A stretch of 64,000 bases of DNA from Deltaproteobacteria bacterium (GTDB taxonomy: Bacteria > Desulfobacterota > Deferrimicrobia > Deferrimicrobiales > Deferrimicrobiaceae), in the NCBI GenBank assembly GCA_021815305.1, contig JAKAHC010000001.1, positions 558,001 to 622,000 on the forward strand, given 5' to 3'. The translations under genes and the position numbers were made by a program. Under the pieces are notes generated by a model. The model was not told where the DNA came from and ran no database searches. It saw nothing but the letters and a program-made list of their open reading frames with translations. The first letter of the stretch is position 1, and the number at the start of each line of letters is the position of its first letter. Shown here piece by piece: positions 1 through 64,000 of this stretch.

Positions 1-20
1 ACGGCATACTTTTCGACAAA

Positions 21-1622
<1,602 letters not shown>

Positions 1623-1913
1623 CTAGAACATCAGGGGGCCTTCCTGGTCGAATCCCGCCCTTGCGCCCACATGCTCCACGCGATTCCGCCAGTTGGCGCC
1701 CAGGAAGTAAAACCGAAGACTGTCTTTCTTCGGATCGATCTCGTTGGCCAAGGCGGTGCGCAGAACCGCCCATTGCGCCGGATCCACGATGCACTCGAAT
1801 ACGGAGTATTGAACACGCTGTCCGTAATCCTGGCATTTTTTCGCAATCCGGCGGAGACGCCTCGCTCCGCTTTTATCCTCCATGTTCACGTCATAGCTCA
1901 CCAACACCATCAT
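1623..1913 (-). CDS. cas2: CRISPR-associated endoribonuclease-fold protein Cas2
   Basis: This 96-residue protein has the usual Cas2 size. It begins with a short beta strand ending in the conserved aspartate (VSYDVN, residues 5-10). The following region (RRLRRIAKKCQDYGQRVQYS) is typical of the ferredoxin-fold helix and second strand, and FECIVDPAQW fits the third strand. In the family a Cas2 dimer bridges two Cas1 dimers to form the spacer-integration complex; nuclease activity is not needed. It is the last gene of the operon, 9 bp after cas1 and 176 bp before the array. The first of two adjacent start codons was chosen because it is nearest to cas1. Confidence 0.95.
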   Translation of the reverse strand: MMVLVSYDVNMEDKSGARRLRRIAKKCQDYGQRVQYSVFECIVDPAQWAVLRTALANEIDPKKDSLRFYFLGANWRNRVEHVGARAGFDQEGPLMF

Positions 1914-1922
1914 GGGACACCC

Positions 1923-2957
1923 TCATTTCCTGATGTACGCAGGATACCCGTCCAGGTCTCCGCGGATATACCGCGCGAGAAGAAGGGCCTGCGCATGCCA
2001 AAGGAGGCCGATCGGCATCTTCTCCTTCAGAAAAGGTTGCTCGACCTCTTCCTGCTTTCGTTTCTGATAGGCGAGGATCACCTCCTTTCGGGTGTCGTCC
2101 TCCATCTGGACGGCTCCCGATTCCAGCTTCCGGAACCCTTTCGATTTCACCTGCCCGAGGTTGATCAGCGAAAGGGTCAAGCGGTCGGCGACCACGGACC
2201 GGAACTCTTCCAGGATGTCGAGCGCCAGTCCCGGTCTTCCGGGCCGGTCGCGATGCAGGAACCCGACAGCCGGGTCGAGCCCCACGCATTCCAGCGCTCC
2301 CCGGATATCGTGGAGGAGGAGCGTATACAGGAACGACAACAGGCAATTGACGGCGTCGAGCGGAGGGCGGCGGTTTCTTCCCTCGAACCGGAATGCCGCG
2401 TCTTCCGAAGTGATGAGCGCATCGAAGATCCCAAAATAGAGCGCCCCACATTCGCCCTCGATCCCTCTCAGTTCGTCCAGACGCAAATCCGGACTCTGGA
2501 TTCGCGCCAGACAGCGCTCCAGGCGGTCCGCCGCCTTCCGCAATCTCTCGCCCCGCCCGTCTGCACCGTGATCCCTCGCCGCCCGGAGGAGGACATTCCT
2601 CGAGTTCGCAATCTTCCCCAACAACAGAAAACGCGTCATCCGTGAACTTGCTTCCGGGGAGTCCGCCCACCGGTACTGTTCCCGCCGAAGGAGGACGTTC
2701 CCGGAAACGGGGCCCCGGACCTGGGCGATGAACCGCCCATGCTCGGTCAGGAACGAGACGGCGACATCGTGCTCGGCGCAATGCCCGAGCAGTTGCGGTG
2801 AACACGAGACCTGGCCGAAACAGACGATTCCGCCCAAGGTGTGAATCGGGATGCGCGTCTTTTCCGTCCCATCGACCCGGACGAGAACGCATTCTCCTTC
2901 TTTCGACAAGTACGTTCCCTGGGTCATGATATAAAGCGTATTCAGGTGATGTTTCAT
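1923..2957 (-). CDS. cas1: CRISPR-associated integrase Cas1 (type I-C)
   Basis: This 344-residue protein is the metal-dependent integrase that inserts new spacers with Cas2. The start MKHHLNTLYIMTQ was chosen because its ATG overlaps the cas4 stop as ATGA and the family begins this way. An N-terminal beta domain is followed by the helical catalytic domain. The usual acidic residue lies in IEGECGALYFG, the histidine in GFLHRDRPGRPGLALDI, and the acidic cluster in LEEFRSVVADR, so all expected catalytic positions look present. Composition is closer to the host than that of the interference genes upstream (hand-counted lines at 2521 and 2701 reach 70-73 % G+C). Confidence 0.97.
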   Translation of the reverse strand: MKHHLNTLYIMTQGTYLSKEGECVLVRVDGTEKTRIPIHTLGGIVCFGQVSCSPQLLGHCAEHDVAVSFLTEHGRFIAQVRGPVSGNVLLRREQYRWADSPEASSRMTRFLLLGKIANSRNVLLRAARDHGADGRGERLRKAADRLERCLARIQSPDLRLDELRGIEGECGALYFGIFDALITSEDAAFRFEGRNRRPPLDAVNCLLSFLYTLLLHDIRGALECVGLDPAVGFLHRDRPGRPGLALDILEEFRSVVADRLTLSLINLGQVKSKGFRKLESGAVQMEDDTRKEVILAYQKRKQEEVEQPFLKEKMPIGLLWHAQALLLARYIRGDLDGYPAYIRK

Positions 2958-3625
2958 GGCGCTTCCAGCATCCGGGTGAAATAGCCCTCTACCCCCGCCT
3001 TGCGTCCGACATCCTTCGGCAGGCATCTGGAGATCAGCGAACAGGCGTCGCACTTCGGCGTGTAAACCGGCGGTGGGGTTCGCTCCGCCGCCATCAACTC
3101 ATGAACCGATAAAGCCAGTTCCTCCGTTTGCCGTCGCAATCCCTCCTCAAGCAAGACAACTTCCCGGCGTCGCTCCTTTTCGTAAAAAAGCGCTCCTTCC
3201 GGAACGGGAATGTCGAGCATCTCCTCCAGACAGAGTGCCTGGGCGCAAAGCTGGACCCGGTCCCAGTCCTCCTCTTTGCGTCGCCCCCGTTTGTGTTCCA
3301 CAGGATAGGGAGCCCAGTTTCCGTCGGCCTGCAGGTGAAACTCGACGATATCGGCTTTCCCCGAGATGCCGAGTCGGAGAGAACGGATCGGCAGCCCGAA
3401 TGACTGCCGTATATCCCGCCGCTTCTCCGATCCCCCCGCATCAACACGCTGATGCTGCAGACGTCCCTCGGCGGTGAACCGGTTCTCCTCCCAGATCTGC
3501 TCCAGGTGGATCAGGGCGCACTGCCGGGGGCAGAACATGTAATGCTGGAGGGCGGAGAGCGGAATGAGGTCGGCTTCGGGGTACACGTATCTTACACCCC
3601 GTCGATGATCTCGGGCTTTGGCCAA
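2954..3625 (-). CDS. cas4: Cas4 exonuclease-family adaptation protein
   Basis: This 223-residue RecB-type protein has the Cas4 layout. An N-terminal cysteine pair (FCPRQC, residues 31-36) pairs with a C-terminal cluster (CDACSLISRC) to hold an Fe-S centre. The nuclease motifs GKADIVEF and PVEHKRGR lie in the middle. In type I-C systems Cas4 works with Cas1-Cas2 to process prespacers and choose those with the right PAM. The stop overlaps the cas1 start. The ATG at 3625 lies inside the 3' end of cas7, a 34-bp overlap. A GTG at 3586, just after the cas7 stop, is an alternative that keeps every domain, so the exact start is open. Confidence 0.95.
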   Translation of the reverse strand: MAKARDHRRGVRYVYPEADLIPLSALQHYMFCPRQCALIHLEQIWEENRFTAEGRLQHQRVDAGGSEKRRDIRQSFGLPIRSLRLGISGKADIVEFHLQADGNWAPYPVEHKRGRRKEEDWDRVQLCAQALCLEEMLDIPVPEGALFYEKERRREVVLLEEGLRRQTEELALSVHELMAAERTPPPVYTPKCDACSLISRCLPKDVGRKAGVEGYFTRMLEAP

Positions 3626-4482
3626 TTCCCCGCGGAATCGGCCGGCCCTTTACCGGATTCAAACGAGAGCAAGTTTGCCGGATCGTCCGTATCGTTAACC
3701 GTCAGGCTTCTGTGGACCTTTGCGGACGAAGCCTGACCACTCGGGCAGTTGTGCTGCCACCACACCACTTTTAAGACCTCCATGCTGCCCTCGGGGCGCG
3801 CCGAAGAAGCATCGTTTTCGAAAATACGCGGCAATACGGATTTGATGGCAGCCGAATCTTCGTTGCTGAATCCGGTTTTGACGGCAAGCTGTGGATTCAT
3901 GCTGCCGAAAAACACGTAGACGCCGCGATCAACTCGATGCTTCATGCCCATGGTGTCGGAGCCTCGCTTTGTTCCATCCCCTTCGCTGCTGACGCTCTTG
4001 GTGATCTGCGTGCTGGTGACATCGATGCGCGATCTGCTGAATGCCGACTGAACGCTCACCGGCCCGCGAATGCCGATGGAGACACCCTTGTCATCGCCCA
4101 TCTCCTCCTCTCCCTTGGCTTTCCCCTTCTTCCCACCTGAAGCTTTGAAAGCAAAGAGTTGGCCGAAGGCGCGCACATCCAGCCATGTCGCACAGGCTTT
4201 TCTCACGATCTCATCCGGGGTTTTGATCCCCGAAAGCACAGCATCTGCGCGGGATCTCAGGCTGGCGTGGTCATCCATCTTGTTGTCGTCCGATTGGACA
4301 AAAATACCGTGCTTGTCTTCCATCAATCTGTTACGAATCTTACGCTTCAAGCAGACATCGGAAAGCTCCCCGAGGCCTTCGTAAGTAATGCGCGGGCGAT
4401 TGCCGTTCAGCGGATCGCCGTTCGGGTTCGCGTTGACGACCTTGAAAACGACGGCGAAATCGATCTTGTTGCTCAGGCTCAT
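3592..4482 (-). CDS. cas7: Cascade backbone protein Cas7 (Csd2, type I-C)
   Basis: The product has 296 residues and is the repeated backbone subunit that coats the crRNA in the I-C surveillance complex. Its opening (KIDFAVVFKVVNANPNGDP) is the hallmark of the Csd2/Cas7 family, followed by ITYEGLGELSDVCLKRKIRN. GIRGPVSVQSAFSRS and a glycine-rich TMGMKHRVDRGVYVFFGS follow as expected. Two starts are possible; the ATG at 4482 was chosen because an AGGAG lies 7 nt upstream, whereas for the ATG at 4488 it is too close. It lies between cas8c and cas4 and overlaps cas4. Base composition is lower in G+C than the chromosome. Confidence 0.96.
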   Translation of the reverse strand: MSLSNKIDFAVVFKVVNANPNGDPLNGNRPRITYEGLGELSDVCLKRKIRNRLMEDKHGIFVQSDDNKMDDHASLRSRADAVLSGIKTPDEIVRKACATWLDVRAFGQLFAFKASGGKKGKAKGEEEMGDDKGVSIGIRGPVSVQSAFSRSRIDVTSTQITKSVSSEGDGTKRGSDTMGMKHRVDRGVYVFFGSMNPQLAVKTGFSNEDSAAIKSVLPRIFENDASSARPEGSMEVLKVVWWQHNCPSGQASSAKVHRSLTVNDTDDPANLLSFESGKGPADSAGNWPKPEIIDGV

Positions 4483-4516
4483 TTGCATTCTCCTTTTATC
4501 GCCAAGTGTTTGGCGG

Positions 4517-6442
4517 TTATTCTTCGGAAATATCGTCTGTATTGTTTGCATCCTGCCCAGGTTCGCCTCGCAGAGCCGCACGCTGGCAGTGGTAGGCAAG
4601 CAGGAATTCCCCGGTCAGGCGCTTGTCGGAAGTAAAATCGTCCGCCTCGAAAGAGCAGACGACTTCATCAAGCTCCGTTTGAACCTTATGAAGGAAACCA
4701 TGACGCTTGGCGTTCAGCCTGACCCTATACGGGGTCAAACCCGTTTCCAAGGTGCGCCACGTCGAGTAAGGCCGCTCGGCAAAACGTTGCATCAACTTTT
4801 CCGCGTTTGTCGCTCGTTTCTCGCCACCCACGTACAGTGCTCGGCTTTCCAGATGTTCGGCCAGCGCCAGCAAACGGCCGTAGAGGTAATCCCTGCTGTT
4901 TCGTTCCCTTTCCAGAGTCATGTCATAGTTCCTTTCCTTGTGGTGGTATCGAAAGAGCGCACACGCGATTCCAAGGGCTTTTTCCCATCCCCACAGTTCA
5001 ATGCCGTTCTTGCTGCTAGCCCTCCGAACGCACGATTCAACGATGTCGCACGGGATCGACGTACCATCTACAATGCAGGGGAGCAACCGTTCGACGGTAG
5101 CCTTCCGGAGCTTTTCATCAATGTAGAACGTTCCACCGCGCCATACGCCGAAGGCGGTTTCCGCAATATCACGCGGCGCGGGAGCGCCGAAAAACATCTT
5201 GTCCTTGCCGAAATATTGCCGCCAGCAACACCCGCCATGCCATGTAAGGATTCTTTTGAGAAACTCGGAACCCGTCAGTTCTCTGTAATAACGAATCGCC
5301 ATGCGCCCCGGCGTAGCGGAATCCAGAGCCATGACCACGACATCGTCCGTCGCGCCAAGCCTTGCGGAATAGCCACCGATGAGTTTCCTAAGCTGAATCC
5401 CCGTCTGCTGCGCGGTGTAGCCGCTTCCCGACGGCACCGGCTCCCCTCTTGCGCCAACGAGTAGGGATAGCGTGTCGACAAAGAGGTCAGGAATGCTCGC
5501 CCCTGATACCGCCCATGCGGCAACGGCCTGATCGCCATCCCGCCTTCCTTGCCGTGCAATGAGCCAGCGCAAGGCGTTGTGCGCCTTTTGCGTCACCCGG
5601 AACCCGACACCGCACGCTTCTTCAGCCGAAGTAAAGCGCCCCCGAAAGGTGAATCCCGAGAGGTCATTGGAGGAGATCAGCTTGGCCTTGTCCCCATCAT
5701 TGCGGATTTTTGCAGGATGTTGCTTCGCAAGATCATCTTCAGCACCCGTGACAAGACAGAGTCCTTTGCGGCTCTCAAGACTGCCATAATAATCTGTCCA
5801 CGACTGCCACAATCGTTTGTCAAGCCAGACTTCGGGCTGAGGATCTCCGGGGATCTCCACACTCCACCTCACAAACGCATCTGCCTGCCAAGACTTGGCC
5901 TTTCCTTTGTTGTCGTATCCCCCGCCCAACTGTTTGAATATTTCCGGAGCGTTTCTTTTGTCCGGCCATTCGTTAACCAGTTTTGATGTGTTTTCATCGA
6001 CGTAGAGAACAGATGCCTTGACAAGGTCCGAAATGACCTGCTCCTTGCCCACGTACGCAGCGACTGCTTTCAGCTTCGGCTGACGATGGTCAGTTTCAAG
6101 CCATTTTTCGAGGAGAGAAAAGTAACTTCCAAAACAGGATTCCTTCTCTCCGCCAAATCTGGCATAGTCCGCTGCGACGTATTGCAACTTGTCGCACAAG
6201 GGATGAGGAGTCGTCCCACTCGTCCTTCCGGCCGATTCCTCGGTTGCCGGAATGATGGTTCTGGCCGCCGGCTTGGGAACCACCGAAGCCCTGAGAAAAT
6301 TCCCGTTTCCGTCAATAGCAATTGTGACATGGGCTTTCTGCGTGGTATGGCAAATCGGCAGCAGAGGGATGTCGTCATTTTCATTGCCAATTGCATCGGT
6401 GTTGTTCTCGTAGGTCCGGTAAAGCTTATCAAGCCAGCTCAT
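4517..6442 (-). CDS. cas8c: Cascade large subunit Cas8c (Csd1)
   Basis: This 641-residue protein is the large subunit that recognises the PAM and recruits Cas3. In I-C systems a small subunit (Cas11c) is also made from an internal start within this gene in studied members. The N terminus (MSWLDKLYRTYENNTDAIGN, then PLLPICHTTQKAHV) is characteristic of Csd1. The central region includes GRFTSAEEACGVGFRVTQKA and the C-terminal half contains RILTWHGGCCWRQYFGKDK and EHLESRALYVGG. The ATG at 6442 overlaps the cas5c stop as ATGA. An open frame continues upstream but overlaps cas5c and has no family similarity. Line 5761 is only about 48 % G+C by hand count. Confidence 0.95.
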   Translation of the reverse strand: MSWLDKLYRTYENNTDAIGNENDDIPLLPICHTTQKAHVTIAIDGNGNFLRASVVPKPAARTIIPATEESAGRTSGTTPHPLCDKLQYVAADYARFGGEKESCFGSYFSLLEKWLETDHRQPKLKAVAAYVGKEQVISDLVKASVLYVDENTSKLVNEWPDKRNAPEIFKQLGGGYDNKGKAKSWQADAFVRWSVEIPGDPQPEVWLDKRLWQSWTDYYGSLESRKGLCLVTGAEDDLAKQHPAKIRNDGDKAKLISSNDLSGFTFRGRFTSAEEACGVGFRVTQKAHNALRWLIARQGRRDGDQAVAAWAVSGASIPDLFVDTLSLLVGARGEPVPSGSGYTAQQTGIQLRKLIGGYSARLGATDDVVVMALDSATPGRMAIRYYRELTGSEFLKRILTWHGGCCWRQYFGKDKMFFGAPAPRDIAETAFGVWRGGTFYIDEKLRKATVERLLPCIVDGTSIPCDIVESCVRRASSKNGIELWGWEKALGIACALFRYHHKERNYDMTLERERNSRDYLYGRLLALAEHLESRALYVGGEKRATNAEKLMQRFAERPYSTWRTLETGLTPYRVRLNAKRHGFLHKVQTELDEVVCSFEADDFTSDKRLTGEFLLAYHCQRAALRGEPGQDANNTDDISEE

Positions 6443-7176
6443 GCTTCCAGTCCCTCCTCCCCAAGTCCAACGGACCTCGGCGGTTTGGGTATCATCTCCC
6501 GCACAAATTTGCGGATCGTGCATTCCTCGGGCCGGAAGAAAGTCACGATGCCATCCACCATCACCGGCTTCCAGAACCGGGATTGCAGTTCGTTTTTCCC
6601 GGTTTCGTCCGGGTAATCGAAGCCGTGGAACATGAGACCGTAGGCCAGTTCGCCGCAACCGTCATACTCGCCTTCCCCTTCACCAAATATGCAAGGTTCC
6701 ACATACCCTTGACATTCCCGAGTGCCTAGAAAGATGTCTTGCCGCCCGCCCTTCTCGACCATCCGTTGCGCGACGTGCCAGTGTTTTCGGTCATCGCGGT
6801 CACCTGCCATATCCTCACGGTAAGGATTCCATTCGAAGTGGGCCTCAACTTGGTACTCTACGTCAGCGAGGTAGTTGTAGATTGCCAAGGAGTAGAAAGG
6901 CTCCTCTTTTTTCTTCGAAGGGTCTTTCTTGCTCGGATAAACTCCAGAAAAATTTAGCGGCTTCATGTTTTTCGCCTGCGTGCGGATGCGTCGCATAATC
7001 CGCACCCTGTCAATAACCCATATGAAGGTCGGTTTCCAGTAGACGGACTTGGCGATCCCCTTGAGTGCCTCATAGGTCGGGATGTGGTATGAGCACTTCT
7101 CCCCGCCGATCTTCGTCAGTGGGTCGGTGAAGAGTGCAAACCACCCCCGCACCTTGAATTCAACCCGGTTTCTCAT
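6439..7176 (-). CDS. cas5c: crRNA-processing endoribonuclease Cas5c (Cas5d)
   Basis: In type I-C, which has no Cas6, Cas5c cuts the repeat hairpin and stays on the 5' handle of the crRNA. The predicted protein has 245 residues. It starts MRNRVEFKVRGWFALFTDP, a typical Cas5c opening, and continues with GGEKCSYHIPTYEALKGI and VYWKPTFIWVIDRVRI. The ATG at 7176 is preferred over the ATG at 7191 because it matches the family start and follows a full GGAGGTGA ribosome-binding site, though with short spacing. The 7191 start would overlap the cas3 stop as ATGA. Line 6901 is about 42 % G+C, the lowest value I counted in a gene here. Confidence 0.95.
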   Translation of the reverse strand: MRNRVEFKVRGWFALFTDPLTKIGGEKCSYHIPTYEALKGIAKSVYWKPTFIWVIDRVRIMRRIRTQAKNMKPLNFSGVYPSKKDPSKKKEEPFYSLAIYNYLADVEYQVEAHFEWNPYREDMAGDRDDRKHWHVAQRMVEKGGRQDIFLGTRECQGYVEPCIFGEGEGEYDGCGELAYGLMFHGFDYPDETGKNELQSRFWKPVMVDGIVTFFRPEECTIRKFVREMIPKPPRSVGLGEEGLEA

Positions 7177-7187
7177 GTCACCTCCCG

Positions 7188-9611
7188 TCATACGATGTGT
7201 GTCTTCATCCCGGAAACCTCTTCCATGCTTACCCCAAACTGCGGACTGTAGTGCCGTTCATCGAGGTAATAAATGCGGCTTCCTTCCCATATCTCGTACA
7301 GGCGTCCCTTTTCTTGCAATTTCAGGAACTCATACTGAAATAGGTTGACTGAAACCCGCTGTGCTTGCCTCAGTAGCTTGGATTGTTCTTCAAACCTCGA
7401 GACCGCGCATAAGGTCTGGATGATTTGATTCCCTTCTGGATCATAGGGCACGATCACCCCCTCTGTGGGGGAATCGATGACCTTAAAGGCCTTCGCCGCC
7501 GCCATAAACGACTGGCGAAGATGGAGCGGAGGGGATTGTTTCCGTGCGTGCATGTATACCTGCACCGACTTCTCGTTCATCGATAGCAGGGAGAGAATGT
7601 CATCATTCCTTCCGATTTTCGCTCGAGGGATGGGAAAAGCCATTTCGCGAGCCCTCTTGAAGAAATAGTAATCGTAGTAGCGGCTCATCGTTGTCGGACT
7701 CTGTAAATCGTCGTCGAATACAGATGGATCGGTGCGATACTCGCACAGGACTCGTTCTGCGATTTCCTTTCCCACCCTGATCTCGGATAGGCTGTCCAAA
7801 TTCTCGTTCGCCGGATTGACGATCAACACCTTGCCCATAGGCCTTAGGCCGTTGCGGTTACAGCGCCCTGCCGCCTGGGCGATGGATTCGATCCCGGCCA
7901 GATAACGTATCGCCGAACCGAAATCCACATCCACCCCGGCCTCGATAAGTTGAGTGCTGATACATATGACCGGCGTCGGAGCATCCGGATTCAGGCACTC
8001 CTTTATCTCGTCGAGCACTTTCATGCGATGGGTCGGGCACATGCCGGTGCTCAGGTGCCGGACGTGTTCGGGCCTGCCGTGCAGAAGCTGAAATAGTTCC
8101 CGCGCTTGGGCCTTCTTGTTGACGACGATCAGCACGCTTCCGGTTTCTTCCAGCAATTGCAGCGCCGTTTCCGCCACTTCCGCTGCGCTCCAGCCTCCGG
8201 ACTTGCACTTGTCTTCGATTGAAGCGCGACGCAACCTTCTGAATAGACCGACCGCATCGGTCACTATTTGGGAATCCGCAGAGAGTCGGGCAGCCCCCTT
8301 TGTTTTCTCCACTTTATCCAAGAGAGGTTGCGTCGCAGTGCAGAAGACAGCCGTCGACCCGCACTGACTGACCAGAAAATTTATAGCGTTGTTGAAGAGA
8401 TGGACGGTGCGAACTGGAAGGGTCTGAATCTCGTCGAAGACAATGACGGCATTGGCAAGCTGGTGCAGACGCCGCACGCCACGAGTGCCTGCGGCGAATA
8501 AGGTTTCCAGAAACTGCACGGCGGTCGTGTAGATGATCGGAGCGTCCCAGTTCTCGGAAAGCAACTTGCTTTGCCAAGTGTCTTGTTCCGGCGTCAGGTT
8601 CGAGTGATGCTCCAGCACGACATGCCCGCCGCTCTCTTCGATGGATGCGAACACGGAGCGGGCAACCCGGGCATTTTGGTCGATGATCGAATTATAGGGA
8701 ACCACATAAATGACGCGATCCATTCCGTGATGCTGCGCATGGTTCAACGCGAAACGGAGACTTGCCAAGGTCTTGCCGCCACCGGTGGGCACGGTGAGTT
8801 GATAAAATCCCTTTTCTCGTGCGGAAAACTTGAAACATGACGAAGAAATATCGGCGCGAATCCTGTCGATCTCGTTTCTTGCGGTGAAGCCCGCAAGATG
8901 GGCTTCCAGTTTTTCGATCAGCAACGGCCATTCCGGCTTGGGATTCGGCTCGCGTTCCGCCGAATTCAGACGATCCGCATCGATTAACGCGCTGAAAAGA
9001 AAACGGGCCAGAAACCCTAGTGCGAATTGCCTTATTACCACCGACTGCTCGCCTCCGAAAAGACGGTCAAGCCGCTCACGCAATTCACACTCTATTGATG
9101 AGGAAGCCAGCAATTTATCGATACAACGGCGAACAGACAGGTCAACCTTGGCCTTCGCTTCCTCAGCGTGCGTCCGTTCATCCGGCTTTTCCATGCGCTT
9201 ATTGAATACATCTTCACCGTCCGGGGATAAGCAGTCGATCAGACCGGAATGGTGAGACACGATGCAGAGCGCCATGATTTGCGCAGCGATCTCGCGATAC
9301 GGAGATTTCCCCCTGCGCTCATAAACGTATTGAGCCCCGGCGGTGGAGTGGTCAATTTTCCCCCGCAGCCGTTCAGCTTCAACATATTCTTCGTCATCCG
9401 GTTCGATCCGTCCTTCTGCGGATTTGATATATGCTTGGAACGTATCCGAATATTTGCCGAAATCATGGAGGAGACCCATCAACTCACCAAGGGTCGAAAG
9501 ACAAATTTTTCCTGCGAATGCCGATGCAAGACGAGAAACACCTTCAAGATGCTCAAGCAGGCTTTGGGGGGTGCCGTCCGATTTCCTGTACCTTGCGACA
9601 TATTCCGTCAT
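7188..9611 (-). CDS. cas3: Cas3 HD nuclease-helicase (type I-C)
   Basis: This 807-residue protein unwinds and degrades target DNA once Cascade is bound. An N-terminal HD nuclease domain is visible with H21, the HD pair H49-D50 (GLLHDFGK), DHSTAG near 87-92, SHHSG at 119-123 and DADRL at 211-215. The SF2 helicase follows with Walker A VPTGGGKTLAS at about 274-284, the box FDEIQTLP near 392-399 (DEIQ rather than DEAH), ISTQLIEAGVDVDFG and QAAGRCNRNG. All key residues are present, so the enzyme should be active. It is the first gene of the operon; its stop lies next to the cas5c start region. The upstream Shine-Dalgarno is weak. Confidence 0.97.
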   Translation of the reverse strand: MTEYVARYRKSDGTPQSLLEHLEGVSRLASAFAGKICLSTLGELMGLLHDFGKYSDTFQAYIKSAEGRIEPDDEEYVEAERLRGKIDHSTAGAQYVYERRGKSPYREIAAQIMALCIVSHHSGLIDCLSPDGEDVFNKRMEKPDERTHAEEAKAKVDLSVRRCIDKLLASSSIECELRERLDRLFGGEQSVVIRQFALGFLARFLFSALIDADRLNSAEREPNPKPEWPLLIEKLEAHLAGFTARNEIDRIRADISSSCFKFSAREKGFYQLTVPTGGGKTLASLRFALNHAQHHGMDRVIYVVPYNSIIDQNARVARSVFASIEESGGHVVLEHHSNLTPEQDTWQSKLLSENWDAPIIYTTAVQFLETLFAAGTRGVRRLHQLANAVIVFDEIQTLPVRTVHLFNNAINFLVSQCGSTAVFCTATQPLLDKVEKTKGAARLSADSQIVTDAVGLFRRLRRASIEDKCKSGGWSAAEVAETALQLLEETGSVLIVVNKKAQARELFQLLHGRPEHVRHLSTGMCPTHRMKVLDEIKECLNPDAPTPVICISTQLIEAGVDVDFGSAIRYLAGIESIAQAAGRCNRNGLRPMGKVLIVNPANENLDSLSEIRVGKEIAERVLCEYRTDPSVFDDDLQSPTTMSRYYDYYFFKRAREMAFPIPRAKIGRNDDILSLLSMNEKSVQVYMHARKQSPPLHLRQSFMAAAKAFKVIDSPTEGVIVPYDPEGNQIIQTLCAVSRFEEQSKLLRQAQRVSVNLFQYEFLKLQEKGRLYEIWEGSRIYYLDERHYSPQFGVSMEEVSGMKTHIV

Positions 9612-9900
9612 GAGCGCCGGGCCCTCGCAGGCAGACTACCGTCGGTTCCGCTTGAGCAAAACGTATCGGAAACACGCCCGGATATCTTGACGAAACCAAT
9701 CAACCATCGCCTTCTCTTCAATAACCCCGTTGGCGTCCTGGTTCAATCGATTTCTCCCGGCAACAATGCTCATTCCATGACTCGAGACGGTCTTGGTATA
9801 AGATGGTCGTTGGCATAGGTAACCGAATCCATCCCGGAGAACTGGAATCGCCACCCCCGCCGCGGCGGTCCTGCCCGCCGCCCTCGCCGATCATCCGCTT
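9612..9900. other. 289-bp divergent gap between cas3 and the SNF2 gene
   Basis: This gap should hold the promoter of the cas operon and that of the SNF2 gene. No strong promoter pair is obvious. On the plus strand TATAAG (9797-9802) is a possible -10 for the SNF2 gene. A minus-strand frame of 45-72 codons ending at 9636 has no clear ribosome-binding site or family resemblance and is not called. The last 54 bp before 9901 are in frame with the SNF2 protein, read like coding sequence (TPAAAVLPAALADHPL) and may be its true N terminus. Confidence 0.4.
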
Positions 9901-12900
9901 GTGAAATGCCTGGGCGCCTGGCCCGCCGGGGCCGTCTACGGCATGGCGCCCAAGGCCGCCCTTGTCGAGGGGTTCCGTCTCCTTCGCGCCGGAGCGGTCC
10001 GTCAATTCGCCTGGAGCGGGGACGGACAGACCCTCTCCGTCAAGGTCGGGGAGGCGGAGGTCCACCGCGTCACCCTGGCGGTATCCGGCGGCCAACCGGA
10101 TGTCCGGTGCGACTGCCGGGGGGATGACGGACCGTCCCCGGGATGCCCTCATCTCGTATGCGCCATGGTCGCCCTGAAAAAGCTGGTCGACGGGAACGCC
10201 TTCCTCACGGAACCGATGAGCGAGGAACACCGGGCGCGGTTGCTTGCGCACCTTGCCGTGACCGCGATGAGATCCGGGAACGTGAAGGAAGCGGCCGGCG
10301 GGGCGCGGAGCGGGATCCATCCGGCGGCGCTCTGCCTCGACGTCGGGTCCGGACGGTTCGACGCCTACCCGCTGCTCTTCGGGGAGAGGGTCCGCCGGCC
10401 GACGGCGGCGCTTCCGAAACCGTTGCGGCAGATGACCTCCCTTGCGCCGTTCTCCCCGTTCGTGCGCGGGATGCTGAAGCGGTACCTGCAAGCCCACGGG
10501 AACGCGTGGCCGATTCTTCTCCGGGACGGCCGGACCGAGCGGGAGATCCGGTGGGCGGGGGATCTCCCGGACCGGACGAAGACCGGGTTCGACATCCGGG
10601 GGCGGCGCGTCGTCGTCTCAAGGGACATCAGCGCGGAGGAGGAGGGCGAAGGGAAGGTTCTCGTCCGGGAGGGGTACCGGTTCGACCTCGGCAAAGGGAC
10701 GTTCGGATCGACCGACGACGATCCGGGGGAAAGGCTCTGGACCTCGATCCGGGCGTCATGCGTCGGCAACGGGGCCGAGGTGTCCGACGAGGAGGGAGGG
10801 AGGCGTTTCTCCGTCGCCCTCGACCGGTTCGGGGAATCCATCTTCATGATGGAGGGGACCGCCCCCGAGACGTGGCTGGCGCGGGCCGTCTTCAGGGTGG
10901 AGGGACGGCCGGTCCGGCCCGAGGAGGCGCCGCCCCTTCCCTTGAGACTGTCGCTCCGTTTCCCGCCGGAGGACGACGGCCCCTGCCTCATGCGGCCCGA
11001 GCGGGTCGCGGCCGAGGGCGCGTATCCCCCCACGTCCGGGGCGTTCCGGCTTTTCGCCAGGGACGGGGTGCCGAGGCATCTCCGGTCCGCGGTGCAGGTC
11101 GTCTACGAGGCCTATTTCGACGGGCTCTCCGGGAGATCGCCCAAGGATGCGCGGGCCGCGGTCCGGAAGTCCGTGACGGCGGCGGGGCTCGGCTTCTACC
11201 GGACGAAGGAGGTTGTCGACCTCGTCGGCCGCCACCTCGACCGTTGCCACGCCGCGGAAACGGCGATCCGGTTCTCCGGCGAACGCTGGCTCCTCGTGCC
11301 CGGAGAGAGGCTCCGCCAGGCGCTCCTCTACGAGATCCCGTACCGTCTCTTCGGCGGGAAAATCTTCCGCGCCGCCGATGGGCAAACCGGGATGGAGGCG
11401 CCCGGGAAGGAGATCCGCGGGAGCCTCCGCCTCCTGCACGCCCGGCTCGCGGAGCACGGCATCGGGCTGGTCCTCGACGGGAAGCCGGTCGTCCCGGCCT
11501 CCTGGTCCGTCGCCGTGGACGCGACGCGGCGGGAGGGGATCGACTGGTTCGAGGTGCGTCCCGAGATCCGGTGCGACGGCGCGCTCCTCGGCGAAACGGC
11601 CTGGCAAAGGATCCTCGACGGAAACGGCCTGATCGAAAACGGCGGCCGGATCCTGATCCCCGACGAAAAGACGCGGGAGGCCCTCGCCCTTGTCTCCGGC
11701 GCGGTGGGAGGAAAGCCCCGCGGGAGGGGGCCCCGGGAGATCCCCCGCATCCCCCGGCACTGGATCGCCGACCTGGCCCGCTGGCGGGAGGCCGGCGTCG
11801 CCGTGCGGCTCGACCCGGAGGACGAGCGGATTCTTTCGCGCCTCTCCGGGCTTGCGGGGATCGAGGATCGGGCCGTTCCCGGCGGCATGGCCGCGCCTCT
11901 GCGTCCGTATCAGCGCGAGGGGTACTCCTGGCTCGCGTTCCTCTACGAAAACCGGTTCGGCGCCTGCCTCGCCGACGACATGGGGCTGGGGAAGACGGCG
12001 CAGGCCATCGGTCTCATGGCGGGGATCCGCGAGGGAAAGGTCGCCTCCAAGGCCCCGGCCGGGACGCCCCACCTGGTCGTCGCGCCGCCCTCCCTCCTCT
12101 TCAACTGGGAAAACGAGTTCCGGAAGTTCTGCCCCGCGATGACGACGGTCCTCTACCGCGGGAAGGACCGGGAGGCCCGCTTCGAGGGGGTCGACGCGGT
12201 GCTCACCAGCTACGACATCGCCCGCATCGACATCGACCGGCTCGCGGAGATCCCCTTCGACGTGATCGTCTTCGACGAGGCCCAGGCCGTCAAGAACCTC
12301 CATGCCCGCACGACCGGCGCGGTGCGGCGCCTGAAGGGCCGCTTCAAAGTCGCCCTGACGGGAACGCCGGTGGAGAACCACGTCGGCGAGTACTGCTCGA
12401 TCATGGACCTGCTGATCCCCGGCCTTCTGGGCGACGCCGAGGCGTTCGGAAGCCCGGCCCGCCGGGAGAGCCCTGCCTTCCTCGAGGAGGTCAAGCGCCG
12501 CAGCCGCCCCTTCGTCCTCCGGCGGACGAAGGACGTGATCCTGCCCGACCTGCCGCCCCGGGCGGAGAACGACGTCTACCTGGAGCTCACGGACCGGCAG
12601 AAGGCGCTCTACGGCCGGATGGTCGCCGAGGTCCGCCGGACCGTCGACGATGCCTGGCGGACGCAGACCGAAGCCCGGGCCCGGGTCATCGCCCTGACCG
12701 CGATCCTGCGGCTCCGGCAGCTCTGCCTCTCCCCGTCGCTGCTTCACCCCGGAGAGCGGGACGGCTCGCCCAAGATCGCCTATCTCACCGGAAAGCTCGC
12801 CGAGCTGCGGGCGGAAGGGCACAGCGCCCTGGTCTTTTCGCAGTTCACTTCCTTCCTGGACCTCATCGAAACGGAGATACGCGGTGCGGGCCTCGAATCT

Positions 12901-13287
12901 TTCCGGCTGGACGGGTCGACCCCGGTGGGTCGCAGGAAGACGATCGTGGATGCGTTCCAACGAAAGAAGGAGCCGTCCCTGTTCCTGCTGAGCCTCAAGG
13001 CGGGGGGGAGGGGGCTGAACCTCACAAAGGCGACCTACGTCTTCCACCTCGACCCGTGGTGGAACCCGGCGGTGGAGGTCCAGGCCTCGGACCGGGCGCA
13101 CCGGATCGGGCAGAAGCGGAAGGTGACGGTCGTTCGCCTCCTCATGCGGCACACCGTCGAGGAGAAGATGATGTCGCTGAAGGAGCGCAAGATCGGCCTG
13201 TACCGTGCACTCCTGGGCGACGCCGAAGGGCGCGGGAGCGCCGCCGCGACGCGGGAGGACTTCGAGTTTCTTCTCGGCGGTGCGTGA
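9901..13287 (+). CDS. SWIM zinc-finger SNF2-family helicase
   Basis: At 1128 residues from the GTG at 9901 this is a double-stranded-DNA translocase of the Swi2/Snf2 (RapA-like) group. An N-terminal SWIM zinc finger is seen as CDC at 70-72 with CPH at 82-84 (CxCx9CxH). A long middle region of unknown role precedes the motor. The ATPase has DDMGLGKTAQAIGLM near residue 695, FDEAQAVKN near 790 and LTGTPVENH near 820. The second RecA-like lobe has VFSQFTSFLDL and the arginine-finger region AHRIGQKRKV near 1068. Similar proteins are chromosomal genes of unknown function in many bacteria; a defence role is possible only from its place beside cas3. The start is uncertain: an ATC at 9847 follows GGAGA. 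Confidence 0.9.
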   Translation: MKCLGAWPAGAVYGMAPKAALVEGFRLLRAGAVRQFAWSGDGQTLSVKVGEAEVHRVTLAVSGGQPDVRCDCRGDDGPSPGCPHLVCAMVALKKLVDGNAFLTEPMSEEHRARLLAHLAVTAMRSGNVKEAAGGARSGIHPAALCLDVGSGRFDAYPLLFGERVRRPTAALPKPLRQMTSLAPFSPFVRGMLKRYLQAHGNAWPILLRDGRTEREIRWAGDLPDRTKTGFDIRGRRVVVSRDISAEEEGEGKVLVREGYRFDLGKGTFGSTDDDPGERLWTSIRASCVGNGAEVSDEEGGRRFSVALDRFGESIFMMEGTAPETWLARAVFRVEGRPVRPEEAPPLPLRLSLRFPPEDDGPCLMRPERVAAEGAYPPTSGAFRLFARDGVPRHLRSAVQVVYEAYFDGLSGRSPKDARAAVRKSVTAAGLGFYRTKEVVDLVGRHLDRCHAAETAIRFSGERWLLVPGERLRQALLYEIPYRLFGGKIFRAADGQTGMEAPGKEIRGSLRLLHARLAEHGIGLVLDGKPVVPASWSVAVDATRREGIDWFEVRPEIRCDGALLGETAWQRILDGNGLIENGGRILIPDEKTREALALVSGAVGGKPRGRGPREIPRIPRHWIADLARWREAGVAVRLDPEDERILSRLSGLAGIEDRAVPGGMAAPLRPYQREGYSWLAFLYENRFGACLADDMGLGKTAQAIGLMAGIREGKVASKAPAGTPHLVVAPPSLLFNWENEFRKFCPAMTTVLYRGKDREARFEGVDAVLTSYDIARIDIDRLAEIPFDVIVFDEAQAVKNLHARTTGAVRRLKGRFKVALTGTPVENHVGEYCSIMDLLIPGLLGDAEAFGSPARRESPAFLEEVKRRSRPFVLRRTKDVILPDLPPRAENDVYLELTDRQKALYGRMVAEVRRTVDDAWRTQTEARARVIALTAILRLRQLCLSPSLLHPGERDGSPKIAYLTGKLAELRAEGHSALVFSQFTSFLDLIETEIRGAGLESFRLDGSTPVGRRKTIVDAFQRKKEPSLFLLSLKAGGRGLNLTKATYVFHLDPWWNPAVEVQASDRAHRIGQKRKVTVVRLLMRHTVEEKMMSLKERKIGLYRALLGDAEGRGSAAATREDFEFLLGGA

Positions 13288-13346
13288 GGGGAGGCTTCGA
13301 TCCGGTCAAGCCCGTTCCCCCGGCCGGGTAATTCGAACCGGACCGC

Positions 13347-14339
13347 TTACCCGACGAAGTGACAGGAGGCGAAGCGGCCGGGGGCCGCTTCGCGCAGCAG
13401 GGGGCACACCTCGGCGCACACCGGTTGCGCCATGAAGCAGCGCGTGTGGAACCGGCACCCCGGCGGCGGGGCGGTCGGGCTGGGGATTTCGCCCGAAAGG
13501 ACGATCCGCTCCTGCGGGGCGTTTCCCAGCATCGGGACGGCCGACAGGAGGCTGCGGGTGTACGGGTGGAGCGGCTCGCGGAACAGCTCCGCCGAAGGCC
13601 CGTGCTCCATGATCTTCCCGAGATACATCACGGCCACCTGGTCGCTCATGTGGCGGATCACCCGCAGGTCGTGGGAGACGAACAGGTACGCCATCCCGTA
13701 CTCCTCCTGGAGATCCTTCAGGAGGTTCAGGATCTGCGCCTGCACGGAGACGTCGAGGGCGGACACCGGCTCGTCGGCCACCACGAGCTTCGGCGACAGG
13801 GCGATCGCCCGCGCGATCCCGATCCGCTGGCGCTGTCCGCCGGAGAACTCGTGGGCGTACTTCCCTCCCGCCTCCGCGGTCAGCCCCACCCGCACCAGCA
13901 GCCGTTCCGCCCGTTCCCGCAGCTCCTTCCCCCGGGCGATGCCGTGGACGTGCCACCCTTCCCCCACGATGTCGCGGACCCGCATCCGGGGGTTGAGGGA
14001 CGAGTACGGGTCCTGGAAGATGATCTGCATCCGCCGGCGCGTCAGCCGCAGCGCCTCTCCGGACAGGTGCGTGATGTCCAGGCCCTCGAAGCGGATCGTC
14101 CCCGCGTCCGGGGCGAGGAGGCGGATGGCGATCCGCCCGAGCGTCGTCTTCCCGCACCCCGACTCCCCCACCAGCCCGAGCGTCTTCCCCCGCGGCACGT
14201 CGATCGAGACGCCGTCCACCGCGCGGACGCTCACCACCTCCGCCGAGAAGAACGACTTCCGCGCCGGGAACGCCTTGTAGACGTTCGACAGGGCCAGCAG
14301 CGTCCCGCCGGCGTCCGGACGACGGATGCCGCCGCTCAA
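13347..14339 (-). CDS. oppF: Peptide ABC transporter ATP-binding protein OppF-like
   Basis: This 330-residue ATPase is the last gene of the seven-gene peptide-import operon and pairs with the OppD-like protein. Walker A (GESGCGKTTLG), the Q-loop region (QIIFQDPYSSLNPRM), signature FSGGQRQR, Walker B/D-loop VVADEPVSALD and the switch histidine (VSHDLRVIRH) are all present. The C-terminal extension ends with the cysteine-containing CRFHTRCFMAQPVC typical of the OppD/F group, which holds an Fe-S cluster in some members. The start is a TTG that overlaps the oppD stop (TTGA) behind a G-rich GGGGAGGGGGA, so translation is coupled. Substrate (oligopeptide, dipeptide or nickel) cannot be read from sequence. 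Confidence 0.9.
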   Translation of the reverse strand: MSGGIRRPDAGGTLLALSNVYKAFPARKSFFSAEVVSVRAVDGVSIDVPRGKTLGLVGESGCGKTTLGRIAIRLLAPDAGTIRFEGLDITHLSGEALRLTRRRMQIIFQDPYSSLNPRMRVRDIVGEGWHVHGIARGKELRERAERLLVRVGLTAEAGGKYAHEFSGGQRQRIGIARAIALSPKLVVADEPVSALDVSVQAQILNLLKDLQEEYGMAYLFVSHDLRVIRHMSDQVAVMYLGKIMEHGPSAELFREPLHPYTRSLLSAVPMLGNAPQERIVLSGEIPSPTAPPPGCRFHTRCFMAQPVCAEVCPLLREAAPGRFASCHFVG

Positions 14340-15376
14340 GACGCTCCCCCTCCCCGCATCGCCCGCTGGTAGTGGCACGCGGCGAAATGCCCCGGCGCGT
14401 ATTCGAACAGGGGAGGGTCCTCCCGGTCGCAGATCCCGAGGGAATCCCGCGAATCCGCGCCCCCGCGGAACCGATCGAGCGCGGCCTGCCGGTACGGACA
14501 CCGGTCCGCGAAGGGGCATCCCGGCGGGACCGAGGACAGGTCGGGGACCGCACCCGGGATCGACGAAAGCCGCGCCGTTCCCGTCCCCTTCCCGGGGAGG
14601 GAGGCCAGCAGCCCCTGCGTGTACGGGTGGATGGGGTCGGAGAACAGCCCCTTCGTAGGTGCGATCTCCACGATCCGCCCGAGGTACATGATCGCCGTCC
14701 GGTCGGCGAAGTCGTGCACCACGCCCAGGTCGTGCGTGATGAGGAGGACCGCCATCCTCTCCCGCTCCCGCATCTCCTGAAGCAGGGCCATGATCTGCGC
14801 CTGGATCGTCACGTCGAGCGCCGTCGTGGGCTCGTCGGCGATCAGCAGGGACGGCTCGAGGGCCAGCGCCGTCGCGATCATCGCGCGCTGGCGCATCCCG
14901 CCGCTCATCTGGTGGGGGTACTCCCTCGCCCTCCGCTCCGGGTCCGGCATGCGGACCTTCCCCAGCCAGGAGACCGCCCTCGCCGCCGCCTCCCTCCGCC
15001 CGCACTCCCTGTGCGCGGTGAACACCTCGGCCACCTGCTCCCCGACGGTCAGCACGGGGTTGAGCGACGTCATCGGCTCCTGGAAGATCATCGAGACGGC
15101 CTTCCCCCGGACCTCGCACATCCGTTTTTCCGGCAAGTCGAGGAGGTTCTCCCCCCGCAGCAGGATCTCCCCACCCCGGACGATCGCCGGCGGCGAGGGC
15201 AGGAGCCGCAGGATCGACAGGGCCGTCACGCTCTTGCCGCACCCCGATTCCCCGACCAGCCCCACCGTCTCCCCGGGATCGATCGACAGGGAAACGCCGA
15301 AGAGGGCCCGCACGGTCCCCTTCTCCGTCGCGAAGTCGACGCGCAGGTCCCGGATCGCGAGCAGCGGCCCCGACAT
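14336..15376 (-). CDS. oppD: Peptide ABC transporter ATP-binding protein OppD-like
   Basis: The 346-residue product has an intact ATP-binding cassette: Walker A GESGCGKSVTALS, IFQEPMTSLNPVL, signature MSGGMRQRAM, Walker B IADEPTTALDVT and switch LLITHDLGVVHDF. The C-terminal oligopeptide-transporter domain has CPFADRCPYRQ and a late cysteine (FAACHYQRA), as in family members with an Fe-S site. The ATG at 15376 follows GGGAGGTGA and begins MSGPLLAIRDLRVDFAT. The gene is 5 bp downstream of oppC and overlaps oppF by 4 bp, so the two ATPases should be made in step. Confidence 0.92.
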   Translation of the reverse strand: MSGPLLAIRDLRVDFATEKGTVRALFGVSLSIDPGETVGLVGESGCGKSVTALSILRLLPSPPAIVRGGEILLRGENLLDLPEKRMCEVRGKAVSMIFQEPMTSLNPVLTVGEQVAEVFTAHRECGRREAAARAVSWLGKVRMPDPERRAREYPHQMSGGMRQRAMIATALALEPSLLIADEPTTALDVTIQAQIMALLQEMRERERMAVLLITHDLGVVHDFADRTAIMYLGRIVEIAPTKGLFSDPIHPYTQGLLASLPGKGTGTARLSSIPGAVPDLSSVPPGCPFADRCPYRQAALDRFRGGADSRDSLGICDREDPPLFEYAPGHFAACHYQRAMRGGGAS

Positions 15377-15381
15377 CCCGC

Positions 15382-16236
15382 TCACCTCCCGGAAAGCCGC
15401 GGATCCGCGGCGTCGCGGATCCCCTCGCCCAGCAGGTTGTACCCGAGCACGGTGAAGAGGATCGCCAGGCCCGGGAAAAGGGATAGCCACCAGGCGAACT
15501 CGATGTAGTTTTTCCCGATGGTGAGGATGTTCCCCCACGAAGGGGTCGGGGGCTGGACGCCGATCCCCAGGAACGACAGCGCCGACTCGGTGAGGATGGC
15601 TCCCGCCACCCCGAGCGTCGCCGACACGAGAACAGGGGCCAGCGCGTTGGGCAGGATGTGCCGGAACACGATCCGTGCGGTCCCCGCCCCCTGCGCCCGC
15701 GCCGCCGCAACGAAGTCGCGCTCCTTGAGGGACAGCGTCTCCGCGCGCACCAGGCGCGCCACCCCCATCCACCCGGTGAGCCCGATCACCGCCATGATGT
15801 TCACGATCGAGGGGCTCAGGAAGGCGATGACCGACAGGATGAGGAAGAAGGTGGGGAAGCAGAGCATGATGTCGACGAACCGCATCAGGACGGCGTCGAC
15901 CCGACCCCCGTAGAAACCCGACAGGAGCCCGATGACCAGCCCGATGGCCGTGGCGATCCCCACCGCGACGAAGCCTACCTTCATCGACACGCGGGCGCCG
16001 TACACCACCCTGGCGAGCACGTCCCTCCCCAGGTCGTCCGTCCCCAGCGGGTGGGCCGCGGACGGAGGCTGCAGGATGACCGAGACGTCGATCCGGTCGG
16101 GGTTCCGGGACGTGAACAGCGCAGGGAACGCCGCGACGAGGAAAAAGAACAGGATGACCAGCCCCCCGGCCGCCGCAAGCCGGTTCCGCAGGAGCCTGCG
16201 GGCGAAGTCCCTCCAGATGCCGCCGCTGCCGGTCAT
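15382..16236 (-). CDS. oppC: Peptide ABC transporter permease OppC-like
   Basis: The 284-residue protein is the second membrane subunit of the peptide importer. After a short cytoplasmic N terminus there is one membrane helix (AAAGGLVILFFFLVAAFPAL), then HPLGTDDLGRDVLARVVYGA, the conserved segment found in OppC/DppC. Further helices follow, with the EAA loop (RAQGAGTARIVFRHILPNA) that contacts the ATPases. SFLGIGVQPPTPSWG is another OppC/DppC signature. The ATG at 16236 was chosen, 7 bp after the oppB stop; an in-frame upstream codon at 16272 would overlap oppB and adds nothing recognisable. Confidence 0.92.
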   Translation of the reverse strand: MTGSGGIWRDFARRLLRNRLAAAGGLVILFFFLVAAFPALFTSRNPDRIDVSVILQPPSAAHPLGTDDLGRDVLARVVYGARVSMKVGFVAVGIATAIGLVIGLLSGFYGGRVDAVLMRFVDIMLCFPTFFLILSVIAFLSPSIVNIMAVIGLTGWMGVARLVRAETLSLKERDFVAAARAQGAGTARIVFRHILPNALAPVLVSATLGVAGAILTESALSFLGIGVQPPTPSWGNILTIGKNYIEFAWWLSLFPGLAILFTVLGYNLLGEGIRDAADPRLSGR

Positions 16237-16243
16237 GTCCGCA

Positions 16244-17218
16244 TCATCCCTGCCGGATCCGCGGGTCCGCAAGGGCGTACCCCACGTCCGCCAGGAGGTT
16301 GCCCAGGAGCGTCAGGAACGCGCCGATCGTGAGGATCCCCATGATGAGGGGATAGTCGCGCGACATGACGCCCTGGTAGAACAGCTGCCCCATGCCCGGG
16401 ATGGCGAAGATCGTCTCGAAGATCACGGACCCCCCCAGGAGGTCCGGCACGGAGAGACCCAGGATCGTGATCACGGGGAGGACGGCGTTGCGCATTGCGT
16501 GGCGGTAGACGACCTTCCTCTCGGGAAGCCCCTTGGCGCGCGCGGAGGCGATGTAATCCTGCCGGATCACCTCCAGCATGTTCGAGCGCATATACCGGGA
16601 CATCCCCGCGAGCCCCGAGAAACCCGCCAGGAGCACCGGCAGCAGAAGGTGGCGGGCGCGGTCCGCGATCTTCCCCGCCAGGCCCAGGGACTGGTAATCC
16701 AGGGAGCCGATCCCGGAGATGGGGAGCCACCCGAGCTTCACGCCGAAAAGGATCATGAGCAGCAGGGCGAGCCAGAAGGTGGGGATGGAGAACCCCGTGA
16801 ACACGAACACGGTCGATGCGCGGTCGAAGAGGGAGCCCCGGTGCACCGCCGAATAGATCCCGATGGGGATGGCCACCAGGAGGATGAGCCCCATGGACAG
16901 GACGTTGATGGTGAGGGTGATCGGGATCCGCTCCCGGATCTTCTGCGCGACGGGCCTTCCGTCGGGGGAGAAGCTGTCCCCGAAGTCCAGCGTGGCCATC
17001 CTCTCGAGCCAGCGCGCGTACTGGACGTGGAGCGGCCGGTCGAGGCCGTAATACTTCTCCAGCCGCGCCCGCGCGTCCGCGGTCGCCCGGGGGTTCAGGT
17101 CCGTGGCGATGCTGATCGGGCCGCCGGGGGCGAGGTGGATCATCAGGAAGGAGATGAGGCTGATCCCGACGAGGAGGGGGATCGTCAGCAGCAGCCGGCG
17201 CACGATGAACCGGAGCAT
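16244..17218 (-). CDS. oppB: Peptide ABC transporter permease OppB-like
   Basis: The 324-residue protein is the first membrane subunit. It starts [20 protein letters not shown], the usual OppB/DppB opening, and has [10 protein letters not shown], then [14 protein letters not shown], found in the periplasmic domain of this family. Six membrane helices are predictable. The EAA loop is [20 protein letters not shown], followed by [19 protein letters not shown], a strong OppB signature. The gene lies 15 bp downstream of the substrate-binding protein gene and 7 bp upstream of oppC. Confidence 0.93.
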
Positions 17219-17233
17219 CGCTTCCCTACCGTT

Positions 17234-18886
17234 TCACGGCTGGATCCGGTATTTCTGGAGCGCTTTCGGAACGTACCACTTGGGGAAGTTGTACGAGATC
17301 CCCGCGGGGGCGGGATCGATGCCGTGGAACCGCTTCTGGACCACCGGCAGCGCGTCGGGAACGTAGAGGAAGACGTACGGCTGCTCCTCCGCGAGGATCT
17401 CCTGGATCCGGAAATACGCCTTCTTCCGCTTCCCGATGTCGAAGGTGCTGCGTCCCTCCTCGAGCAGTTTGTCCACCTCGGGGTTGGAGAACCCGATGAA
17501 GTTCAGTTCCTTGGGCCCGGTCTTCGAGGAGTGCCAGATTTCGTACTGGTCGGGGTCGGGCGAGAGACTCCACCCGAGGATGACCGCGTCGAAGGCCCGC
17601 TTGTCGATGAACTGGTTGATGAAGGCCGCCCATTCCACGGTCTGGATCCGCATCCGGATGCCGACCTCCGCCAGGTTCTGCTGGAGGATGGCGGCGGTCT
17701 TGGAGCGCGCCTCGTTCCCGGCGTTGGTCATCACGGTGAATTCGAATCGCCTCCCGTCCTTCCGGAGCACCCCGTCCGCGTCCTTCTCTTTCCAGCCCGC
17801 CTCCGCGAGGAGTTCCCTGGCCTTCGCCGGGTCGTGCGGGTACTTGCGCACGTCCGGGTCGTACGCCCACGTGCCGGGCTTGTAGGGACCCGTGGCTTCC
17901 TGCCCCAGGCCCAGGAGCACCCCCTCGATCAGCGCCTTCTTGTCCGTCGCGAAGGCGATCGCCTGGCGGACCCGCCGGTCCTTGAAGAAGGGGTGGGAAA
18001 GCCGGAAGCCGAGGTAGGTGTACGCCGACGCCAGGTACTTGTACTTGTTGAACGACCCCTTGAAACCGGGGGTGTCGGTCTGCCGCGTGTATTGCGGGGG
18101 GGTCAGGTCCATGATGTCGACGCCCCCCGAGAGCAGTTCCAGGAACATCGTCGCCTGGTCCGGGATGATCCGGGTGACCACCCTGGCGATGTACGGTTTC
18201 CCCTCGAAGTAGTCCGGGTTGGCGTCGTAGACCACCTTCTCTCCCGTCCTCCACTCGACGAAGCGGTACGGTCCCGTACCGACGGGTTTCTTGTTCAGCG
18301 GGCTCTTCGAGATGTCGGGGTACATCTCCAGGAGATGTTTCGGAAGGATGTCCATCCCCCACGACGCCAGCGCGGGGGCGAACGGCCGCGCGTACTCGGC
18401 GACGAAGGTGTACGGGTCCGGCGCGCGGGCCCGCTTGACCTGCCGGAAGTCCTCGCCGTACGGCGTCGGGGTCCGGGGGTCGATCATGCGGCGGTAGGTG
18501 AACATCACGTCCGCGGAGGTGAAGGGCGCCCCGTCCTGCCATTTCACGTTCCGGCGCAGATGGAAGGTGATCTTCTTCCCGTCGGGGGAGATGTCCCACG
18601 AACGGGCGAGCGCCCCCTCGAGTCTCAGATCCTTGTCGTAGCGTACCAGGCCGTTGAAGACGTACCCCGCCGCCTCGTGGGAGGCGGCGTCCGAGGTCAC
18701 CGCGGACAGGAACCCGCTGATGTCGCCGATGCTCCCCTCGACGATCATGTCGCCGTACGCGGGGACGTCCGGGACCGCGGCCGCGTTCTCCCGCGGCGCC
18801 TCCTTCTTCCCGCCGCCGCACCCCGCGAGGATCGCGAACAGGGCCAGGGCCGGCAGGAAGGCGAACCCCCGCGACGGTCGCCTCAT
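17234..18886 (-). CDS. oppA: Peptide-binding lipoprotein (SBP family 5), OppA-like
   Basis: The 550-residue product is the extracytoplasmic receptor of the Opp-type importer. A lipoprotein signal is clear: a hydrophobic core followed by ILAGC with the lipidated cysteine at 23, then a Gly/Lys/Glu linker. The mature part shows family-5 features: YVFNGLVRYDKDLRLEGALA, SWDISPDGKKITFHLRR, GAPFTSADVMFTYRRM, KKPVGTGPYRFVEW and RQAIAFATDKKALIEGVL. The ATG at 18886 overlaps the stop of the upstream lipoprotein gene (ATGA). Placement behind TPR and lipoprotein genes, not as first gene, is unusual for a receptor that is normally needed in excess. Confidence 0.92.
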   Translation of the reverse strand: MRRPSRGFAFLPALALFAILAGCGGGKKEAPRENAAAVPDVPAYGDMIVEGSIGDISGFLSAVTSDAASHEAAGYVFNGLVRYDKDLRLEGALARSWDISPDGKKITFHLRRNVKWQDGAPFTSADVMFTYRRMIDPRTPTPYGEDFRQVKRARAPDPYTFVAEYARPFAPALASWGMDILPKHLLEMYPDISKSPLNKKPVGTGPYRFVEWRTGEKVVYDANPDYFEGKPYIARVVTRIIPDQATMFLELLSGGVDIMDLTPPQYTRQTDTPGFKGSFNKYKYLASAYTYLGFRLSHPFFKDRRVRQAIAFATDKKALIEGVLLGLGQEATGPYKPGTWAYDPDVRKYPHDPAKARELLAEAGWKEKDADGVLRKDGRRFEFTVMTNAGNEARSKTAAILQQNLAEVGIRMRIQTVEWAAFINQFIDKRAFDAVILGWSLSPDPDQYEIWHSSKTGPKELNFIGFSNPEVDKLLEEGRSTFDIGKRKKAYFRIQEILAEEQPYVFLYVPDALPVVQKRFHGIDPAPAGISYNFPKWYVPKALQKYRIQP

Positions 18887-19533
18887 TCCAGGTCCCTCCG
18901 CAACGTGATCTTCGCCCACCGGGCCGCGAGGAGGATCCGCCCCGGCGGCCCCTGCGACACCCTCCCCGGGTACTCGACCGTCACCCGCAACCCGGGAAAG
19001 CGGTACTCCGCCTTCGCGAGGAAGGTGCGCCCAGGATCCGAATACAGCGTCTGCCGGTCGTCCGAGAGCGACCAGCCGCCGTCCCGGTCCCGCGCCGCCT
19101 CTCCGCCCGCGACGAGGTAACCCGGCGCCCCGGAGAGGATCCGGGCCAGCGAGATGCCCCCGGCGGGAAGCATCGGGGCCCCGCGGAAGCCGACGAGGCC
19201 GGCCTCGGGTCCGGGAAGCGCCTGCAGGCGGCGACCGTCGTTGTCGAGATAGATCACCCCGCGCCCGAAGGGGTCGTACAGGCCGACCGTCTCGGCGGAC
19301 GGGGTCTGCGCCTTCACTCCCGCCACGAAGGGGACGGGGTCCCGCCCCGGCGGATACGCGACCCCGGAGAACGACGCCGAAAGGGGGAAATGCGCCGTAT
19401 CCGACAGGCCGGCGAAGAAACGCGCGGCCTGCTCTCCCTCCGGCCCCGCAAGCATCGTCCGCGCGGGGGCGCATCCCGCCGTAAGGAGCGCAGCGAGCAG
19501 CGCGGCGAACGGCAGCGCCCCCCGGGAACTCAC
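18883..19533 (-). CDS. Small lipoprotein, possibly LolB-like
   Basis: This 216-residue protein has a lipoprotein signal peptide with lipobox LTAGC (cysteine 21). The mature part is rich in short beta-type segments such as LSASFSGVAY, FGRGVIYLDNDGRR and AEYRFPGLRVTVEY. This is compatible with a LolB/LolA-like half-barrel that carries lipoproteins or lipids at the outer membrane, but identity is too low to be sure. The GTG start overlaps the TPR gene stop (GTGA) and its own stop overlaps oppA (ATGA), so it is locked between them translationally. Other options are an envelope lipoprotein of unknown function or an accessory factor of the transporter. Confidence 0.75.
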   Translation of the reverse strand: MSSRGALPFAALLAALLTAGCAPARTMLAGPEGEQAARFFAGLSDTAHFPLSASFSGVAYPPGRDPVPFVAGVKAQTPSAETVGLYDPFGRGVIYLDNDGRRLQALPGPEAGLVGFRGAPMLPAGGISLARILSGAPGYLVAGGEAARDRDGGWSLSDDRQTLYSDPGRTFLAKAEYRFPGLRVTVEYPGRVSQGPPGRILLAARWAKITLRRDLE

Positions 19534-21230
19534 TTCTCTCTCTGCTCCGCCTTCCGGAGGCGGTTCAGCTTGGCCGCCACCTCGCCGGGATTCTCATGCC
19601 CCTTGGCGAGCGCCTTCTCGTACTGGGCGGCCGCCTCGTCGTCTCTCCCCTGCGCGCCGAGGACATCCCCGAGATGCTCCAGGATGACGGGGTCGTCGGG
19701 AACGAACGAAAGCGCCCGCCGCAGCTCCTCCTCGGCGCCCTTGTAGTCCCCCCGGCGGTAGAAGACCCACCCCAGGCTGTCGAGGAAGTACCCGTCGTCG
19801 GGCCGGATCGAAAGCGCCTGCCGGATCAGCTTCTCCGCCTCGTCCAGCCGCATTTTGCGTTCCGCGAACGTGTACCCCAGATAATTGAGGGCGGTGGCGT
19901 TCCGGGGGTCGAGGCGGATCGCCTTCTCCATCGACGCGATCACCTCGTCCCGTTTCCCGAGCTTGTCGTAGATCACGCCGAGGGAGAACCACGCCCCGGC
20001 GTTGGCGGGATCCTTCACGGTCGCCTCGGCGACCGCGGACCGGGCCTCTTCGTACCGGTGCGCCTCTTCGAGCAACCCTCCGAGAAAGAGCATCAGGTCG
20101 ACATCGGCGGGGAACTTCTCCCGCAGCTTCCGGACCAGGTCGATCGCCTCGCCGGTCTTCTTCTGCCGCGAGAGGAGCATCGACAGGTGGACCACCGCGT
20201 CCCTGTATGCGGGCGAGCCCTCGGGGACCTGCCGGTACGCCTGCATCGCCTCGGGGAGCGCTCCCTTTTCCTCGTACGCCGACCCGAGGAAGTATCGCAC
20301 CTGGGCGTTCCCCGGTTCCGCCGCGAGGACGAAGGAGAACTCGTTGATGGCGTCGTCGAAACGGTTCCGGTCGAGGTACAGGAGGCCGAGCTTCGTCCGG
20401 ACATCGATGCTGGTGGGGGAGAACTTCCTGAGCAGCTCGTACTGTCCGAGCGCCTGGTCGATCTTCTTCTGGCGGACCAGCACCCTCCCGAGCCGTTCGC
20501 GGATGTACGGGTTGTCCGGGGATGCGCGAAGAGCCCTCTCGTACCGCTCCTCGGCCTCGGAGTTCCGGCCGAGCAGTTCCAGCACCGTCCCGGAATCCAC
20601 CAGCGCGGCGTCGAAACCGGGCGCGATCGAGAGCGCCTTGTCGTAGTCGGCGAGGGCCTCATCGTACTTCTTTCCGACCGCGCGGATCTTCCCCCGGTAG
20701 TAGTACCCGAGGTACGAATCCGGGACCCGCCCGATCAGGGCGGCCAGGGTCTTCTCCGCGAGGGGAAATTTCCCCTGCTCCGCCTGGAGGGTCGCGAGGT
20801 GCAGGTACGCCTCCTCGTTCCCGGGATCTTCCGCGACGACGCGCTCGTACTCCGCCTCCGCCCTGGCGCGCTCTCCCGAAGCCGCGAGGATGCCCGCCAG
20901 GAGGTACCGCGTCCTGGTGTGCCCCGGTTCGGCCGACAGCGCCTTCTCGAGCGCCGCCCGCGCTTCGGCGAGCCGCCCTTTCTTCACCTCGATGTTGGCG
21001 ATCTCGTAGAGGATGTCCGGTTCGTTCCCCGCGGACTTCAGGGCCTTCCTGTACGAGTCCAGCGCCGCGTCGAGATTCCCCTCGCGGCTCTTGAGGTATC
21101 CGGCGAGGAATTCGGCGTAGGCGCGCCCCTCGACACGGGGGCGTACCGCCGAAGCGTTCCAGGAGAACGCCCCGGACGGAGCGGCAAAAAGAATGAGGGC
21201 CAGGGCCCCCATCGCGACGGGAATTCTCAT
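19530..21230 (-). CDS. Exported tetratricopeptide-repeat protein
   Basis: This 566-residue protein has a Sec signal peptide (cleavage expected near residue 21, after APSGA) followed by tandem TPR units along most of its length. Recognisable units include LDAALDSYRKAL, LAEARAALEKALSAEPGHTR, YDEALADYDKALSIAPGFDA and KGAEEELRRALSFVPDDP. Such proteins are periplasmic or outer-membrane scaffolds; PilW, BamD-like and PelB/BcsC-like scaffolds are known examples, but none can be assigned here. It is the first gene of the operon, starts 9 nt after a G-rich ribosome-binding site, and is translationally coupled to the lipoprotein gene. Confidence 0.88.
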   Translation of the reverse strand: MRIPVAMGALALILFAAPSGAFSWNASAVRPRVEGRAYAEFLAGYLKSREGNLDAALDSYRKALKSAGNEPDILYEIANIEVKKGRLAEARAALEKALSAEPGHTRTRYLLAGILAASGERARAEAEYERVVAEDPGNEEAYLHLATLQAEQGKFPLAEKTLAALIGRVPDSYLGYYYRGKIRAVGKKYDEALADYDKALSIAPGFDAALVDSGTVLELLGRNSEAEERYERALRASPDNPYIRERLGRVLVRQKKIDQALGQYELLRKFSPTSIDVRTKLGLLYLDRNRFDDAINEFSFVLAAEPGNAQVRYFLGSAYEEKGALPEAMQAYRQVPEGSPAYRDAVVHLSMLLSRQKKTGEAIDLVRKLREKFPADVDLMLFLGGLLEEAHRYEEARSAVAEATVKDPANAGAWFSLGVIYDKLGKRDEVIASMEKAIRLDPRNATALNYLGYTFAERKMRLDEAEKLIRQALSIRPDDGYFLDSLGWVFYRRGDYKGAEEELRRALSFVPDDPVILEHLGDVLGAQGRDDEAAAQYEKALAKGHENPGEVAAKLNRLRKAEQREK

Positions 21231-21261
21231 CCGTTCCCCCGAAGGAAAATGCAGCGAATGT

Positions 21262-21267
21262 ATTATA
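21262..21267 (-). promoter_or_regulatory. Probable -10 element of the TPR-opp operon
   Basis: The 66-bp gap between the divergent TPR and tldD genes contains TATAAT on the minus strand, preceded directly by TG (TGTATAAT). It is placed so that a transcript would start about 25 nt before the TPR start codon. No good -35 is seen at 16-18 bp. The same AT-rich core reads TATTAT or TATACA on the plus strand and may also serve tldD. Confidence 0.5.
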
Positions 21268-21296
21268 CACTACCCGGAAAACCGCAGGGGGAACCC

Positions 21297-22691
21297 GTGC
21301 CCGCAACCACGAGCCTGTCCGGACTGCCCGTTCCGAGGATCCTCTCCGCCCTTCTCTCCCGCGGGGGAGAGTACGGCGAGCTGTTCCTTGAGGAAGTGCG
21401 GTCCCTCTCGATCCTTCTGGAGGACGGCCGGATCGAGCGGGTCGTCTCGGGGACCGATGCCGGGATCGGCATGCGCCTGCTGTTCCAGGGAAAAACGTAC
21501 TACGCATACACGAACGAACGGTCCGCCGATCCTCTCCTTTCCCTTGCGTACGACCTGTCGCGCTACGCGGAAGGGGACGGCATCGCCGCCGCTCTTCCCG
21601 CCTCGGCGCGGGAGATCGCCGGTCCGACCGTCGTGCGGATCCCCCCCGATGCCCGCGGCATCGACGGGAAAGCGGCGATGGTCCGGGAAGTCGACCGGAT
21701 CGCCCGGGGAGTTTCCGCGGAGGTCCGGCAGGTCCGGGCGACCTACGCCGAGACGATGCGAACGATCGAAGTCGCCGCGCACCCCTCCGTGTTCGCACGG
21801 GAGGAGCAGACGTACGGCGTCCTCGGGGTCCAGTCGGTGGCCGGGAACGGGAGCGGGCTCACGATGGGGTACGAGTCGGCGGGGGGCACCGGGGGGCTGG
21901 AATTCCTCGACGGCGGGGTTCCCGAAGCGCTGGCGCGCAAGTCCGCCGGCAGGGCGGTCCGGACGCTCCACGCGGCGAAGCTTCCCGGCGGGCGGATGCC
22001 GGTGGTCCTCTCCTCGGAAGCGGGGGGGACGATGGTCCACGAGGCGATCGGCCACGGGCTGGAGGCCGATCTGGCGCTCCGGGGGATGTCCGTCTACAAG
22101 GACAAGCTCGGAGAGCGGGTGGGAAACCCTCTCGTGTCCATCGTGGACGACGCGACGCTTCCCGGGAGGCGCGGCTCCTTCGGGATCGACGACGAGGGGA
22201 CGAAGGGACAGAGGACGGTCCTTGTGGAAAAGGGCGTCCTCAAGGGGTTCCTCCGCGACCGGCTCTCCGCCATGCGGGACGGCGTCCCCGCCACCGGGAA
22301 CGGACGCAGGGAATCGTACCGCCACCGGCCGATCCCCCGGATGACGAACACGCTCATCCTCCCGGGCGGCACGCTCCCGGCGGAGGTCCTCTCCGGCGCG
22401 GACCGGGGACTGCTCGTGCTGAAGATGGGCGGCGGACAGGTGAACACCGTGACCGGCGATTTCATGTTCGAGGTCGCGGAAGGGTACCGGATCGAGGGCG
22501 GAAAGCGCGGGGAGCCGGTCCGCGGCGCCACGATCACCGGCAACGGCCCGGAGGTCCTCGCGATGATCGACCGCGTCGGTTCGGACCTCGGGTTCGGCAT
22601 CGGCACGTGCGGGAAGGACGGCCAGGGGGTTCCGGTGGGGGACGCGCAGCCCACCCTCTCCATCGGTCCTCCCCACATCACGGTGGGGTAG
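21297..22691 (+). CDS. tldD: TldD-family metalloprotease
   Basis: The 464-residue protein belongs to the TldD/PmbA zinc metallopeptidases, which cleave unfolded or natural-product peptides as a TldD/TldE heterodimer. The catalytic HEXXXH motif is present (VHEAIGHGLEAD, near residue 248), so this is the active TldD subunit. The N-terminal part has LEEVRSLSILLEDGRIERV, and the C-terminal part has RRESYRHRPIPRMTNT, GADRGLLVLKMGGGQVN and GTCGKDGQGVPVG, all TldD signatures. GTG at 21297 was chosen because AGGGGGA lies just upstream; ATG codons at 21249 and 21258 overlap the likely promoter. No TldE/PmbA partner is encoded in the window. Confidence 0.93.
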   Translation: MPATTSLSGLPVPRILSALLSRGGEYGELFLEEVRSLSILLEDGRIERVVSGTDAGIGMRLLFQGKTYYAYTNERSADPLLSLAYDLSRYAEGDGIAAALPASAREIAGPTVVRIPPDARGIDGKAAMVREVDRIARGVSAEVRQVRATYAETMRTIEVAAHPSVFAREEQTYGVLGVQSVAGNGSGLTMGYESAGGTGGLEFLDGGVPEALARKSAGRAVRTLHAAKLPGGRMPVVLSSEAGGTMVHEAIGHGLEADLALRGMSVYKDKLGERVGNPLVSIVDDATLPGRRGSFGIDDEGTKGQRTVLVEKGVLKGFLRDRLSAMRDGVPATGNGRRESYRHRPIPRMTNTLILPGGTLPAEVLSGADRGLLVLKMGGGQVNTVTGDFMFEVAEGYRIEGGKRGEPVRGATITGNGPEVLAMIDRVGSDLGFGIGTCGKDGQGVPVGDAQPTLSIGPPHITVG

Positions 22692-22703
22692 CCCGGGGAG
22701 ACC

Positions 22704-23324
22704 ATGGTCACGCGCATCCTGGAAACCCTCGCGGGTTTCGTCATCTTCGTCATCTCCTGGCTCGGGCTCCCGGGCATCGTCCTCCTGATGGCCATCGAGT
22801 CGGCCTGCATCCCCCTCCCGTCGGAGGTGATCATGCCGTTCTCCGGCTACCTCGTGCACAAGGGCGTCCATTCCCTCTGGGGGGTGGCGCTGGCGGGGGC
22901 TTTCGGATGCGTGGCGGGATCGGTCCCGGCGTATTACCTCGGGATGTACGGAGGCCGCCCGCTCGTCGAGAAGTACGGAAGGTACGTGCTCATGTCCCGC
23001 CACGACCTCGATCTCGCCGACCGGTGGTTCGCCCGCCACGGAGAGGCGACGGTTTTCCTTGCGCGCCTGCTTCCCGTGGTCCGCACCTTCATCGCCTTCC
23101 CCGCCGGGGTCGCGCGGATGGACATGAGGCGCTTCCTCCTCTACACCTTCGCGGGTTCGCTCCCGTGGTGCCTGGGGCTCGCATACGTCGGGATGGTGCT
23201 GGGCGAGAAATGGCCGACCCTGCGGGTGTACTTCCACCGGTTCGACCTTCTGATCGGGGCGGCCCTGCTGGCGGGGGTCGCCTGGTACGTCCAAAGGCAC
23301 CTCCGGCACCGCGGGGAAGAGTAG
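22704..23324 (+). CDS. DedA-family membrane protein
   Basis: The 206-residue integral membrane protein is a DedA/SNARE-associated family member. Some family members move undecaprenyl phosphate or phosphatidylethanolamine across the inner membrane. Family hallmarks are ESACIPLPSEVIMPFSGYL, the glycine-rich AGSVPAYYLGMYGGRP, and RLLPVVRTFIAFPAGVARM, which holds the conserved re-entrant arginine. Four to five membrane segments are predictable. It starts 12 bp after tldD and is probably co-transcribed. Which lipid it handles cannot be told from sequence. Confidence 0.92.
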   Translation: MVTRILETLAGFVIFVISWLGLPGIVLLMAIESACIPLPSEVIMPFSGYLVHKGVHSLWGVALAGAFGCVAGSVPAYYLGMYGGRPLVEKYGRYVLMSRHDLDLADRWFARHGEATVFLARLLPVVRTFIAFPAGVARMDMRRFLLYTFAGSLPWCLGLAYVGMVLGEKWPTLRVYFHRFDLLIGAALLAGVAWYVQRHLRHRGEE

Positions 23325-23349
23325 GGGAAGGGGGGGATCCCCCTCCGCG

Positions 23350-24114
23350 TCAAGACTTCCGGTCCGCCTCCTCGCGGAGCAGCCGCATCACGCGGAACGC
23401 CTCGGCGTATTTCGGGCGCCGCGTCCGCCCCGATCCCGCCGTCCGCCGCGCGGGCGCGCGCCGCCCCTCTTCCATCGCGCGGCCGTAGATCCACGGAGAG
23501 ATGTCCCGCTCGCCGAGCTGGCTTCTGTGGGCCCGCAGGGCGTCGATCTTCACCCCGATCGTCCCGGTGACGTCGATCCACGTGTCGGGCGCATGCGTGG
23601 AACTGACGTACACGGCGTGGACCTTGTGCGCCCGCCCCGCCTCCGGCCACAGGAGTTCCATCTCCGCGCAGGGGAACACCGCCTCCAGAGCCGCCTTCCC
23701 CGCCGCGAGGTGGTCGGGGTGGTTGATGTACCGGTCTCCGAAAAAGAGGGCCTGCGGGTCGTTGCACAGGACCACTTCGGGCCTGCGCCGCCGGATCTGG
23801 CGGACCAACTCCTTCCGCACGGCGAGGGTGGGTTCGAGGGTGCAGTCGCCCTTGCGCAGGAACGCCACCTCCGAAACGCCCAGGATCCGGGCCGCCTCCC
23901 GCTCTTCCCGCTCGCGCACCCTGGCGAGGGACGCAAGCGTGAATTTCCCGTCGTGCGTTCCCACGTTGCCGCTGGTGATCAGCACGAAGGTGAACTCGCA
24001 CCCCGCGCGGGTCCACTTCGCGACCGTCCCGGCGACGGTGAACTCGATGTCGTCGGGGTGCGCGTAGATGGCCATCGCCGAGCGGGGCACGTAATCCGCA
24101 TCGAATATCGGCAC
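23350..24114 (-). CDS. PIG-L/LmbE-family zinc deacetylase
   Basis: The 254-residue protein carries the PIG-L deacetylase signature AHPDDIEF (residues 18-25), whose His and Asp bind zinc, plus LITSGNVGTHDGKF and the second metal motif INHPDHLAAG. Relatives remove acetyl groups from N-acetylglucosaminyl lipids or thiol precursors such as bacillithiol and mycothiol. A basic stretch near the C terminus (RRAPARRTAGSGRTRRPK) is unusual. The GTG start has GGGAGG 6 nt upstream. It faces dedA, 25 bp away, with a short GGGGATCCCC palindrome between the stops. The substrate is unknown. Confidence 0.88.
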   Translation of the reverse strand: MPIFDADYVPRSAMAIYAHPDDIEFTVAGTVAKWTRAGCEFTFVLITSGNVGTHDGKFTLASLARVREREEREAARILGVSEVAFLRKGDCTLEPTLAVRKELVRQIRRRRPEVVLCNDPQALFFGDRYINHPDHLAAGKAALEAVFPCAEMELLWPEAGRAHKVHAVYVSSTHAPDTWIDVTGTIGVKIDALRAHRSQLGERDISPWIYGRAMEEGRRAPARRTAGSGRTRRPKYAEAFRVMRLLREEADRKS

Positions 24115-24203
24115 GGGCAGCCTCCCTTTCTTCCGCGAGGTTCTCTTGGGGTAAGATGATCCTCTGGGCCGCAGGGACTCCGAAGCCCGAAGGGAATCTT
24201 CCG

Positions 24204-24938
24204 GTGGAAAACCGTTTCACGGCGATCATCGCCGAGGCCGAGAAGGCCCGCAAGGGGCTCGCCGCGTGCGCCGTCGTGTTCCTCGTCCTGGCGGCGGCGT
24301 GTTTCGCCATTTCCGAGAGGGTGCTGCTGGTGCTGGTGCGCCTTCTGGGGAAAAAGCTCGTCTCCTATTCGCCGGAAGAGGGATTCATCGCCCTGGCCTC
24401 CCTCTCCCTGTATTGCGCCTTCGTGCTGACCCTCCCCGTGGCGGGGTACCTGCTGTGGCGCGGGGCGATCCTCCCGCGCGTCCCCGGCTGGCGGAGGTGG
24501 GGGGGGGCCGTCATCCTGGTCGCCGCCGCGCTGTTCCTGTGCGGGGTGCTCCTCGGCTACTACGTGCTCCTGCCGGCGGGGATCGGGTTCCTTACGGGGT
24601 TCGAGACGAGGGAGGTGCGCGCCCTCATCTCGGCGAAGAAGTTCATCTCCTTCTGCGGGACGATGCTCATCGGCCTGGGGCTTGCCTTCGAAGCGCCGCT
24701 GTTGTCCTTCTTCCTCGCGCGCGCGGGGTGGCTCACGCCCGACTTTTTCCGGAACCGCTGGCGGCACGCCATCCTGATCTGCACGGTCCTCGCGGCGGTC
24801 ATCACCCCCACGCCGGACGTCTACAACATGACGCTGATGACGACGCCGCTGCTTGGGCTCTATTTCCTCTCCTTCCTCGTCGTCCTTGCGGCCGCGCCCA
24901 GGGCACGGGGACGGACCTGTCCCGGTACGAGCCGCTGA
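24204..24938 (+). CDS. tatC: Sec-independent protein translocase TatC
   Basis: About 244 residues from the GTG at 24204 give a six-helix membrane protein with TatC features: SYSPEEGFIALASLSLYCAF (the substrate-binding P.E.F region), and CGTMLIGLGLAFEAPLLSF, which contains the conserved membrane glutamate. NRWRHAILICTVLAAVITP matches the last conserved block. TatC recognises twin-arginine signal peptides in the inner membrane. GTG 24204 is preferred because AGGGA lies about 8 nt upstream; an ATG at 24156 is in frame but overlaps a -10-like TAAGAT. No tatA or tatB gene is nearby, so they must lie elsewhere. The sequence is somewhat divergent from classical TatC. Confidence 0.85.
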   Translation: MENRFTAIIAEAEKARKGLAACAVVFLVLAAACFAISERVLLVLVRLLGKKLVSYSPEEGFIALASLSLYCAFVLTLPVAGYLLWRGAILPRVPGWRRWGGAVILVAAALFLCGVLLGYYVLLPAGIGFLTGFETREVRALISAKKFISFCGTMLIGLGLAFEAPLLSFFLARAGWLTPDFFRNRWRHAILICTVLAAVITPTPDVYNMTLMTTPLLGLYFLSFLVVLAAAPRARGRTCPGTSR

Positions 24939-24958
24939 GGCGTTCCCTTCCGCGCCTT

Positions 24959-24977
24959 CCGGCCGGCTCCCGGCCGG
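24959..24977. terminator. Perfect hairpin between convergent tatC and kinase genes
   Basis: CCGGCCGG repeats on both sides of a 3-base CTC loop (24959-24966 and 24970-24977), ending directly at the stop of the kinase gene and 21 bp after the tatC stop. There is no T-run on either side, so it may slow or stabilise both mRNAs and not terminate alone. Confidence 0.5.
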
Positions 24978-26708
24978 TTACGTCGCCCGCCCGAGGGATT
25001 CGCGCACCTTCCGCAACAGGGCGGACGGGGTGTAGGGCTTCTGGAGGAAAGCGGCTTCCGAGTTCCGGACTCCGTGGTGGACGACGGCGTCGGCAGTGTA
25101 GCCCGACATGTACAGCACTTTCATCTCCGGTCTTCGCGCGGAGAGATGTTCCGCCAGTTCCCGGCCGCTCATGTTCGGCATCACCACGTCCGTCACCAGG
25201 AGATGGATCGGACTTGCGTGCCGTGACGCCAGGGAGAGGGCATCCTCGCCACAGGACGCCTCAAGGACGGTGTACCCGGCCTTTCGGAGAACTTCCCGGA
25301 CCAGATGGCGCACGATTTCCTCGTCTTCCACCAAGAGAAGGGTTTCGTGTCCCGCGGAGGCGTCGGATGCCTCCGCGCATTGCACTGCGTTATCGCTCGC
25401 CTCGGGAAACGAAGGCAGATAGATCCGGAACGTCGTCCCGCTTCCCGGCTCGCTGCTCACCGCGACATGCCCTTCGCTCTGCTTCACGATCCCGTAGACC
25501 GTGGACAGCCCCAGCCCCGTCCCCTTCCCGATCTCCTTCGTCGTAAAGAAAGGTTCGAAGATGTGCCCAAGGGTTTCCGCGTCCATCCCGCAGCCGGTAT
25601 CGGAAATGCTCAAGACCGTGAAAAGTCCGGAGACCTCCGCGCCGCCTTCGTAGAGGACCGCCCCGTCCAGTTTTCCGTTCGCCGTTTCGATCGTGAGCTT
25701 CCCTCCCCCCGACATCGCGTCGCGCGCGTTCACCGCCAGGTTCATGATCACCTGTTCGATCTGCCCGGGATCGGCCTTCACCCGCCACAGCCCGGGATCG
25801 AGGATCGTCACCAGTTCGACATCCTCTCCGATCAACCGCCGGAGCATCGTCTCCGTGTCGGATACCACCTCGTTCAGATCCAGCACCTTCATCCGGAAGA
25901 CCTGGCGTCGGCTGTACGCCAGGAGTTGCAGGGTCAGTTTCGCCGCCCGCTCCCCCGCTTTCAGGATCTCCTCCACGTCCTTCCGCAACGGGTCGCCTTC
26001 CGCGAACTTGGAAAGGAGCATGGCGCCATAGCCGTTGATCACCATCAGGAGGTTGTTGAAATCGTGGGCGATCCCACCCGCGAGTCTTCCTACCGCTTCC
26101 GTCTTTTGCGACTGGCGCAGGCGCTCTTCGCTCTCCAGCAACGCCTTCTCGGTCCGCCTGCGCTTCTCCTCGACCCCGATGGCGGAGGCGATGGCGCCCA
26201 TCGTCCGAAGGTCGTCCTCGGTCGGGATGAAATCGTTCTGGTACACCAGGCACAGGGAACCGTCCTCCCCGCCGCCGGTCCGGACTCTCAGCCCGATGTA
26301 CGTTCGTAGCCCGTAGGGGACCACGTTCGGGTCGGTCGCCGCATAGTGGGTCGCGGGCAGGTTCCGGATCACGAGGGCATCGTCCCTGTTCCGGCGGATC
26401 ACGTCGTAACAGATATGACCCTCCGGCCGATCCACGGGGTTGTAACCGGGCGGTGTGTTCCATTGCCCCCAGGAGCAGAGCATCCCCTGGTCGATGCGGT
26501 TGTAGAGGGCGCACGCCGCGCCCAGCAGCTCTCCGCAGACGGCGGTGAGGCGGTTGATGTTCTCCTTCGGATCCGATCCGAAACCGAGGAAACATTCGTT
26601 GATCTTCGCCAGGCGCACTTCGGCGCGATTCCGCCCGGCGACTTCGACGATTGCGCCCTGCGCCGTTTCCGCAAGGGCCCGGAATCCGTTGTCGCTCCCG
26701 GGTGTCAT
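24978..26708 (-). CDS. GAF hybrid histidine kinase with C-terminal receiver
   Basis: The 576-residue soluble protein has no signal peptide or membrane helix. Residues about 30-180 form a GAF-type sensor (CALYNRIDQGMLCSWGQW and YGLRTYIGLRVRTG fit a redox or small-molecule sensing GAF). A short coiled coil joins it to a HisKA domain with the phospho-accepting histidine H215 in GGIAHDFNNLL. The ATPase has NLAVNARDAMSGGG, ISDTGCGMD and FFTTKEIGKGTGLGLSTVYG. A C-terminal receiver domain (LLLVEDEEIVRHLV, phospho-Asp in VTDVVMPNMSG, and FLQKPYTP) follows. No partner regulator is adjacent, so output is unknown. It faces tatC. Confidence 0.93.
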   Translation of the reverse strand: MTPGSDNGFRALAETAQGAIVEVAGRNRAEVRLAKINECFLGFGSDPKENINRLTAVCGELLGAACALYNRIDQGMLCSWGQWNTPPGYNPVDRPEGHICYDVIRRNRDDALVIRNLPATHYAATDPNVVPYGLRTYIGLRVRTGGGEDGSLCLVYQNDFIPTEDDLRTMGAIASAIGVEEKRRRTEKALLESEERLRQSQKTEAVGRLAGGIAHDFNNLLMVINGYGAMLLSKFAEGDPLRKDVEEILKAGERAAKLTLQLLAYSRRQVFRMKVLDLNEVVSDTETMLRRLIGEDVELVTILDPGLWRVKADPGQIEQVIMNLAVNARDAMSGGGKLTIETANGKLDGAVLYEGGAEVSGLFTVLSISDTGCGMDAETLGHIFEPFFTTKEIGKGTGLGLSTVYGIVKQSEGHVAVSSEPGSGTTFRIYLPSFPEASDNAVQCAEASDASAGHETLLLVEDEEIVRHLVREVLRKAGYTVLEASCGEDALSLASRHASPIHLLVTDVVMPNMSGRELAEHLSARRPEMKVLYMSGYTADAVVHHGVRNSEAAFLQKPYTPSALLRKVRESLGRAT

Positions 26709-26816
26709 CCCGCCCGCCTCCTTGCATCGAAAGTAACAGATATATTCTATCGGAAGGGGAAAAGGGAAACACTACCGAAAACGGGGGGATTTTCTCCTGG
26801 CCGCGCCTTCACCGAT

Positions 26817-27794
26817 TCATCGGGGGAAGAGCCCCAGGTCGCGCAACATCGCCAGGTCTTCCTCCGCCGGACGGCCCGTCGTGGTGAGGTAGTTTCCCAC
26901 CATCGTTCCCGTGGCCCCCGCCGCGAACATCAGCGACTGCAGGCCGCGCAGGTTCACCTCCCGGCCCCCGCAGACGATGATCTCCCGCGCCGGGTTCGTG
27001 AGCCGAAGCATCGCGATGATCCGCAGGCACGAAGTCGGCGTGAGCTCCCGACGGCCCTCCATCGGGGTCCCGGGGACGGGGTTCAGGAAATTGACCGGAA
27101 TGGAGTCCACGCCGAGCTCCCGCAGCGTCATCGCAAGCTCCACGCGGTCCCGGAGGGACTCTCCCAGCCCGAAGATCCCCCCGCAGCACACCCAGGCCCC
27201 GGCGTTCCCGGCGGCCCGGACCGCCGCCACGTCCTCCTCGTAATCGTGGGTGGTGCAGATCCTCGGGAAAAAGGAGCGTGAGGTCTCGAGGTTGTGGTGA
27301 ACCGACCGCAGTCCCCGCGACAGGAGATATTCCACGTCGCGCGGAGGGAGGGTGCCCAGGCTCACGCACGTCTCCAGCCCCAGCTCCGTCCCGATCCGCG
27401 CCACCGCGTCCCCCACCCGCGCCAGTTCCTTCCGGTCGCGCATCGCAAGGCCCGAGGCGACGATGGAGAATTCCCGCGCGCCCCGCTCTTTCGCCTCCGA
27501 GGCCGCCCGGAAGATCTCCTCCCCGGAAAGGAGGGGGTATTTCGGGATCTCCGCGGCGGATTGCCTCGACTGGGCGCAGAAGGAGCAGTCCTCCGAGCAC
27601 GCCCCCGACTTCGCGTTGACGATGGAACAGAGACGGATTCCGTCTCCCTTGAACCTCCGCCGGACGGCCTCGGCCACATCGAGCAGGCGCCACAGCGCGG
27701 CGTCGGGCAGAGACACCACCTCCAGGGCATCCTCCTCCCCGATTCCTTCCCCATCCATCGCCCGGCTTCGGATCCTCTCCCAGAACGCATCCAC
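26817..27794 (-). CDS. bioB: Biotin synthase
   Basis: The 325-residue radical SAM enzyme inserts sulfur into dethiobiotin, the last step of biotin synthesis. The SAM-cluster motif is CSEDCSFC (CxxxCxxC). Other BioB features include ICSIVNAKSGACSEDCSFCA-type context, YNLETS-like HHNLETSRSFFPRI, GAWVCCGGIFGLGES and IPVNFLNPVPGTP. The GTG at 27794 follows GGAGGAG with 7-nt spacing, and the N-terminal helix begins MDAFWERIRSRAM. No other bio genes are in the window, so the pathway is split. A separate promoter with a strong -35 is upstream. Confidence 0.95.
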   Translation of the reverse strand: MDAFWERIRSRAMDGEGIGEEDALEVVSLPDAALWRLLDVAEAVRRRFKGDGIRLCSIVNAKSGACSEDCSFCAQSRQSAAEIPKYPLLSGEEIFRAASEAKERGAREFSIVASGLAMRDRKELARVGDAVARIGTELGLETCVSLGTLPPRDVEYLLSRGLRSVHHNLETSRSFFPRICTTHDYEEDVAAVRAAGNAGAWVCCGGIFGLGESLRDRVELAMTLRELGVDSIPVNFLNPVPGTPMEGRRELTPTSCLRIIAMLRLTNPAREIIVCGGREVNLRGLQSLMFAAGATGTMVGNYLTTTGRPAEEDLAMLRDLGLFPR

Positions 27795-27827
27795 GGGCCG
27801 ACTCCTCCAGGGATTTCGAAGCGTTTC

Positions 27828-27857
27828 ATTCTCCCCGGAATCTCCGGTTTCTGTCAA
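27828..27857 (-). promoter_or_regulatory. bioB promoter with a palindrome in the spacer
   Basis: On the minus strand a consensus -35 TTGACA (27852-27857) is followed after 18 bp by GAGAAT (27828-27833). The spacer contains the palindrome CCGGA-GAT-TCCGG (27835-27847). Its position between -35 and -10 is what one expects of a repressor operator. It does not look like the BioR site, and the regulator is unknown. Confidence 0.55.
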
Positions 27858-27949
27858 CCTGCCTGCCTCCCGAAGGTTTACAGCCTTTCCCCGCCCCGCA
27901 CCTTCCCTCCGGGCCGAAATCCCCGGGCCCATGCGTCGGGAAACCCCCG

Positions 27950-28912
27950 TCATCCCGTCTTCCTCCAAGGCTCCGGAATCCGGACGGGAGGAAGGATCTC
28001 CTCCAGCCGTGCGCGTTCCGGTTCGAGCCACGCCGGAAGCACCAGGCGGGATCCGAGCCGGTTTGCGGGCTCGTCGACGGAGAAACCCGGGGGATCGGTC
28101 GCGATCTCGAAGAGGACCCCGCCGGGCTCCCGGAAGTAGATCGAGCGGAAATAGGTCCGGTCGATGGCCGGCGTCACGTCGAGTCCCGCATCCGAGAGCC
28201 TGTTGCGCCACGCCGCCTGCTCCTGCGGACCGGGGGTCCGGAAAGCGACGTGGTGCACCGTCCCCGCCGCCACCTTGCCGCGCGGCGCGGAAGGGAGACA
28301 GAGAACATCGACGATTCCGCCGAAATCTCCGTCCCGGGTCCCGAACCGGAACCGGTTTCCCTTCTCTTCCGTCAGGCGGAAACCGAGCGTCTCCGTGAGC
28401 AGTCCCGCGGTCCGTTCGTATCCCTCCACGGAGAGGGTGACGCCGTGGAATCCCCGGATGGCGTGCCCGGCGGGAACCGGCCCGTGGACTTCGGGCCCGT
28501 CCGGCATCCGCCCCCCGTGCTCCACCAATTCGAGAGCCAGCCCGTCGGGATCCGAAAAAGTCACGGCCTGGTCCTCGAACCGCGTGGCGGCGCCTCCGAA
28601 GGGAATCCCCAGGGAACGAAGCCGTTCCGTCCAGAATCCGAGCGACCGTTCCGGGACGGAGAAGGATACGGCGGTCGCCTGCCCGGTCCCCCCGCGGCCC
28701 CGGGGCGCTCCGGGCCATGGGAAGAAGGTGAAGATCGTTCCCGGCCGGCCCTCCCCGTCGCCGAAGTAGAGGTGGTAGGTGCGGGGATCGTCGTAGTTTA
28801 CGGTAAGCTTGACCAGCCGCAGCCCCAGCGCGCCCGTGTAGAAATCGAGGGTCCGCTGCGGATCGCCCGCGATCGCGGTGACATGATGGATCCCCCGTGT
28901 CGCCCCTTCCAT
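27950..28912 (-). CDS. VOC-family ring-cleaving dioxygenase-like protein
   Basis: The 320-residue protein has two tandem vicinal-oxygen-chelate modules. It begins GIHHVTAIAGDPQRTLDFY, then LRLVKLTVNYDDP and YHLYFGDGEGRPGTIFTFFP, the pattern of the MhqO/MhqA (hydroquinone-type) ring-cleaving dioxygenases. The second module starts GFHGVTLSVEGYERTAGLL and ends HHVAFRTP with GGVLFEIATDPPGF. Candidate metal ligands are the histidines of HHV and HGV and the glutamate of LFEIA. By family it would open hydroquinone or catechol rings with Fe(II) and oxygen, or detoxify quinones. Exact substrate is not shown. GGAGGG precedes the ATG. Confidence 0.85.
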   Translation of the reverse strand: MEGATRGIHHVTAIAGDPQRTLDFYTGALGLRLVKLTVNYDDPRTYHLYFGDGEGRPGTIFTFFPWPGAPRGRGGTGQATAVSFSVPERSLGFWTERLRSLGIPFGGAATRFEDQAVTFSDPDGLALELVEHGGRMPDGPEVHGPVPAGHAIRGFHGVTLSVEGYERTAGLLTETLGFRLTEEKGNRFRFGTRDGDFGGIVDVLCLPSAPRGKVAAGTVHHVAFRTPGPQEQAAWRNRLSDAGLDVTPAIDRTYFRSIYFREPGGVLFEIATDPPGFSVDEPANRLGSRLVLPAWLEPERARLEEILPPVRIPEPWRKTG

Positions 28913-29066
28913 GAACGGCCCTCCGGAAACGGGTATCGGATATTCCGATGGCGGCGGACATCCCGACGTTTCGTGAGGAAGCGTCGACGGCGTCCGGGGA
29001 TCGGATCCACGGCCGCCGTACGGGGGAAATGGGTGAAATGAAGCTCGAACCGCGAGGGATTTTCTT

Positions 29067-29072
29067 TACAAT
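29067..29072 (+). promoter_or_regulatory. -10 element placing the transcript start at the gph ATG
   Basis: TACAAT lies 6 bp before the ATG of the HAD phosphatase gene, and no Shine-Dalgarno sequence is seen upstream of that ATG. If used, transcription would begin at or next to the start codon, giving a leaderless mRNA. The -35 region (CTCGAA or nearby) is poor. Confidence 0.45.
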
Positions 29073-29078
29073 GACGGG

Positions 29079-29735
29079 ATGGCATTCAACGCGCGCATGC
29101 TGGTCTTCGATCTGGACGGGACGCTGGTCGATTCGAAGGAGGACCTGGCGAACTCGGTGAACGTGGCCCTTTCGTCGTTCGGCTTTCCTCCCCTGCCCGT
29201 TCCCGTCATCTGCACGTACGTGGGCGATGGAGCGTCGATGCTCCTCCGGAGGGCCCTCCCTCCCTCGGAGGTCGATGCCCTCCCGCAAGTGCTGGAGCGG
29301 TTCCTTTCCCACTACCGGAGGCACCTCCTGGACACCACCCGCCCCTACCCGGGGGTGACCGACGCCCTGCGGCGATGGTCGGGCAGATACCGGATGGCGC
29401 TGCTCACGAACAAGTCGCTGGCGATGACGGCGGACATCCTTTCGGGGCTCTCCCTGGAGAAGCATTTCTCCGATGTGCGCGGGGGGGACAGTTTCCGGAG
29501 CAGGAAACCCGACCCGGAAGGGCTGCGAACCATCCTGCGGGAGGCCGGGGTCGCCCCGGGGGAAACCGTGATGGTCGGGGACTCGAAGAACGATGTCCTC
29601 GCCGGGCGGGGAGCGGGGACCGTCACCTGCGGCGTTACCTACGGCCTGGGGGCATCGGGGTTCTCCGACCATCCCCCGGATTTCACCGTCGAACGGTTCC
29701 CGGACCTGTTCCGCCGCGTACGCCCGGCGGAGTGA
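29079..29735 (+). CDS. gph: HAD phosphatase, phosphoglycolate phosphatase-like
   Basis: The 218-residue haloacid-dehalogenase enzyme has motif I FDLDGTLVDSKEDL with the catalytic aspartate, motif II LLTNKS, the motif III lysine in SRKPDPEGL, and motif IV MVGDSKNDVLAGRGAG. The cap domain after motif I (VICTYVGDGASMLLRRALPP) matches the Gph subgroup, which removes phosphate from 2-phosphoglycolate. Other small phosphate esters are possible. The start has no ribosome-binding site and a -10 element just before it. CPBP and RMD1-family genes follow closely on the same strand. Confidence 0.88.
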   Translation: MAFNARMLVFDLDGTLVDSKEDLANSVNVALSSFGFPPLPVPVICTYVGDGASMLLRRALPPSEVDALPQVLERFLSHYRRHLLDTTRPYPGVTDALRRWSGRYRMALLTNKSLAMTADILSGLSLEKHFSDVRGGDSFRSRKPDPEGLRTILREAGVAPGETVMVGDSKNDVLAGRGAGTVTCGVTYGLGASGFSDHPPDFTVERFPDLFRRVRPAE

Positions 29736-29748
29736 CGGGGAGGAGGAC

Positions 29749-30363
29749 ATGCCCGGCGAAAAGACGTTTCCCGGGAAACCGGTGCTGGTCCTCGTGGGAA
29801 TCGTGGCCGCGATCCGGCTTTCGTTCCGGCTGCGCACTCCCCCCGAGGTGCTCCAGCCGTCGTTCCTGGCCTCCGCGCTGTTCCTGTACGCGCCGATGCC
29901 GAGGTACCTGCGCCGCGGCGTTCCGTCCTGGCTCCTTGTTCCGGATGCCGGCAGGTCGGCGAGAATCCTCCTGCTCCTCACGGCGGCCGGAGCGGCCGTT
30001 CTCCTCCTCCTTGCCCGCCTCCCTCTCCCGCCGGAGATTTCCCCGTTCCACGGGACGGTCCCCGCGCTCTCCTGGCCGCTCGCCGCGCACCTCCTGTTCC
30101 TCGTCGCCATCCCGGAGGAGGTTTTCTTCCGGGGCTACCTCTTCGACGCCTTCGAGGAAACCGGCTGGGAGCCGATCCTGCCGACCTCCCTCCTGTTCGC
30201 GGCCGCCCACGTCGCGATCGCACCGTCCCCCTTCCGCGCCCTGACCTTCTTCCCCGCCCTGCTCCTGGGGTGGGGGCGCAGGGCGTCGGGAAACCTCTTC
30301 GTCCCGGCGGCCGTCCACTTCCTGTACGACCTCTACCCTTGGCTGATCGGGGGTGCGTCATGA
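29749..30363 (+). CDS. CPBP-family intramembrane glutamic protease
   Basis: The 204-residue membrane protein has the CPBP (Abi, Rce1-like) catalytic motifs: EEVFFRGYLFDAF (EExxxR), then LFAAAHVAIA (FxxxH), and AAVHFLYDLYPW with the last histidine and acidic residue. Several hydrophobic helices surround them. Family members cleave membrane proteins, for example in CaaX processing or C-terminal sorting of surface proteins. The ATG at 29749 follows GGGGAGGAGG. Its stop overlaps the start of the RMD1-family gene by 4 bp (ATGA), so the two are translated together. No sorting signal substrate is visible nearby. Confidence 0.87.
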   Translation: MPGEKTFPGKPVLVLVGIVAAIRLSFRLRTPPEVLQPSFLASALFLYAPMPRYLRRGVPSWLLVPDAGRSARILLLLTAAGAAVLLLLARLPLPPEISPFHGTVPALSWPLAAHLLFLVAIPEEVFFRGYLFDAFEETGWEPILPTSLLFAAAHVAIAPSPFRALTFFPALLLGWGRRASGNLFVPAAVHFLYDLYPWLIGGAS

Positions 30364-31457
30364 ACGGCGTGCGGGTGGCATCCGGCCACCTCTTCTTCTT
30401 CGCCGCGTACGATGCGGGCTTCGAGATCGCGCTCGATAAGGCGCGGACCCTTTGCGAGGCGTTCGACGCGGCGGGGATCGCGGGGCTGCGACCCGCCCCC
30501 CCGCATCTCCAGTACCGTCCGAAGCCGCTCGTCGTCCCCATGGGAGGGGTGCCCGTCTCCGCCGGGAACCGGAGCTTCTCCCTGGACGGTTCGGTGAAGA
30601 TCTTCGATTTCGGCGCCCTCTCCGTGACGCTCGCCCTCCCTGTGCGGGACCTGCCGTGGGAGGAGTACGTCTCGACCGCGCTCGCCATCGCGTCGGAGGG
30701 AGGTCCGGAAAAGGCGGCGCGGGGGGTGGCGGAGAAGGTGTTTTCGCGGATCCGCCCCGCCGTCTCGCGCCCGATGCTGGCCGACCTCGCGGAGGAGTAC
30801 TGCCTGTGGCACGCGGCGGAGTTCTCCCCGTCGATGACCGGCACGCAGGCGCTGGACCGTCTCCCCCAGGACATCGCGCGTCTTCTGACGCTCGAGAGGG
30901 GGGCCTTCAGCGCCCCGGCGCTGGAGGAGATCCTGCGCTGCCCCATACGGTATTTCGAGAACGACCTGTTCCTCGCCGACTGGAACGCCGCCTTCGTGTA
31001 CGACCCGAAGTTCCAGGACACGGTCGAGGTGCTGGAGTTCCTGAACGTGCAGTGCCTCGAGCTGCGCTTCTTCGACCGCGTCCTCCACGAAGCGATCGAC
31101 GGGATGGCGGAGGAACTGCGCCCCCGCAGGCGCCTCTTCCGGGTTCTGCGCGACCCTTACGAGGGGCCGATGCGCAAGCTCTCCCAGATCCGCACGGACG
31201 TCTCCCTCGTCCGGGAGCGGATCTACAACACCCTGAAGCTGGTGGGGGACGCCTACCTGGCCCGGGTGTACGAGGAGGCGAGGAAAAAGGTGGGAGCGGA
31301 AAAACACGAGGGAACGGTGCGCGACCAGCTCGCCACCCTGACCGACATCTACACCGTCCTGAACAACCGCGCCCAGGCGGCGCGGTCCGAGACGCTGGAG
31401 CTGATCATCATCCTGCTGATCGCCCTCGAGATCGTCATGGGGCTGCTCCGCCGGTGA
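30360..31457 (+). CDS. RMD1/YagE-family (DUF155-like) membrane-anchored protein
   Basis: This 365-residue protein resembles the conserved RMD1/YagE family (COG1723). [16 protein letters not shown] near the N-terminal half is the family's beta-rich region. [20 protein letters not shown], then [20 protein letters not shown], form the C-terminal helical part, and a single tail helix ([18 protein letters not shown]) ends the protein. Eukaryotic relatives (RMND1) sit in the mitochondrial membrane and affect translation; bacterial function is unknown. The gene overlaps the CPBP protease by 4 bp, hinting at a shared membrane task. The family call is from memory of the pattern and moderately sure. 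Confidence 0.75.
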
Positions 31458-31521
31458 GTTTTTGGTACTATTCCCACGGGAGAATCCCCGATCGCCGATC
31501 CCTATCGAGGAGGGGGGCCAG

Positions 31522-32709
31522 ATGAAGATCCGCACCATCGACCAGATGGACCTATCCGGAAAGAGAACCCTCATCCGGGTCGATTTCAACGTCCCGATGG
31601 ACAAGGCGGGGAACATTGCCGACGACACCAGGGTCCAGGCCGCGCTCCCCACGATCCGTCTGGCGGTGGAGAAGGGGGCGAAGACGATCCTTCTGTCCCA
31701 CATGGGACGCCCCAAGGGAAAGCGGGTGCCCGGGATGAGCCTGGCGCCCGTGGCGCCGCGCCTGGCCTCCCTCCTGGGAAAACCGGTGGCGTTCGCCGGG
31801 GACTGCGTGGGAGAGGAAGCCGCCGGGGCGGTCGCCGCGTTGCGGCCCGGGGACGTGCTGCTCCTTGAAAACGTCCGTTACCACGCGGAGGAGGAGAAGA
31901 ACGACGAGGGGTTCGGGGCCAGGCTGGCGGCCCTCTGCGACGTGTACGTCAACGACGCCTTCGCCACGGCCCACAGGGGACACGCCTCCAACGTGGCGAT
32001 CCTCAGGTTCGTGAAGGAACGCGCGGCGGGGCTCCTGATGAGGAACGAGATCGCCTACTTCGAGAAGGCGCTGGTCTCCCCCGCCAGACCCCTGGCGGCC
32101 ATCTTCGGCGGGGCGAAGATCTCCGGGAAGATCGAGGCGATCAACAACGTCCTGCCGAAGGTCGACAAGATCCTCATCGGCGGGGCGATGGCGAACACCT
32201 TCTTCGCCGCGCAGGGGTACGGCATCGGAAAGTCGCTCTACGAAGCCGAAATGGTAAAAACGGCCGGCGAGGTGCTCGCGGGAGCCGCGTCCCGGAAGGT
32301 CAGGCTCTACCTCCCCGTCGACGTGGTGGTGGCCGACCGCCTGGAGGCTTCGGCCCCGACGAAGACGGTCACGGCGCAGGAGATCCCGGAAGGTGCGATG
32401 GCTCTGGACATCGGCCCCGGTAGCGTCATGCTGTTCCGGGAGGCGATCCAGGACGCGAAGACCATCGTGTGGAACGGGCCGATGGGGGCGTTCGAAACCC
32501 CGCCGTTCGCGGCGGGAACGCATGCGGTGATGCGGGCGCTGGCGGAGAGCGCCGCCGTCACGATCGTGGGAGGGGGAGACACCGACACCGCCCTGCACAA
32601 GGCGGGCCTGTTTTCCCGGATGTCGTACGTCTCCACGGGAGGGGGCGCGTTCCTCGAGCTGCTCGAGGGGAAACGGCTCCCGGGGATCGCCGCGCTCGAG
32701 GAGGATTAG
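31522..32709 (+). CDS. pgk: Phosphoglycerate kinase
   Basis: The 395-residue enzyme interconverts 1,3-bisphosphoglycerate and 3-phosphoglycerate with ADP/ATP. Signatures are [72 protein letters not shown] and the C-terminal [14 protein letters not shown] with [13 protein letters not shown]. Length is normal. AGGAGGGGG precedes the ATG. A -10-like TACTAT lies at 31466-31471. No gap or tpiA gene is adjacent, so glycolytic genes are scattered. Its last 4 bp overlap the end of a gene on the other strand. Confidence 0.98.
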
Positions 32710-32999
32710 CTCCAGTACCCTTCCTTCCTGTGCTCCTCGATCTCCTCGTCCACGATGGCCAGGTGCCGTTTCTCCTCCTCGATGAGCCGCCGGTACATCT
32801 CCCGCCCGCGCTCGTCGTTCGCCTCGGAGAGAAACCGGGTGTAGAGCTCGATCCCCGCCCTCTCGTGGTTTTGCGCCTCCAGGAGGTTCCGGTTGAATTG
32901 CAGCATCTCGGAGACACCCACGTAGTCCACGCCGTACTGGCCCTTTTTCCCCCCGGGCTCGTCCCCTCCCCCGCCGAAAACCTTTTTCCAGAACGACAT
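32706..32999 (-). CDS. Small ferritin-like/rubrerythrin-type protein
   Basis: The 97-residue protein has a basic, glycine-rich N-terminal 20 residues and then two long helices ([20 protein letters not shown] and [20 protein letters not shown]). ERAGIELY and the EKRH element of the second helix (ExxH) look like one half of a ferritin-like di-iron four-helix bundle, so the protein would need to dimerise to form a complete site. No rubredoxin domain is present. It may handle iron or peroxide. It is convergent with pgk, overlapping by 4 bp, and divergent from ligA across a shared upstream region of about 138 bp. Confidence 0.75.
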
Positions 33000-33066
33000 G
33001 TGTCACCTCGCTCCCGTCACGGCGTTCTTCCGCGTCGCGGTGCGCGAAACGCCGCTTCGTCCATTG

Positions 33067-33072
33067 TATAAT
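33067..33072 (+). promoter_or_regulatory. Consensus -10 of ligA
   Basis: A perfect TATAAT, preceded directly by TG, sits about 65 bp before the ligA GTG. No convincing -35 is seen 16-18 bp upstream. The opposite strand reads TATACAAT across the same spot and may serve the ferritin-like gene. Confidence 0.5.
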
Positions 33073-33083
33073 CGGTTTTGTAA

Positions 33084-35186
<2,103 letters not shown>

Positions 35187-35189
35187 CCG

Positions 35190-35471
35190 ATGGCGGAGAT
35201 CTCCGAAGCCCACGTCGTCGTGTCCGGCCGCGTGCAGGGGGTGTGGTTCCGCGGCAACACGCAGCGGGTGGCATCCGACGCCGGCGTGCTCGGGTACGTG
35301 CGCAACCTGCCCGGCAGGCAGGTGGAGGCGGTCCTCCAGGGGGAGCGCGCGGCGGTGGAGCGGGTGATCGACTTCATGCGGGTGGGACCGCCGGGCGCCG
35401 CGGTGAGTGACATCGTGGTCTCCTGGCGCGCGGCGGTGGGAACGTACCATGGATTCCGGATCCGCTACTGA
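35190..35471 (+). CDS. acyP: Acylphosphatase
   Basis: The 93-residue protein has the acylphosphatase loop VSGRVQGVWFRGNTQRVA, with the substrate-binding arginine and the conserved asparagine in GYVRNLPGRQVEAVLQG. It hydrolyses acyl phosphates such as carbamoyl phosphate or 1,3-bisphosphoglycerate. It follows ligA by 3 bp. The last 23 bp overlap the beginning of the AmrS-like gene in another frame, an unusually long overlap for this operon. Confidence 0.95.
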   Translation: MAEISEAHVVVSGRVQGVWFRGNTQRVASDAGVLGYVRNLPGRQVEAVLQGERAAVERVIDFMRVGPPGAAVSDIVVSWRAAVGTYHGFRIRY

Positions 35472-36453
35472 CGGCGGGGTCGCGGCGTACTGGCGGTCCG
35501 ACGGGGAAGCCGTCCGGTGCGAACTGTGCCCGCACCGGTGCCGCATCGCCCCGGGGACGGAGGGGATCTGCCGCGTCCGGGAGAACCGGGACGGCACGCT
35601 GTTCGCGGCCACCTACGGGAAGGTCGCCGCGGTCGCGGTCGACCCGGTCGAGAAGAAGCCCCTGTACCACTTTCACCCCGGTTCCCGCATCCTCTCCATC
35701 GGCTCCGTGGGCTGCAACTTCCGCTGCGAGTTCTGCCAGAACTGGCACCTCGTGGAGAAGAAGGTCCCCCTGGAGAACGTGCGGATCGACGAACTGGTCA
35801 AGACGGCGCGCCGCGAGGGGTCGGTGGGGATCGCCTACACCTACAACGAGCCCCTGATCCAGTTCGAGTTCGTCCTTGCCTGCTCCAAGGCGTTCCGGGA
35901 GGCGGGGATGAAGAACGTCCTGGTCACCAACGGGTATGTGAACCCCGGGCCGCTTTCGGAGCTTCTCCCGTACGTGGACGCGATGAACATCGACCTCAAG
36001 TCGATGGACCCGGCCTTCTACCGCGAGGTGTGCGGCGGGGAACTCGCGCCGGTACTCGAGACGGTCCGGGCCGCGGCCGGGGCGACCCACGTGGAGATCA
36101 CCACGCTCCTGTACACGGGGCGCAACGACGGGGACGATCCGGTGCGCAGGGTGATCGACTTCGTGGCGGAGACGGACCCGGAGATCCCTCTCCACTTCTC
36201 CCGCTACTTTCCGCAAGCCCGCGCCACGGCTCCTCCGACGCCGGTCGGGCGGCTCGCGGCCGCCTTCCGGACGGCGAGGGAACGGCTTCCCTATGTCTAT
36301 GTCGGGAACCACCGGCTGCCGGGCGCGGAGGACACCTCGTGCCCCCGTTGCGGCGCGGTGGTGGTGCGCAGGGAAGGGTACGGCGCCGATCCGCGTGGGC
36401 TGTCCGGCAACCGCTGCGCTTCTTGCGGCGAACGACTCCGATTCGTGGTATAA
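35449..36453 (+). CDS. amrS: AmrS-type radical SAM enzyme (AmmeMemoRadiSam family)
   Basis: The 334-residue protein matches the radical SAM member of the AmmeMemoRadiSam set. An N-terminal cysteine block (CELCPHRCRIAPGTEGICRV) precedes the SAM cluster motif CNFRCEFCQNWH (CxxxCxxC). GIAYTYNEPLIQFEFVL, TNGYVNPGPLSELLPYVDAM and DLKSMDPAFYREVCGG follow in family order. The C terminus is a zinc-ribbon-like segment with CPRCG and CASCG. The ATG at 35449 overlaps acylphosphatase by 23 bp. No AMMECR1 or Memo gene is adjacent. The reaction is unknown for this family. Confidence 0.92.
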   Translation: MDSGSATDGGVAAYWRSDGEAVRCELCPHRCRIAPGTEGICRVRENRDGTLFAATYGKVAAVAVDPVEKKPLYHFHPGSRILSIGSVGCNFRCEFCQNWHLVEKKVPLENVRIDELVKTARREGSVGIAYTYNEPLIQFEFVLACSKAFREAGMKNVLVTNGYVNPGPLSELLPYVDAMNIDLKSMDPAFYREVCGGELAPVLETVRAAAGATHVEITTLLYTGRNDGDDPVRRVIDFVAETDPEIPLHFSRYFPQARATAPPTPVGRLAAAFRTARERLPYVYVGNHRLPGAEDTSCPRCGAVVVRREGYGADPRGLSGNRCASCGERLRFVV

Positions 36454-36461
36454 ACCAACCG

Positions 36462-36737
36462 ATGGATCGTTCGAGCCTTCACGGCCGCCGGCGCGCCCTT
36501 GCGGGGACCGGGACTGCGATCGTCCTTGTCACCCTCCTCCTCGTCCTTTGCCTGTTTCCCGGCGCATCGACCGCCCGCGCGGCCGACGAAGCGAAGACGG
36601 CGACCTTCGAGGGCCGCGCCGCCGCGGAGCGGGAGAGCCGTTCCCGCTACCGGGATCTCGAGGTGGCGTCCCTGGTGATCATCCTCGTCGCGGGCGGCGT
36701 GGCCGTCATCTGGGCCGTCCGGAGGAAGAAACCATGA
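36462..36737 (+). CDS. Small two-helix membrane protein coupled to a response regulator
   Basis: I do not recognise this 91-residue protein. It has a signal-peptide-like N-terminal helix (TAIVLVTLLLVLCLFPGAS) ending in a possible ARAADE cleavage site. A charged stretch of about 25 residues (EGRAAAERESRSRYRD) is followed by a C-terminal membrane helix (VASLVIILVAGGVAVIWAV) with a basic tail RRKKP. After cleavage it would be a one-helix inner-membrane protein with a short periplasmic domain. The stop overlaps the response-regulator start as ATGA, so the two proteins are made together, and a sensory or anchoring role is a reasonable guess. Confidence 0.7.
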   Translation: MDRSSLHGRRRALAGTGTAIVLVTLLLVLCLFPGASTARAADEAKTATFEGRAAAERESRSRYRDLEVASLVIILVAGGVAVIWAVRRKKP

Positions 36738-37951
36738 CGGCGACCGCCCTGAAACGGATCCTCGTGGTCGACGACGAGCCGATGATCCTCACGCTCCTCT
36801 CCGCGGTCCTGCGGGAGAAGGGCTGGGACGTCGTCGAGGCCCGTTCCGGGACCGAAGGGATCGAGATGCTGGAGCGCGCGGGGTTCGACGTCATCCTCAC
36901 GGACCTGGTGATGCCGGGGGACAGCGGCATCGAGCTCCTCCGGGCCGCCAAGGAGATCCACCCCGACGTCGAGGTGATCCTCATGACGGGGTACGCCACG
37001 GCGGACACGGCCATCGAGGCGATGCGCGGCGGAGCGTTCCACTACCTCGTCAAGCCGCTGAAGATCGAGGAAGTGGTCATCCTGGCGGACAAGGCGTACG
37101 CACAGCGGCGGCTGCAGCGCGAAAACCAGTTCCTCAAATCCGAGATCCGCGGCGGGTACCAGATCCAGTCCGTCGTGGGGGACAGCGAAGCGGTCGAGCG
37201 GCTTGTCGCCTCCCTGCAGGGGATCGCGAACACCGACGACCCGGTCCTCCTGATCGGGGAGCGCGGGACGGGAAGGAACTTCTTCGCCCGCTTCGTTCAC
37301 TTCAACAGTTCGCGGGCCGCGGGTCTTTTCGTCCCCGTCTACTGCGCCGGCGCCGCGGGGGAGAGGGTCGTCGCCGACCTGGTCGGGCAGGGTCCCGCGG
37401 GGGGCGAGCGCCAGGGCATCCCGCACCCGGGGAAAATGGAGCTGGCGAACCGCGGCACCCTCTATCTCGCCGACATCGGGGAAGCGGGCCGGGAGGCCCT
37501 CGGGAAGCTGGACCGGTTCCTCGCCACGAAGCGGATCGCTCCCGCAGGAAGCGCGAAAGAGATCTCGCCCGACGTCAGGATCGTCGCCTCCACCTCCGTT
37601 CCCGCCGAAGAGCTTGCCCGCGACGGCAACCTGCCGCCGGCGATGCTGAAGGCATTCGAGGCGGGGACCGTCCACATTCCCCCCCTGCGGGAGCGCCGCG
37701 AGGAGATCCCGCTTCTGCTCCACCACTTCCTCCAGGAGACGAACCGGGAGAGAAGGAAACCCCTGCGGGGATTCACTTCCGCGGCCCTTTCCATCCTGGA
37801 GCCGTACGACTGGCCGGGCAACGTCCGCGAGCTTCGGGACCTTGTCCACGCCATCGCGGCGAAGAAGAAGCAGGGGACGATGATCGACGCTTCGGACATC
37901 CCCCCCGAGATCATCTACCGCCGGCTGCGCAGGAAAGAATCGCCGGCGTAA
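36734..37951 (+). CDS. NtrC-like response regulator with degenerate AAA+ domain
   Basis: The 405-residue protein has a normal receiver domain: acidic pocket D13-D14 (LVVDDEPM), phospho-acceptor D57 (LTDLVMPG) and K107 (HYLVKP). The following AAA+ domain keeps the overall NtrC scaffold (IQSVVGDSEAVERL; RIVASTSVPAEELA; IPPLRERREEIPLLLHHF; LEPYDWPGNVREL). However, Walker A is GERGTGRN in place of GESGTGKE, Walker B is GTLYLADIG in place of GTLFLDEIG, the GAFTGA loop that contacts sigma54 is replaced by LVGQGPAGGERQG, and no C-terminal DNA-binding helix-turn-helix is present. It probably cannot hydrolyse ATP or activate sigma54 and may act by protein binding. Confidence 0.9.
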   Translation: MTATALKRILVVDDEPMILTLLSAVLREKGWDVVEARSGTEGIEMLERAGFDVILTDLVMPGDSGIELLRAAKEIHPDVEVILMTGYATADTAIEAMRGGAFHYLVKPLKIEEVVILADKAYAQRRLQRENQFLKSEIRGGYQIQSVVGDSEAVERLVASLQGIANTDDPVLLIGERGTGRNFFARFVHFNSSRAAGLFVPVYCAGAAGERVVADLVGQGPAGGERQGIPHPGKMELANRGTLYLADIGEAGREALGKLDRFLATKRIAPAGSAKEISPDVRIVASTSVPAEELARDGNLPPAMLKAFEAGTVHIPPLRERREEIPLLLHHFLQETNRERRKPLRGFTSAALSILEPYDWPGNVRELRDLVHAIAAKKKQGTMIDASDIPPEIIYRRLRRKESPA

Positions 37952-37993
37952 TCCCCCGGCGTCCTTGCGGCCGGCCGCACGAGGAGGCGATCC

Positions 37994-39025
37994 ATGAAGG
38001 CAGCGTTTTTCCGAGAACACGGGGGACCCGAGAGGATCGAGTACGGGGAACTGCCGGAGCCGGTCCCGGGGCCCGGGCAGGTGCGGATGAAGGTCCGCGC
38101 CGGGGCGCTCAACCACCTGGACATCTTCGTCCGCAACGGCATCCCGGGGATCCCGCAGGCGCTCCCCCACGTGATGGGTTCCGACGGGGCGGGGGTGATC
38201 GAGTCGACGGGGCCGGGGGTGACCCGGGTGAAGCCGGGCGACGAGGTGGTCCTCAATCCCGGGATCCATTGCGGGGAGTGCGAGTTCTGCATGCGGGGGG
38301 AACATTCCCTCTGCGTCGCTTTCCGCCTCATCGGGGAGCACATCGCGGGCACATACGCAGAGTACGTGATCGCTCCCGCCGTCAACGCCTACCCCAAGCC
38401 GGCGGAGCTCACATGGGAAGAGGCGGCGGCGTTTCCCCTCACGTTCCTCACCGCGTGGCGGATGCTCGTGACCAAGGCGCGCGCCGTTCCCGGGGAGTCG
38501 CTGCTGATCATCGGCATCGGGGGAGGGGTCGCCGTGGCGGCCCTGCAGATCGCAAAACGCATCGGCCTGACCGTCTACGCCACCTCGGGGAGCCCCGCGA
38601 AGCTCGCCAGGGCGAAGGAGCTCGGCGCGGACGGCGTCATCGACCACGCGCAGACGGACTTCTCCAGGGAAATCCGGAGGCTCACGGGAAAGCGCGGCGT
38701 GGACATCGTGCTGGACTCCGTGGGAAAGGCGACCTGGAAGCGGTCGATCGCCTCCGCGGCGAAGGGAGGCCGCCTCCTCACGTGCGGCGCCACCACCGGC
38801 CCGGACCCCGAAACCGACCTGGGCCGCATCTTCTGGAACCAGCTGACCGTCTACGGATCGACGATGGGGACCCACGCCGAATTCGCGGGGATGCTCCCGA
38901 TCTTCCGGGACGGGAAGGTCAAGCCCGTGGTCGACGCGGTGTTCCCGCTGGCGGAGGCGAGGAGGGCGGTGGCGCGGCTGGAGGAAAAGGGGCAGTTCGG
39001 GAAGATCGTCCTGCGGGTCGATTGA
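37994..39025 (+). CDS. Zinc-type medium-chain alcohol dehydrogenase/reductase
   Basis: The 343-residue MDR enzyme begins MKAAFFREHGGPERIEYGEL. The structural-zinc region is present (GIHCGECEFCMRGEHSLC with four cysteines). MGSDGAGVIESTGPGVTRVK precedes a Rossmann domain with the glycine motif LLIIGIGGGVAVAALQIAK and VDIVLDSVGKATWKRSI. The usual first catalytic-zinc Cys is replaced by an NHLD element (GALNHLDIFV), so the fold is closer to quinone-reductase-like members. Substrate is unknown; NADPH- or NADH-dependent reduction or oxidation of an alcohol, enone or acyl-CoA is possible. GAGGAGG precedes the ATG. Confidence 0.85.
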   Translation: MKAAFFREHGGPERIEYGELPEPVPGPGQVRMKVRAGALNHLDIFVRNGIPGIPQALPHVMGSDGAGVIESTGPGVTRVKPGDEVVLNPGIHCGECEFCMRGEHSLCVAFRLIGEHIAGTYAEYVIAPAVNAYPKPAELTWEEAAAFPLTFLTAWRMLVTKARAVPGESLLIIGIGGGVAVAALQIAKRIGLTVYATSGSPAKLARAKELGADGVIDHAQTDFSREIRRLTGKRGVDIVLDSVGKATWKRSIASAAKGGRLLTCGATTGPDPETDLGRIFWNQLTVYGSTMGTHAEFAGMLPIFRDGKVKPVVDAVFPLAEARRAVARLEEKGQFGKIVLRVD

Positions 39026-39090
39026 CGGTACCGGACCCGTTTGGTACGTTGGCACGTATAGCGAGCCCGCACAACAAAGGAGGAGCCTCC

Positions 39091-39381
39091 ATGATCACCT
39101 TCGAGTACCGGTTCGACATCATCCCGGGCAAGGCCGCCGCCTACGAGAAATACGTCAAGGGGACGGGCAGGAACATCTGGGGCAAGTACCGGGGAGTGAA
39201 GGCCATCCGCAAGTACAAGAGCATGCTGGGCGGTTCTTCCCCGCAGCGCGTGGTCCAGGTGGACCTCGACTCGCTTGCCTCGCTCGAGAAGATCCTTTCG
39301 GATCCCGGTTTCCGGAGGGCCAAGGAGAAGTTCCACGGCCTGGTGAACAACGTCAGCGACTCGCTCCTCGTTTCCGTCTGA
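39091..39381 (+). CDS. Small dimeric alpha/beta-barrel (ABM-like) protein
   Basis: This 96-residue protein has the size and pattern of dimeric ferredoxin-like alpha/beta-barrel proteins: a first strand (ITFEYRFDIIPGKAAAYEKY), a helix, RVVQVDLDSLASLEKIL and a last helix with GFRRAKEKFHGLVNNVSD. Such proteins include heme-degrading monooxygenases and many orphans. Key heme or catalytic residues cannot be assigned, so function is unknown. A strong AAAGGAGGAG precedes the ATG, implying good expression. It follows the dehydrogenase gene by 65 bp. Confidence 0.75.
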   Translation: MITFEYRFDIIPGKAAAYEKYVKGTGRNIWGKYRGVKAIRKYKSMLGGSSPQRVVQVDLDSLASLEKILSDPGFRRAKEKFHGLVNNVSDSLLVSV

Positions 39382-39446
39382 CCCGCCTGGCGGGGGCGCT
39401 CCTCCCCTTCCTCCCGGGGCATCACCCGGAGAGCGTCCCCGCAGGC

Positions 39447-40274
39447 TCATTTCCTCTGCCGCAGGATCTCCCCGTAGATCTCCTTCCGGGAAAGGCCGGT
39501 GCGTCCCGCGATCTCCCTCGCGAGGTCGCGGGAAGAGCCCGCGACGCCCGACAGCGCCGCACGGACGATCTCCTCCACCGGCGGCCCGATCGTCTTCGAC
39601 GCGCCGGAGACCACGATGGTGATCTCTCCGAGAACGGTCTCCCGCGAGGCGATCTCCGCCGCAAGTTCCGCAAGCGTGCCCCGCAGGATCTCCTCGTGGA
39701 CCTTCGTCAGCTCCCGCACGATGCAGGCCCGGCGGTCACCGAACGCCTCCGAGGCGTCCGCGAGGAACGCCGACAGGCGCCTGGGCGACTCGTAGAAGAC
39801 CATCGTCCGCGTCTCGCGGTCGACCGCCCGGAGCGCCTTCCTCCGCTTCTCCTCCCGGTTCGGAAGGAATCCCTCGAACGTGAAGCGGTCGGTCGGGAGC
39901 CCCGAGACGACGAGTGCGGAGAGGAGCGCCGAGGGACCGGGCACCACCTCGATCGGGATGCCCTCCGCGATCGCATCCCTGACGATCTCGTACCCCGGGT
40001 CCGATATCGCCGGGGTCCCCGCGTCCGATACCAGCGCCACGCTCTCCCCTTCCCGGAGGCGCCTCAGGAGCCCGACCCCGGCGCGCGCCTTGTTGTGGTC
40101 GTGGAATGCCGTCATCGGCGTGCGGATCCCGTAGCGGGAAAGAAGCTTCACGGTGCGCCGGGTGTCCTCGCAGGCGATGACGGAGACCTCCTTGAGGACC
40201 CGGAGGGCGCGCAACGTGACGTCTTCCAGGTTCCCCAGCGGCGTGGCAACGACATGCAAGATACCGGCGCCCAT
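39447..40274 (-). CDS. rsmI: 16S rRNA (cytidine1402-2'-O)-methyltransferase RsmI
   Basis: The 275-residue SAM-dependent methyltransferase modifies C1402 in the ribosomal P site. Family signatures are LHVVATPLGNLEDVTLRAL, VIACEDTRRTVKLLSRYGI, FHDHNKARAG, ALVSDAGTPAISDPGYEIV and VVPGPSALLSALVVSGLP, then FYESPRRLSAFL and the C-terminal GEITIVVSGA. The last 60 residues form the small helical domain (LSRKEIYGEILRQRK). The gene lies 36 bp from the paaK stop on the same strand, downstream of the amino-acid block, and is likely read through from it. Confidence 0.96.
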   Translation of the reverse strand: MGAGILHVVATPLGNLEDVTLRALRVLKEVSVIACEDTRRTVKLLSRYGIRTPMTAFHDHNKARAGVGLLRRLREGESVALVSDAGTPAISDPGYEIVRDAIAEGIPIEVVPGPSALLSALVVSGLPTDRFTFEGFLPNREEKRRKALRAVDRETRTMVFYESPRRLSAFLADASEAFGDRRACIVRELTKVHEEILRGTLAELAAEIASRETVLGEITIVVSGASKTIGPPVEEIVRAALSGVAGSSRDLAREIAGRTGLSRKEIYGEILRQRK

Positions 40275-40310
40275 GTTCCCTCCCTCGCCCGGGGCGGTCC
40301 GGAGGTCCCC

Positions 40311-41609
40311 TTACAACTTCCTGCGATCGACGACCCGCTTCGCCTTCCCCTCGGAGCGGCCGAGGGTCTTTCGCTCCACGAGCCGGACGTCCACGGCGAT
40401 CCCCAGCTCCTGCGCCAGCCGCTTCTGGATCTTCTCCACCATCTCCTTCTGGCGCCGCATCTGGTCGAAGAAGATCGACTCCGCCGCCTCCACCATCACC
40501 GTCACCTCGTCCATCGCCCCCTTGCGGTCGACGACGATCTGGTAGTGCGGCTCCGTCCCCTCGAACTCGAAGAGGATGTGCTCGATCTGCGAGGGAAAGA
40601 CGTTGACGCCCTTGATGATCAGCATGTCGTCCGTCCGTCCGGAGACGCGGCCCATTCGCAGCCCCGTCCGCCCGCAACGGCAGGTTCCCGGCAGCAGGCG
40701 GGTCAGGTCCCGCGTCCGGTACCGGATCATCGGGAACGCCTCCTTGGTCAGGGTGGTGATCACCAGCTCGCCGGCCTCTCCGGGCGCCACCGGACGCAAC
40801 GTCTCCGGATCGACGACCTCGACCAGGAAGTGATCCTCGTGGATGTGCAGCCCCTGCCGCTCGAGGCACTCTCCCGACACCCCCGGCCCGAGAACCTCGG
40901 AGAGGCCGTAGTTGTCCGTGGCGACGATCCCCAGCTTTCCCTCGATCTCCTTCCGCATCGCGTCGGACCACGGCTCGGCGCCGAAGAGTCCGTACCGAAG
41001 GGAGAGGGCGGAGACCGGGATCCCCATCTCCCGCAGCGTGTCCGCCATCAGCAGGGCGTAGGACGGCGTGGAGACGATGGCCGTGGTCTTGAAGTCCTTC
41101 ATGATCTGTATCTGGCGCGCCGTGTTCCCGCTCGAAGCCGGGATCACGGACGCCCCGACCCGTTCCGCGCCGTAGTGCAGCCCGAAGGCGCCGGTGAAGA
41201 GGCCGTACCCGAAGGCGATCTGCACGACGTCGTCCTTGGTCACGCCTCCCGCGGTGAGCACGCGGGCGACGAGGTTGCTCCACGTCCTGATGTCGTTGCG
41301 GGTGTACCCCACCACGGTGGCAGCCCCCGTAGTGCCGGAGGAGGCGTGGATCCGCACCACCTCGCGCATCGGCACCGCGAAAAGCCCGTACGGGTAGTTT
41401 TCCCGGAGGTCCGCCTTCGTGGTGAAGGGGAGGCGCGCCAGGTCCGCGAGGGACCCGACGTCCTCCGGGGAGATCCCCATGGCGTCGAACTTCTTCCGGT
41501 AGAACGGAACGTGCTCGTACACGCGGTTGAGCGTCGACTGCAGCCGCTCGAGCTGGAGCTGCTCGAGATCCTCGCGGTCCAGGCATTCCTTTTCCGGTTC
41601 CCAGTACAT
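40311..41609 (-). CDS. paaK: Phenylacetate-CoA ligase, copy 1
   Basis: The 432-residue ANL-family ligase activates aryl-acetates to CoA thioesters with ATP. It begins [20 protein letters not shown] and has [16 protein letters not shown], the PaaK opening. The P-loop reads [14 protein letters not shown], where most relatives have [14 protein letters not shown], so the lysine is missing. [51 protein letters not shown] and the hinge region [20 protein letters not shown] match the family, and the late catalytic lysine region [16 protein letters not shown] is present. The ATG follows GGAGGGCGC. It is 16 bp downstream of livF, hence part of the transporter operon. Confidence 0.93.
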
Positions 41610-41625
41610 TGCGCCCTCCGATCCG

Positions 41626-42363
41626 TTACATCTTTTCTTCCGCGTCCAGATCCCGTCCGAGGTAGGCGCGTTGCACGTCGCGGTTCGAAAGCAGGTCTTC
41701 GGCGGTCCCTTCCATGATGATCCTGCCGGTTTCGAGGACGTACCCGCGGTCCGCGATGGCGAGCGCGGCCTTTGCGTTCTGCTCGACGAGCAGTACCGTG
41801 TTGCCCTCCTCGCGGAGTCTCGTGATGATCGAGAAGATGTCCTTGATGACCAGGGGGGCAAGCCCCATCGAAGGTTCGTCCATCATGATGAGCTTCGGGC
41901 GGGCCATGAGCGCCCTTGCGATGGCCAGCATCTGCTGCTCGCCCCCCGAAAGCGTTCCGGCGAGCTGCCGTTCTCGCTCCCTCAGGCGGGGGAAGATCGC
42001 GTAGATCCGCTCGATGTCGTCCCGGACCCCGTCCCCGTCCTTTTTCCGGAACCGCGGATAGGCCCCGAGGAGAATGTTTTCCCTGACGGTCATGGGACCG
42101 AAGAGCTGCCGTCCCTCGGGCACGAGCGAGCAGCCGCGGAAGACGATCTTCTCCGGCGGCAGGTTCCCGACGTCCCGCATGTCGAAGAGGATTTCGCCCG
42201 ACCGGACCCGGATCAGTCCCGAAACCGTCCTGAGAAGACTGGTCTTCCCGGCGCCGTTCGCGCCGATGATCGTGACGATCTCGCCGGCCCCGATGTGCAT
42301 CGTGACCTTCTTCAGCACCTTCAGCCTGCCGTAGCCCGATTCGAGGTTCTTGATCCTCAGCAT
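41626..42363 (-). CDS. livF: Branched-chain amino acid ABC transporter ATPase LivF
   Basis: The 245-residue ATP-binding protein is one of the two ATPases of the LIV system. Walker A is [12 protein letters not shown], the Q-loop area [17 protein letters not shown] is typical of LivF, the signature is [16 protein letters not shown], Walker B is [13 protein letters not shown] and the switch is [18 protein letters not shown]. It lies 43 bp downstream of livG and 16 bp upstream of paaK. LIV systems also carry phenylalanine and related aromatic acids, which would suit the neighbouring genes. Confidence 0.96.
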
Positions 42364-42406
42364 GCGTTCCCCGAAGGCCCGGAACGCCGCGACGCCGTCG
42401 CCGCCC

Positions 42407-43168
42407 TCACTGGTCGTCCCCCAGGTACACGCGGATCACCTCCCGGTTCTTCTGGATGGAGAGGGGCCGGTCCTCGGCGATCTTCTTCCCGTAGCTCAGC
42501 ACGACGACCTCGTCCGAAATCTTCATGACGAGCGACATGTCATGCTCCACGAGCAGGACGGTCACCCCCATGCCGCGGATCTTCTCGATCAGCTTCCCCA
42601 TTTCTCCGGTTTCCCGCATGTTCAGGCCGGCGGCGGGTTCGTCCAGCAGGAGGAGGCGGGGCTCGCAGGCGAGCGCCCTGCCGATCTCGACGATGCGTTG
42701 CCGCCCGTAGGGAAGGCTGGTCGCCTCCGACAGGGCGAAGGCCCCGATGCCGAGCAGTTCCAGGATCTCGAGGCTTTTCTCCCGGATGCGCCGCTCCTCC
42801 TTCCACGTGAAGGGGAGATTCAGCATCCCGGCGAGGAACCCCGACCGGCTGTGGACATGGCGGCCGACCATGACGTTTTCGAGGACCGTCATCCCGGGAA
42901 AGAGCCGGATGTGCTGGAACGTCCGCACCATCCCCCGGGATGCGATCCGGCAGGACGACAGTTTCCGGATCTCCTCCCCGCCGAAAACGATCTCGCCGCT
43001 GTCGGGTTGCAGGAACCCGGAGATCAGGTTGAAGAGCGTCGTCTTGCCCGCGCCGTTCGGACCGATCAGCGCCTTGATCGATCCCCCGGCGACATCGAAG
43101 GAAAGATCGCTGACGGCCTGGAGCCCGCCGAAGCGCTTGCTGACCTCACGCACCGACAGGAGCGTCAC
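42407..43168 (-). CDS. livG: Branched-chain amino acid ABC transporter ATPase LivG
   Basis: The 253-residue ATPase shows Walker A GPNGAGKTTLFNLISGF, GMVRTFQHIRLFPGMTVLEN (a LivG hallmark), the signature form SLPYGRQRIVEIGRALA, Walker B LLLLDEPAAGLNMRE and the switch VEHDMSLVMKISD. The C terminus KNREVIRVYLGDD is also typical. The GTG start at 43168 overlaps the livM stop by 4 bp (GTGA) behind GAGGGATC, so translation is coupled to the permease. Confidence 0.96.
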   Translation of the reverse strand: MTLLSVREVSKRFGGLQAVSDLSFDVAGGSIKALIGPNGAGKTTLFNLISGFLQPDSGEIVFGGEEIRKLSSCRIASRGMVRTFQHIRLFPGMTVLENVMVGRHVHSRSGFLAGMLNLPFTWKEERRIREKSLEILELLGIGAFALSEATSLPYGRQRIVEIGRALACEPRLLLLDEPAAGLNMRETGEMGKLIEKIRGMGVTVLLVEHDMSLVMKISDEVVVLSYGKKIAEDRPLSIQKNREVIRVYLGDDQ

Positions 43169-44241
43169 GATCCCTCTTCCCCGGCGGCGTTCCGCGAAAA
43201 CATTCGCCCCAGGTCGGCCAGGATATGGCGCCGCAGCAGCCCGTCGGGGGCGAACAGCATGATCAGCAGGAGGATGATGCCGAAGACCGCGTCGTCGAAG
43301 GTTCCGAAATACCCGCGGAGCGAGAGGTAGTTGAGGACCAGGCTCATCATGAGAGCGCCCCAGAGGTTGGCCATGCCTCCGGCCGCGACGATCGCGACGT
43401 ACCGCACCGACTTCATCACCGACGCCTCCGACGGGCCGATGCCTCCGTTGTAGTGCGTGAGCAGAACCCCGGCCAGCGAAGCGAAGACCGCGCTCAGCAC
43501 GAACGTGTGCAGCTTGTAACGGGCCGTCGGGATCCCCACGGCGCTTGCCGCATCCTCGGCGCCGTGCACGGCCGCCAGCGCCCTTCCCACCCGGGAATGG
43601 ACCAGGTTGAGAAGGAACACCATCCCCAGGATCACCAGGCCCCACGCCATGTAATAGTTGGATACCCGCAGGGAGGAGTCCCCGGAGATGGCCAGGCCGG
43701 GAAACAGGGGGAACCCGGGGACATCGGAGATCCCGTCCGCCGCGCCGAGGGATTCGGTCCCCAGCACGATGCGGAGGATGATGATGCCGAACCCGAGGGT
43801 CGCCATGGCCAGATAGTGGCCCCTGAGCTTCAGGACCGGGCCTCCCACAAGGTAGGCGATGACGACCGTCAGGAGGATCGCGACCACGCAGGCCGGCCAC
43901 GGGTGAACCGTAAGGAGGGTTCCGCCGTACAGGCCGGGGCGGAAGACGAGCACCCCCGACTTCGAAAGGAGGGAGACCAGGGCGCTTCCCTTGTGAGGCG
44001 TCAGGTCACAGGTCGTCAGGAACGCCGACACGTACCCTCCGATGGCGAAGAACCCGGCGTGGCCCAGCGAGATCTGCCCCGCGTACCCGATGAGCATGCA
44101 CAGCCCGATGGTGAGCAGCGAATAGTAGGCGGTCATGGTCAGCTGGGTGAGGTAGTAGCCGGCGCCGGCGAAAAGGGTCGCCAGTTGTATCGCGACGAGG
44201 AAGAGGGCGAAGGCGAAGACCGCGGAATATCTGCGCACCAT
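43165..44241 (-). CDS. livM: Branched-chain amino acid ABC transporter permease LivM
   Basis: The 358-residue permease has about ten membrane helices. LCMLIGYAGQISLGHAGFFA is the conserved LivM block, followed by LVGGPVLKLRGHYLAMATL and VGRALAAVHGAEDAASAVGI, the EAA loop for ATPase contact. FGIILLLIMLFAPDGLLRRH closes the protein. Start and stop signals are tightly packed: the ATG at 44241 shares one base with the livH stop (TGATG), and the stop overlaps livG by 4 bp. Confidence 0.95.
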   Translation of the reverse strand: MVRRYSAVFAFALFLVAIQLATLFAGAGYYLTQLTMTAYYSLLTIGLCMLIGYAGQISLGHAGFFAIGGYVSAFLTTCDLTPHKGSALVSLLSKSGVLVFRPGLYGGTLLTVHPWPACVVAILLTVVIAYLVGGPVLKLRGHYLAMATLGFGIIILRIVLGTESLGAADGISDVPGFPLFPGLAISGDSSLRVSNYYMAWGLVILGMVFLLNLVHSRVGRALAAVHGAEDAASAVGIPTARYKLHTFVLSAVFASLAGVLLTHYNGGIGPSEASVMKSVRYVAIVAAGGMANLWGALMMSLVLNYLSLRGYFGTFDDAVFGIILLLIMLFAPDGLLRRHILADLGRMFSRNAAGEEGS

Positions 44242-45125
44242 CAGAAATCCTTGAGACGGGCGGCCTCGGCGCTCCCGAAAATGCCGCTCGGCCTCACGAA
44301 CAGGATGAGGAGGAGGATGGAGATGGCGATGACCTCCTTGTAGGCGGCGGGCAGGACCCAGATGCTGAAGGACTCGAGGATCCCAAGGATCATGCCGGCG
44401 CCGACGGCGGCCGTGCTGTTCCCGAGGCCTCCGAGGATGGCGACGGTGAAGCCCTTGATGGCGAGCGGCGTTCCGCTGTCGTACTGGACATAGGTGATCG
44501 GGCAGATGATGCAGCCCCCAAGGGCGCCGATCGCCGCGCTGATCATGAACGAGAGCGTGACCATGTTGCCCGCGTTGATGCCGCAGAGGCGGGCGGCGTC
44601 GCGGTTGGCCGAGCAGGCGCGCATCTGCCTTCCCAGCATCGTCAGGTTGAAGAACGCGCCAAGGGCCGCGACCACGAAGACCCCGATGCCGATCACCCAG
44701 AGGATCTGGGGCGAGACGTACACGCCGCCCCACTGGAACGAGGTCATGGAGGAACCCGTGAAATAGGGAAGAGACCTGACGCTTTCTCCCCAGATGTGCA
44801 GGGCGGTTTCCCGGATCAGGATCGACAACGCGATGGTGATGACGATCATCCGGAGCACCGAGGGCCTGCGGAGCCAGCGGATGAACGCGATCTCGATGAT
44901 CGCGCCGACGATCGTCGTCAGGACGACCGCGCCCAGGATGGCGGCCGGCAGGGGCATGAAACGATGCAGCGTGACGGCGGTCATTCCGCCGAGCATGACG
45001 AACTCGCCCTGCGCGAAATTGATGATGCCGGTCGCGTTGTAGATGATGTTGAACCCGATGGCGACGATCGCGTAGATCGTCCCGTACGTGATGCCCGCCA
45101 CGAGGTACTGAAAGAAGAATTCCAG
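44241..45125 (-). CDS. livH: Branched-chain amino acid ABC transporter permease LivH
   Basis: About 294 residues from a proposed CTG at 45125. The protein reads EFFFQYLVAGITYGTIYAIV, the usual LivH N terminus, then NIIYNATGIINFAQGEFVML, the LivH hallmark, and IKGFTVAILGGLGNSTAAVG with FVRPSGIFGS at the end. No ATG, GTG or TTG exists at the expected place. The CTG lies 8 nt after AAGGA. A GTG at 45194 is the only canonical choice; it would add 23 residues that do not look like a permease and that are encoded by a long hairpin. The start is therefore uncertain while the family is sure. Confidence 0.92.
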   Translation of the reverse strand: MEFFFQYLVAGITYGTIYAIVAIGFNIIYNATGIINFAQGEFVMLGGMTAVTLHRFMPLPAAILGAVVLTTIVGAIIEIAFIRWLRRPSVLRMIVITIALSILIRETALHIWGESVRSLPYFTGSSMTSFQWGGVYVSPQILWVIGIGVFVVAALGAFFNLTMLGRQMRACSANRDAARLCGINAGNMVTLSFMISAAIGALGGCIICPITYVQYDSGTPLAIKGFTVAILGGLGNSTAAVGAGMILGILESFSIWVLPAAYKEVIAISILLLILFVRPSGIFGSAEAARLKDF

Positions 45126-45149
45126 GTCCTTTGTCCTTTCCTCATGAAG

Positions 45150-45188
45150 CGATCGGGAGCACGCGCTCCGGGCGCATGCCCCCGATCG
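45150..45188 (-). promoter_or_regulatory. 17-bp hairpin between livK and livH
   Basis: The arms 45150-45166 and 45172-45188 pair over 17 bp on the minus strand with a 5-base loop; two positions are G-U pairs in the RNA. No T-run follows, so it is not a classical terminator. In binding-protein-dependent transporter operons such hairpins protect the upstream message of the binding protein from 3' decay and lower expression of the permease genes. Confidence 0.7.
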
Positions 45189-45206
45189 AAGCACCGGCGT
45201 TTCCGC

Positions 45207-46358
45207 TTATTTCTTCAGGAGGGCGAATTTCCCGTTCTTGACCGTCAGCATCTCGAAGGCGTCGACGTTGAGGCCGTTGTGGTCCGTGGGCGAGAAGTTG
45301 AAGATTCCGCCGGTCCCGACGAAGCCCTTGAGGTGCTCGATGGCCGTGCGGACCGCCTCCTTGTCCGTGCTCTTCGCCTGTCCGATCGCCTTCAGGAGGA
45401 TGGTGTAGGCGTCGTAGGCGTGGCCGCCGAAGGTGCTGCACTCCTCCCCCGAGCAAAACGACATGTAATTCTTCTTGTACCGGATAAGCAACTCCCTCTG
45501 GGGGTTGCTCTTCGGAAGCACGTCGGCGACCAGGAGCCGGCCTGCCGGGAACATCACCCCTTCCGCCGCCGCGCCCGCGGCCTGGACGTACTTGATGTTC
45601 CCGAACCCGTGGCTCTGGAAGATGGGAACCTTGATGCCGATCTGGCGCGCGTTCTTGATCACGATCGCCTGCGCGGGCACGACCGACCAGTTGATGATCG
45701 CCTGGACGTCGGCGGCCTTGATCTTGGTCACCTCGGCCGTCAGGTCGCTCGCCTTGGCGTCGTACACCTCGTTTGCGGCGATCGTGATGCCGTACTGCGG
45801 AGCGAGCTTCTCGATCTGCCCCTTCCCGGCGTTCCCGAAGCCGTCGTTGCCGGAAAGGACGCCGATCCTGGAGATCTTCATCCTCTTCATCTCCTGGAAG
45901 ATCTTGATGACCGCGTCACTGTCCTTCTGGGGCGTCTTGAACACCCACTTCGCCACGGGGTTGACGATCTCCTCGGCCGCGGCGCAGGACAGCAGGATGG
46001 TCTTCCCCTGCTCGGCGATGCCCTTGATCTTCATCGTCTCGCCGCTCGTCGAGGGGCCGATGATCGCGAACACCTTGTCTTCCTCGATCAACTGCTTGGC
46101 GAAGGAAACGGCCTTCTCCGGGCTGGCGCCGGAATCCTTGATGATCAGATCGATCTTGCGCCCGAGGACGCCGCCCTTCCTGTTCGTCTCCGCCACGAGC
46201 ATCTCGAGGGTCTTCGCCTCGGGCGCCCCGAGGAACGACGCCGGGCCGGTCACCGCGAAGATCGCCCCGATCCGGATCGGCTCCGCGGCCCGGGCGAACG
46301 CCCCGGAAATCAGGGACGCGATCAGGGCCCCCAGCACCACACCGATGTACTTCCTCAT
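45207..46358 (-). CDS. livK: Branched-chain amino acid binding protein LivK-like
   Basis: The 383-residue periplasmic receptor has a clear Sec signal peptide (KYIGVVLGALIASLISGAFA, cleaved after ARA). The mature protein starts EPIRIGAIFAVTGPASFLGA and continues VLGRKIDLIIKDSGASPEKA and VFAIIGPSTSGETMKIKGIA, then FGGHAYDAYTILLKAI, all typical of type-I periplasmic binding proteins of the Leu/Ile/Val class. It would deliver branched-chain or aromatic amino acids to LivHMGF. The ATG at 46358 has GGAGGAAAAG upstream. It is first in the operon, as usual. Confidence 0.94.
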   Translation of the reverse strand: MRKYIGVVLGALIASLISGAFARAAEPIRIGAIFAVTGPASFLGAPEAKTLEMLVAETNRKGGVLGRKIDLIIKDSGASPEKAVSFAKQLIEEDKVFAIIGPSTSGETMKIKGIAEQGKTILLSCAAAEEIVNPVAKWVFKTPQKDSDAVIKIFQEMKRMKISRIGVLSGNDGFGNAGKGQIEKLAPQYGITIAANEVYDAKASDLTAEVTKIKAADVQAIINWSVVPAQAIVIKNARQIGIKVPIFQSHGFGNIKYVQAAGAAAEGVMFPAGRLLVADVLPKSNPQRELLIRYKKNYMSFCSGEECSTFGGHAYDAYTILLKAIGQAKSTDKEAVRTAIEHLKGFVGTGGIFNFSPTDHNGLNVDAFEMLTVKNGKFALLKK

Positions 46359-46386
46359 CTTTTCCTCCTTGCGTTCGTAGTCATGA

Positions 46387-46405
46387 CTCCCGATCGAAAC
46401 GGGAG
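46387..46405. other. Hairpin in the livK leader
   Basis: CTCCCG and CGGGAG (46387-46392 and 46400-46405) enclose a 7-base loop in the 5' leader of livK. The surrounding bases resemble the livK-livH hairpin (CGATC next to GGGAG). Role unknown. Confidence 0.35.
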
Positions 46406-46519
46406 ATGCCGGCTCCCGCATCGGGGAACCCTCCGGAAACAAGTCTTAAAGCATATCCGCTCGCAGGACCGATTTGAAGGAGAAAGGTCGCTGTTCCGAC
46501 AATTCTACCAAAACCCTGT

Positions 46520-46525
46520 TATATT
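46520..46525 (+). promoter_or_regulatory. Extended -10 placing the transcript start at the MFS ATG
   Basis: TATATT is preceded by TGT, giving an extended -10 (TGnTATATT), and lies 6 bp before the ATG at 46532. No Shine-Dalgarno is visible. If used, the message would start at the ATG itself. The -35 region is weak. Confidence 0.45.
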
Positions 46526-46531
46526 CCCTTA

Positions 46532-47833
46532 ATGCAAAATTCCGCATCGTACCGGCATCCGTTCCACTACGGATGGGTCATCGTCGCCACGGGCATGCTG
46601 TGCATCCTCGCCGCCCTGGGATTCGGACGCTTCGCGCTGGGCATGCTCCTCCCGTCGATGGCCGCGTCGCTCCACCTGTCCTATTCGGAGATGGGCTTCA
46701 TCGGCACGGCAAACTTCCTGGGATACCTGGCGGCCGTCCTTCTCAGCGGTCACTGGGCGGGGCGGATCGGATCCCGGAAGGTCATCTTCCTCGCGCTCCT
46801 TGCCGTCGGTATTTCCATGTCCCTGGTGAGCCGGGCGACCGGTTTCTCCACCGTCCTGCTCCTGTACATGGTGACCGGCATGGGGAGCGGCGCAACCAAC
46901 GTCCCGGTGATGGGGCTGGTGTCCCCCTGGTTTTCCGGCGGACAGCGGGGGCGCGCCGCCGGCTTCATCGTCATCGGAAGCGGTTTCGCCATCATGATCT
47001 CCGGGCGGCTGATCCCGTACGTCAACCGGCGGATCGGGACCGAGGGATGGAGGACGAGCTGGCTGATCCTCGGCGGGATCGTGCTGTTGATCGCGTTCCT
47101 GGCCCGGGCGCTGCTCAGGGACCGCCCCGAGGACAAGGGGCTGGAACCCGCCGGCGGCGGGGCTCCGGCGGTTCCCGTCCGCCCCCCCGCGGAACCGGGG
47201 GACGGGAGCACGTACCGGAAGGGGGTCATCTACCACCTCGGGGGGATCTATTTCCTTTTCGGGTTCACCTACGTGATCTACGCCACGTTCATCGTCACCA
47301 CACTGGTCAGGGAGAGGGGCTTTTCGGAGAGCGTCGCAGGCGATTTCTGGATGTGGGTCGGATTCCTGAGCCTGTTCTCCGGACCGGTCTTCGGGGCGCT
47401 GTCCGACCGGCTCGGCAGGAAGGCGGGGCTGATCGTCGCCTTCTCGTTCCAGGCGGTCTCGTACCTTCTCATCGCAACGAGGCTCCCCGGCATGTTCCTG
47501 TACCTTTCCATCGGGTGTTACGGACTGGTCGCGTGGAGCATCCCGTCGATCATGGCAGCGGCCGTCGGCGATCACGTCGGCGCCCGGAAGGCCGCAGCGG
47601 CCTTCGGCCTGGTGACGTTCCTCTTCGGGCTGGGGCAGATCTCCGGGCCCGCCGTCGCCGGAATGCTGGCGGAGAGAACCGGGAGCTTCTCGGGCAGTTA
47701 CTACATGGCGGCGGCCTTCGCGGGAGGCGCGATCCTGCTGACCGGTTTCCTCAAGAGGCCGGGCGGGACGCGGCGGGAGACGGATGCCGGCGGCGGATCC
47801 TCCGCTACAGCGCGTACACTTCCTCGCCCTTGA
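46532..47833 (+). CDS. Major facilitator superfamily transporter
   Basis: The 433-residue protein has twelve predictable membrane helices in two halves, with the MFS loop motif [18 protein letters not shown] after helix 2 and its second copy [18 protein letters not shown] after helix 8. [20 protein letters not shown] at the N terminus and YHYGW-like [14 protein letters not shown] resemble the YbfB/YjiJ and oxalate/formate-antiporter-like groups. Substrate is unknown; given the neighbours an organic or aryl acid is possible. It is divergent from livK and convergent with the ACT gene, which it overlaps by 29 bp. Confidence 0.88.
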
Positions 47834-48236
47834 GGACGCGGACCCCCGCGCCGAGAAGCACCTCGATCGCCCTGTCCAGTTCGTCGAACCGGAAGATGAT
47901 GATCGCGTTGTCGCCGGACCGCTGGACGAACGCGTACATGTACTCCACGTTGATCCCCACGCCGTCCAGGGTCGACAGGATCCGGGCGAGCCCGCCCGGG
48001 GCGTCGGGCACCTCCAGCGCGATCACCTCCGTCTTCGCCACCGTGAACCCGCTCTCCTTGAGGACCTGCCTGGCCTGGTCGGTCCGGTTCACGATCAGGC
48101 GCAGGATCCCGAAATCCGCCGTGTCGGCGAGCGACAGCGCCCGGATGTTGACCCCCGCGCCGGCCAGGACCCCCGTGACCTCCGCCAGCCGGCCCGACTT
48201 GTTCTCCAGGAATATCGAGATCTGTTCCACCTTCAT
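47805..48236 (-). CDS. Tandem ACT-domain protein
   Basis: The 143-residue protein is made of two ACT domains: [20 protein letters not shown] to about residue 68, and [20 protein letters not shown] to the end. ACT domains bind amino acids and control enzymes. Free-standing tandem ACT proteins often lie next to phenylacetate-CoA ligase and indolepyruvate oxidoreductase genes, as here, and are thought to sense an aromatic or branched amino acid. The ATG at 48236 follows GGGAGGAG. It is 68 bp downstream of the second paaK gene. Its 3' end overlaps the MFS gene on the other strand by 29 bp. Confidence 0.9.
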
Positions 48237-48304
48237 CCCGGCTCCTCCCTGCGGGTCTTGTCCCCGCAACGTGTCCTCCGAAGCGGCTTCCGCCGCGAGG
48301 AGGA

Positions 48305-49606
48305 TCAGATCTTCCGCTTGTCGATGACGCGCCTGGCTTTCCCTTCGGAGCGCTGGATCGACTTCGGCTCCACGAGCTTCACCTTGCAGGAAACGCCCAG
48401 CAGATCCTTGATGTCGCGCTCGACCCGCCGCGCGAGCCCTTCCAGCCCCTTCACCTCGTCCGTGAAGATCGACTCGTTCACCTCGACCTGCACCTCGAGG
48501 ACGTCAAGCGACTCCTCCCGCGTGACGATCAGCTGGTAGTGCGGCTCCACGCCCTCCACGGAGATCAGCACCGACTCGATCTGGGAGGGGAAGACGTTGA
48601 CGCCCCGGATGATGAGCATGTCGTCCGTCCGGCCGGAGATCCGCTCCATCCGCACGTGGGTCCGGCCGCAGGAACACGGGTTCGGGATGAGCCTCGAGAT
48701 GTCCCGCGTGCGGTACCGGATCACGGGGAACGCTTCCTTCGTCACCGTGGTGAAGACGAGCTCCCCGGCCTCGCCGTACGGGAGCGCCTTCCCGGTGGCG
48801 GGGTCGATGATCTCGGCCAGGAAGTGGTCCTCGAAGATGTGGAGTCCGTTTTTTTCCTCGAGGCACTCCGAGGCCACGCCCGGCCCGATCACCTCCGAGA
48901 GCCCGTAGATGTCCAGGGCGCTGATCTTGAGCTTCTTCTCGATCTCCCTGCGCATCGCCTCGGTCCAGGGCTCCGCCCCGAAGAGGCCGCATTTCAGCCG
49001 AAGCGCGGAGGGGTCGACCCCCTCCTCCGCCATGACCTCCGCCAGGTTGAGGGCGTAGGACGGGGTGGACAGCAGGATCGTCGAGCCGAAGTCCTGCATC
49101 AGAAGGATCTGGCGCTTGCTGTTCCCTCCCGACACGGGGATGACCGCCGCGCCGATCCTCTCCGCGCCGTAGTGCGCTCCCAGCCCCCCCGTGAAGAGAC
49201 CGTAACCGTACGCGTTGTGCACCACGTCCCCCTTCGTCGTGCCGCCGCAGGAGAGGGTCCGGGCCATCAGCTCCGCCCACGTATCGATGTCGCGGCGGGT
49301 GTACCCCACCACGGTGGGCTTCCCGGTGGTGCCGGAGGAGGCGTGGATCCGCACCACCCGCTCCATCGGCACGGCGAACAGTCCGAAGGGGTAGGTGTCC
49401 CGCAGATCCGTCTTCGTGGTGAAGGGGAGCCGCGACAGGTCCGAAAGGGACCGGATGTCTCCCGCCTTGTACCCCGCCTCGTCGAGCTTCTTCCGGTAGA
49501 ACGGCACCGTGCCGTAGACCCGGTCCGCAAGGTCGCGCAGCCGCTTGAGCTGCAGCGCGTCGAGCGCCTCCCGCGGAAGAGTCTCGTACTCCTCGTTCCA
49601 GATCAT
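48305..49606 (-). CDS. paaK: Phenylacetate-CoA ligase, copy 2
   Basis: The 433-residue ligase has the full PaaK set: [17 protein letters not shown]-loop [14 protein letters not shown] with the lysine present, [76 protein letters not shown] and the C-terminal [15 protein letters not shown]. It should turn phenylacetate, 4-hydroxyphenylacetate or indoleacetate into the CoA ester. It is 50 bp downstream of iorB, which makes the arylacetyl product. It is clearly a paralogue of copy 1 at 40311-41609, and this copy keeps the canonical active-site residues. Confidence 0.95.
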
Positions 49607-49656
49607 CTTCGGAACCCCCTCGTTCCTCGGTATTTGCGCCCGGAACCGCCCGTCCC

Positions 49657-50265
49657 TCACCGGGCGGCGGCCCCGGCATCGGGCGGAATCAGCGCCCGCC
49701 CCGCGCGGAAGGCCCTTAGGTTCACCGCCACGAGCCGCTCCGGGAGGCATCGATCCAGCGCCTTCCCGTAGACGGATTCCGGAAGCGGCAGGAAGCGCGA
49801 CGCCGCTCCGACCATCACCATGTTCACCGCCCGGACCTCCCGCATCGCAAGCGCCGCGGCCAGCGCGTCCACCAGGTAGAACCGTCCGGTGACCGCGGCG
49901 AGCCGTTCCGTCGCGTCTTCCGGGTAGCGCTCCCCACCCGTCGCCACGGACGGGGGCAGGATCTCCTGGGCGTTCACCAGCAGCACCCCGCCGGGGCGAA
50001 GGTAGTGGGCGAACCGCAACCCCTCGATCTTCTCGAAGGCGATCAGCAGGTCCGCCTTCCCGGGCTCGATCAGCGGGGAGTAGACCTTCGGCCCGAAGCG
50101 CAGGTGGGTCGTGACGGCCCCCCCCCGCTGCGCCATCCCGTGGACCTCGCTCTTCTTGACGTCGTGCCCGGACAGGAGGAACGCCTCTCCGAGGACCTCG
50201 GAGGCCAGCAGCGCCCCCTGCCCGCCGACGCCCGCGAGGAATACGTCCCCGCGATCGGCGCTCAC
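49657..50265 (-). CDS. iorB: Indolepyruvate:ferredoxin oxidoreductase beta subunit
   Basis: The 202-residue subunit corresponds to the gamma-type domain of 2-oxoacid:ferredoxin oxidoreductases. It begins with [20 protein letters not shown], followed by [20 protein letters not shown] and [20 protein letters not shown], the IorB signatures. The GTG start overlaps the iorA stop as GTGA, so the two subunits are produced together. With IorA it oxidises aryl-pyruvates (indole-, phenyl-, 4-hydroxyphenylpyruvate) to aryl-acetyl-CoA, reducing ferredoxin. Confidence 0.95.
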
Positions 50266-52073
50266 TCCTTCCGCTCCCGGATCGCCTTCCATTTGCATAG
50301 CGGGGGGCACTGGTCGCATCCGTCGCACAGCAGGGGGTTGATCCGCGCCATCCCCTTCTGCGTCGCCTTCTTTCCCCTCGCGGCGGCCTCCCCGGGCGCG
50401 AAGGACACCCACTCGATGGCGGGGCACCCGAGCCTGCCGCACGCCTTGCACCCCGCGCACAGGTCGGGGATCGCCTCGTACACCGGGCGTTTCGCCTTCC
50501 GGTGTTCGGAAAGCAGGGCGCACGGGGCCTCGGTGATGATGACGGAAGGCTCGGGGCGCCCGATCTCCCGCCGCAGCACGCTTTCCGTTCCTTCCGTGTC
50601 GTGGGGGTTCACCGTATAGACGTGTTCCACCCCCAGGGCGCGGCACAGCGCCGCCAGGTCCAGCCTGCGGGTCGGATCGCCTCGCAGGGTCTTCCCGGTG
50701 GCGGGGTTCTCCTGCGCCCCCGTCATCGCCGTGGTGCGGTTGTCCAGCAGGATTACCGTGGAGCATCCGCGGTTGTAGACGATGTTCAAAAGGCCCGTGA
50801 TCCCGGAGTGGAGAAACGTGGAGTCGCCGATGACCGCCACGACCTTTCCCGCCCCCTCCGGACCCAGCGCTTTCTCCATCCCATGGGCGTTGCCGATCGA
50901 GGCGCCCATGCATACGCACGAATCCATCGCCCCCAGGGGGGGCAGGGCGGCGAGGGTGTAGCAGCCGATGTCCCCCGTGACGGCGACCTTCAGTTTCCGC
51001 AACGCGAAGAAGAGCCCCCGGTGGGGGCACCCGGGACACAGGTTCGGCGGCCGCTGCGGGACGGTCTCGGGGATCCGGACGGGGGTGGCCTCCCCCGCGA
51101 TCCCCAGCCGGACGATCCGCGGGTCGAACTCCCCGACGATCGGGAGGATCTCCTTCCCCTGCGCCGGAATCCCCAGCGCCTTGACGTGCGTCTCGATGCA
51201 GGGGTCGAGCTCCTCGACCACCACCACGCGGGCCACTCCGGCGGCGAATTCCCGGAACAGTTTCGAGGGAAGCGGGTGCACAAGCCCCAGCTTCAGCACC
51301 GATGCCTCCGGGAACGCTTCCCGGACATATTGGTAGGACACCCCGGCGGTGACGATCCCCAGCGAACGGTCCCCCCATTCGATCCGGTTCCCGTCGAAGG
51401 TTTCGGCGAACTCCGCAAGCGCGCGGGTCCGCTCCTCGACCAACACGTGCCGGCGCCTGGCGTTGGCCGGAAGCATCACCCACTTCGCCGGGTCGCGGGA
51501 AAATCCCGGCCGGAACGGCGGTGCGGCCGGCTCCGCGAGAGGGACCACCCCCTTGGCGTGGGAGATCCGGGTGGTGGTGCGGAGAAACACGGGGGTGTCG
51601 AATCTCTCGGAAAGCTCGAAGGCCAGATGCGTGAACGCTTTCGCCTCGAAGGAATCCGACGGCTCCAGCATGGGGATCTTCGCCGCGACGGCGTAGTGGC
51701 GGTTGTCCTGCTCGTTCTGGGAGGAGTGGAGCTCCGGGTCGTCCGCGGTGACGATCACCAGCCCACCCCGCACCCCGGTGTAGGAAGCGGTGAAGATCGG
51801 ATCGGCGGCCACGTTCACACCCACGTGCTTCATCGCGGCCAAAGCGCGGACCCCCCCCATGGAGGCGCCGAGGGCCACCTCGACGGCGACCTTTTCGTTG
51901 GGTGCCCACTCCGCGTACAACCCCTCGTATCGGATGAGGTTTTCGAGAATCTCCGTGCTGGGCGTCCCGGGGTAGGCCGAGGCCACCTTTACCCCCGCCT
52001 CGAACGCCCCACGGGCGATCGCCTCGTTGCCGGAGAGCAGGCGGATCTCTTCCTTTTTTGCCGGAACGGACAC
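50262..52073 (-). CDS. iorA: Indolepyruvate:ferredoxin oxidoreductase alpha subunit
   Basis: The 603-residue subunit holds the thiamine-pyrophosphate and substrate sites. The N-terminal part has [20 protein letters not shown] and [14 protein letters not shown]. The TPP region shows [35 protein letters not shown] and [20 protein letters not shown], then [16 protein letters not shown]. Two ferredoxin-type [4Fe-4S] clusters are at the C terminus ([13 protein letters not shown] and [11 protein letters not shown]). All expected cysteines are present. It starts with GTG and is the first gene of the iorA-iorB-paaK-ACT operon. The enzyme is typical of anaerobes. Confidence 0.97.
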
Positions 52074-52186
52074 CCGGGATCCCCTCTGGAAGCCGCGGAA
52101 TGAAAACGGAAAGTAGTTAAACTACCATAACGGCCCGAGCCTTTCAAACGGCGGCCGGCGGATGCGGAGGCAACGCCCGGCTCTGT

Positions 52187-52192
52187 TATACT
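52187..52192 (+). promoter_or_regulatory. Extended -10 promoter of pfk
   Basis: TGTTATACT (52184-52192) fits an extended -10 (TGnTATACT). It lies about 40 bp before the pfk ATG, leaving a short leader with the ribosome-binding site GGGGGATG. The -35 region is weak, as expected when an extended -10 is used. Confidence 0.5.
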
Positions 52193-52231
52193 GGGGAAAA
52201 TATCGACAATTCCGCATCGGGGGATGGTGCC

Positions 52232-53272
52232 ATGAAGATCGGGGTCATGACCGGGGGAGGCGACTGTCCCGGCCTCAACGCGGTGATCCGTGCGGTCGTC
52301 CGCAAAGCCGACGCGTTCGATTCGAGGGTGGTGGGGCTGCGCAACGGATGGAAGGGGTTGCTCGATCTCTCGCCCGTGGACCTGGACACGAAGATGGTGT
52401 CGGGCATCCTCCATGTCGGGGGGACGATCCTTGGAACTTCCCGCACGAACCCGTTCAAGGACCCTGCGGGGCCGGAGAAGGCCCTGAAGAACTTCCGACT
52501 CCTGGGACTGGACGCCCTGATCGCCATCGGCGGAGAGGATACCCTCGGCGCGGCGGCCAGGCTCTTTGCGAAAGGTCTCCCGGTCGTGGGGGTGCCCAAG
52601 ACGATCGACAACGACCTTTCCGGGACCGATTTCACCTTCGGTTTCGACACGGCGGTATCCACCGCGACGGACGCCATCGACCGGATCCACACGACGGCGG
52701 AGTCGCACAACCGGGTCATGGTGGTGGAGGTGATGGGCCGTCACGCCGGGTGGATCGCCACCTACGCCGGGATCGCCGGGGGAGCGGACGTGATCCTCGT
52801 CCCCGAGATCCCCATCGACCTGGACGAAGTCTGCGACATGATCCTGCGCCGCCACAGCCGCGGGAAGTCGTTCTCCATCGTCGTCGTGGCGGAGGGGGCG
52901 CAGTTCGCCGAGAAGGCCGGGAGCGAGGGGGACCTGATCGTGCAGGAGTCGCAGACGGACGAGTTCGGACACGTCCGGTTGGGCGGGATCTCCCAGGTCC
53001 TCTCGAAAGCGATCGAAAAACGGACGAAGTTCGAGACGCGGTTCGTCGTGCTCGGCCACATCCAGCGGGGCGGCACGCCGACGGCGCACGACCGCGTTCT
53101 GGCCACCCGTTTCGGCGTTTTCGCCACGGAGATGGCGCACCGGGGAGAGTTCGGGCAGATGGCGGCGCTGCAGGGGAACCGGATCGTCGCGGTCCCGCTG
53201 GCGGACGCCACCTCGAAACTCAAGACGGTCGACACGGAAATCTACGACATCGCGAAGGAGTTCTTCGGGTAA
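52232..53272 (+). CDS. pfk: 6-phosphofructokinase, probably PPi-dependent
   Basis: The 346-residue enzyme phosphorylates fructose 6-phosphate. It starts KIGVMTGGGDCPGLNAVIRA. The phosphoryl-donor site reads IAIGGEDTLGAA and the catalytic loop PKTIDNDLSGTDFTFGFDTA. In this family Gly at the fourth position of the GGDG-type motif and Gly in PGTIDND go with ATP, whereas Asp (GGED) and Lys (PKTIDND) go with pyrophosphate. Both residues here are of the pyrophosphate type. MGRHAGWIA and the fructose-6-phosphate residues in LGHIQRGGTPTAHDR are intact. PPi enzymes work reversibly, so it could serve glycolysis and gluconeogenesis. Confidence 0.93.
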   Translation: MKIGVMTGGGDCPGLNAVIRAVVRKADAFDSRVVGLRNGWKGLLDLSPVDLDTKMVSGILHVGGTILGTSRTNPFKDPAGPEKALKNFRLLGLDALIAIGGEDTLGAAARLFAKGLPVVGVPKTIDNDLSGTDFTFGFDTAVSTATDAIDRIHTTAESHNRVMVVEVMGRHAGWIATYAGIAGGADVILVPEIPIDLDEVCDMILRRHSRGKSFSIVVVAEGAQFAEKAGSEGDLIVQESQTDEFGHVRLGGISQVLSKAIEKRTKFETRFVVLGHIQRGGTPTAHDRVLATRFGVFATEMAHRGEFGQMAALQGNRIVAVPLADATSKLKTVDTEIYDIAKEFFG

Positions 53273-53283
53273 GGACCGCCGTT

Positions 53284-53298
53284 CCGCCGCAGCGGCGG
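53284..53298. other. GC-rich hairpin downstream of pfk
   Basis: CCGCCG and CGGCGG (53284-53289, 53293-53298) enclose a CAG loop 12 bp after the pfk stop, in the gap facing yraN. There is no T-run, so termination is uncertain. Confidence 0.35.
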
Positions 53299-53372
53299 CC
53301 GCTCCCGTGCCGTCCGGACCGGTGCGTGTCGCTTCGCCTCCGGGCGGGCCCCGTTCGCATCCGGCCGCCCGG

Positions 53373-53762
53373 TTACAGGATCTTCCCCTTCGCATCGAAC
53401 GCCGCGGGATAGTGTCGGATCCGCGCGGCGTCTCCGGTCCCCTCGATCGCGATCACGTCGAACCGGGCCTCCCGCCAGGAGGCCGGCGGCACCCCGGAAA
53501 GGTACTGCCGCGCCGCGGCGACGATCCGTCTCCGCTTGGGAAGGTCCACCGTCTCCTCCGGCGACCCGTACTCCGCGTCCCCGCGGGAGCGGACTTCCAC
53601 GAAAACCAGAAGCTCCCCCTTTCGGGCGACGATGTCGATCTCCCCGCCCCGCGCCCGGAAATTCCTTTTTACGACGAGGAATCCCGACGTCTCGAGCCGC
53701 CGGCAGGCGGCGGATTCGGCGTCCTCCCCCGCCGCGCGCCGCTCCCCGGGGGGAAGGGTCAC
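53373..53762 (-). CDS. yraN: YraN/UPF0102-family nuclease-fold protein
   Basis: The 129-residue protein has the UPF0102 pattern: a helix with DAESAACRRLETSGFLVVKR, then NFRARGGEIDIVARKGELLV and FVEVRSRGDAEYGSPEETV, which contain the restriction-endonuclease-like E-D-ExR residues, and KRRRIVAAARQYLS. Function is unknown; the fold resembles Holliday-junction resolvases. The GTG start overlaps the rnhB stop by 4 bp (GTGA). It is the last gene of the conserved cluster with rnhB, rplS, trmD and rimM. Confidence 0.94.
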   Translation of the reverse strand: MTLPPGERRAAGEDAESAACRRLETSGFLVVKRNFRARGGEIDIVARKGELLVFVEVRSRGDAEYGSPEETVDLPKRRRIVAAARQYLSGVPPASWREARFDVIAIEGTGDAARIRHYPAAFDAKGKIL

Positions 53763-54355
53763 GCGAGCACTCCGCGGAACGTCCGACGGTGGAGGGGGGA
53801 TGGGCCCAGCCGCCGGAGCGCGGAAAGATGTTCCCGCGTCGGGTACCCCTTGTGGGACGAGAAACCGTACCCCGGGTAGAGAAGGTCGTACTCTCCCATC
53901 ATCCGGTCCCGCTCCACTTTCGCGAGGATGGATGCGGCCGCGATCGAGGCGCACCGGTTGTCGCCGCCGACCAGCGCCTCCTGCGGCAGGGGGCACGGAA
54001 CGGGATGGATCCCGTCGACGAAAAGGAAATCCGCGGGGGAAGGCAGCCCCTCGACCGCCCGGCGCATCGCGAGCAGGGACGCCCGCAGGATGTTCATTCG
54101 GTCGATTTCTTCCGGAGTGGCGTGCGCGATCGAGCAGGCGATCGCCCCGGCGGCGATCACGGGGAAAAGGCGTTCGCGCTGGCGCGGGGAGAGTTTCTTG
54201 GAATCGCGGATCCCCGGGTGGGCGAACCCCGGGGGAAGGATGACGGCGGCGGCGACCACGGGACCCGCGAGAGGCCCCCTGCCGGCCTCGTCGACGCCTG
54301 CGGGGGCCAGGAAGCCTCGGCCGCGGGCGGCCGTTTCGAACCCGTCGAACGGGAC
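53759..54355 (-). CDS. rnhB: Ribonuclease HII with a non-canonical start
   Basis: The enzyme removes RNA from RNA-DNA hybrids and single ribonucleotides. The first catalytic block GVDEAGRGPLAGPVVAAA contains the essential Asp and Glu, followed by RDSKKLSPRQRERLFPVI, LFVDGIHPVP and SIAAASILAKVERDRMM. The only ATG, GTG or TTG codon upstream is the GTG at 54259, which would remove GVDEAGRG. Coding continues upstream to a GTC at 54353-54355 that sits 7 nt after the GGAG at the end of rplS. Starting there gives 198 residues, the normal length (PFDGFETAARGRGFLAPAGV). A CTG at codon 16 is the other choice. Sequence error is possible. Confidence 0.9.
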   Translation of the reverse strand, partial: VPFDGFETAARGRGFLAPAGVDEAGRGPLAGPVVAAAVILPPGFAHPGIRDSKKLSPRQRERLFPVIAAGAIACSIAHATPEEIDRMNILRASLLAMRRAVEGLPSPADFLFVDGIHPVPCPLPQEALVGGDNRCASIAAASILAKVERDRMMGEYDLLYPGYGFSSHKGYPTREHLSALRRLGPSPLHRRTFRGVLA

Positions 54356-54359
54356 GGCC

Positions 54360-54794
54360 TTACTCCTTCGGCGTATCCGCGGGAGGCGCCGCGTCCGCGG
54401 CGGACTCCGCGACCCCTTCCGAGGGAACCACCGGCCCCTTCTTCGAAAGCCAGTCCTTCTTCTCGCGGATGCGCGCCCTCTTGCCGGAAACCCCCCGCAG
54501 GTAGAAGAGCTTGGCGCGGCGGACGTCCCCCTTCTTCTTCACTTCGATCCTCTCGAGGAGAGGGGAGTGGATCGGGTAGGTGCGCTCCACGCCCACGCCG
54601 TACGATTCCTTGCGGACCTTGAAGGTGGTTGCGATCCCGTTGCGGTGGAAGCCGATGACGATCCCCTCGAAATACTGGACGCGCTCCTTCTCGCCTTCCC
54701 GGATCCGGGAAAAGACCCGGACGGTGTCCCCCACGTGGAACGGAGGAAGATCCTTGCGCAGCTGGGCGGCTTCGACATCCTGGAGGAGACTCAT
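54360..54794 (-). CDS. rplS: Ribosomal protein L19 with acidic C-terminal tail
   Basis: The 144-residue protein is L19, at the 30S-50S interface. It reads LPPFHVGDTVRVFSRIREGE, VQYFEGIVIGFHRNGIATTF, ESYGVGVERTYPIHSPLLER and VRRAKLFYLRGVSGKRARIR, all highly conserved. Bacterial L19 normally ends near residue 115-120, just after the RARI.EK region. Here about 25 more residues follow (VVPSEGVAESAADAAPPADT), acidic and rich in Ala and Pro. The ATG at 54794 was preferred to that at 54800 because AAGGA is 7 nt upstream. The gene is 70 bp downstream of trmD. Confidence 0.96.
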   Translation of the reverse strand: MSLLQDVEAAQLRKDLPPFHVGDTVRVFSRIREGEKERVQYFEGIVIGFHRNGIATTFKVRKESYGVGVERTYPIHSPLLERIEVKKKGDVRRAKLFYLRGVSGKRARIREKKDWLSKKGPVVPSEGVAESAADAAPPADTPKE

Positions 54795-54864
54795 GGCCAT
54801 ATCCTTTCCTTCCTTCGAAGAACCTTCCGGTTGCGTTATTTACGGGAAAACATGACCGATTAAT

Positions 54865-55569
54865 CTATTCCATTCCCGGACGGCCTGTCAACTTTTTCTT
54901 CAGCAGGTCGGGGCGCCGCGCGGCGGTCCGGCGCACCCCCTCCTCTTTCCTCCAGGCCGCGACCGCCGCGTGGTCTCCCGACAGGAGCACTTCGGGGACG
55001 GCCCATCCGCGGAAATCGCGGGGACGCGTGTAGTGCGGCGCCTCGAGCAGCCCTTCCGCGAACGAATCGTTGCGGGGGGCGTCGGGATCCCCCAGGACTC
55101 CCGGGAGGAACCGGGCCACCGCGTCGATCAGCACCAGCGCCGGAAGCTCCCCGCCGGAGAGGACGTAATCCCCGATGGAGATCTCCTCGTCGGCCAGGTG
55201 GTCCGCCACCCGCTGGTCCACCCCCTCGTACCGGCCGCAGATCAGGAGCAGGTGCTCCTCTTTCGACAGCCGCTCGGCCGATTCCGGGGAGAGGAGCGAC
55301 CCCGCGGGCGAAAGGAGAATAACCCTGCCCGGGCCGCGGGATGCAGAGAGGGCCTCCACCCCGGCGAAGATCGGCCCGGGTTTCATCACCATCCCTCCCC
55401 CGCCGCCGAAGGGGGGTTCGTCCGTCACGCGGTGCTTCCCTTCCGCGAAATCCCGAAGGTCGTGGACCTCGACGGCCAGGAGGCCCGATTCCCTCGCCCT
55501 TGCGAGAATGCTGTGGGAAAGAGGGTCCCCGAACATGCCGGGGAACAGCGTGAGCACGTCGATCCGCAC
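54865..55569 (-). CDS. trmD: tRNA (guanine37-N1)-methyltransferase TrmD
   Basis: The 234-residue SPOUT methyltransferase makes m1G37 in tRNAs with G36-G37. It starts RIDVLTLFPGMFGDPLSHSI and has the family blocks TDEPPFGGGGGMVMKPGPIF, LLICGRYEGVDQRVADHLAD and EISIGDYVLSGGELPALVLI (the trefoil-knot SAM site), plus LEAPHYTRPRDFRGWAVPEV, which includes the catalytic aspartate region. The GTG at 55569 lies 1 base after the rimM stop (TGACGTG), so it depends on coupling. Confidence 0.97.
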   Translation of the reverse strand: MRIDVLTLFPGMFGDPLSHSILARARESGLLAVEVHDLRDFAEGKHRVTDEPPFGGGGGMVMKPGPIFAGVEALSASRGPGRVILLSPAGSLLSPESAERLSKEEHLLLICGRYEGVDQRVADHLADEEISIGDYVLSGGELPALVLIDAVARFLPGVLGDPDAPRNDSFAEGLLEAPHYTRPRDFRGWAVPEVLLSGDHAAVAAWRKEEGVRRTAARRPDLLKKKLTGRPGME

Positions 55570-55570
55570 G

Positions 55571-56083
55571 TCACCACCCCTCCGGGGGGGAGGCCACGAT
55601 CCGCCGCCCCGGGACATCCACCGAACGGAGGAACGCGGCCACGACGGGCAGGTACGCCTCTTCGCCGCCGCGCCGCACGACCAGCCAGTCGTGCGCCGGA
55701 CCCGGAAGCACGGCGGTCACCTCTCCCAGGGCGTTTCCCTCCCCGTCCACCAGCGTGCAGCCCACCGCGTCCGCCCAGTAGAACTCGTCCTCGGAGAGGG
55801 GCGGGAGATCCTCCCGGCGCACCGAAACGCCCGCGCCGGTCAACGATTGCGCGGCCTCGAGCGAGACGATCCCTTCCAGCGAGAACACGGCGCACCCCCT
55901 CGCCCGGTGGGCCGCGATCACGGAAACCTCGCGAACGGACCCGGGTTCCCCGCCGCCCGCCCCCGAAAGCATCAGCCGGCGCGCACGCAGCATGCCGGAC
56001 GGGTCTCCCGAATGCGCCGACACCCGGACCGCGCCCCGGACTCCCTGGGGACCCAGGACACGGCCGACTTCGAGGAACGTCAC
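55571..56083 (-). CDS. rimM: 16S rRNA processing protein RimM
   Basis: The 170-residue protein binds S19 and helps assemble the 30S head. It begins [20 protein letters not shown], the standard RimM opening, then [20 protein letters not shown] and [20 protein letters not shown], and ends with the PRC-barrel part ([35 protein letters not shown]). The GTG start overlaps the rpsP stop by 4 bp (GTGA). In many bacteria a small KH-domain protein gene lies between rpsP and rimM; here there is no room for it. Confidence 0.96.
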
Positions 56084-56358
56084 GCGGTGGCGGAGGCCTT
56101 GCTGTCCATGAATTTCTTCCAGGTGCCCTGCTTCTTCAGAAGGCTCTTGACCGTCTCGGTGGGCTGTGCCCCTTTCGAGAGCCACTTGAGCGCCAGCGCC
56201 TCGTCGATGACGACCTTCGCCGGGTTCTCCCTCGGCGCGTACGTCCCCACGTACGCGATGCAGCGCCCGTCGCGGGGCGACTGCGAGTCAGCGACCACCA
56301 CGCGGTAGAACGCCATCTTCTTGCGCCCCGTCCGCGACAACCGGATCTTCACCGACAT
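56080..56358 (-). CDS. rpsP: Ribosomal protein S16
   Basis: The 92-residue protein is S16, an early 30S assembly protein. It reads [60 protein letters not shown] and [20 protein letters not shown], as expected throughout. The ATG at 56358 follows a purine-rich AGGAGGAAC-type site. The gene is 52 bp downstream of ffh and overlaps rimM. Confidence 0.97.
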
Positions 56359-56410
56359 GTACCGTTCCTCCTGCAAAAGATGTGGAAATACCGTCACTCT
56401 ACCACAGCCG

Positions 56411-57748
56411 TCACTGCGGGAACGGGAAGTTCCTCCCCATTCCGCGCATCCCGCCTTTCGACATCCTTCGGATCATCTCCTCCGCCTGCTGGAAGTTCTT
56501 CATCAGGCGGTTCACGTCCTGCACCGTGGTTCCGCTCCCCCCGGCGATCCGTTTCCTGCGGCTGCCGTTCAGCAGCTTCGCGTTGCGCCGCTCTTTCGCC
56601 GTCATGGAGTCGATGATCGCCACGACCCGTTTCAGCTCCGCCTCGTCGGGCGCCATCCCCTTGAGTTCCTTCATCTTCCCGCCCAGTCCCGGGATCATCC
56701 CGAGGATCTCCTCCATCGACCCCATCTTCCGCAGCCGCAGCAGCTGATCGCGGAAGTCCTCGAGGGTGAACTCGTTCCTGCGCAGCTTCCGGGAGAGTTC
56801 CCTTGCCTGCTTCTCGTCGACCTGCTCCTGCGCCTTCTCGACGAAGGTGAGAAGGTCGCCCATCCCGAGGATGCGGGATGCCATCCGGTCGGGGTGGAAC
56901 GTCTCCAGGGCGTCGAGCTTCTCCCCCACGCCCACGAACATCACCGGCGCGCCGGTAACCGCCCGGATGGAGAGGGCCGCGCCCCCGCGGGCGTCCCCGT
57001 CCATTTTCGTGAGCACCACGCCGGTCAGGCCCAGCTTCTCGTGGAACGCCCTGGCCACGTTCACCGCGTCCTGCCCGGTCATCGCATCCGCGACCAGCAG
57101 GATGTCCCCCGGATCGACGGCCGCCTTGATCCGGGCAAGCTCCTCCATCATCTGCGCGTCGATGTGCAGCCGCCCCGCCGTGTCGAGCAGGACCGAGTCG
57201 TACCCGGACCGGTCCGCCTGCGCGATCGCATCCCGGCAGATCGCGACGGGGTCGGCGCCGGGCCGCGTGTCGAAGACGGGAACTTCGATCTGCCCCGCCA
57301 GCACCTTCAGCTGCTCGACGGCGGCCGGCCGGTAGACGTCCGCCGGGACGAGGAACGGGGTGCGCTTCCCCTTCCGTAAATGGAGGGCGAGCTTCCCGCA
57401 GGTGGTGGTCTTCCCGGAACCTTGCAGCCCCACGAGCATCACGGGGACGGGGGGCCTGCGGGCCAGGTTCAGCTCCTGCGCCTGCGCGCCCATCATCCGC
57501 GTCATCTCGGCGTGGACGATCTTGACGAACTGCTGGTCCGGAGAGAGGGACAGGAGGACCTCCGCCCCCAGCGCCTTCTCCTTGACCGCCGCGACGAACT
57601 CCTTCACGACCTTGTAGTTGACGTCGGCTTCCAGGAGGGCCAGGCGCACCTCGTTCAGCGCCCCCTCGATGTTCCCCTCGGTGATGCGCCCGTGTCCGCG
57701 CAGGCCTTTGAGGACACCCTGGAATTTCTCGGACAGGTTCTCGAACAC
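56411..57748 (-). CDS. ffh: Signal recognition particle GTPase Ffh
   Basis: The 445-residue SRP54 homologue targets inner-membrane proteins. The N domain is followed by the G domain: G1 [32 protein letters not shown]3 [16 protein letters not shown]4 [10 protein letters not shown] and [20 protein letters not shown]. The methionine-rich M domain has [32 protein letters not shown] and the RNA-binding [20 protein letters not shown]. It ends with the Met/Gly tail [17 protein letters not shown]. It is the first gene of the ffh-rpsP-rimM-trmD-rplS-rnhB-yraN cluster and has its own promoter. Confidence 0.98.
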
Positions 57749-57785
57749 GTTCCTTCCCCTCTTCTCCGGCGGAACCGAACTGCTG

Positions 57786-57815
57786 AATATAGGATATTTA
57801 AACCCGGGACGTCAA
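57786..57815 (-). promoter_or_regulatory. Sigma70 promoter of the ffh-yraN operon
   Basis: On the minus strand TTGACG (57810-57815) and TATATT (57786-57791) are separated by 18 bp. A start near 57779 would give a leader of about 30 nt before the ffh ATG. Confidence 0.7.
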
Positions 57816-57836
57816 TTCGCAATCGGCGCCAAGGCG

Positions 57837-57874
57837 AAAAAACGGAAAAGCCCCCGGGGTTTCCCCCCGGGGGC
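57837..57874 (-). terminator. Rho-independent terminator of the porin gene
   Basis: Reading leftwards from the porin stop, a perfect 10-bp G+C stem (arms 57865-57874 and 57850-57859, 5-base loop) is followed by TTTT and then a run of six T residues (57837-57849). It lies 30 bp after the stop codon and is the clearest intrinsic terminator in the window. Confidence 0.9.
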
Positions 57875-57903
57875 CTTCCGCATGTCCGATGATACCGTGT
57901 CGC

Positions 57904-59346
57904 CTAGAACGAATAGTTCACGCGGGCATAGCCCGTCCACGGATCCTTCGGCTTCTCCCCGCTTTCCTTGAAGAAGTCGCCGATGAAGACGTAGGAGCCG
58001 ACCACACCGACATCGAGCCCCTTGTAGAGGTTGTAGCTCAGCTGGGCGTTGACCTCGGTGCCCATGCCGTTTCCCCCGCGATTCGCGTCGGCCACCGTCA
58101 GCCGCTTGGTGGCGGCCAGGTACCCGACATTGACCGCACCCATCAGCTGCTTCATCAGGTTCTGCTGATATCCCGCCGCAACGTGCCAGATCCCGCGGCC
58201 GTTCGCACCGGGATCCGAGCTCACCTCGGCGCCGGAGCAGCCGACGAAGCACTGGGAGACGTTGATGGTGTCCGGGCTGGCCAGCATCATGTACATGTTC
58301 GTGCGGGTGTAGGACGAGTTCCCGCCGGGGGAAGCCTCGTTCGTTGCCAGCGTGACGATCGACTTGTACTTGTCGGACGGGTTGTCGCCGCCGCTGATGT
58401 AGAGCCCTTCGAGGAACGCCTTGCCGGGGCCGACGTTCATGTCCGCGCGCCCGTCCAGCATGAAGGCGTTGATGTCGATGTCACGAAGCGCGGGGTCCAG
58501 GTAGTCGATCTTCCCGAACTGGTAGACCCCGAAGCCGGAGAGGGTCGCCGGTCCCACCTTGAACGCGACGTCGACGCCCGGAGTGTAGATCCGCTTCTTG
58601 TTGAGCGCCCCGAGGGGGTTGGCGTTTCCACCGGTGCCGGTGACGGGGAGTTCGGAAGCCGAGGCGATCTTCCCCGTGTCGTCCTGGACGAAGTAGAGGT
58701 TCAGGCCCAGCTTTACCTCTTTCGTCGGAGAGAATGCGGTCTGGATGAGATAGAGGGTCATGTCGTCGGTCTTCTGCACGGCGTTCTCGTAAAGCTTGTA
58801 CCAGCCGAGCTTGTACTTCACGGGCTCGAACGTCCCGGTCGTGGTGATCCCCGCGAAATCCGCGGCGCCCCAGAAGACGCCCGCGTAGGCGTCGGTCGAG
58901 TTCTGGAGGCCCACCGTGAAGTCCATGGAGGTGTTGGGGACCTTGAACCAGACGTAGATGTTCTTGGTCTCGGTGTTGATCCGGTCGGCGCCGAGCGCGC
59001 CGCCGCTGTTCCGCGCCGCTCCGGACGGGATGGTGCCGGAGGCCGTGAGGCTGTTCCCTGCGGAATCGCCCCACAGCATGTCGCTCTCGAGGAACCACAC
59101 CGCCTTGACGTTCTCGGTGCCGAAGTCGAACTTCACCCGGAAGCGCTGCTCGACAAACGCGTTGGTCTGCGTGGCGTCGGCGCCGATGCCGGTCCGGAGA
59201 CTCGGGGCGCCGCCGACATCGAAGAAGTTGGAGACGTACGCCTTCGAACGGTAGAACCCGCTGGCTTTGATGTTCGCCGCCGCCGCCGGCAACGCGAACG
59301 TCAGCGCCAGGGCCGCACACAGCAAGATGATCAGGCCTTTCCTCAT
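57904..59346 (-). CDS. Outer-membrane beta-barrel porin
   Basis: The 480-residue protein has a Sec signal peptide (IILLCAALALTFALPAAAAN). The mature sequence begins IKASGFYRSKAYVSNFF and is made of alternating amphipathic strands such as FRVKFDFGTENVKAVWFLES and KLGLNLYFVQDD. It ends with an aromatic strand closing on phenylalanine (WTGYARVNYSF), the outer-membrane insertion signal. Anaerobic delta-proteobacteria often carry such porins in high copy. Permeant is unknown. AGGAGGGGAAC precedes the ATG, and it has a consensus promoter and a terminator, so it is a single-gene, strongly expressed unit. Confidence 0.88.
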   Translation of the reverse strand: MRKGLIILLCAALALTFALPAAAANIKASGFYRSKAYVSNFFDVGGAPSLRTGIGADATQTNAFVEQRFRVKFDFGTENVKAVWFLESDMLWGDSAGNSLTASGTIPSGAARNSGGALGADRINTETKNIYVWFKVPNTSMDFTVGLQNSTDAYAGVFWGAADFAGITTTGTFEPVKYKLGWYKLYENAVQKTDDMTLYLIQTAFSPTKEVKLGLNLYFVQDDTGKIASASELPVTGTGGNANPLGALNKKRIYTPGVDVAFKVGPATLSGFGVYQFGKIDYLDPALRDIDINAFMLDGRADMNVGPGKAFLEGLYISGGDNPSDKYKSIVTLATNEASPGGNSSYTRTNMYMMLASPDTINVSQCFVGCSGAEVSSDPGANGRGIWHVAAGYQQNLMKQLMGAVNVGYLAATKRLTVADANRGGNGMGTEVNAQLSYNLYKGLDVGVVGSYVFIGDFFKESGEKPKDPWTGYARVNYSF

Positions 59347-59525
59347 GTTCCCCTCCTTGAAGATATGAAGATCCTGGTCTTCCCCTGCAAAGCAGGTGAG
59401 TCAATCAGTTCCAACCGATCCGGTTTCTTCCCCCACCACCTCCTCCCATCGAAATCTGGATGCTCTTTGTTATGTCGACTATCGACGCCTTCCCCCTCGG
59501 CGCCGTTTTGGAAACCGCGTTTTTT
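59347..59525 (-). promoter_or_regulatory. Long 5' leader of the porin mRNA
   Basis: Given the promoter at 59532-59560, the porin message carries a leader of about 180 nt. It contains an A-rich start (eight A residues), a short hairpin CCTGC-TTT-GCAGG (59384-59396) and a purine-rich GGGAGGAGG-type stretch. I do not recognise a known riboswitch. It could be a target of small RNAs, as with enterobacterial porins. Confidence 0.45.
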
Positions 59526-59531
59526 TTGTTC

Positions 59532-59560
59532 TGAATACCACCCGGTCCCCGCCGTGTCAA
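59532..59560 (-). promoter_or_regulatory. Strong sigma70 promoter of the porin gene
   Basis: On the minus strand a perfect TTGACA (59555-59560) and TATTCA (59532-59537) are separated by exactly 17 bp. It is one of the best promoter matches in the window. Confidence 0.75.
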
Positions 59561-59596
59561 GAGAATTCCCGACGGGATCCCCCTTGGTTTCCCTTT

Positions 59597-61255
59597 TTAT
59601 TCCGCCTCGAACAGCGCCAGGCGGCTGACACGATCCTTCAGGACCGACCCCTGCTGCTCGATCACCGAGGCGACCATCTTTTCCCCTTTCCGCAGGGTGC
59701 CGGGGGGAAGAAGGTCCATCCCGGAAAGGAAGAAATCGCTCCTGGGGGAGCTTGCCTTCTCCTCGAAGCTCCCCCCTTCCCACTTGAGGATCGCGACATG
59801 GGACGACTCGAAAGAGCCGATGGCGCTGTAGAACATCCCGCCCTGGGTCGCCGTGAGAAGGACCCAAAGGTCCCCTTTTGGTCCGACCACTGTCCCGGGA
59901 GCGCGCCGCAGGGAGACCGACGGGAACTTCCCTTCCAGCTGGGAATACTCTCCGTACTCGAACTTGTCGGCGGCTCCGCCGAACTGCTGGTTCGACTTGT
60001 AGGCGCTTTTCCCGCGCGCGTCCAGAACGCGGAGCTTCCCGTCCACGTCCATGTAGAGCCACCGCCCCTCCCTGTCGGAAGGCCACGGAGCGAGGCCGTA
60101 CACGCCGCCGGCGGAAACGGGGAGGATCGACGTGTCGATCCCGAGGGTCTCCGCTTCCTTGAAGGTCGTCCCGTCCCACTTCATCACCGAGATCTTCCCG
60201 AGGAAGGCGTCGCTGAAACCCGGGCTCTGGCCCGCGACGACCGTCTTGCCGTTCCAGCCCTGCAGGACGGCGAGGTGGTACGGGACGGTTCCGGGCGCCG
60301 CCTCGACGAAATCCGCCCCCTTCCGCAGCAGGACGAACGAAGCGATCCGGTCCTCGACCTTGTCGCTCACGACCAGGTCCTTCTTCCCGTCGCCGTTCAG
60401 ATCGATCGCCCCCACGGCGAGGAAGTGGTGGGAGATCCCCCGGCTGATGCGGGTGTACGGGAGGATCCCGCTCCCCTTCACCCGGTAGACGTAGATCGTG
60501 TTCCTCCCCCAGGCGATGACCTCTCCGTTTCCTTCGCCGTCCACGTCCCCCGCGACAACGCCGTAGAGTTCGTCCGAGATCTTGTCGGACTGTCCCAGCT
60601 TTTTCAGGGAAGACGGCGTCCATCCTTCGCTGAGAGCGGCCGGAACGGGAGCCGGCCTGGGAGCGGAGGTCCCGGGCGATACGGAAGCGGCGGGGACACC
60701 GGCGACGGGGACACCGGACGCGGGCTGCGGCGCGGCCATCGGCGCCGCCGCGGCCGGAGCCGGTGACACCGCGCGGATCGCCCCCCGGACGCCGAAAACC
60801 TTCTCGGAAATCTCGCCGGAGAGGACCCCCAACCGGGCGATGATGTCATCCTCGGTGGGCGCGGCGGCGAAGAACGCGCCGGCGATCTTGCCGGAGGACA
60901 GATCGGTGACCGTCACGTCGATGCTGTACCCTTTTCCGAGCCTGGCCACCGTGCCCTGGAGCAGGAGCGGGACGTTCGCGTCGCGGGCCGCCTCCGGCGG
61001 AGCTTTCCCTCCGGCGGGAAGAAGCACCACGTCGGCGCCCGCCAGCGCCATCAGGCGGGAGGAAAGCAAGCGGGGGAGGACCGAAACCGTGGCGCCGATG
61101 TCGGACCCGGTGAGAACGGAAAACGGAGCGATCGCGATGCGGCGCGGATACGACGCGGCGGACGTTTCCGCGGGGTTGGCCTGCAGGCACAACAAGAGAA
61201 GAGCCGCGCCGAGGATTGCGCGCCCGGCGGCGGCTCGCACGGGAACAGTACGCAT
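59597..61255 (-). CDS. Exported FG-GAP/beta-propeller protein with TolB-like N-terminal domain
   Basis: The 552-residue protein has a signal peptide (AILGAALLLLCLQANPAETS). Residues about 38-155 form an alpha/beta domain (RRIAIAPFSVLTGSDIGATV; NVPLLLQGTVARLGKGYSID; VTVTDLSSGKIAGAFFAAA) like the TolB/CsgG-type domain of outer-membrane assembly proteins. A low-complexity Ala/Pro linker (about 165-210) leads to a predicted seven-bladed propeller with FG-GAP-like calcium loops (DVDGEGNGEVIAWG; DLNGDGKKDLVVSD). It may be a surface or periplasmic protein linked to the adjacent porin or to sugar or cell-wall binding. Function is unknown. The promoter suggests a leaderless mRNA. Confidence 0.82.
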   Translation of the reverse strand: MRTVPVRAAAGRAILGAALLLLCLQANPAETSAASYPRRIAIAPFSVLTGSDIGATVSVLPRLLSSRLMALAGADVVLLPAGGKAPPEAARDANVPLLLQGTVARLGKGYSIDVTVTDLSSGKIAGAFFAAAPTEDDIIARLGVLSGEISEKVFGVRGAIRAVSPAPAAAAPMAAPQPASGVPVAGVPAASVSPGTSAPRPAPVPAALSEGWTPSSLKKLGQSDKISDELYGVVAGDVDGEGNGEVIAWGRNTIYVYRVKGSGILPYTRISRGISHHFLAVGAIDLNGDGKKDLVVSDKVEDRIASFVLLRKGADFVEAAPGTVPYHLAVLQGWNGKTVVAGQSPGFSDAFLGKISVMKWDGTTFKEAETLGIDTSILPVSAGGVYGLAPWPSDREGRWLYMDVDGKLRVLDARGKSAYKSNQQFGGAADKFEYGEYSQLEGKFPSVSLRRAPGTVVGPKGDLWVLLTATQGGMFYSAIGSFESSHVAILKWEGGSFEEKASSPRSDFFLSGMDLLPPGTLRKGEKMVASVIEQQGSVLKDRVSRLALFEAE

Positions 61256-61262
61256 GTCCCGG

Positions 61263-61291
61263 AATTTAACAGAGGGGTGGGACGCCGTCAA
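61263..61291 (-). promoter_or_regulatory. Promoter giving a leaderless FG-GAP mRNA
   Basis: On the minus strand TTGACG (61286-61291) and TAAATT (61263-61268) are 17 bp apart. The ATG (61253-61255) begins 7 bases after the -10, so transcription would start at or 1 base before the start codon. No ribosome-binding site precedes the ATG. Confidence 0.65.
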
Positions 61292-61329
61292 TGAAAACCC
61301 GGCGCCCGCGCGGAAAAAAGGGATGCGGA

Positions 61330-62742
61330 TCACGAGAGGGCCCTCTTCAGCTTTTCCTGGATCCCGCCGAAGCCGCCGTTCGACATGACGAGGACGAGGT
61401 CCCCCGCCCGGCACGTCCCCGCGAGACGGGCCACGATGGCGTCCGCATCCGGAAGACAGGCGGCCGGACGGCCCGCCGCGCGGACCGAGGCGGCCACCTC
61501 CCCGGGCGCAAGCCGCTCCCCCTCCGGGATCCGGTCCGCGCCGAACACCCCGGCGACGACCACCTCGTCCGCCTCGGCGAGGGCATCCGCGAACTGGCGC
61601 TGGAACACCTTCCTCCGGCTGGTGTTCGACCGGGGCTCGAAGACCGCGACGATCCGCCGTCCCGGGTACCGCCCCCGGACGGCGCGGACGGTTTCCCGGA
61701 CCGCCGTGGGATGATGGGCGAAGTCGTCCACGACCAGCACCCCGCGGAATTCCCCCACCACCTCCTGGCGGCGGCGTACGCCCGCGAATCCGTCGAACGC
61801 CTCCGCCACACGGCCCGCGGGATATCCGAGCCGCAGGAGGACGACCGCCGCGGCCGCGGCGTTCGCCGCGTTGTGCAATCCCGGGAGCGGGAAGCGGAAA
61901 TCGAGCGATCGGCCGCCCCCTTCCATCCGGAACTCCGTCCTCCCGCCGGATTCCCCCCTTCCCCGCACCCTCCAGAACTCTCCGCCGGATCGCCCCGGCG
62001 ATCCCTCTTCCCCGGTGGCGTAGAAGGCGACGGGGCATGGAGCCTCCCGCGCCACGGCGACGACGTCCGGGTAGTCCGCGCACGCCACGAGGAGCCCTTC
62101 CCGGGGGAGGATCGCCACGAGCCGGCGGAACGATTCCCGGACGTGCGAAAGGTCGCGGTAGATGTCCGCGTGGTCGAACTCGATGCTGGTGAGCAGCGCG
62201 ATCTCCGGGCGGTAGTGGAGAAACTTGGGCCCCTTGTCGAAATAGGCGGTGTCGTATTCGTCCCCCTCGATGACGAAGTGGGCTCCCTTTCCCAGCCGGT
62301 AGCTCACGGGGAAATTCTTCGGCACCCCTCCCACAAGGAAGGACGGGTCCGCTCCCAGGGCGAAGAGCGACCATGCAAGGAGCGACGTGGTGGTCGTCTT
62401 CCCGTGCGTTCCCGCGACGACGATCGGCCGTCTCTCCCCGAGGAAGCATTGCGCCACCGCCTGCGGCATCGACAGCATCGGCAGGCCGCGCCGGACCGCC
62501 TCCAGGACCTCCGGGTTGTCCTGCGACACCGCGTTCCCCACGATCACCAGCTCGGCGTCCGAGGGGATGTTCCGCGCCGCGTAGGGCGAAGAGAGCCGGA
62601 TCCCGAGGTCCTCGAGCTGCGTGCTCATGGGAGGATAGACGTTGGCGTCGGAGCCGGTGACCCGGTCCCCCCGTTCCGAAAGCATCCCCGCGAGGGAGGC
62701 CATCCCCACCCCGCACGCGGCGATCAGGTGCACGTTCTTCAC
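61330..62742 (-). CDS. mpl: Murein peptide ligase Mpl
   Basis: The 470-residue ligase joins recycled L-Ala-gamma-D-Glu-meso-DAP to UDP-MurNAc. It starts KNVHLIAACGVGMASLAGML and has the ATP loop VVAGTHGKTTTTSLLAWSLF. HFVIEGDEYDTAYFDKGPKF is the Mpl-specific signature that separates it from MurC. EFDHADIYRDLSHVRESFRR, PLPGLHNAANAAAAAVVLL and DDFAHHPTAVRETVRAVRGR are Mur-ligase features. The GTG start overlaps the stop of the upstream serine hydrolase (GTGA). With ldcA two genes upstream, it forms a cell-wall recycling operon. Confidence 0.96.
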   Translation of the reverse strand: MKNVHLIAACGVGMASLAGMLSERGDRVTGSDANVYPPMSTQLEDLGIRLSSPYAARNIPSDAELVIVGNAVSQDNPEVLEAVRRGLPMLSMPQAVAQCFLGERRPIVVAGTHGKTTTTSLLAWSLFALGADPSFLVGGVPKNFPVSYRLGKGAHFVIEGDEYDTAYFDKGPKFLHYRPEIALLTSIEFDHADIYRDLSHVRESFRRLVAILPREGLLVACADYPDVVAVAREAPCPVAFYATGEEGSPGRSGGEFWRVRGRGESGGRTEFRMEGGGRSLDFRFPLPGLHNAANAAAAAVVLLRLGYPAGRVAEAFDGFAGVRRRQEVVGEFRGVLVVDDFAHHPTAVRETVRAVRGRYPGRRIVAVFEPRSNTSRRKVFQRQFADALAEADEVVVAGVFGADRIPEGERLAPGEVAASVRAAGRPAACLPDADAIVARLAGTCRAGDLVLVMSNGGFGGIQEKLKRALS

Positions 62743-63863
62743 CGTTCCATCCCCTTCCATACGGCGTCGTGGATCCGGGGCCGCAACTCCGACAGCCTCC
62801 GGTTGCCGGGGCCGAAGACCACGCGGTTCGTGAGAAGCACGGCCGTCACCTCCCGGTCCAGGTCGATCCAGAGGGAACAACCGGTGTATCCGAGGTGGCC
62901 CACGGCGTTTCCCGCCGCAAGCCTCCCGGCCTGGGAAACGGCGTCCGGCCCCGCGGTCGGGGTGTCGAATCCCGGTGTCCTCGGACACCCCGGAGGATCC
63001 GTGACCCGGGCCGTCATCCTCGTCGCGGAGGGACGGCCCAGGAGCCGCCCCTCCCCCCTGCGGGCGCGCAGGATCTCCCTTGCGAAGAGGAACAGATCCC
63101 TCGCGGTGGAGAAGATCCCGGCATGCCCCGCCACGCCCCCCATCGCCGCCGCGTTCTCGTCGTCCACCTCCCCCGACTTCTCCCGGTCGCGGAGCTCCGA
63201 CCATCCCGTGGGGATGATCCGCCCCGTCTCGCAATCGCTCAGGGAAGACAGGGGAAGATAGCACGTGTCCCGCATCCCCAGGGGACCCGCGACCTTCTCC
63301 TTCAGGAGCCGGTCGAGCGACTGGAAGCCGGCCAGCTCGGCCGCCCGGCCCAGGAGGATGTACCCGGGATCGCTGTACTCCCACGCCGATCCGGGAGCGT
63401 ACGAGAGGGGCAGGGAGAGGATTTCGGCGAGAAGCCGGTCGTGTCCCTCCGCCGTACCGAAAACCGGCCTTCCCAGCGCCCGCTCCGCCTCCAGCACCTT
63501 CTCGTAGAGGGGCAGGTACGCCGGGAGCCCCGCCGTGTGGGAGAGCAGGTGAAGGAAGCGCATGTCCCGCACCCTCGCGTCGGGGGACGCCATGGGGAGA
63601 ACCTCCGACACGGGGCCGTCCACGCGGAGGTGCCCCTCCTGCGCCAGGACGAAGAAGAGCGCCGCGGTCAGCGGCTTGGTGACGGAAGCGATGTCGAACA
63701 GGGAGGCCACGCGGGCGTGTCCGGCGGATCCCTCCCAGGCCACCTCGTCGCCGCGGCCGGCGATAAGCGCCGCCGCGGAGTATGCCCCGCCTTCCACGCC
63801 CTCCGCGAGGAGCTGCGCGGCTTCCCGGAAGCGCGGATCTTCCCCTGCGCCGGAAGCGGTCAT
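62739..63863 (-). CDS. Beta-lactamase-fold serine hydrolase
   Basis: The 374-residue protein belongs to the beta-lactamase/PBP4* (class C) hydrolases. The catalytic Ser-x-x-Lys is ASVTKPLTA (residues 59-67), the second motif is Tyr-Ser-Asp in WEYSDPGYILLGR, and HLGYTGCSLWIDLD is the KTG-like third box (HxG). GGVAGHAGIFSTARDLFLFA is a further family block. No signal peptide is seen, so it is probably cytoplasmic. It lies between ldcA and mpl with 4-bp overlaps on both sides, which suggests action on recycled muropeptides, for example as a peptidase or esterase. Actual substrate is unknown. Confidence 0.9.
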   Translation of the reverse strand: MTASGAGEDPRFREAAQLLAEGVEGGAYSAAALIAGRGDEVAWEGSAGHARVASLFDIASVTKPLTAALFFVLAQEGHLRVDGPVSEVLPMASPDARVRDMRFLHLLSHTAGLPAYLPLYEKVLEAERALGRPVFGTAEGHDRLLAEILSLPLSYAPGSAWEYSDPGYILLGRAAELAGFQSLDRLLKEKVAGPLGMRDTCYLPLSSLSDCETGRIIPTGWSELRDREKSGEVDDENAAAMGGVAGHAGIFSTARDLFLFAREILRARRGEGRLLGRPSATRMTARVTDPPGCPRTPGFDTPTAGPDAVSQAGRLAAGNAVGHLGYTGCSLWIDLDREVTAVLLTNRVVFGPGNRRLSELRPRIHDAVWKGMER

Positions 63864-64000
63864 CGCGTCTCCACCGGGGATTCGAGAAGGAAGAGGCGGC
63901 CCTTCGCGTCGACCCTCCCCCGGACGCCGAACGGCAGGGCGACGTTCTTCCCCTCGTGTCCCGCGGGAAACCCGTACCAGACGGGAACGGACAGCCGTTT
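63860..64000 (-). CDS. ldcA: LD-carboxypeptidase (LdcA/MccF family), C-terminal part
   Basis: Only the last 46 residues are inside the window; the rest lies beyond the right edge. They read VPVWYGFPAGHEGKNVALPF, then GVRGRVDAKGRLFLLESPVE, matching the C terminus of S66 LD-carboxypeptidases, including the GH...N segment that carries the catalytic histidine. The enzyme removes the terminal D-Ala from murein tetrapeptides to make the tripeptide that Mpl uses. The stop overlaps the hydrolase start as ATGA. Confidence 0.85.
   Translation of the reverse strand, partial: KRLSVPVWYGFPAGHEGKNVALPFGVRGRVDAKGRLFLLESPVETR

Follow-up and report, generated by a model that had tools for sequence, protein, structure and literature searches.

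Results

A response regulator gene overlaps the gene of a small membrane protein

The window, by which we mean the whole 64,000-nucleotide stretch of DNA analysed here, carries on its forward strand a gene for a 91-residue membrane protein whose end overlaps, by the letters ATGA, the start of a gene for a 405-residue response regulator (Table 1). This gene pair, to which a preliminary description of the DNA had drawn attention, is real. Pfam assigns the regulator to Response_reg (3.8e-27), Sigma54_activat (1.4e-24) and AAA_lid_14 (3.5e-23), all well above cut-off, and finds no helix-turn-helix (HTH) in it. When its AAA+ region is aligned with those of 16 paralogues from the same genome, GERGTGR stands in place of GESGTGK and LADIG in place of LDEIG, and both GAFTGA and the FREDLYYRL arginine-finger segment are absent. 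An AF2 model (mean pLDDT 82) consists of the receiver, a long helix, the AAA+ core and the lid; its nearest solved structure, at 34% identity, is that of the Aquifex NtrC1 receiver-AAA protein in its inactive state (1ny5), and VpsR (7v2b) is among the fold matches.

Table 1. Genes, domains and motifs of the regulator locus in the window
Feature	Position	Strand	Basis
AmrS-like radical SAM protein, constant upstream neighbour (start inferred)	35449..36453	+	PF04055; synteny
Small membrane protein, 91 aa: signal-peptide-like segment, about 35 aa, one TM, tail RRKKP	36462..36737	+	sequence, profile; homologous to N-terminal part of PilZ-type membrane protein
Pseudo-NtrC response regulator (ATPase-dead, HTH-less), 405 aa	36734..37951	+	motifs, Pfam, orthologs
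Receiver domain, complete phosphorylation site (D13, D14, D57, T85, K107)	36758..37078	+	Pfam PF00072, residues 9-115; invariant in 19/19
Long linker helix between receiver and AAA+, residues 111-140	37064..37153	+	AF2 model; domain identities (conservation above intact paralogue)
Degenerate AAA+ sigma54-activator core, residues 148-318	37175..37687	+	Pfam, paralogue and ortholog alignment
Dead Walker A, GERGTGRN (Lys to Arg)	37256..37279	+	alignment, motif table
Site of lost GAFTGA loop, GQGPAGGER	37385..37411	+	alignment, motif table
Dead Walker B, LADIG (DE to AD)	37466..37480	+	alignment, motif table
AAA+ lid, residues 319-400, strongly conserved; protein ends there, HTH absent	37688..37933	+	PF25601
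Zinc-type alcohol dehydrogenase (ADH) family gene, usual downstream neighbour	37994..39025	+	Pfam; synteny

The class was sampled with 26 genomes from two families, namely 24 from the family of the window genome (f1, including the window genome G000 itself) and two from its sister family (f2). One f1 member, G012, agrees with GenBank CP070783.1 ('Deltaproteobacteria bacterium isolate bin162') at 9176 of 9176 bases; the window genome may come from a Deferrimicrobia-like lineage. Across f1 the gene order is constant: pgk, ligA, the acylphosphatase gene acyP, the amrS-like gene, the small gene where present, the regulator, and usually ADH, rsmI and paaK. Both genes are present, adjacent and co-directional in 19 of the 24 genomes. 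The ATGA overlap itself is not conserved, the two genes lying a few bases apart in several relatives. Nor is the small gene always found upstream, a point that the preliminary description had left to be checked: in G019 and G022 the regulator stands alone, beginning 8 bases after amrS with no space for a small gene. Conversely, regulator and ADH have been cleanly deleted in G018 (genus g8; L084, G018:C2, 7053-8310), in which the small gene, open and 91 codons long, is followed directly by rsmI. Neither gene is seen in the 1.1 and 0.7 kb that remain on the contig past amrS in G002 and G008, respectively. The loss in G018, and apparently in G002 and G008 as well, shows that the regulator is dispensable in some species. 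In G014 (L071, G014:C50), about 600 extra bases separate amrS from the small gene; they hold a small reading frame (6305-6535, reverse strand) that resembles the one following amrS in G008 (L225, 7247-7600).

No kinase gene adjoins the regulator. About 10 kb away, at 24978-26708 on the reverse strand of the window, lies a gene for what appears by eye to be a cytosolic, GAF-like histidine kinase of 576 residues with a C-terminal receiver.

The same residues are lost throughout the family

The disarmed regulator is present in 21 of the 24 f1 genomes: 20 have a disarmed-type match above 1e-90, and the twenty-first, G015, has a partial copy at a contig end. We compared residues in 19 full-length f1 sequences and in a set of 20 intact paralogues. 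All 19 disarmed sequences have Arg for the Walker A Lys and Ala or Ser for the Walker B Asp, whereas all 20 paralogues keep the Walker A Lys and the Walker B Asp-Glu. The Thr of GAFTGA is kept in 0/19, the loop being divergent, and the sensor-I Asn likewise in 0/19; of the two arginine fingers the first is found in no sequence and the second in one (1/19, a single Arg). The receiver Asp residues, D57 among them, together with T85 and K107, are invariant in 19/19. The Walker A, Walker B and GAFTGA losses reported from the window sequence, and its description of the receiver as functional in appearance, therefore hold for the window and for every full-length ortholog. With the Walker, GAFTGA, sensor-I and finger residues and the HTH function gone, the regulator cannot work as a normal sigma54 activator, as had been proposed; the annotation 'sigma-54-dependent regulator' is wrong for these genes.

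Because the losses are common to all 19 full-length orthologs they are not sequencing errors, and together with dN/dS values below 1 (see below) this rules out both such an error and a local pseudogene. Neither is the window copy a decayed version of a gene that close relatives keep intact, since intact homologues are confined to f2 and to a paralogue at another locus. Outside f1, a sample of 395 genomes from the phylum yielded no further member of the class of disarmed regulators (at least 51% identity), the next matches being at 39-40%. The matches listed from a scan of genome contigs with the ortholog alignment include generic NtrC proteins at 33-39% identity.

The DNA-binding segment probably degenerated before it was deleted

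The loss of the HTH, which the preliminary description had also noted, holds in full for the window regulator and its subclade (genera g1, g7 and g8), to which complete absence is limited. The other 15 of the 19 full-length orthologs are about 460 residues long and still have a degenerate C-terminal HTH-like segment, matched by Pfam HTH_8 in 11 of the 15 (best 3e-6). In the intact forms the recognition helix reads KRTT...KRK, with K, R, T and T in 20/20; in the disarmed orthologs it is mostly D/E-V-x-A, the KRTT...KRK contact residues are lost, and the net charge of the HTH is -1.5, compared with +6.4 in the intact set. Given these changes in recognition-helix residues and charge, DNA binding was probably lost in the ancestor of all f1. 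The segment itself appears to have been deleted once, later, in the g1/g7/g8 clade that includes the window.

The regulator descends from a flagellar-type sigma54 activator

Both f2 genomes encode an intact homologue, 40-42% identical to the window regulator and 75% identical between the two copies. It lies near amrS, clustered with FlgM (PF04316 matches at 1e-11 and 1.5e-8), a MinD/FlhG-like ATPase, a FliA-like sigma factor and a membrane protein with PilZ features. In both cases (L081 and L082) flgM, the regulator, flhG and fliA directly adjoin amrS, ligA and the acylphosphatase gene, so that genes of flagellar regulation and housekeeping genes are neighbours here. Most f1 genomes also possess an intact regulator, 57-63% identical to that of f2, at a separate locus that in many genomes has the order flgM-RR-(kinase)-fliA.

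In a phylogenetic tree, the disarmed, intact f1 and f2 sequences form a single clade (100/100). The disarmed sequences group together inside it (100/100), and their stem is 1.21 changes per site long. Support for the place of the disarmed copy within the larger clade, beside the f2 regulator or beside the f1 paralogue, is 86/69, and the AU test allows all three orders (p about 0.5 for the alternatives). Fold and ancestry are thus of NtrC type: receiver, Sigma54_activat and lid domains are all present, and the disarmed sequences are monophyletic with intact members. Since the intact relatives reside beside flgM, flhG, fliA and amrS or at a flgM-fliA locus, the window regulator is shown to be an ancient, conserved and disarmed copy of a flagellar-type sigma54 response regulator. 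This is most simply explained if the gene duplicated early, near the base of either the class or f1, and one of the copies stayed beside amrS, changed quickly and became fixed in a new role.

FlhA is absent from the window genome. A tie between the disarming and the loss of flagella is not supported, however, as FlhA is present in f1 genomes that have the disarmed gene (for example G001, G007, G010 and G021). Several f1 genomes in which FlhA was not found carry FlgM, an intact sigma54-type regulator and a FliA-like sigma factor together, as in G002 (L120, 4501-7973), G012 (L123), G006 (L126) and G004 (L128); the sigma28/anti-sigma module may outlive the flagellum.

Constraint is redistributed among the domains

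For every pair and every domain of the disarmed regulator dN/dS is below 1, with ranges of 0.07-0.35 for the receiver, 0.12-0.49 for the linker plus AAA core and 0.07-0.24 for the lid; these values, obtained by the Nei-Gojobori method, are rough, because some dS are near 1. We also compared domain identities between disarmed and intact copies over the same genome pairs, drawn from the 16 genomes that carry both. The receiver is about equally conserved in the two (0.67 disarmed, 0.70 intact). The AAA core is much less conserved in the disarmed copy (0.53 versus 0.79), whereas the linker (0.63 versus 0.53) and the lid (0.72 versus 0.61) are more so, which implies that the ATPase core has been released and that constraint on linker and lid has been raised. 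Constraint has thus shifted away from the ATPase core towards receiver, linker and lid, a pattern that points to a function still kept and based on these three parts.

This redistribution bears on three other readings of the regulator. That it is a slowly decaying flagellar-regulator pseudogene with no function left would be in keeping with the long stem of its clade, the secondary loss of the HTH, the missing regulator in G018 and the lack of FlhA in the window genome. We nevertheless regard decay as highly improbable: the frame is still open in 21 genomes (in some of them truncated at a contig end), dN/dS is below 1 in every domain and pair, the receiver site is invariant, and constraint has been reorganised, not uniformly relaxed. 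A receiver that does no more than drain phosphoryl groups from the kinase of a paralogous regulator, with the rest of the protein as a scaffold, would fit the invariant active site and the want of a recognisable output; such a phosphate sink would not, however, need a lid and a linker conserved beyond those of the working paralogue, and we judge it quite unlikely.

The third reading makes the disarmed protein a dominant-negative or regulatory subunit of a hetero-oligomer with an intact sigma54 activator, the first candidate being its own flgM-fliA paralogue; in its phosphorylated state it would poison or tune the ring. The conserved receiver, linker and lid are the parts that carry dimer and ring contacts in the NtrC family, the intact paralogue is encoded in 16 of the 19 genomes that have the disarmed copy at full length, and FleQ/FleT provide a precedent for hetero-oligomers (PMC7277832). 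On the other hand, the protein no longer has the arginine fingers and the nucleotide pocket, through which most ring contact is made, and G019 as well as G000 and G014 (both 97% complete) give no match of the intact-paralogue class, so that the paralogue is not an obligatory partner. We see co-assembly as unlikely.

The small protein resembles the membrane part of a PilZ-type protein

Twenty f1 homologues of the small protein, 74-99 residues long, share a signal-peptide-like hydrophobic segment, one transmembrane segment and a tail RRK or RRKKP, which leaves 3-5 C-terminal residues in the cytoplasm. The motif R..AE..SRSRYR.LE.ASL and the transmembrane segment are strongly conserved among the 20. 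Outside f1, the small protein was not found in the 395 phylum genomes. The copy in the window has a Pfam match to Sperm_Ag_HE2, at 21.3 bits barely past the cut-off; as it falls on the signal-peptide-like segment, we took it to be spurious.

A profile of the f1 small proteins matches the f2 membrane protein of G025, encoded in the same position directly after amrS, with an i-E of 6.6e-8; its match to the G024 copy is weak (whole-sequence value 0.029). A PilZ domain is recognised in the protein of G024 (5.8e-6), and just a sub-threshold YcgR-type match in that of G025 (0.0033). In the f1 small protein the PilZ domain is absent and the N-terminal signal and transmembrane part alone remains. As the profile finds the f2 protein after amrS and the PilZ part is missing, the small protein is best read as the membrane part of the f2 PilZ-type protein, left after loss of the cytoplasmic domain. 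It is like the N-terminal signal and transmembrane part of membrane PilZ/YcgR-like proteins (PF07238, PF12945) from the same place in f2; these differ in having a cytoplasmic PilZ part of their own, wholly missing here.

The preliminary description had suggested a signalling pair, in which the regulator, once phosphorylated, finds its partner at the membrane. Binding to the small protein would then localise it or close a signal path across the membrane. The neighbouring, co-directional position in 19 of 24 genomes, with an overlap or a gap of a few bases in many, and the conserved motif and transmembrane segment of the small protein would suit this idea. We found it unsupported: the pair is broken in G018 (small gene only) and in G019 and G022 (regulator only), the stub offers just its few terminal residues to the cytoplasm, and the conserved motif would be periplasmic if the N-terminus is a signal peptide. 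Moreover, both genes are neighbours inherited from the older cluster, so gene adjacency alone is weak evidence. A direct pair is possible, with location as the sole positive evidence, and we hold it to be unlikely.

Discussion

A probable phosphorylation switch without the usual outputs

The reading we prefer, and consider probable, is that of a disarmed flagellar-type sigma54 regulator that has kept its receiver, linker and lid and whose output is phosphorylation-controlled protein binding, without ATP or DNA. On the f1 stem the protein lost its ATP-binding and hydrolysis residues, the sigma54 loop and the DNA-contact residues; the window's subclade later lost the whole HTH, and selection has been maintained on receiver active site, linker helix and lid. 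A histidine kinase would phosphorylate D57, and phosphorylation would shift the receiver-linker dimer between states, exposing or hiding a surface of receiver, linker and lid that binds another protein. With a partner-binding surface switched in this way, the output would be protein binding that calls for neither ATP nor DNA. The degenerate AAA domain could bind nucleotide or a ligand in some other way. The membrane stub would be left over from the same old module, in which it belonged to a membrane PilZ-type protein, and it is not necessarily the partner.

More tentatively, the regulators of the family may together constitute a 'pseudo-bEBP', an adaptor stripped of its ATPase, sigma and DNA functions and switched by phosphorylation through receiver, linker and lid, possibly at the membrane with the PilZ-type transmembrane remnant; a flagellar module would then have been turned into a non-transcriptional signalling device.

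Comparison with known regulators

Degenerate enhancer-binding proteins are known to lose one function at a time, either sigma54 contact or DNA binding. The disarmed regulator has the receiver-AAA+-lid architecture and the fold of Group 1 bEBPs of the NtrC/NtrC1/FlrC type, and its intact homologues sit with flgM, flhG and fliA. Unlike these, it is without the Walker A Lys, Walker B Asp, GAFTGA, sensor-I Asn, arginine fingers and a DNA-binding HTH. The bEBPs that have dispensed with GAFTGA share with it that loss and a retained family fold. They include Rhodobacter capsulatus NtrC, Caulobacter NtrC and VpsR (PMC10274813), and HupR, TyrR and DhaR (PMC3162934), all of which still act on DNA; the R. 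capsulatus protein depends on ATP binding, that of Caulobacter on its Walker residues (PMC10274813). The two NtrCs, HupR and VpsR act at sigma70 promoters, whereas here the nucleotide-site and the DNA-contact residues are both lost. A VpsR-like sigma70 regulator is ruled out by the lack of a DNA-binding HTH, which is missing from the window regulator and has lost its contact residues in the relatives.

The Group 5 bEBPs FlgR and CtcC are, like the window regulator, response regulators without an HTH (PMC7175178, PMC3162934). They are, however, listed as functional sigma54 activators (PMC7175178), whereas the disarmed regulator has a dead AAA+ domain and parted with its HTH later, as an event of its own. 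Our searches of open-access papers found no described bEBP-derived response regulator that has lost all three of the ATPase, sigma54 and DNA functions. The lineage also warns against the automatic label 'sigma-54-dependent regulator', which is wrong for these genes. In the disarmed lineage all outputs have been lost, yet the phosphate switch, the linker and the lid are under selection, and f2 and the paralogue still show the intact type. The lineage therefore amounts to a natural experiment that can reveal the capabilities of receiver, linker and lid in NtrC proteins when these act alone.
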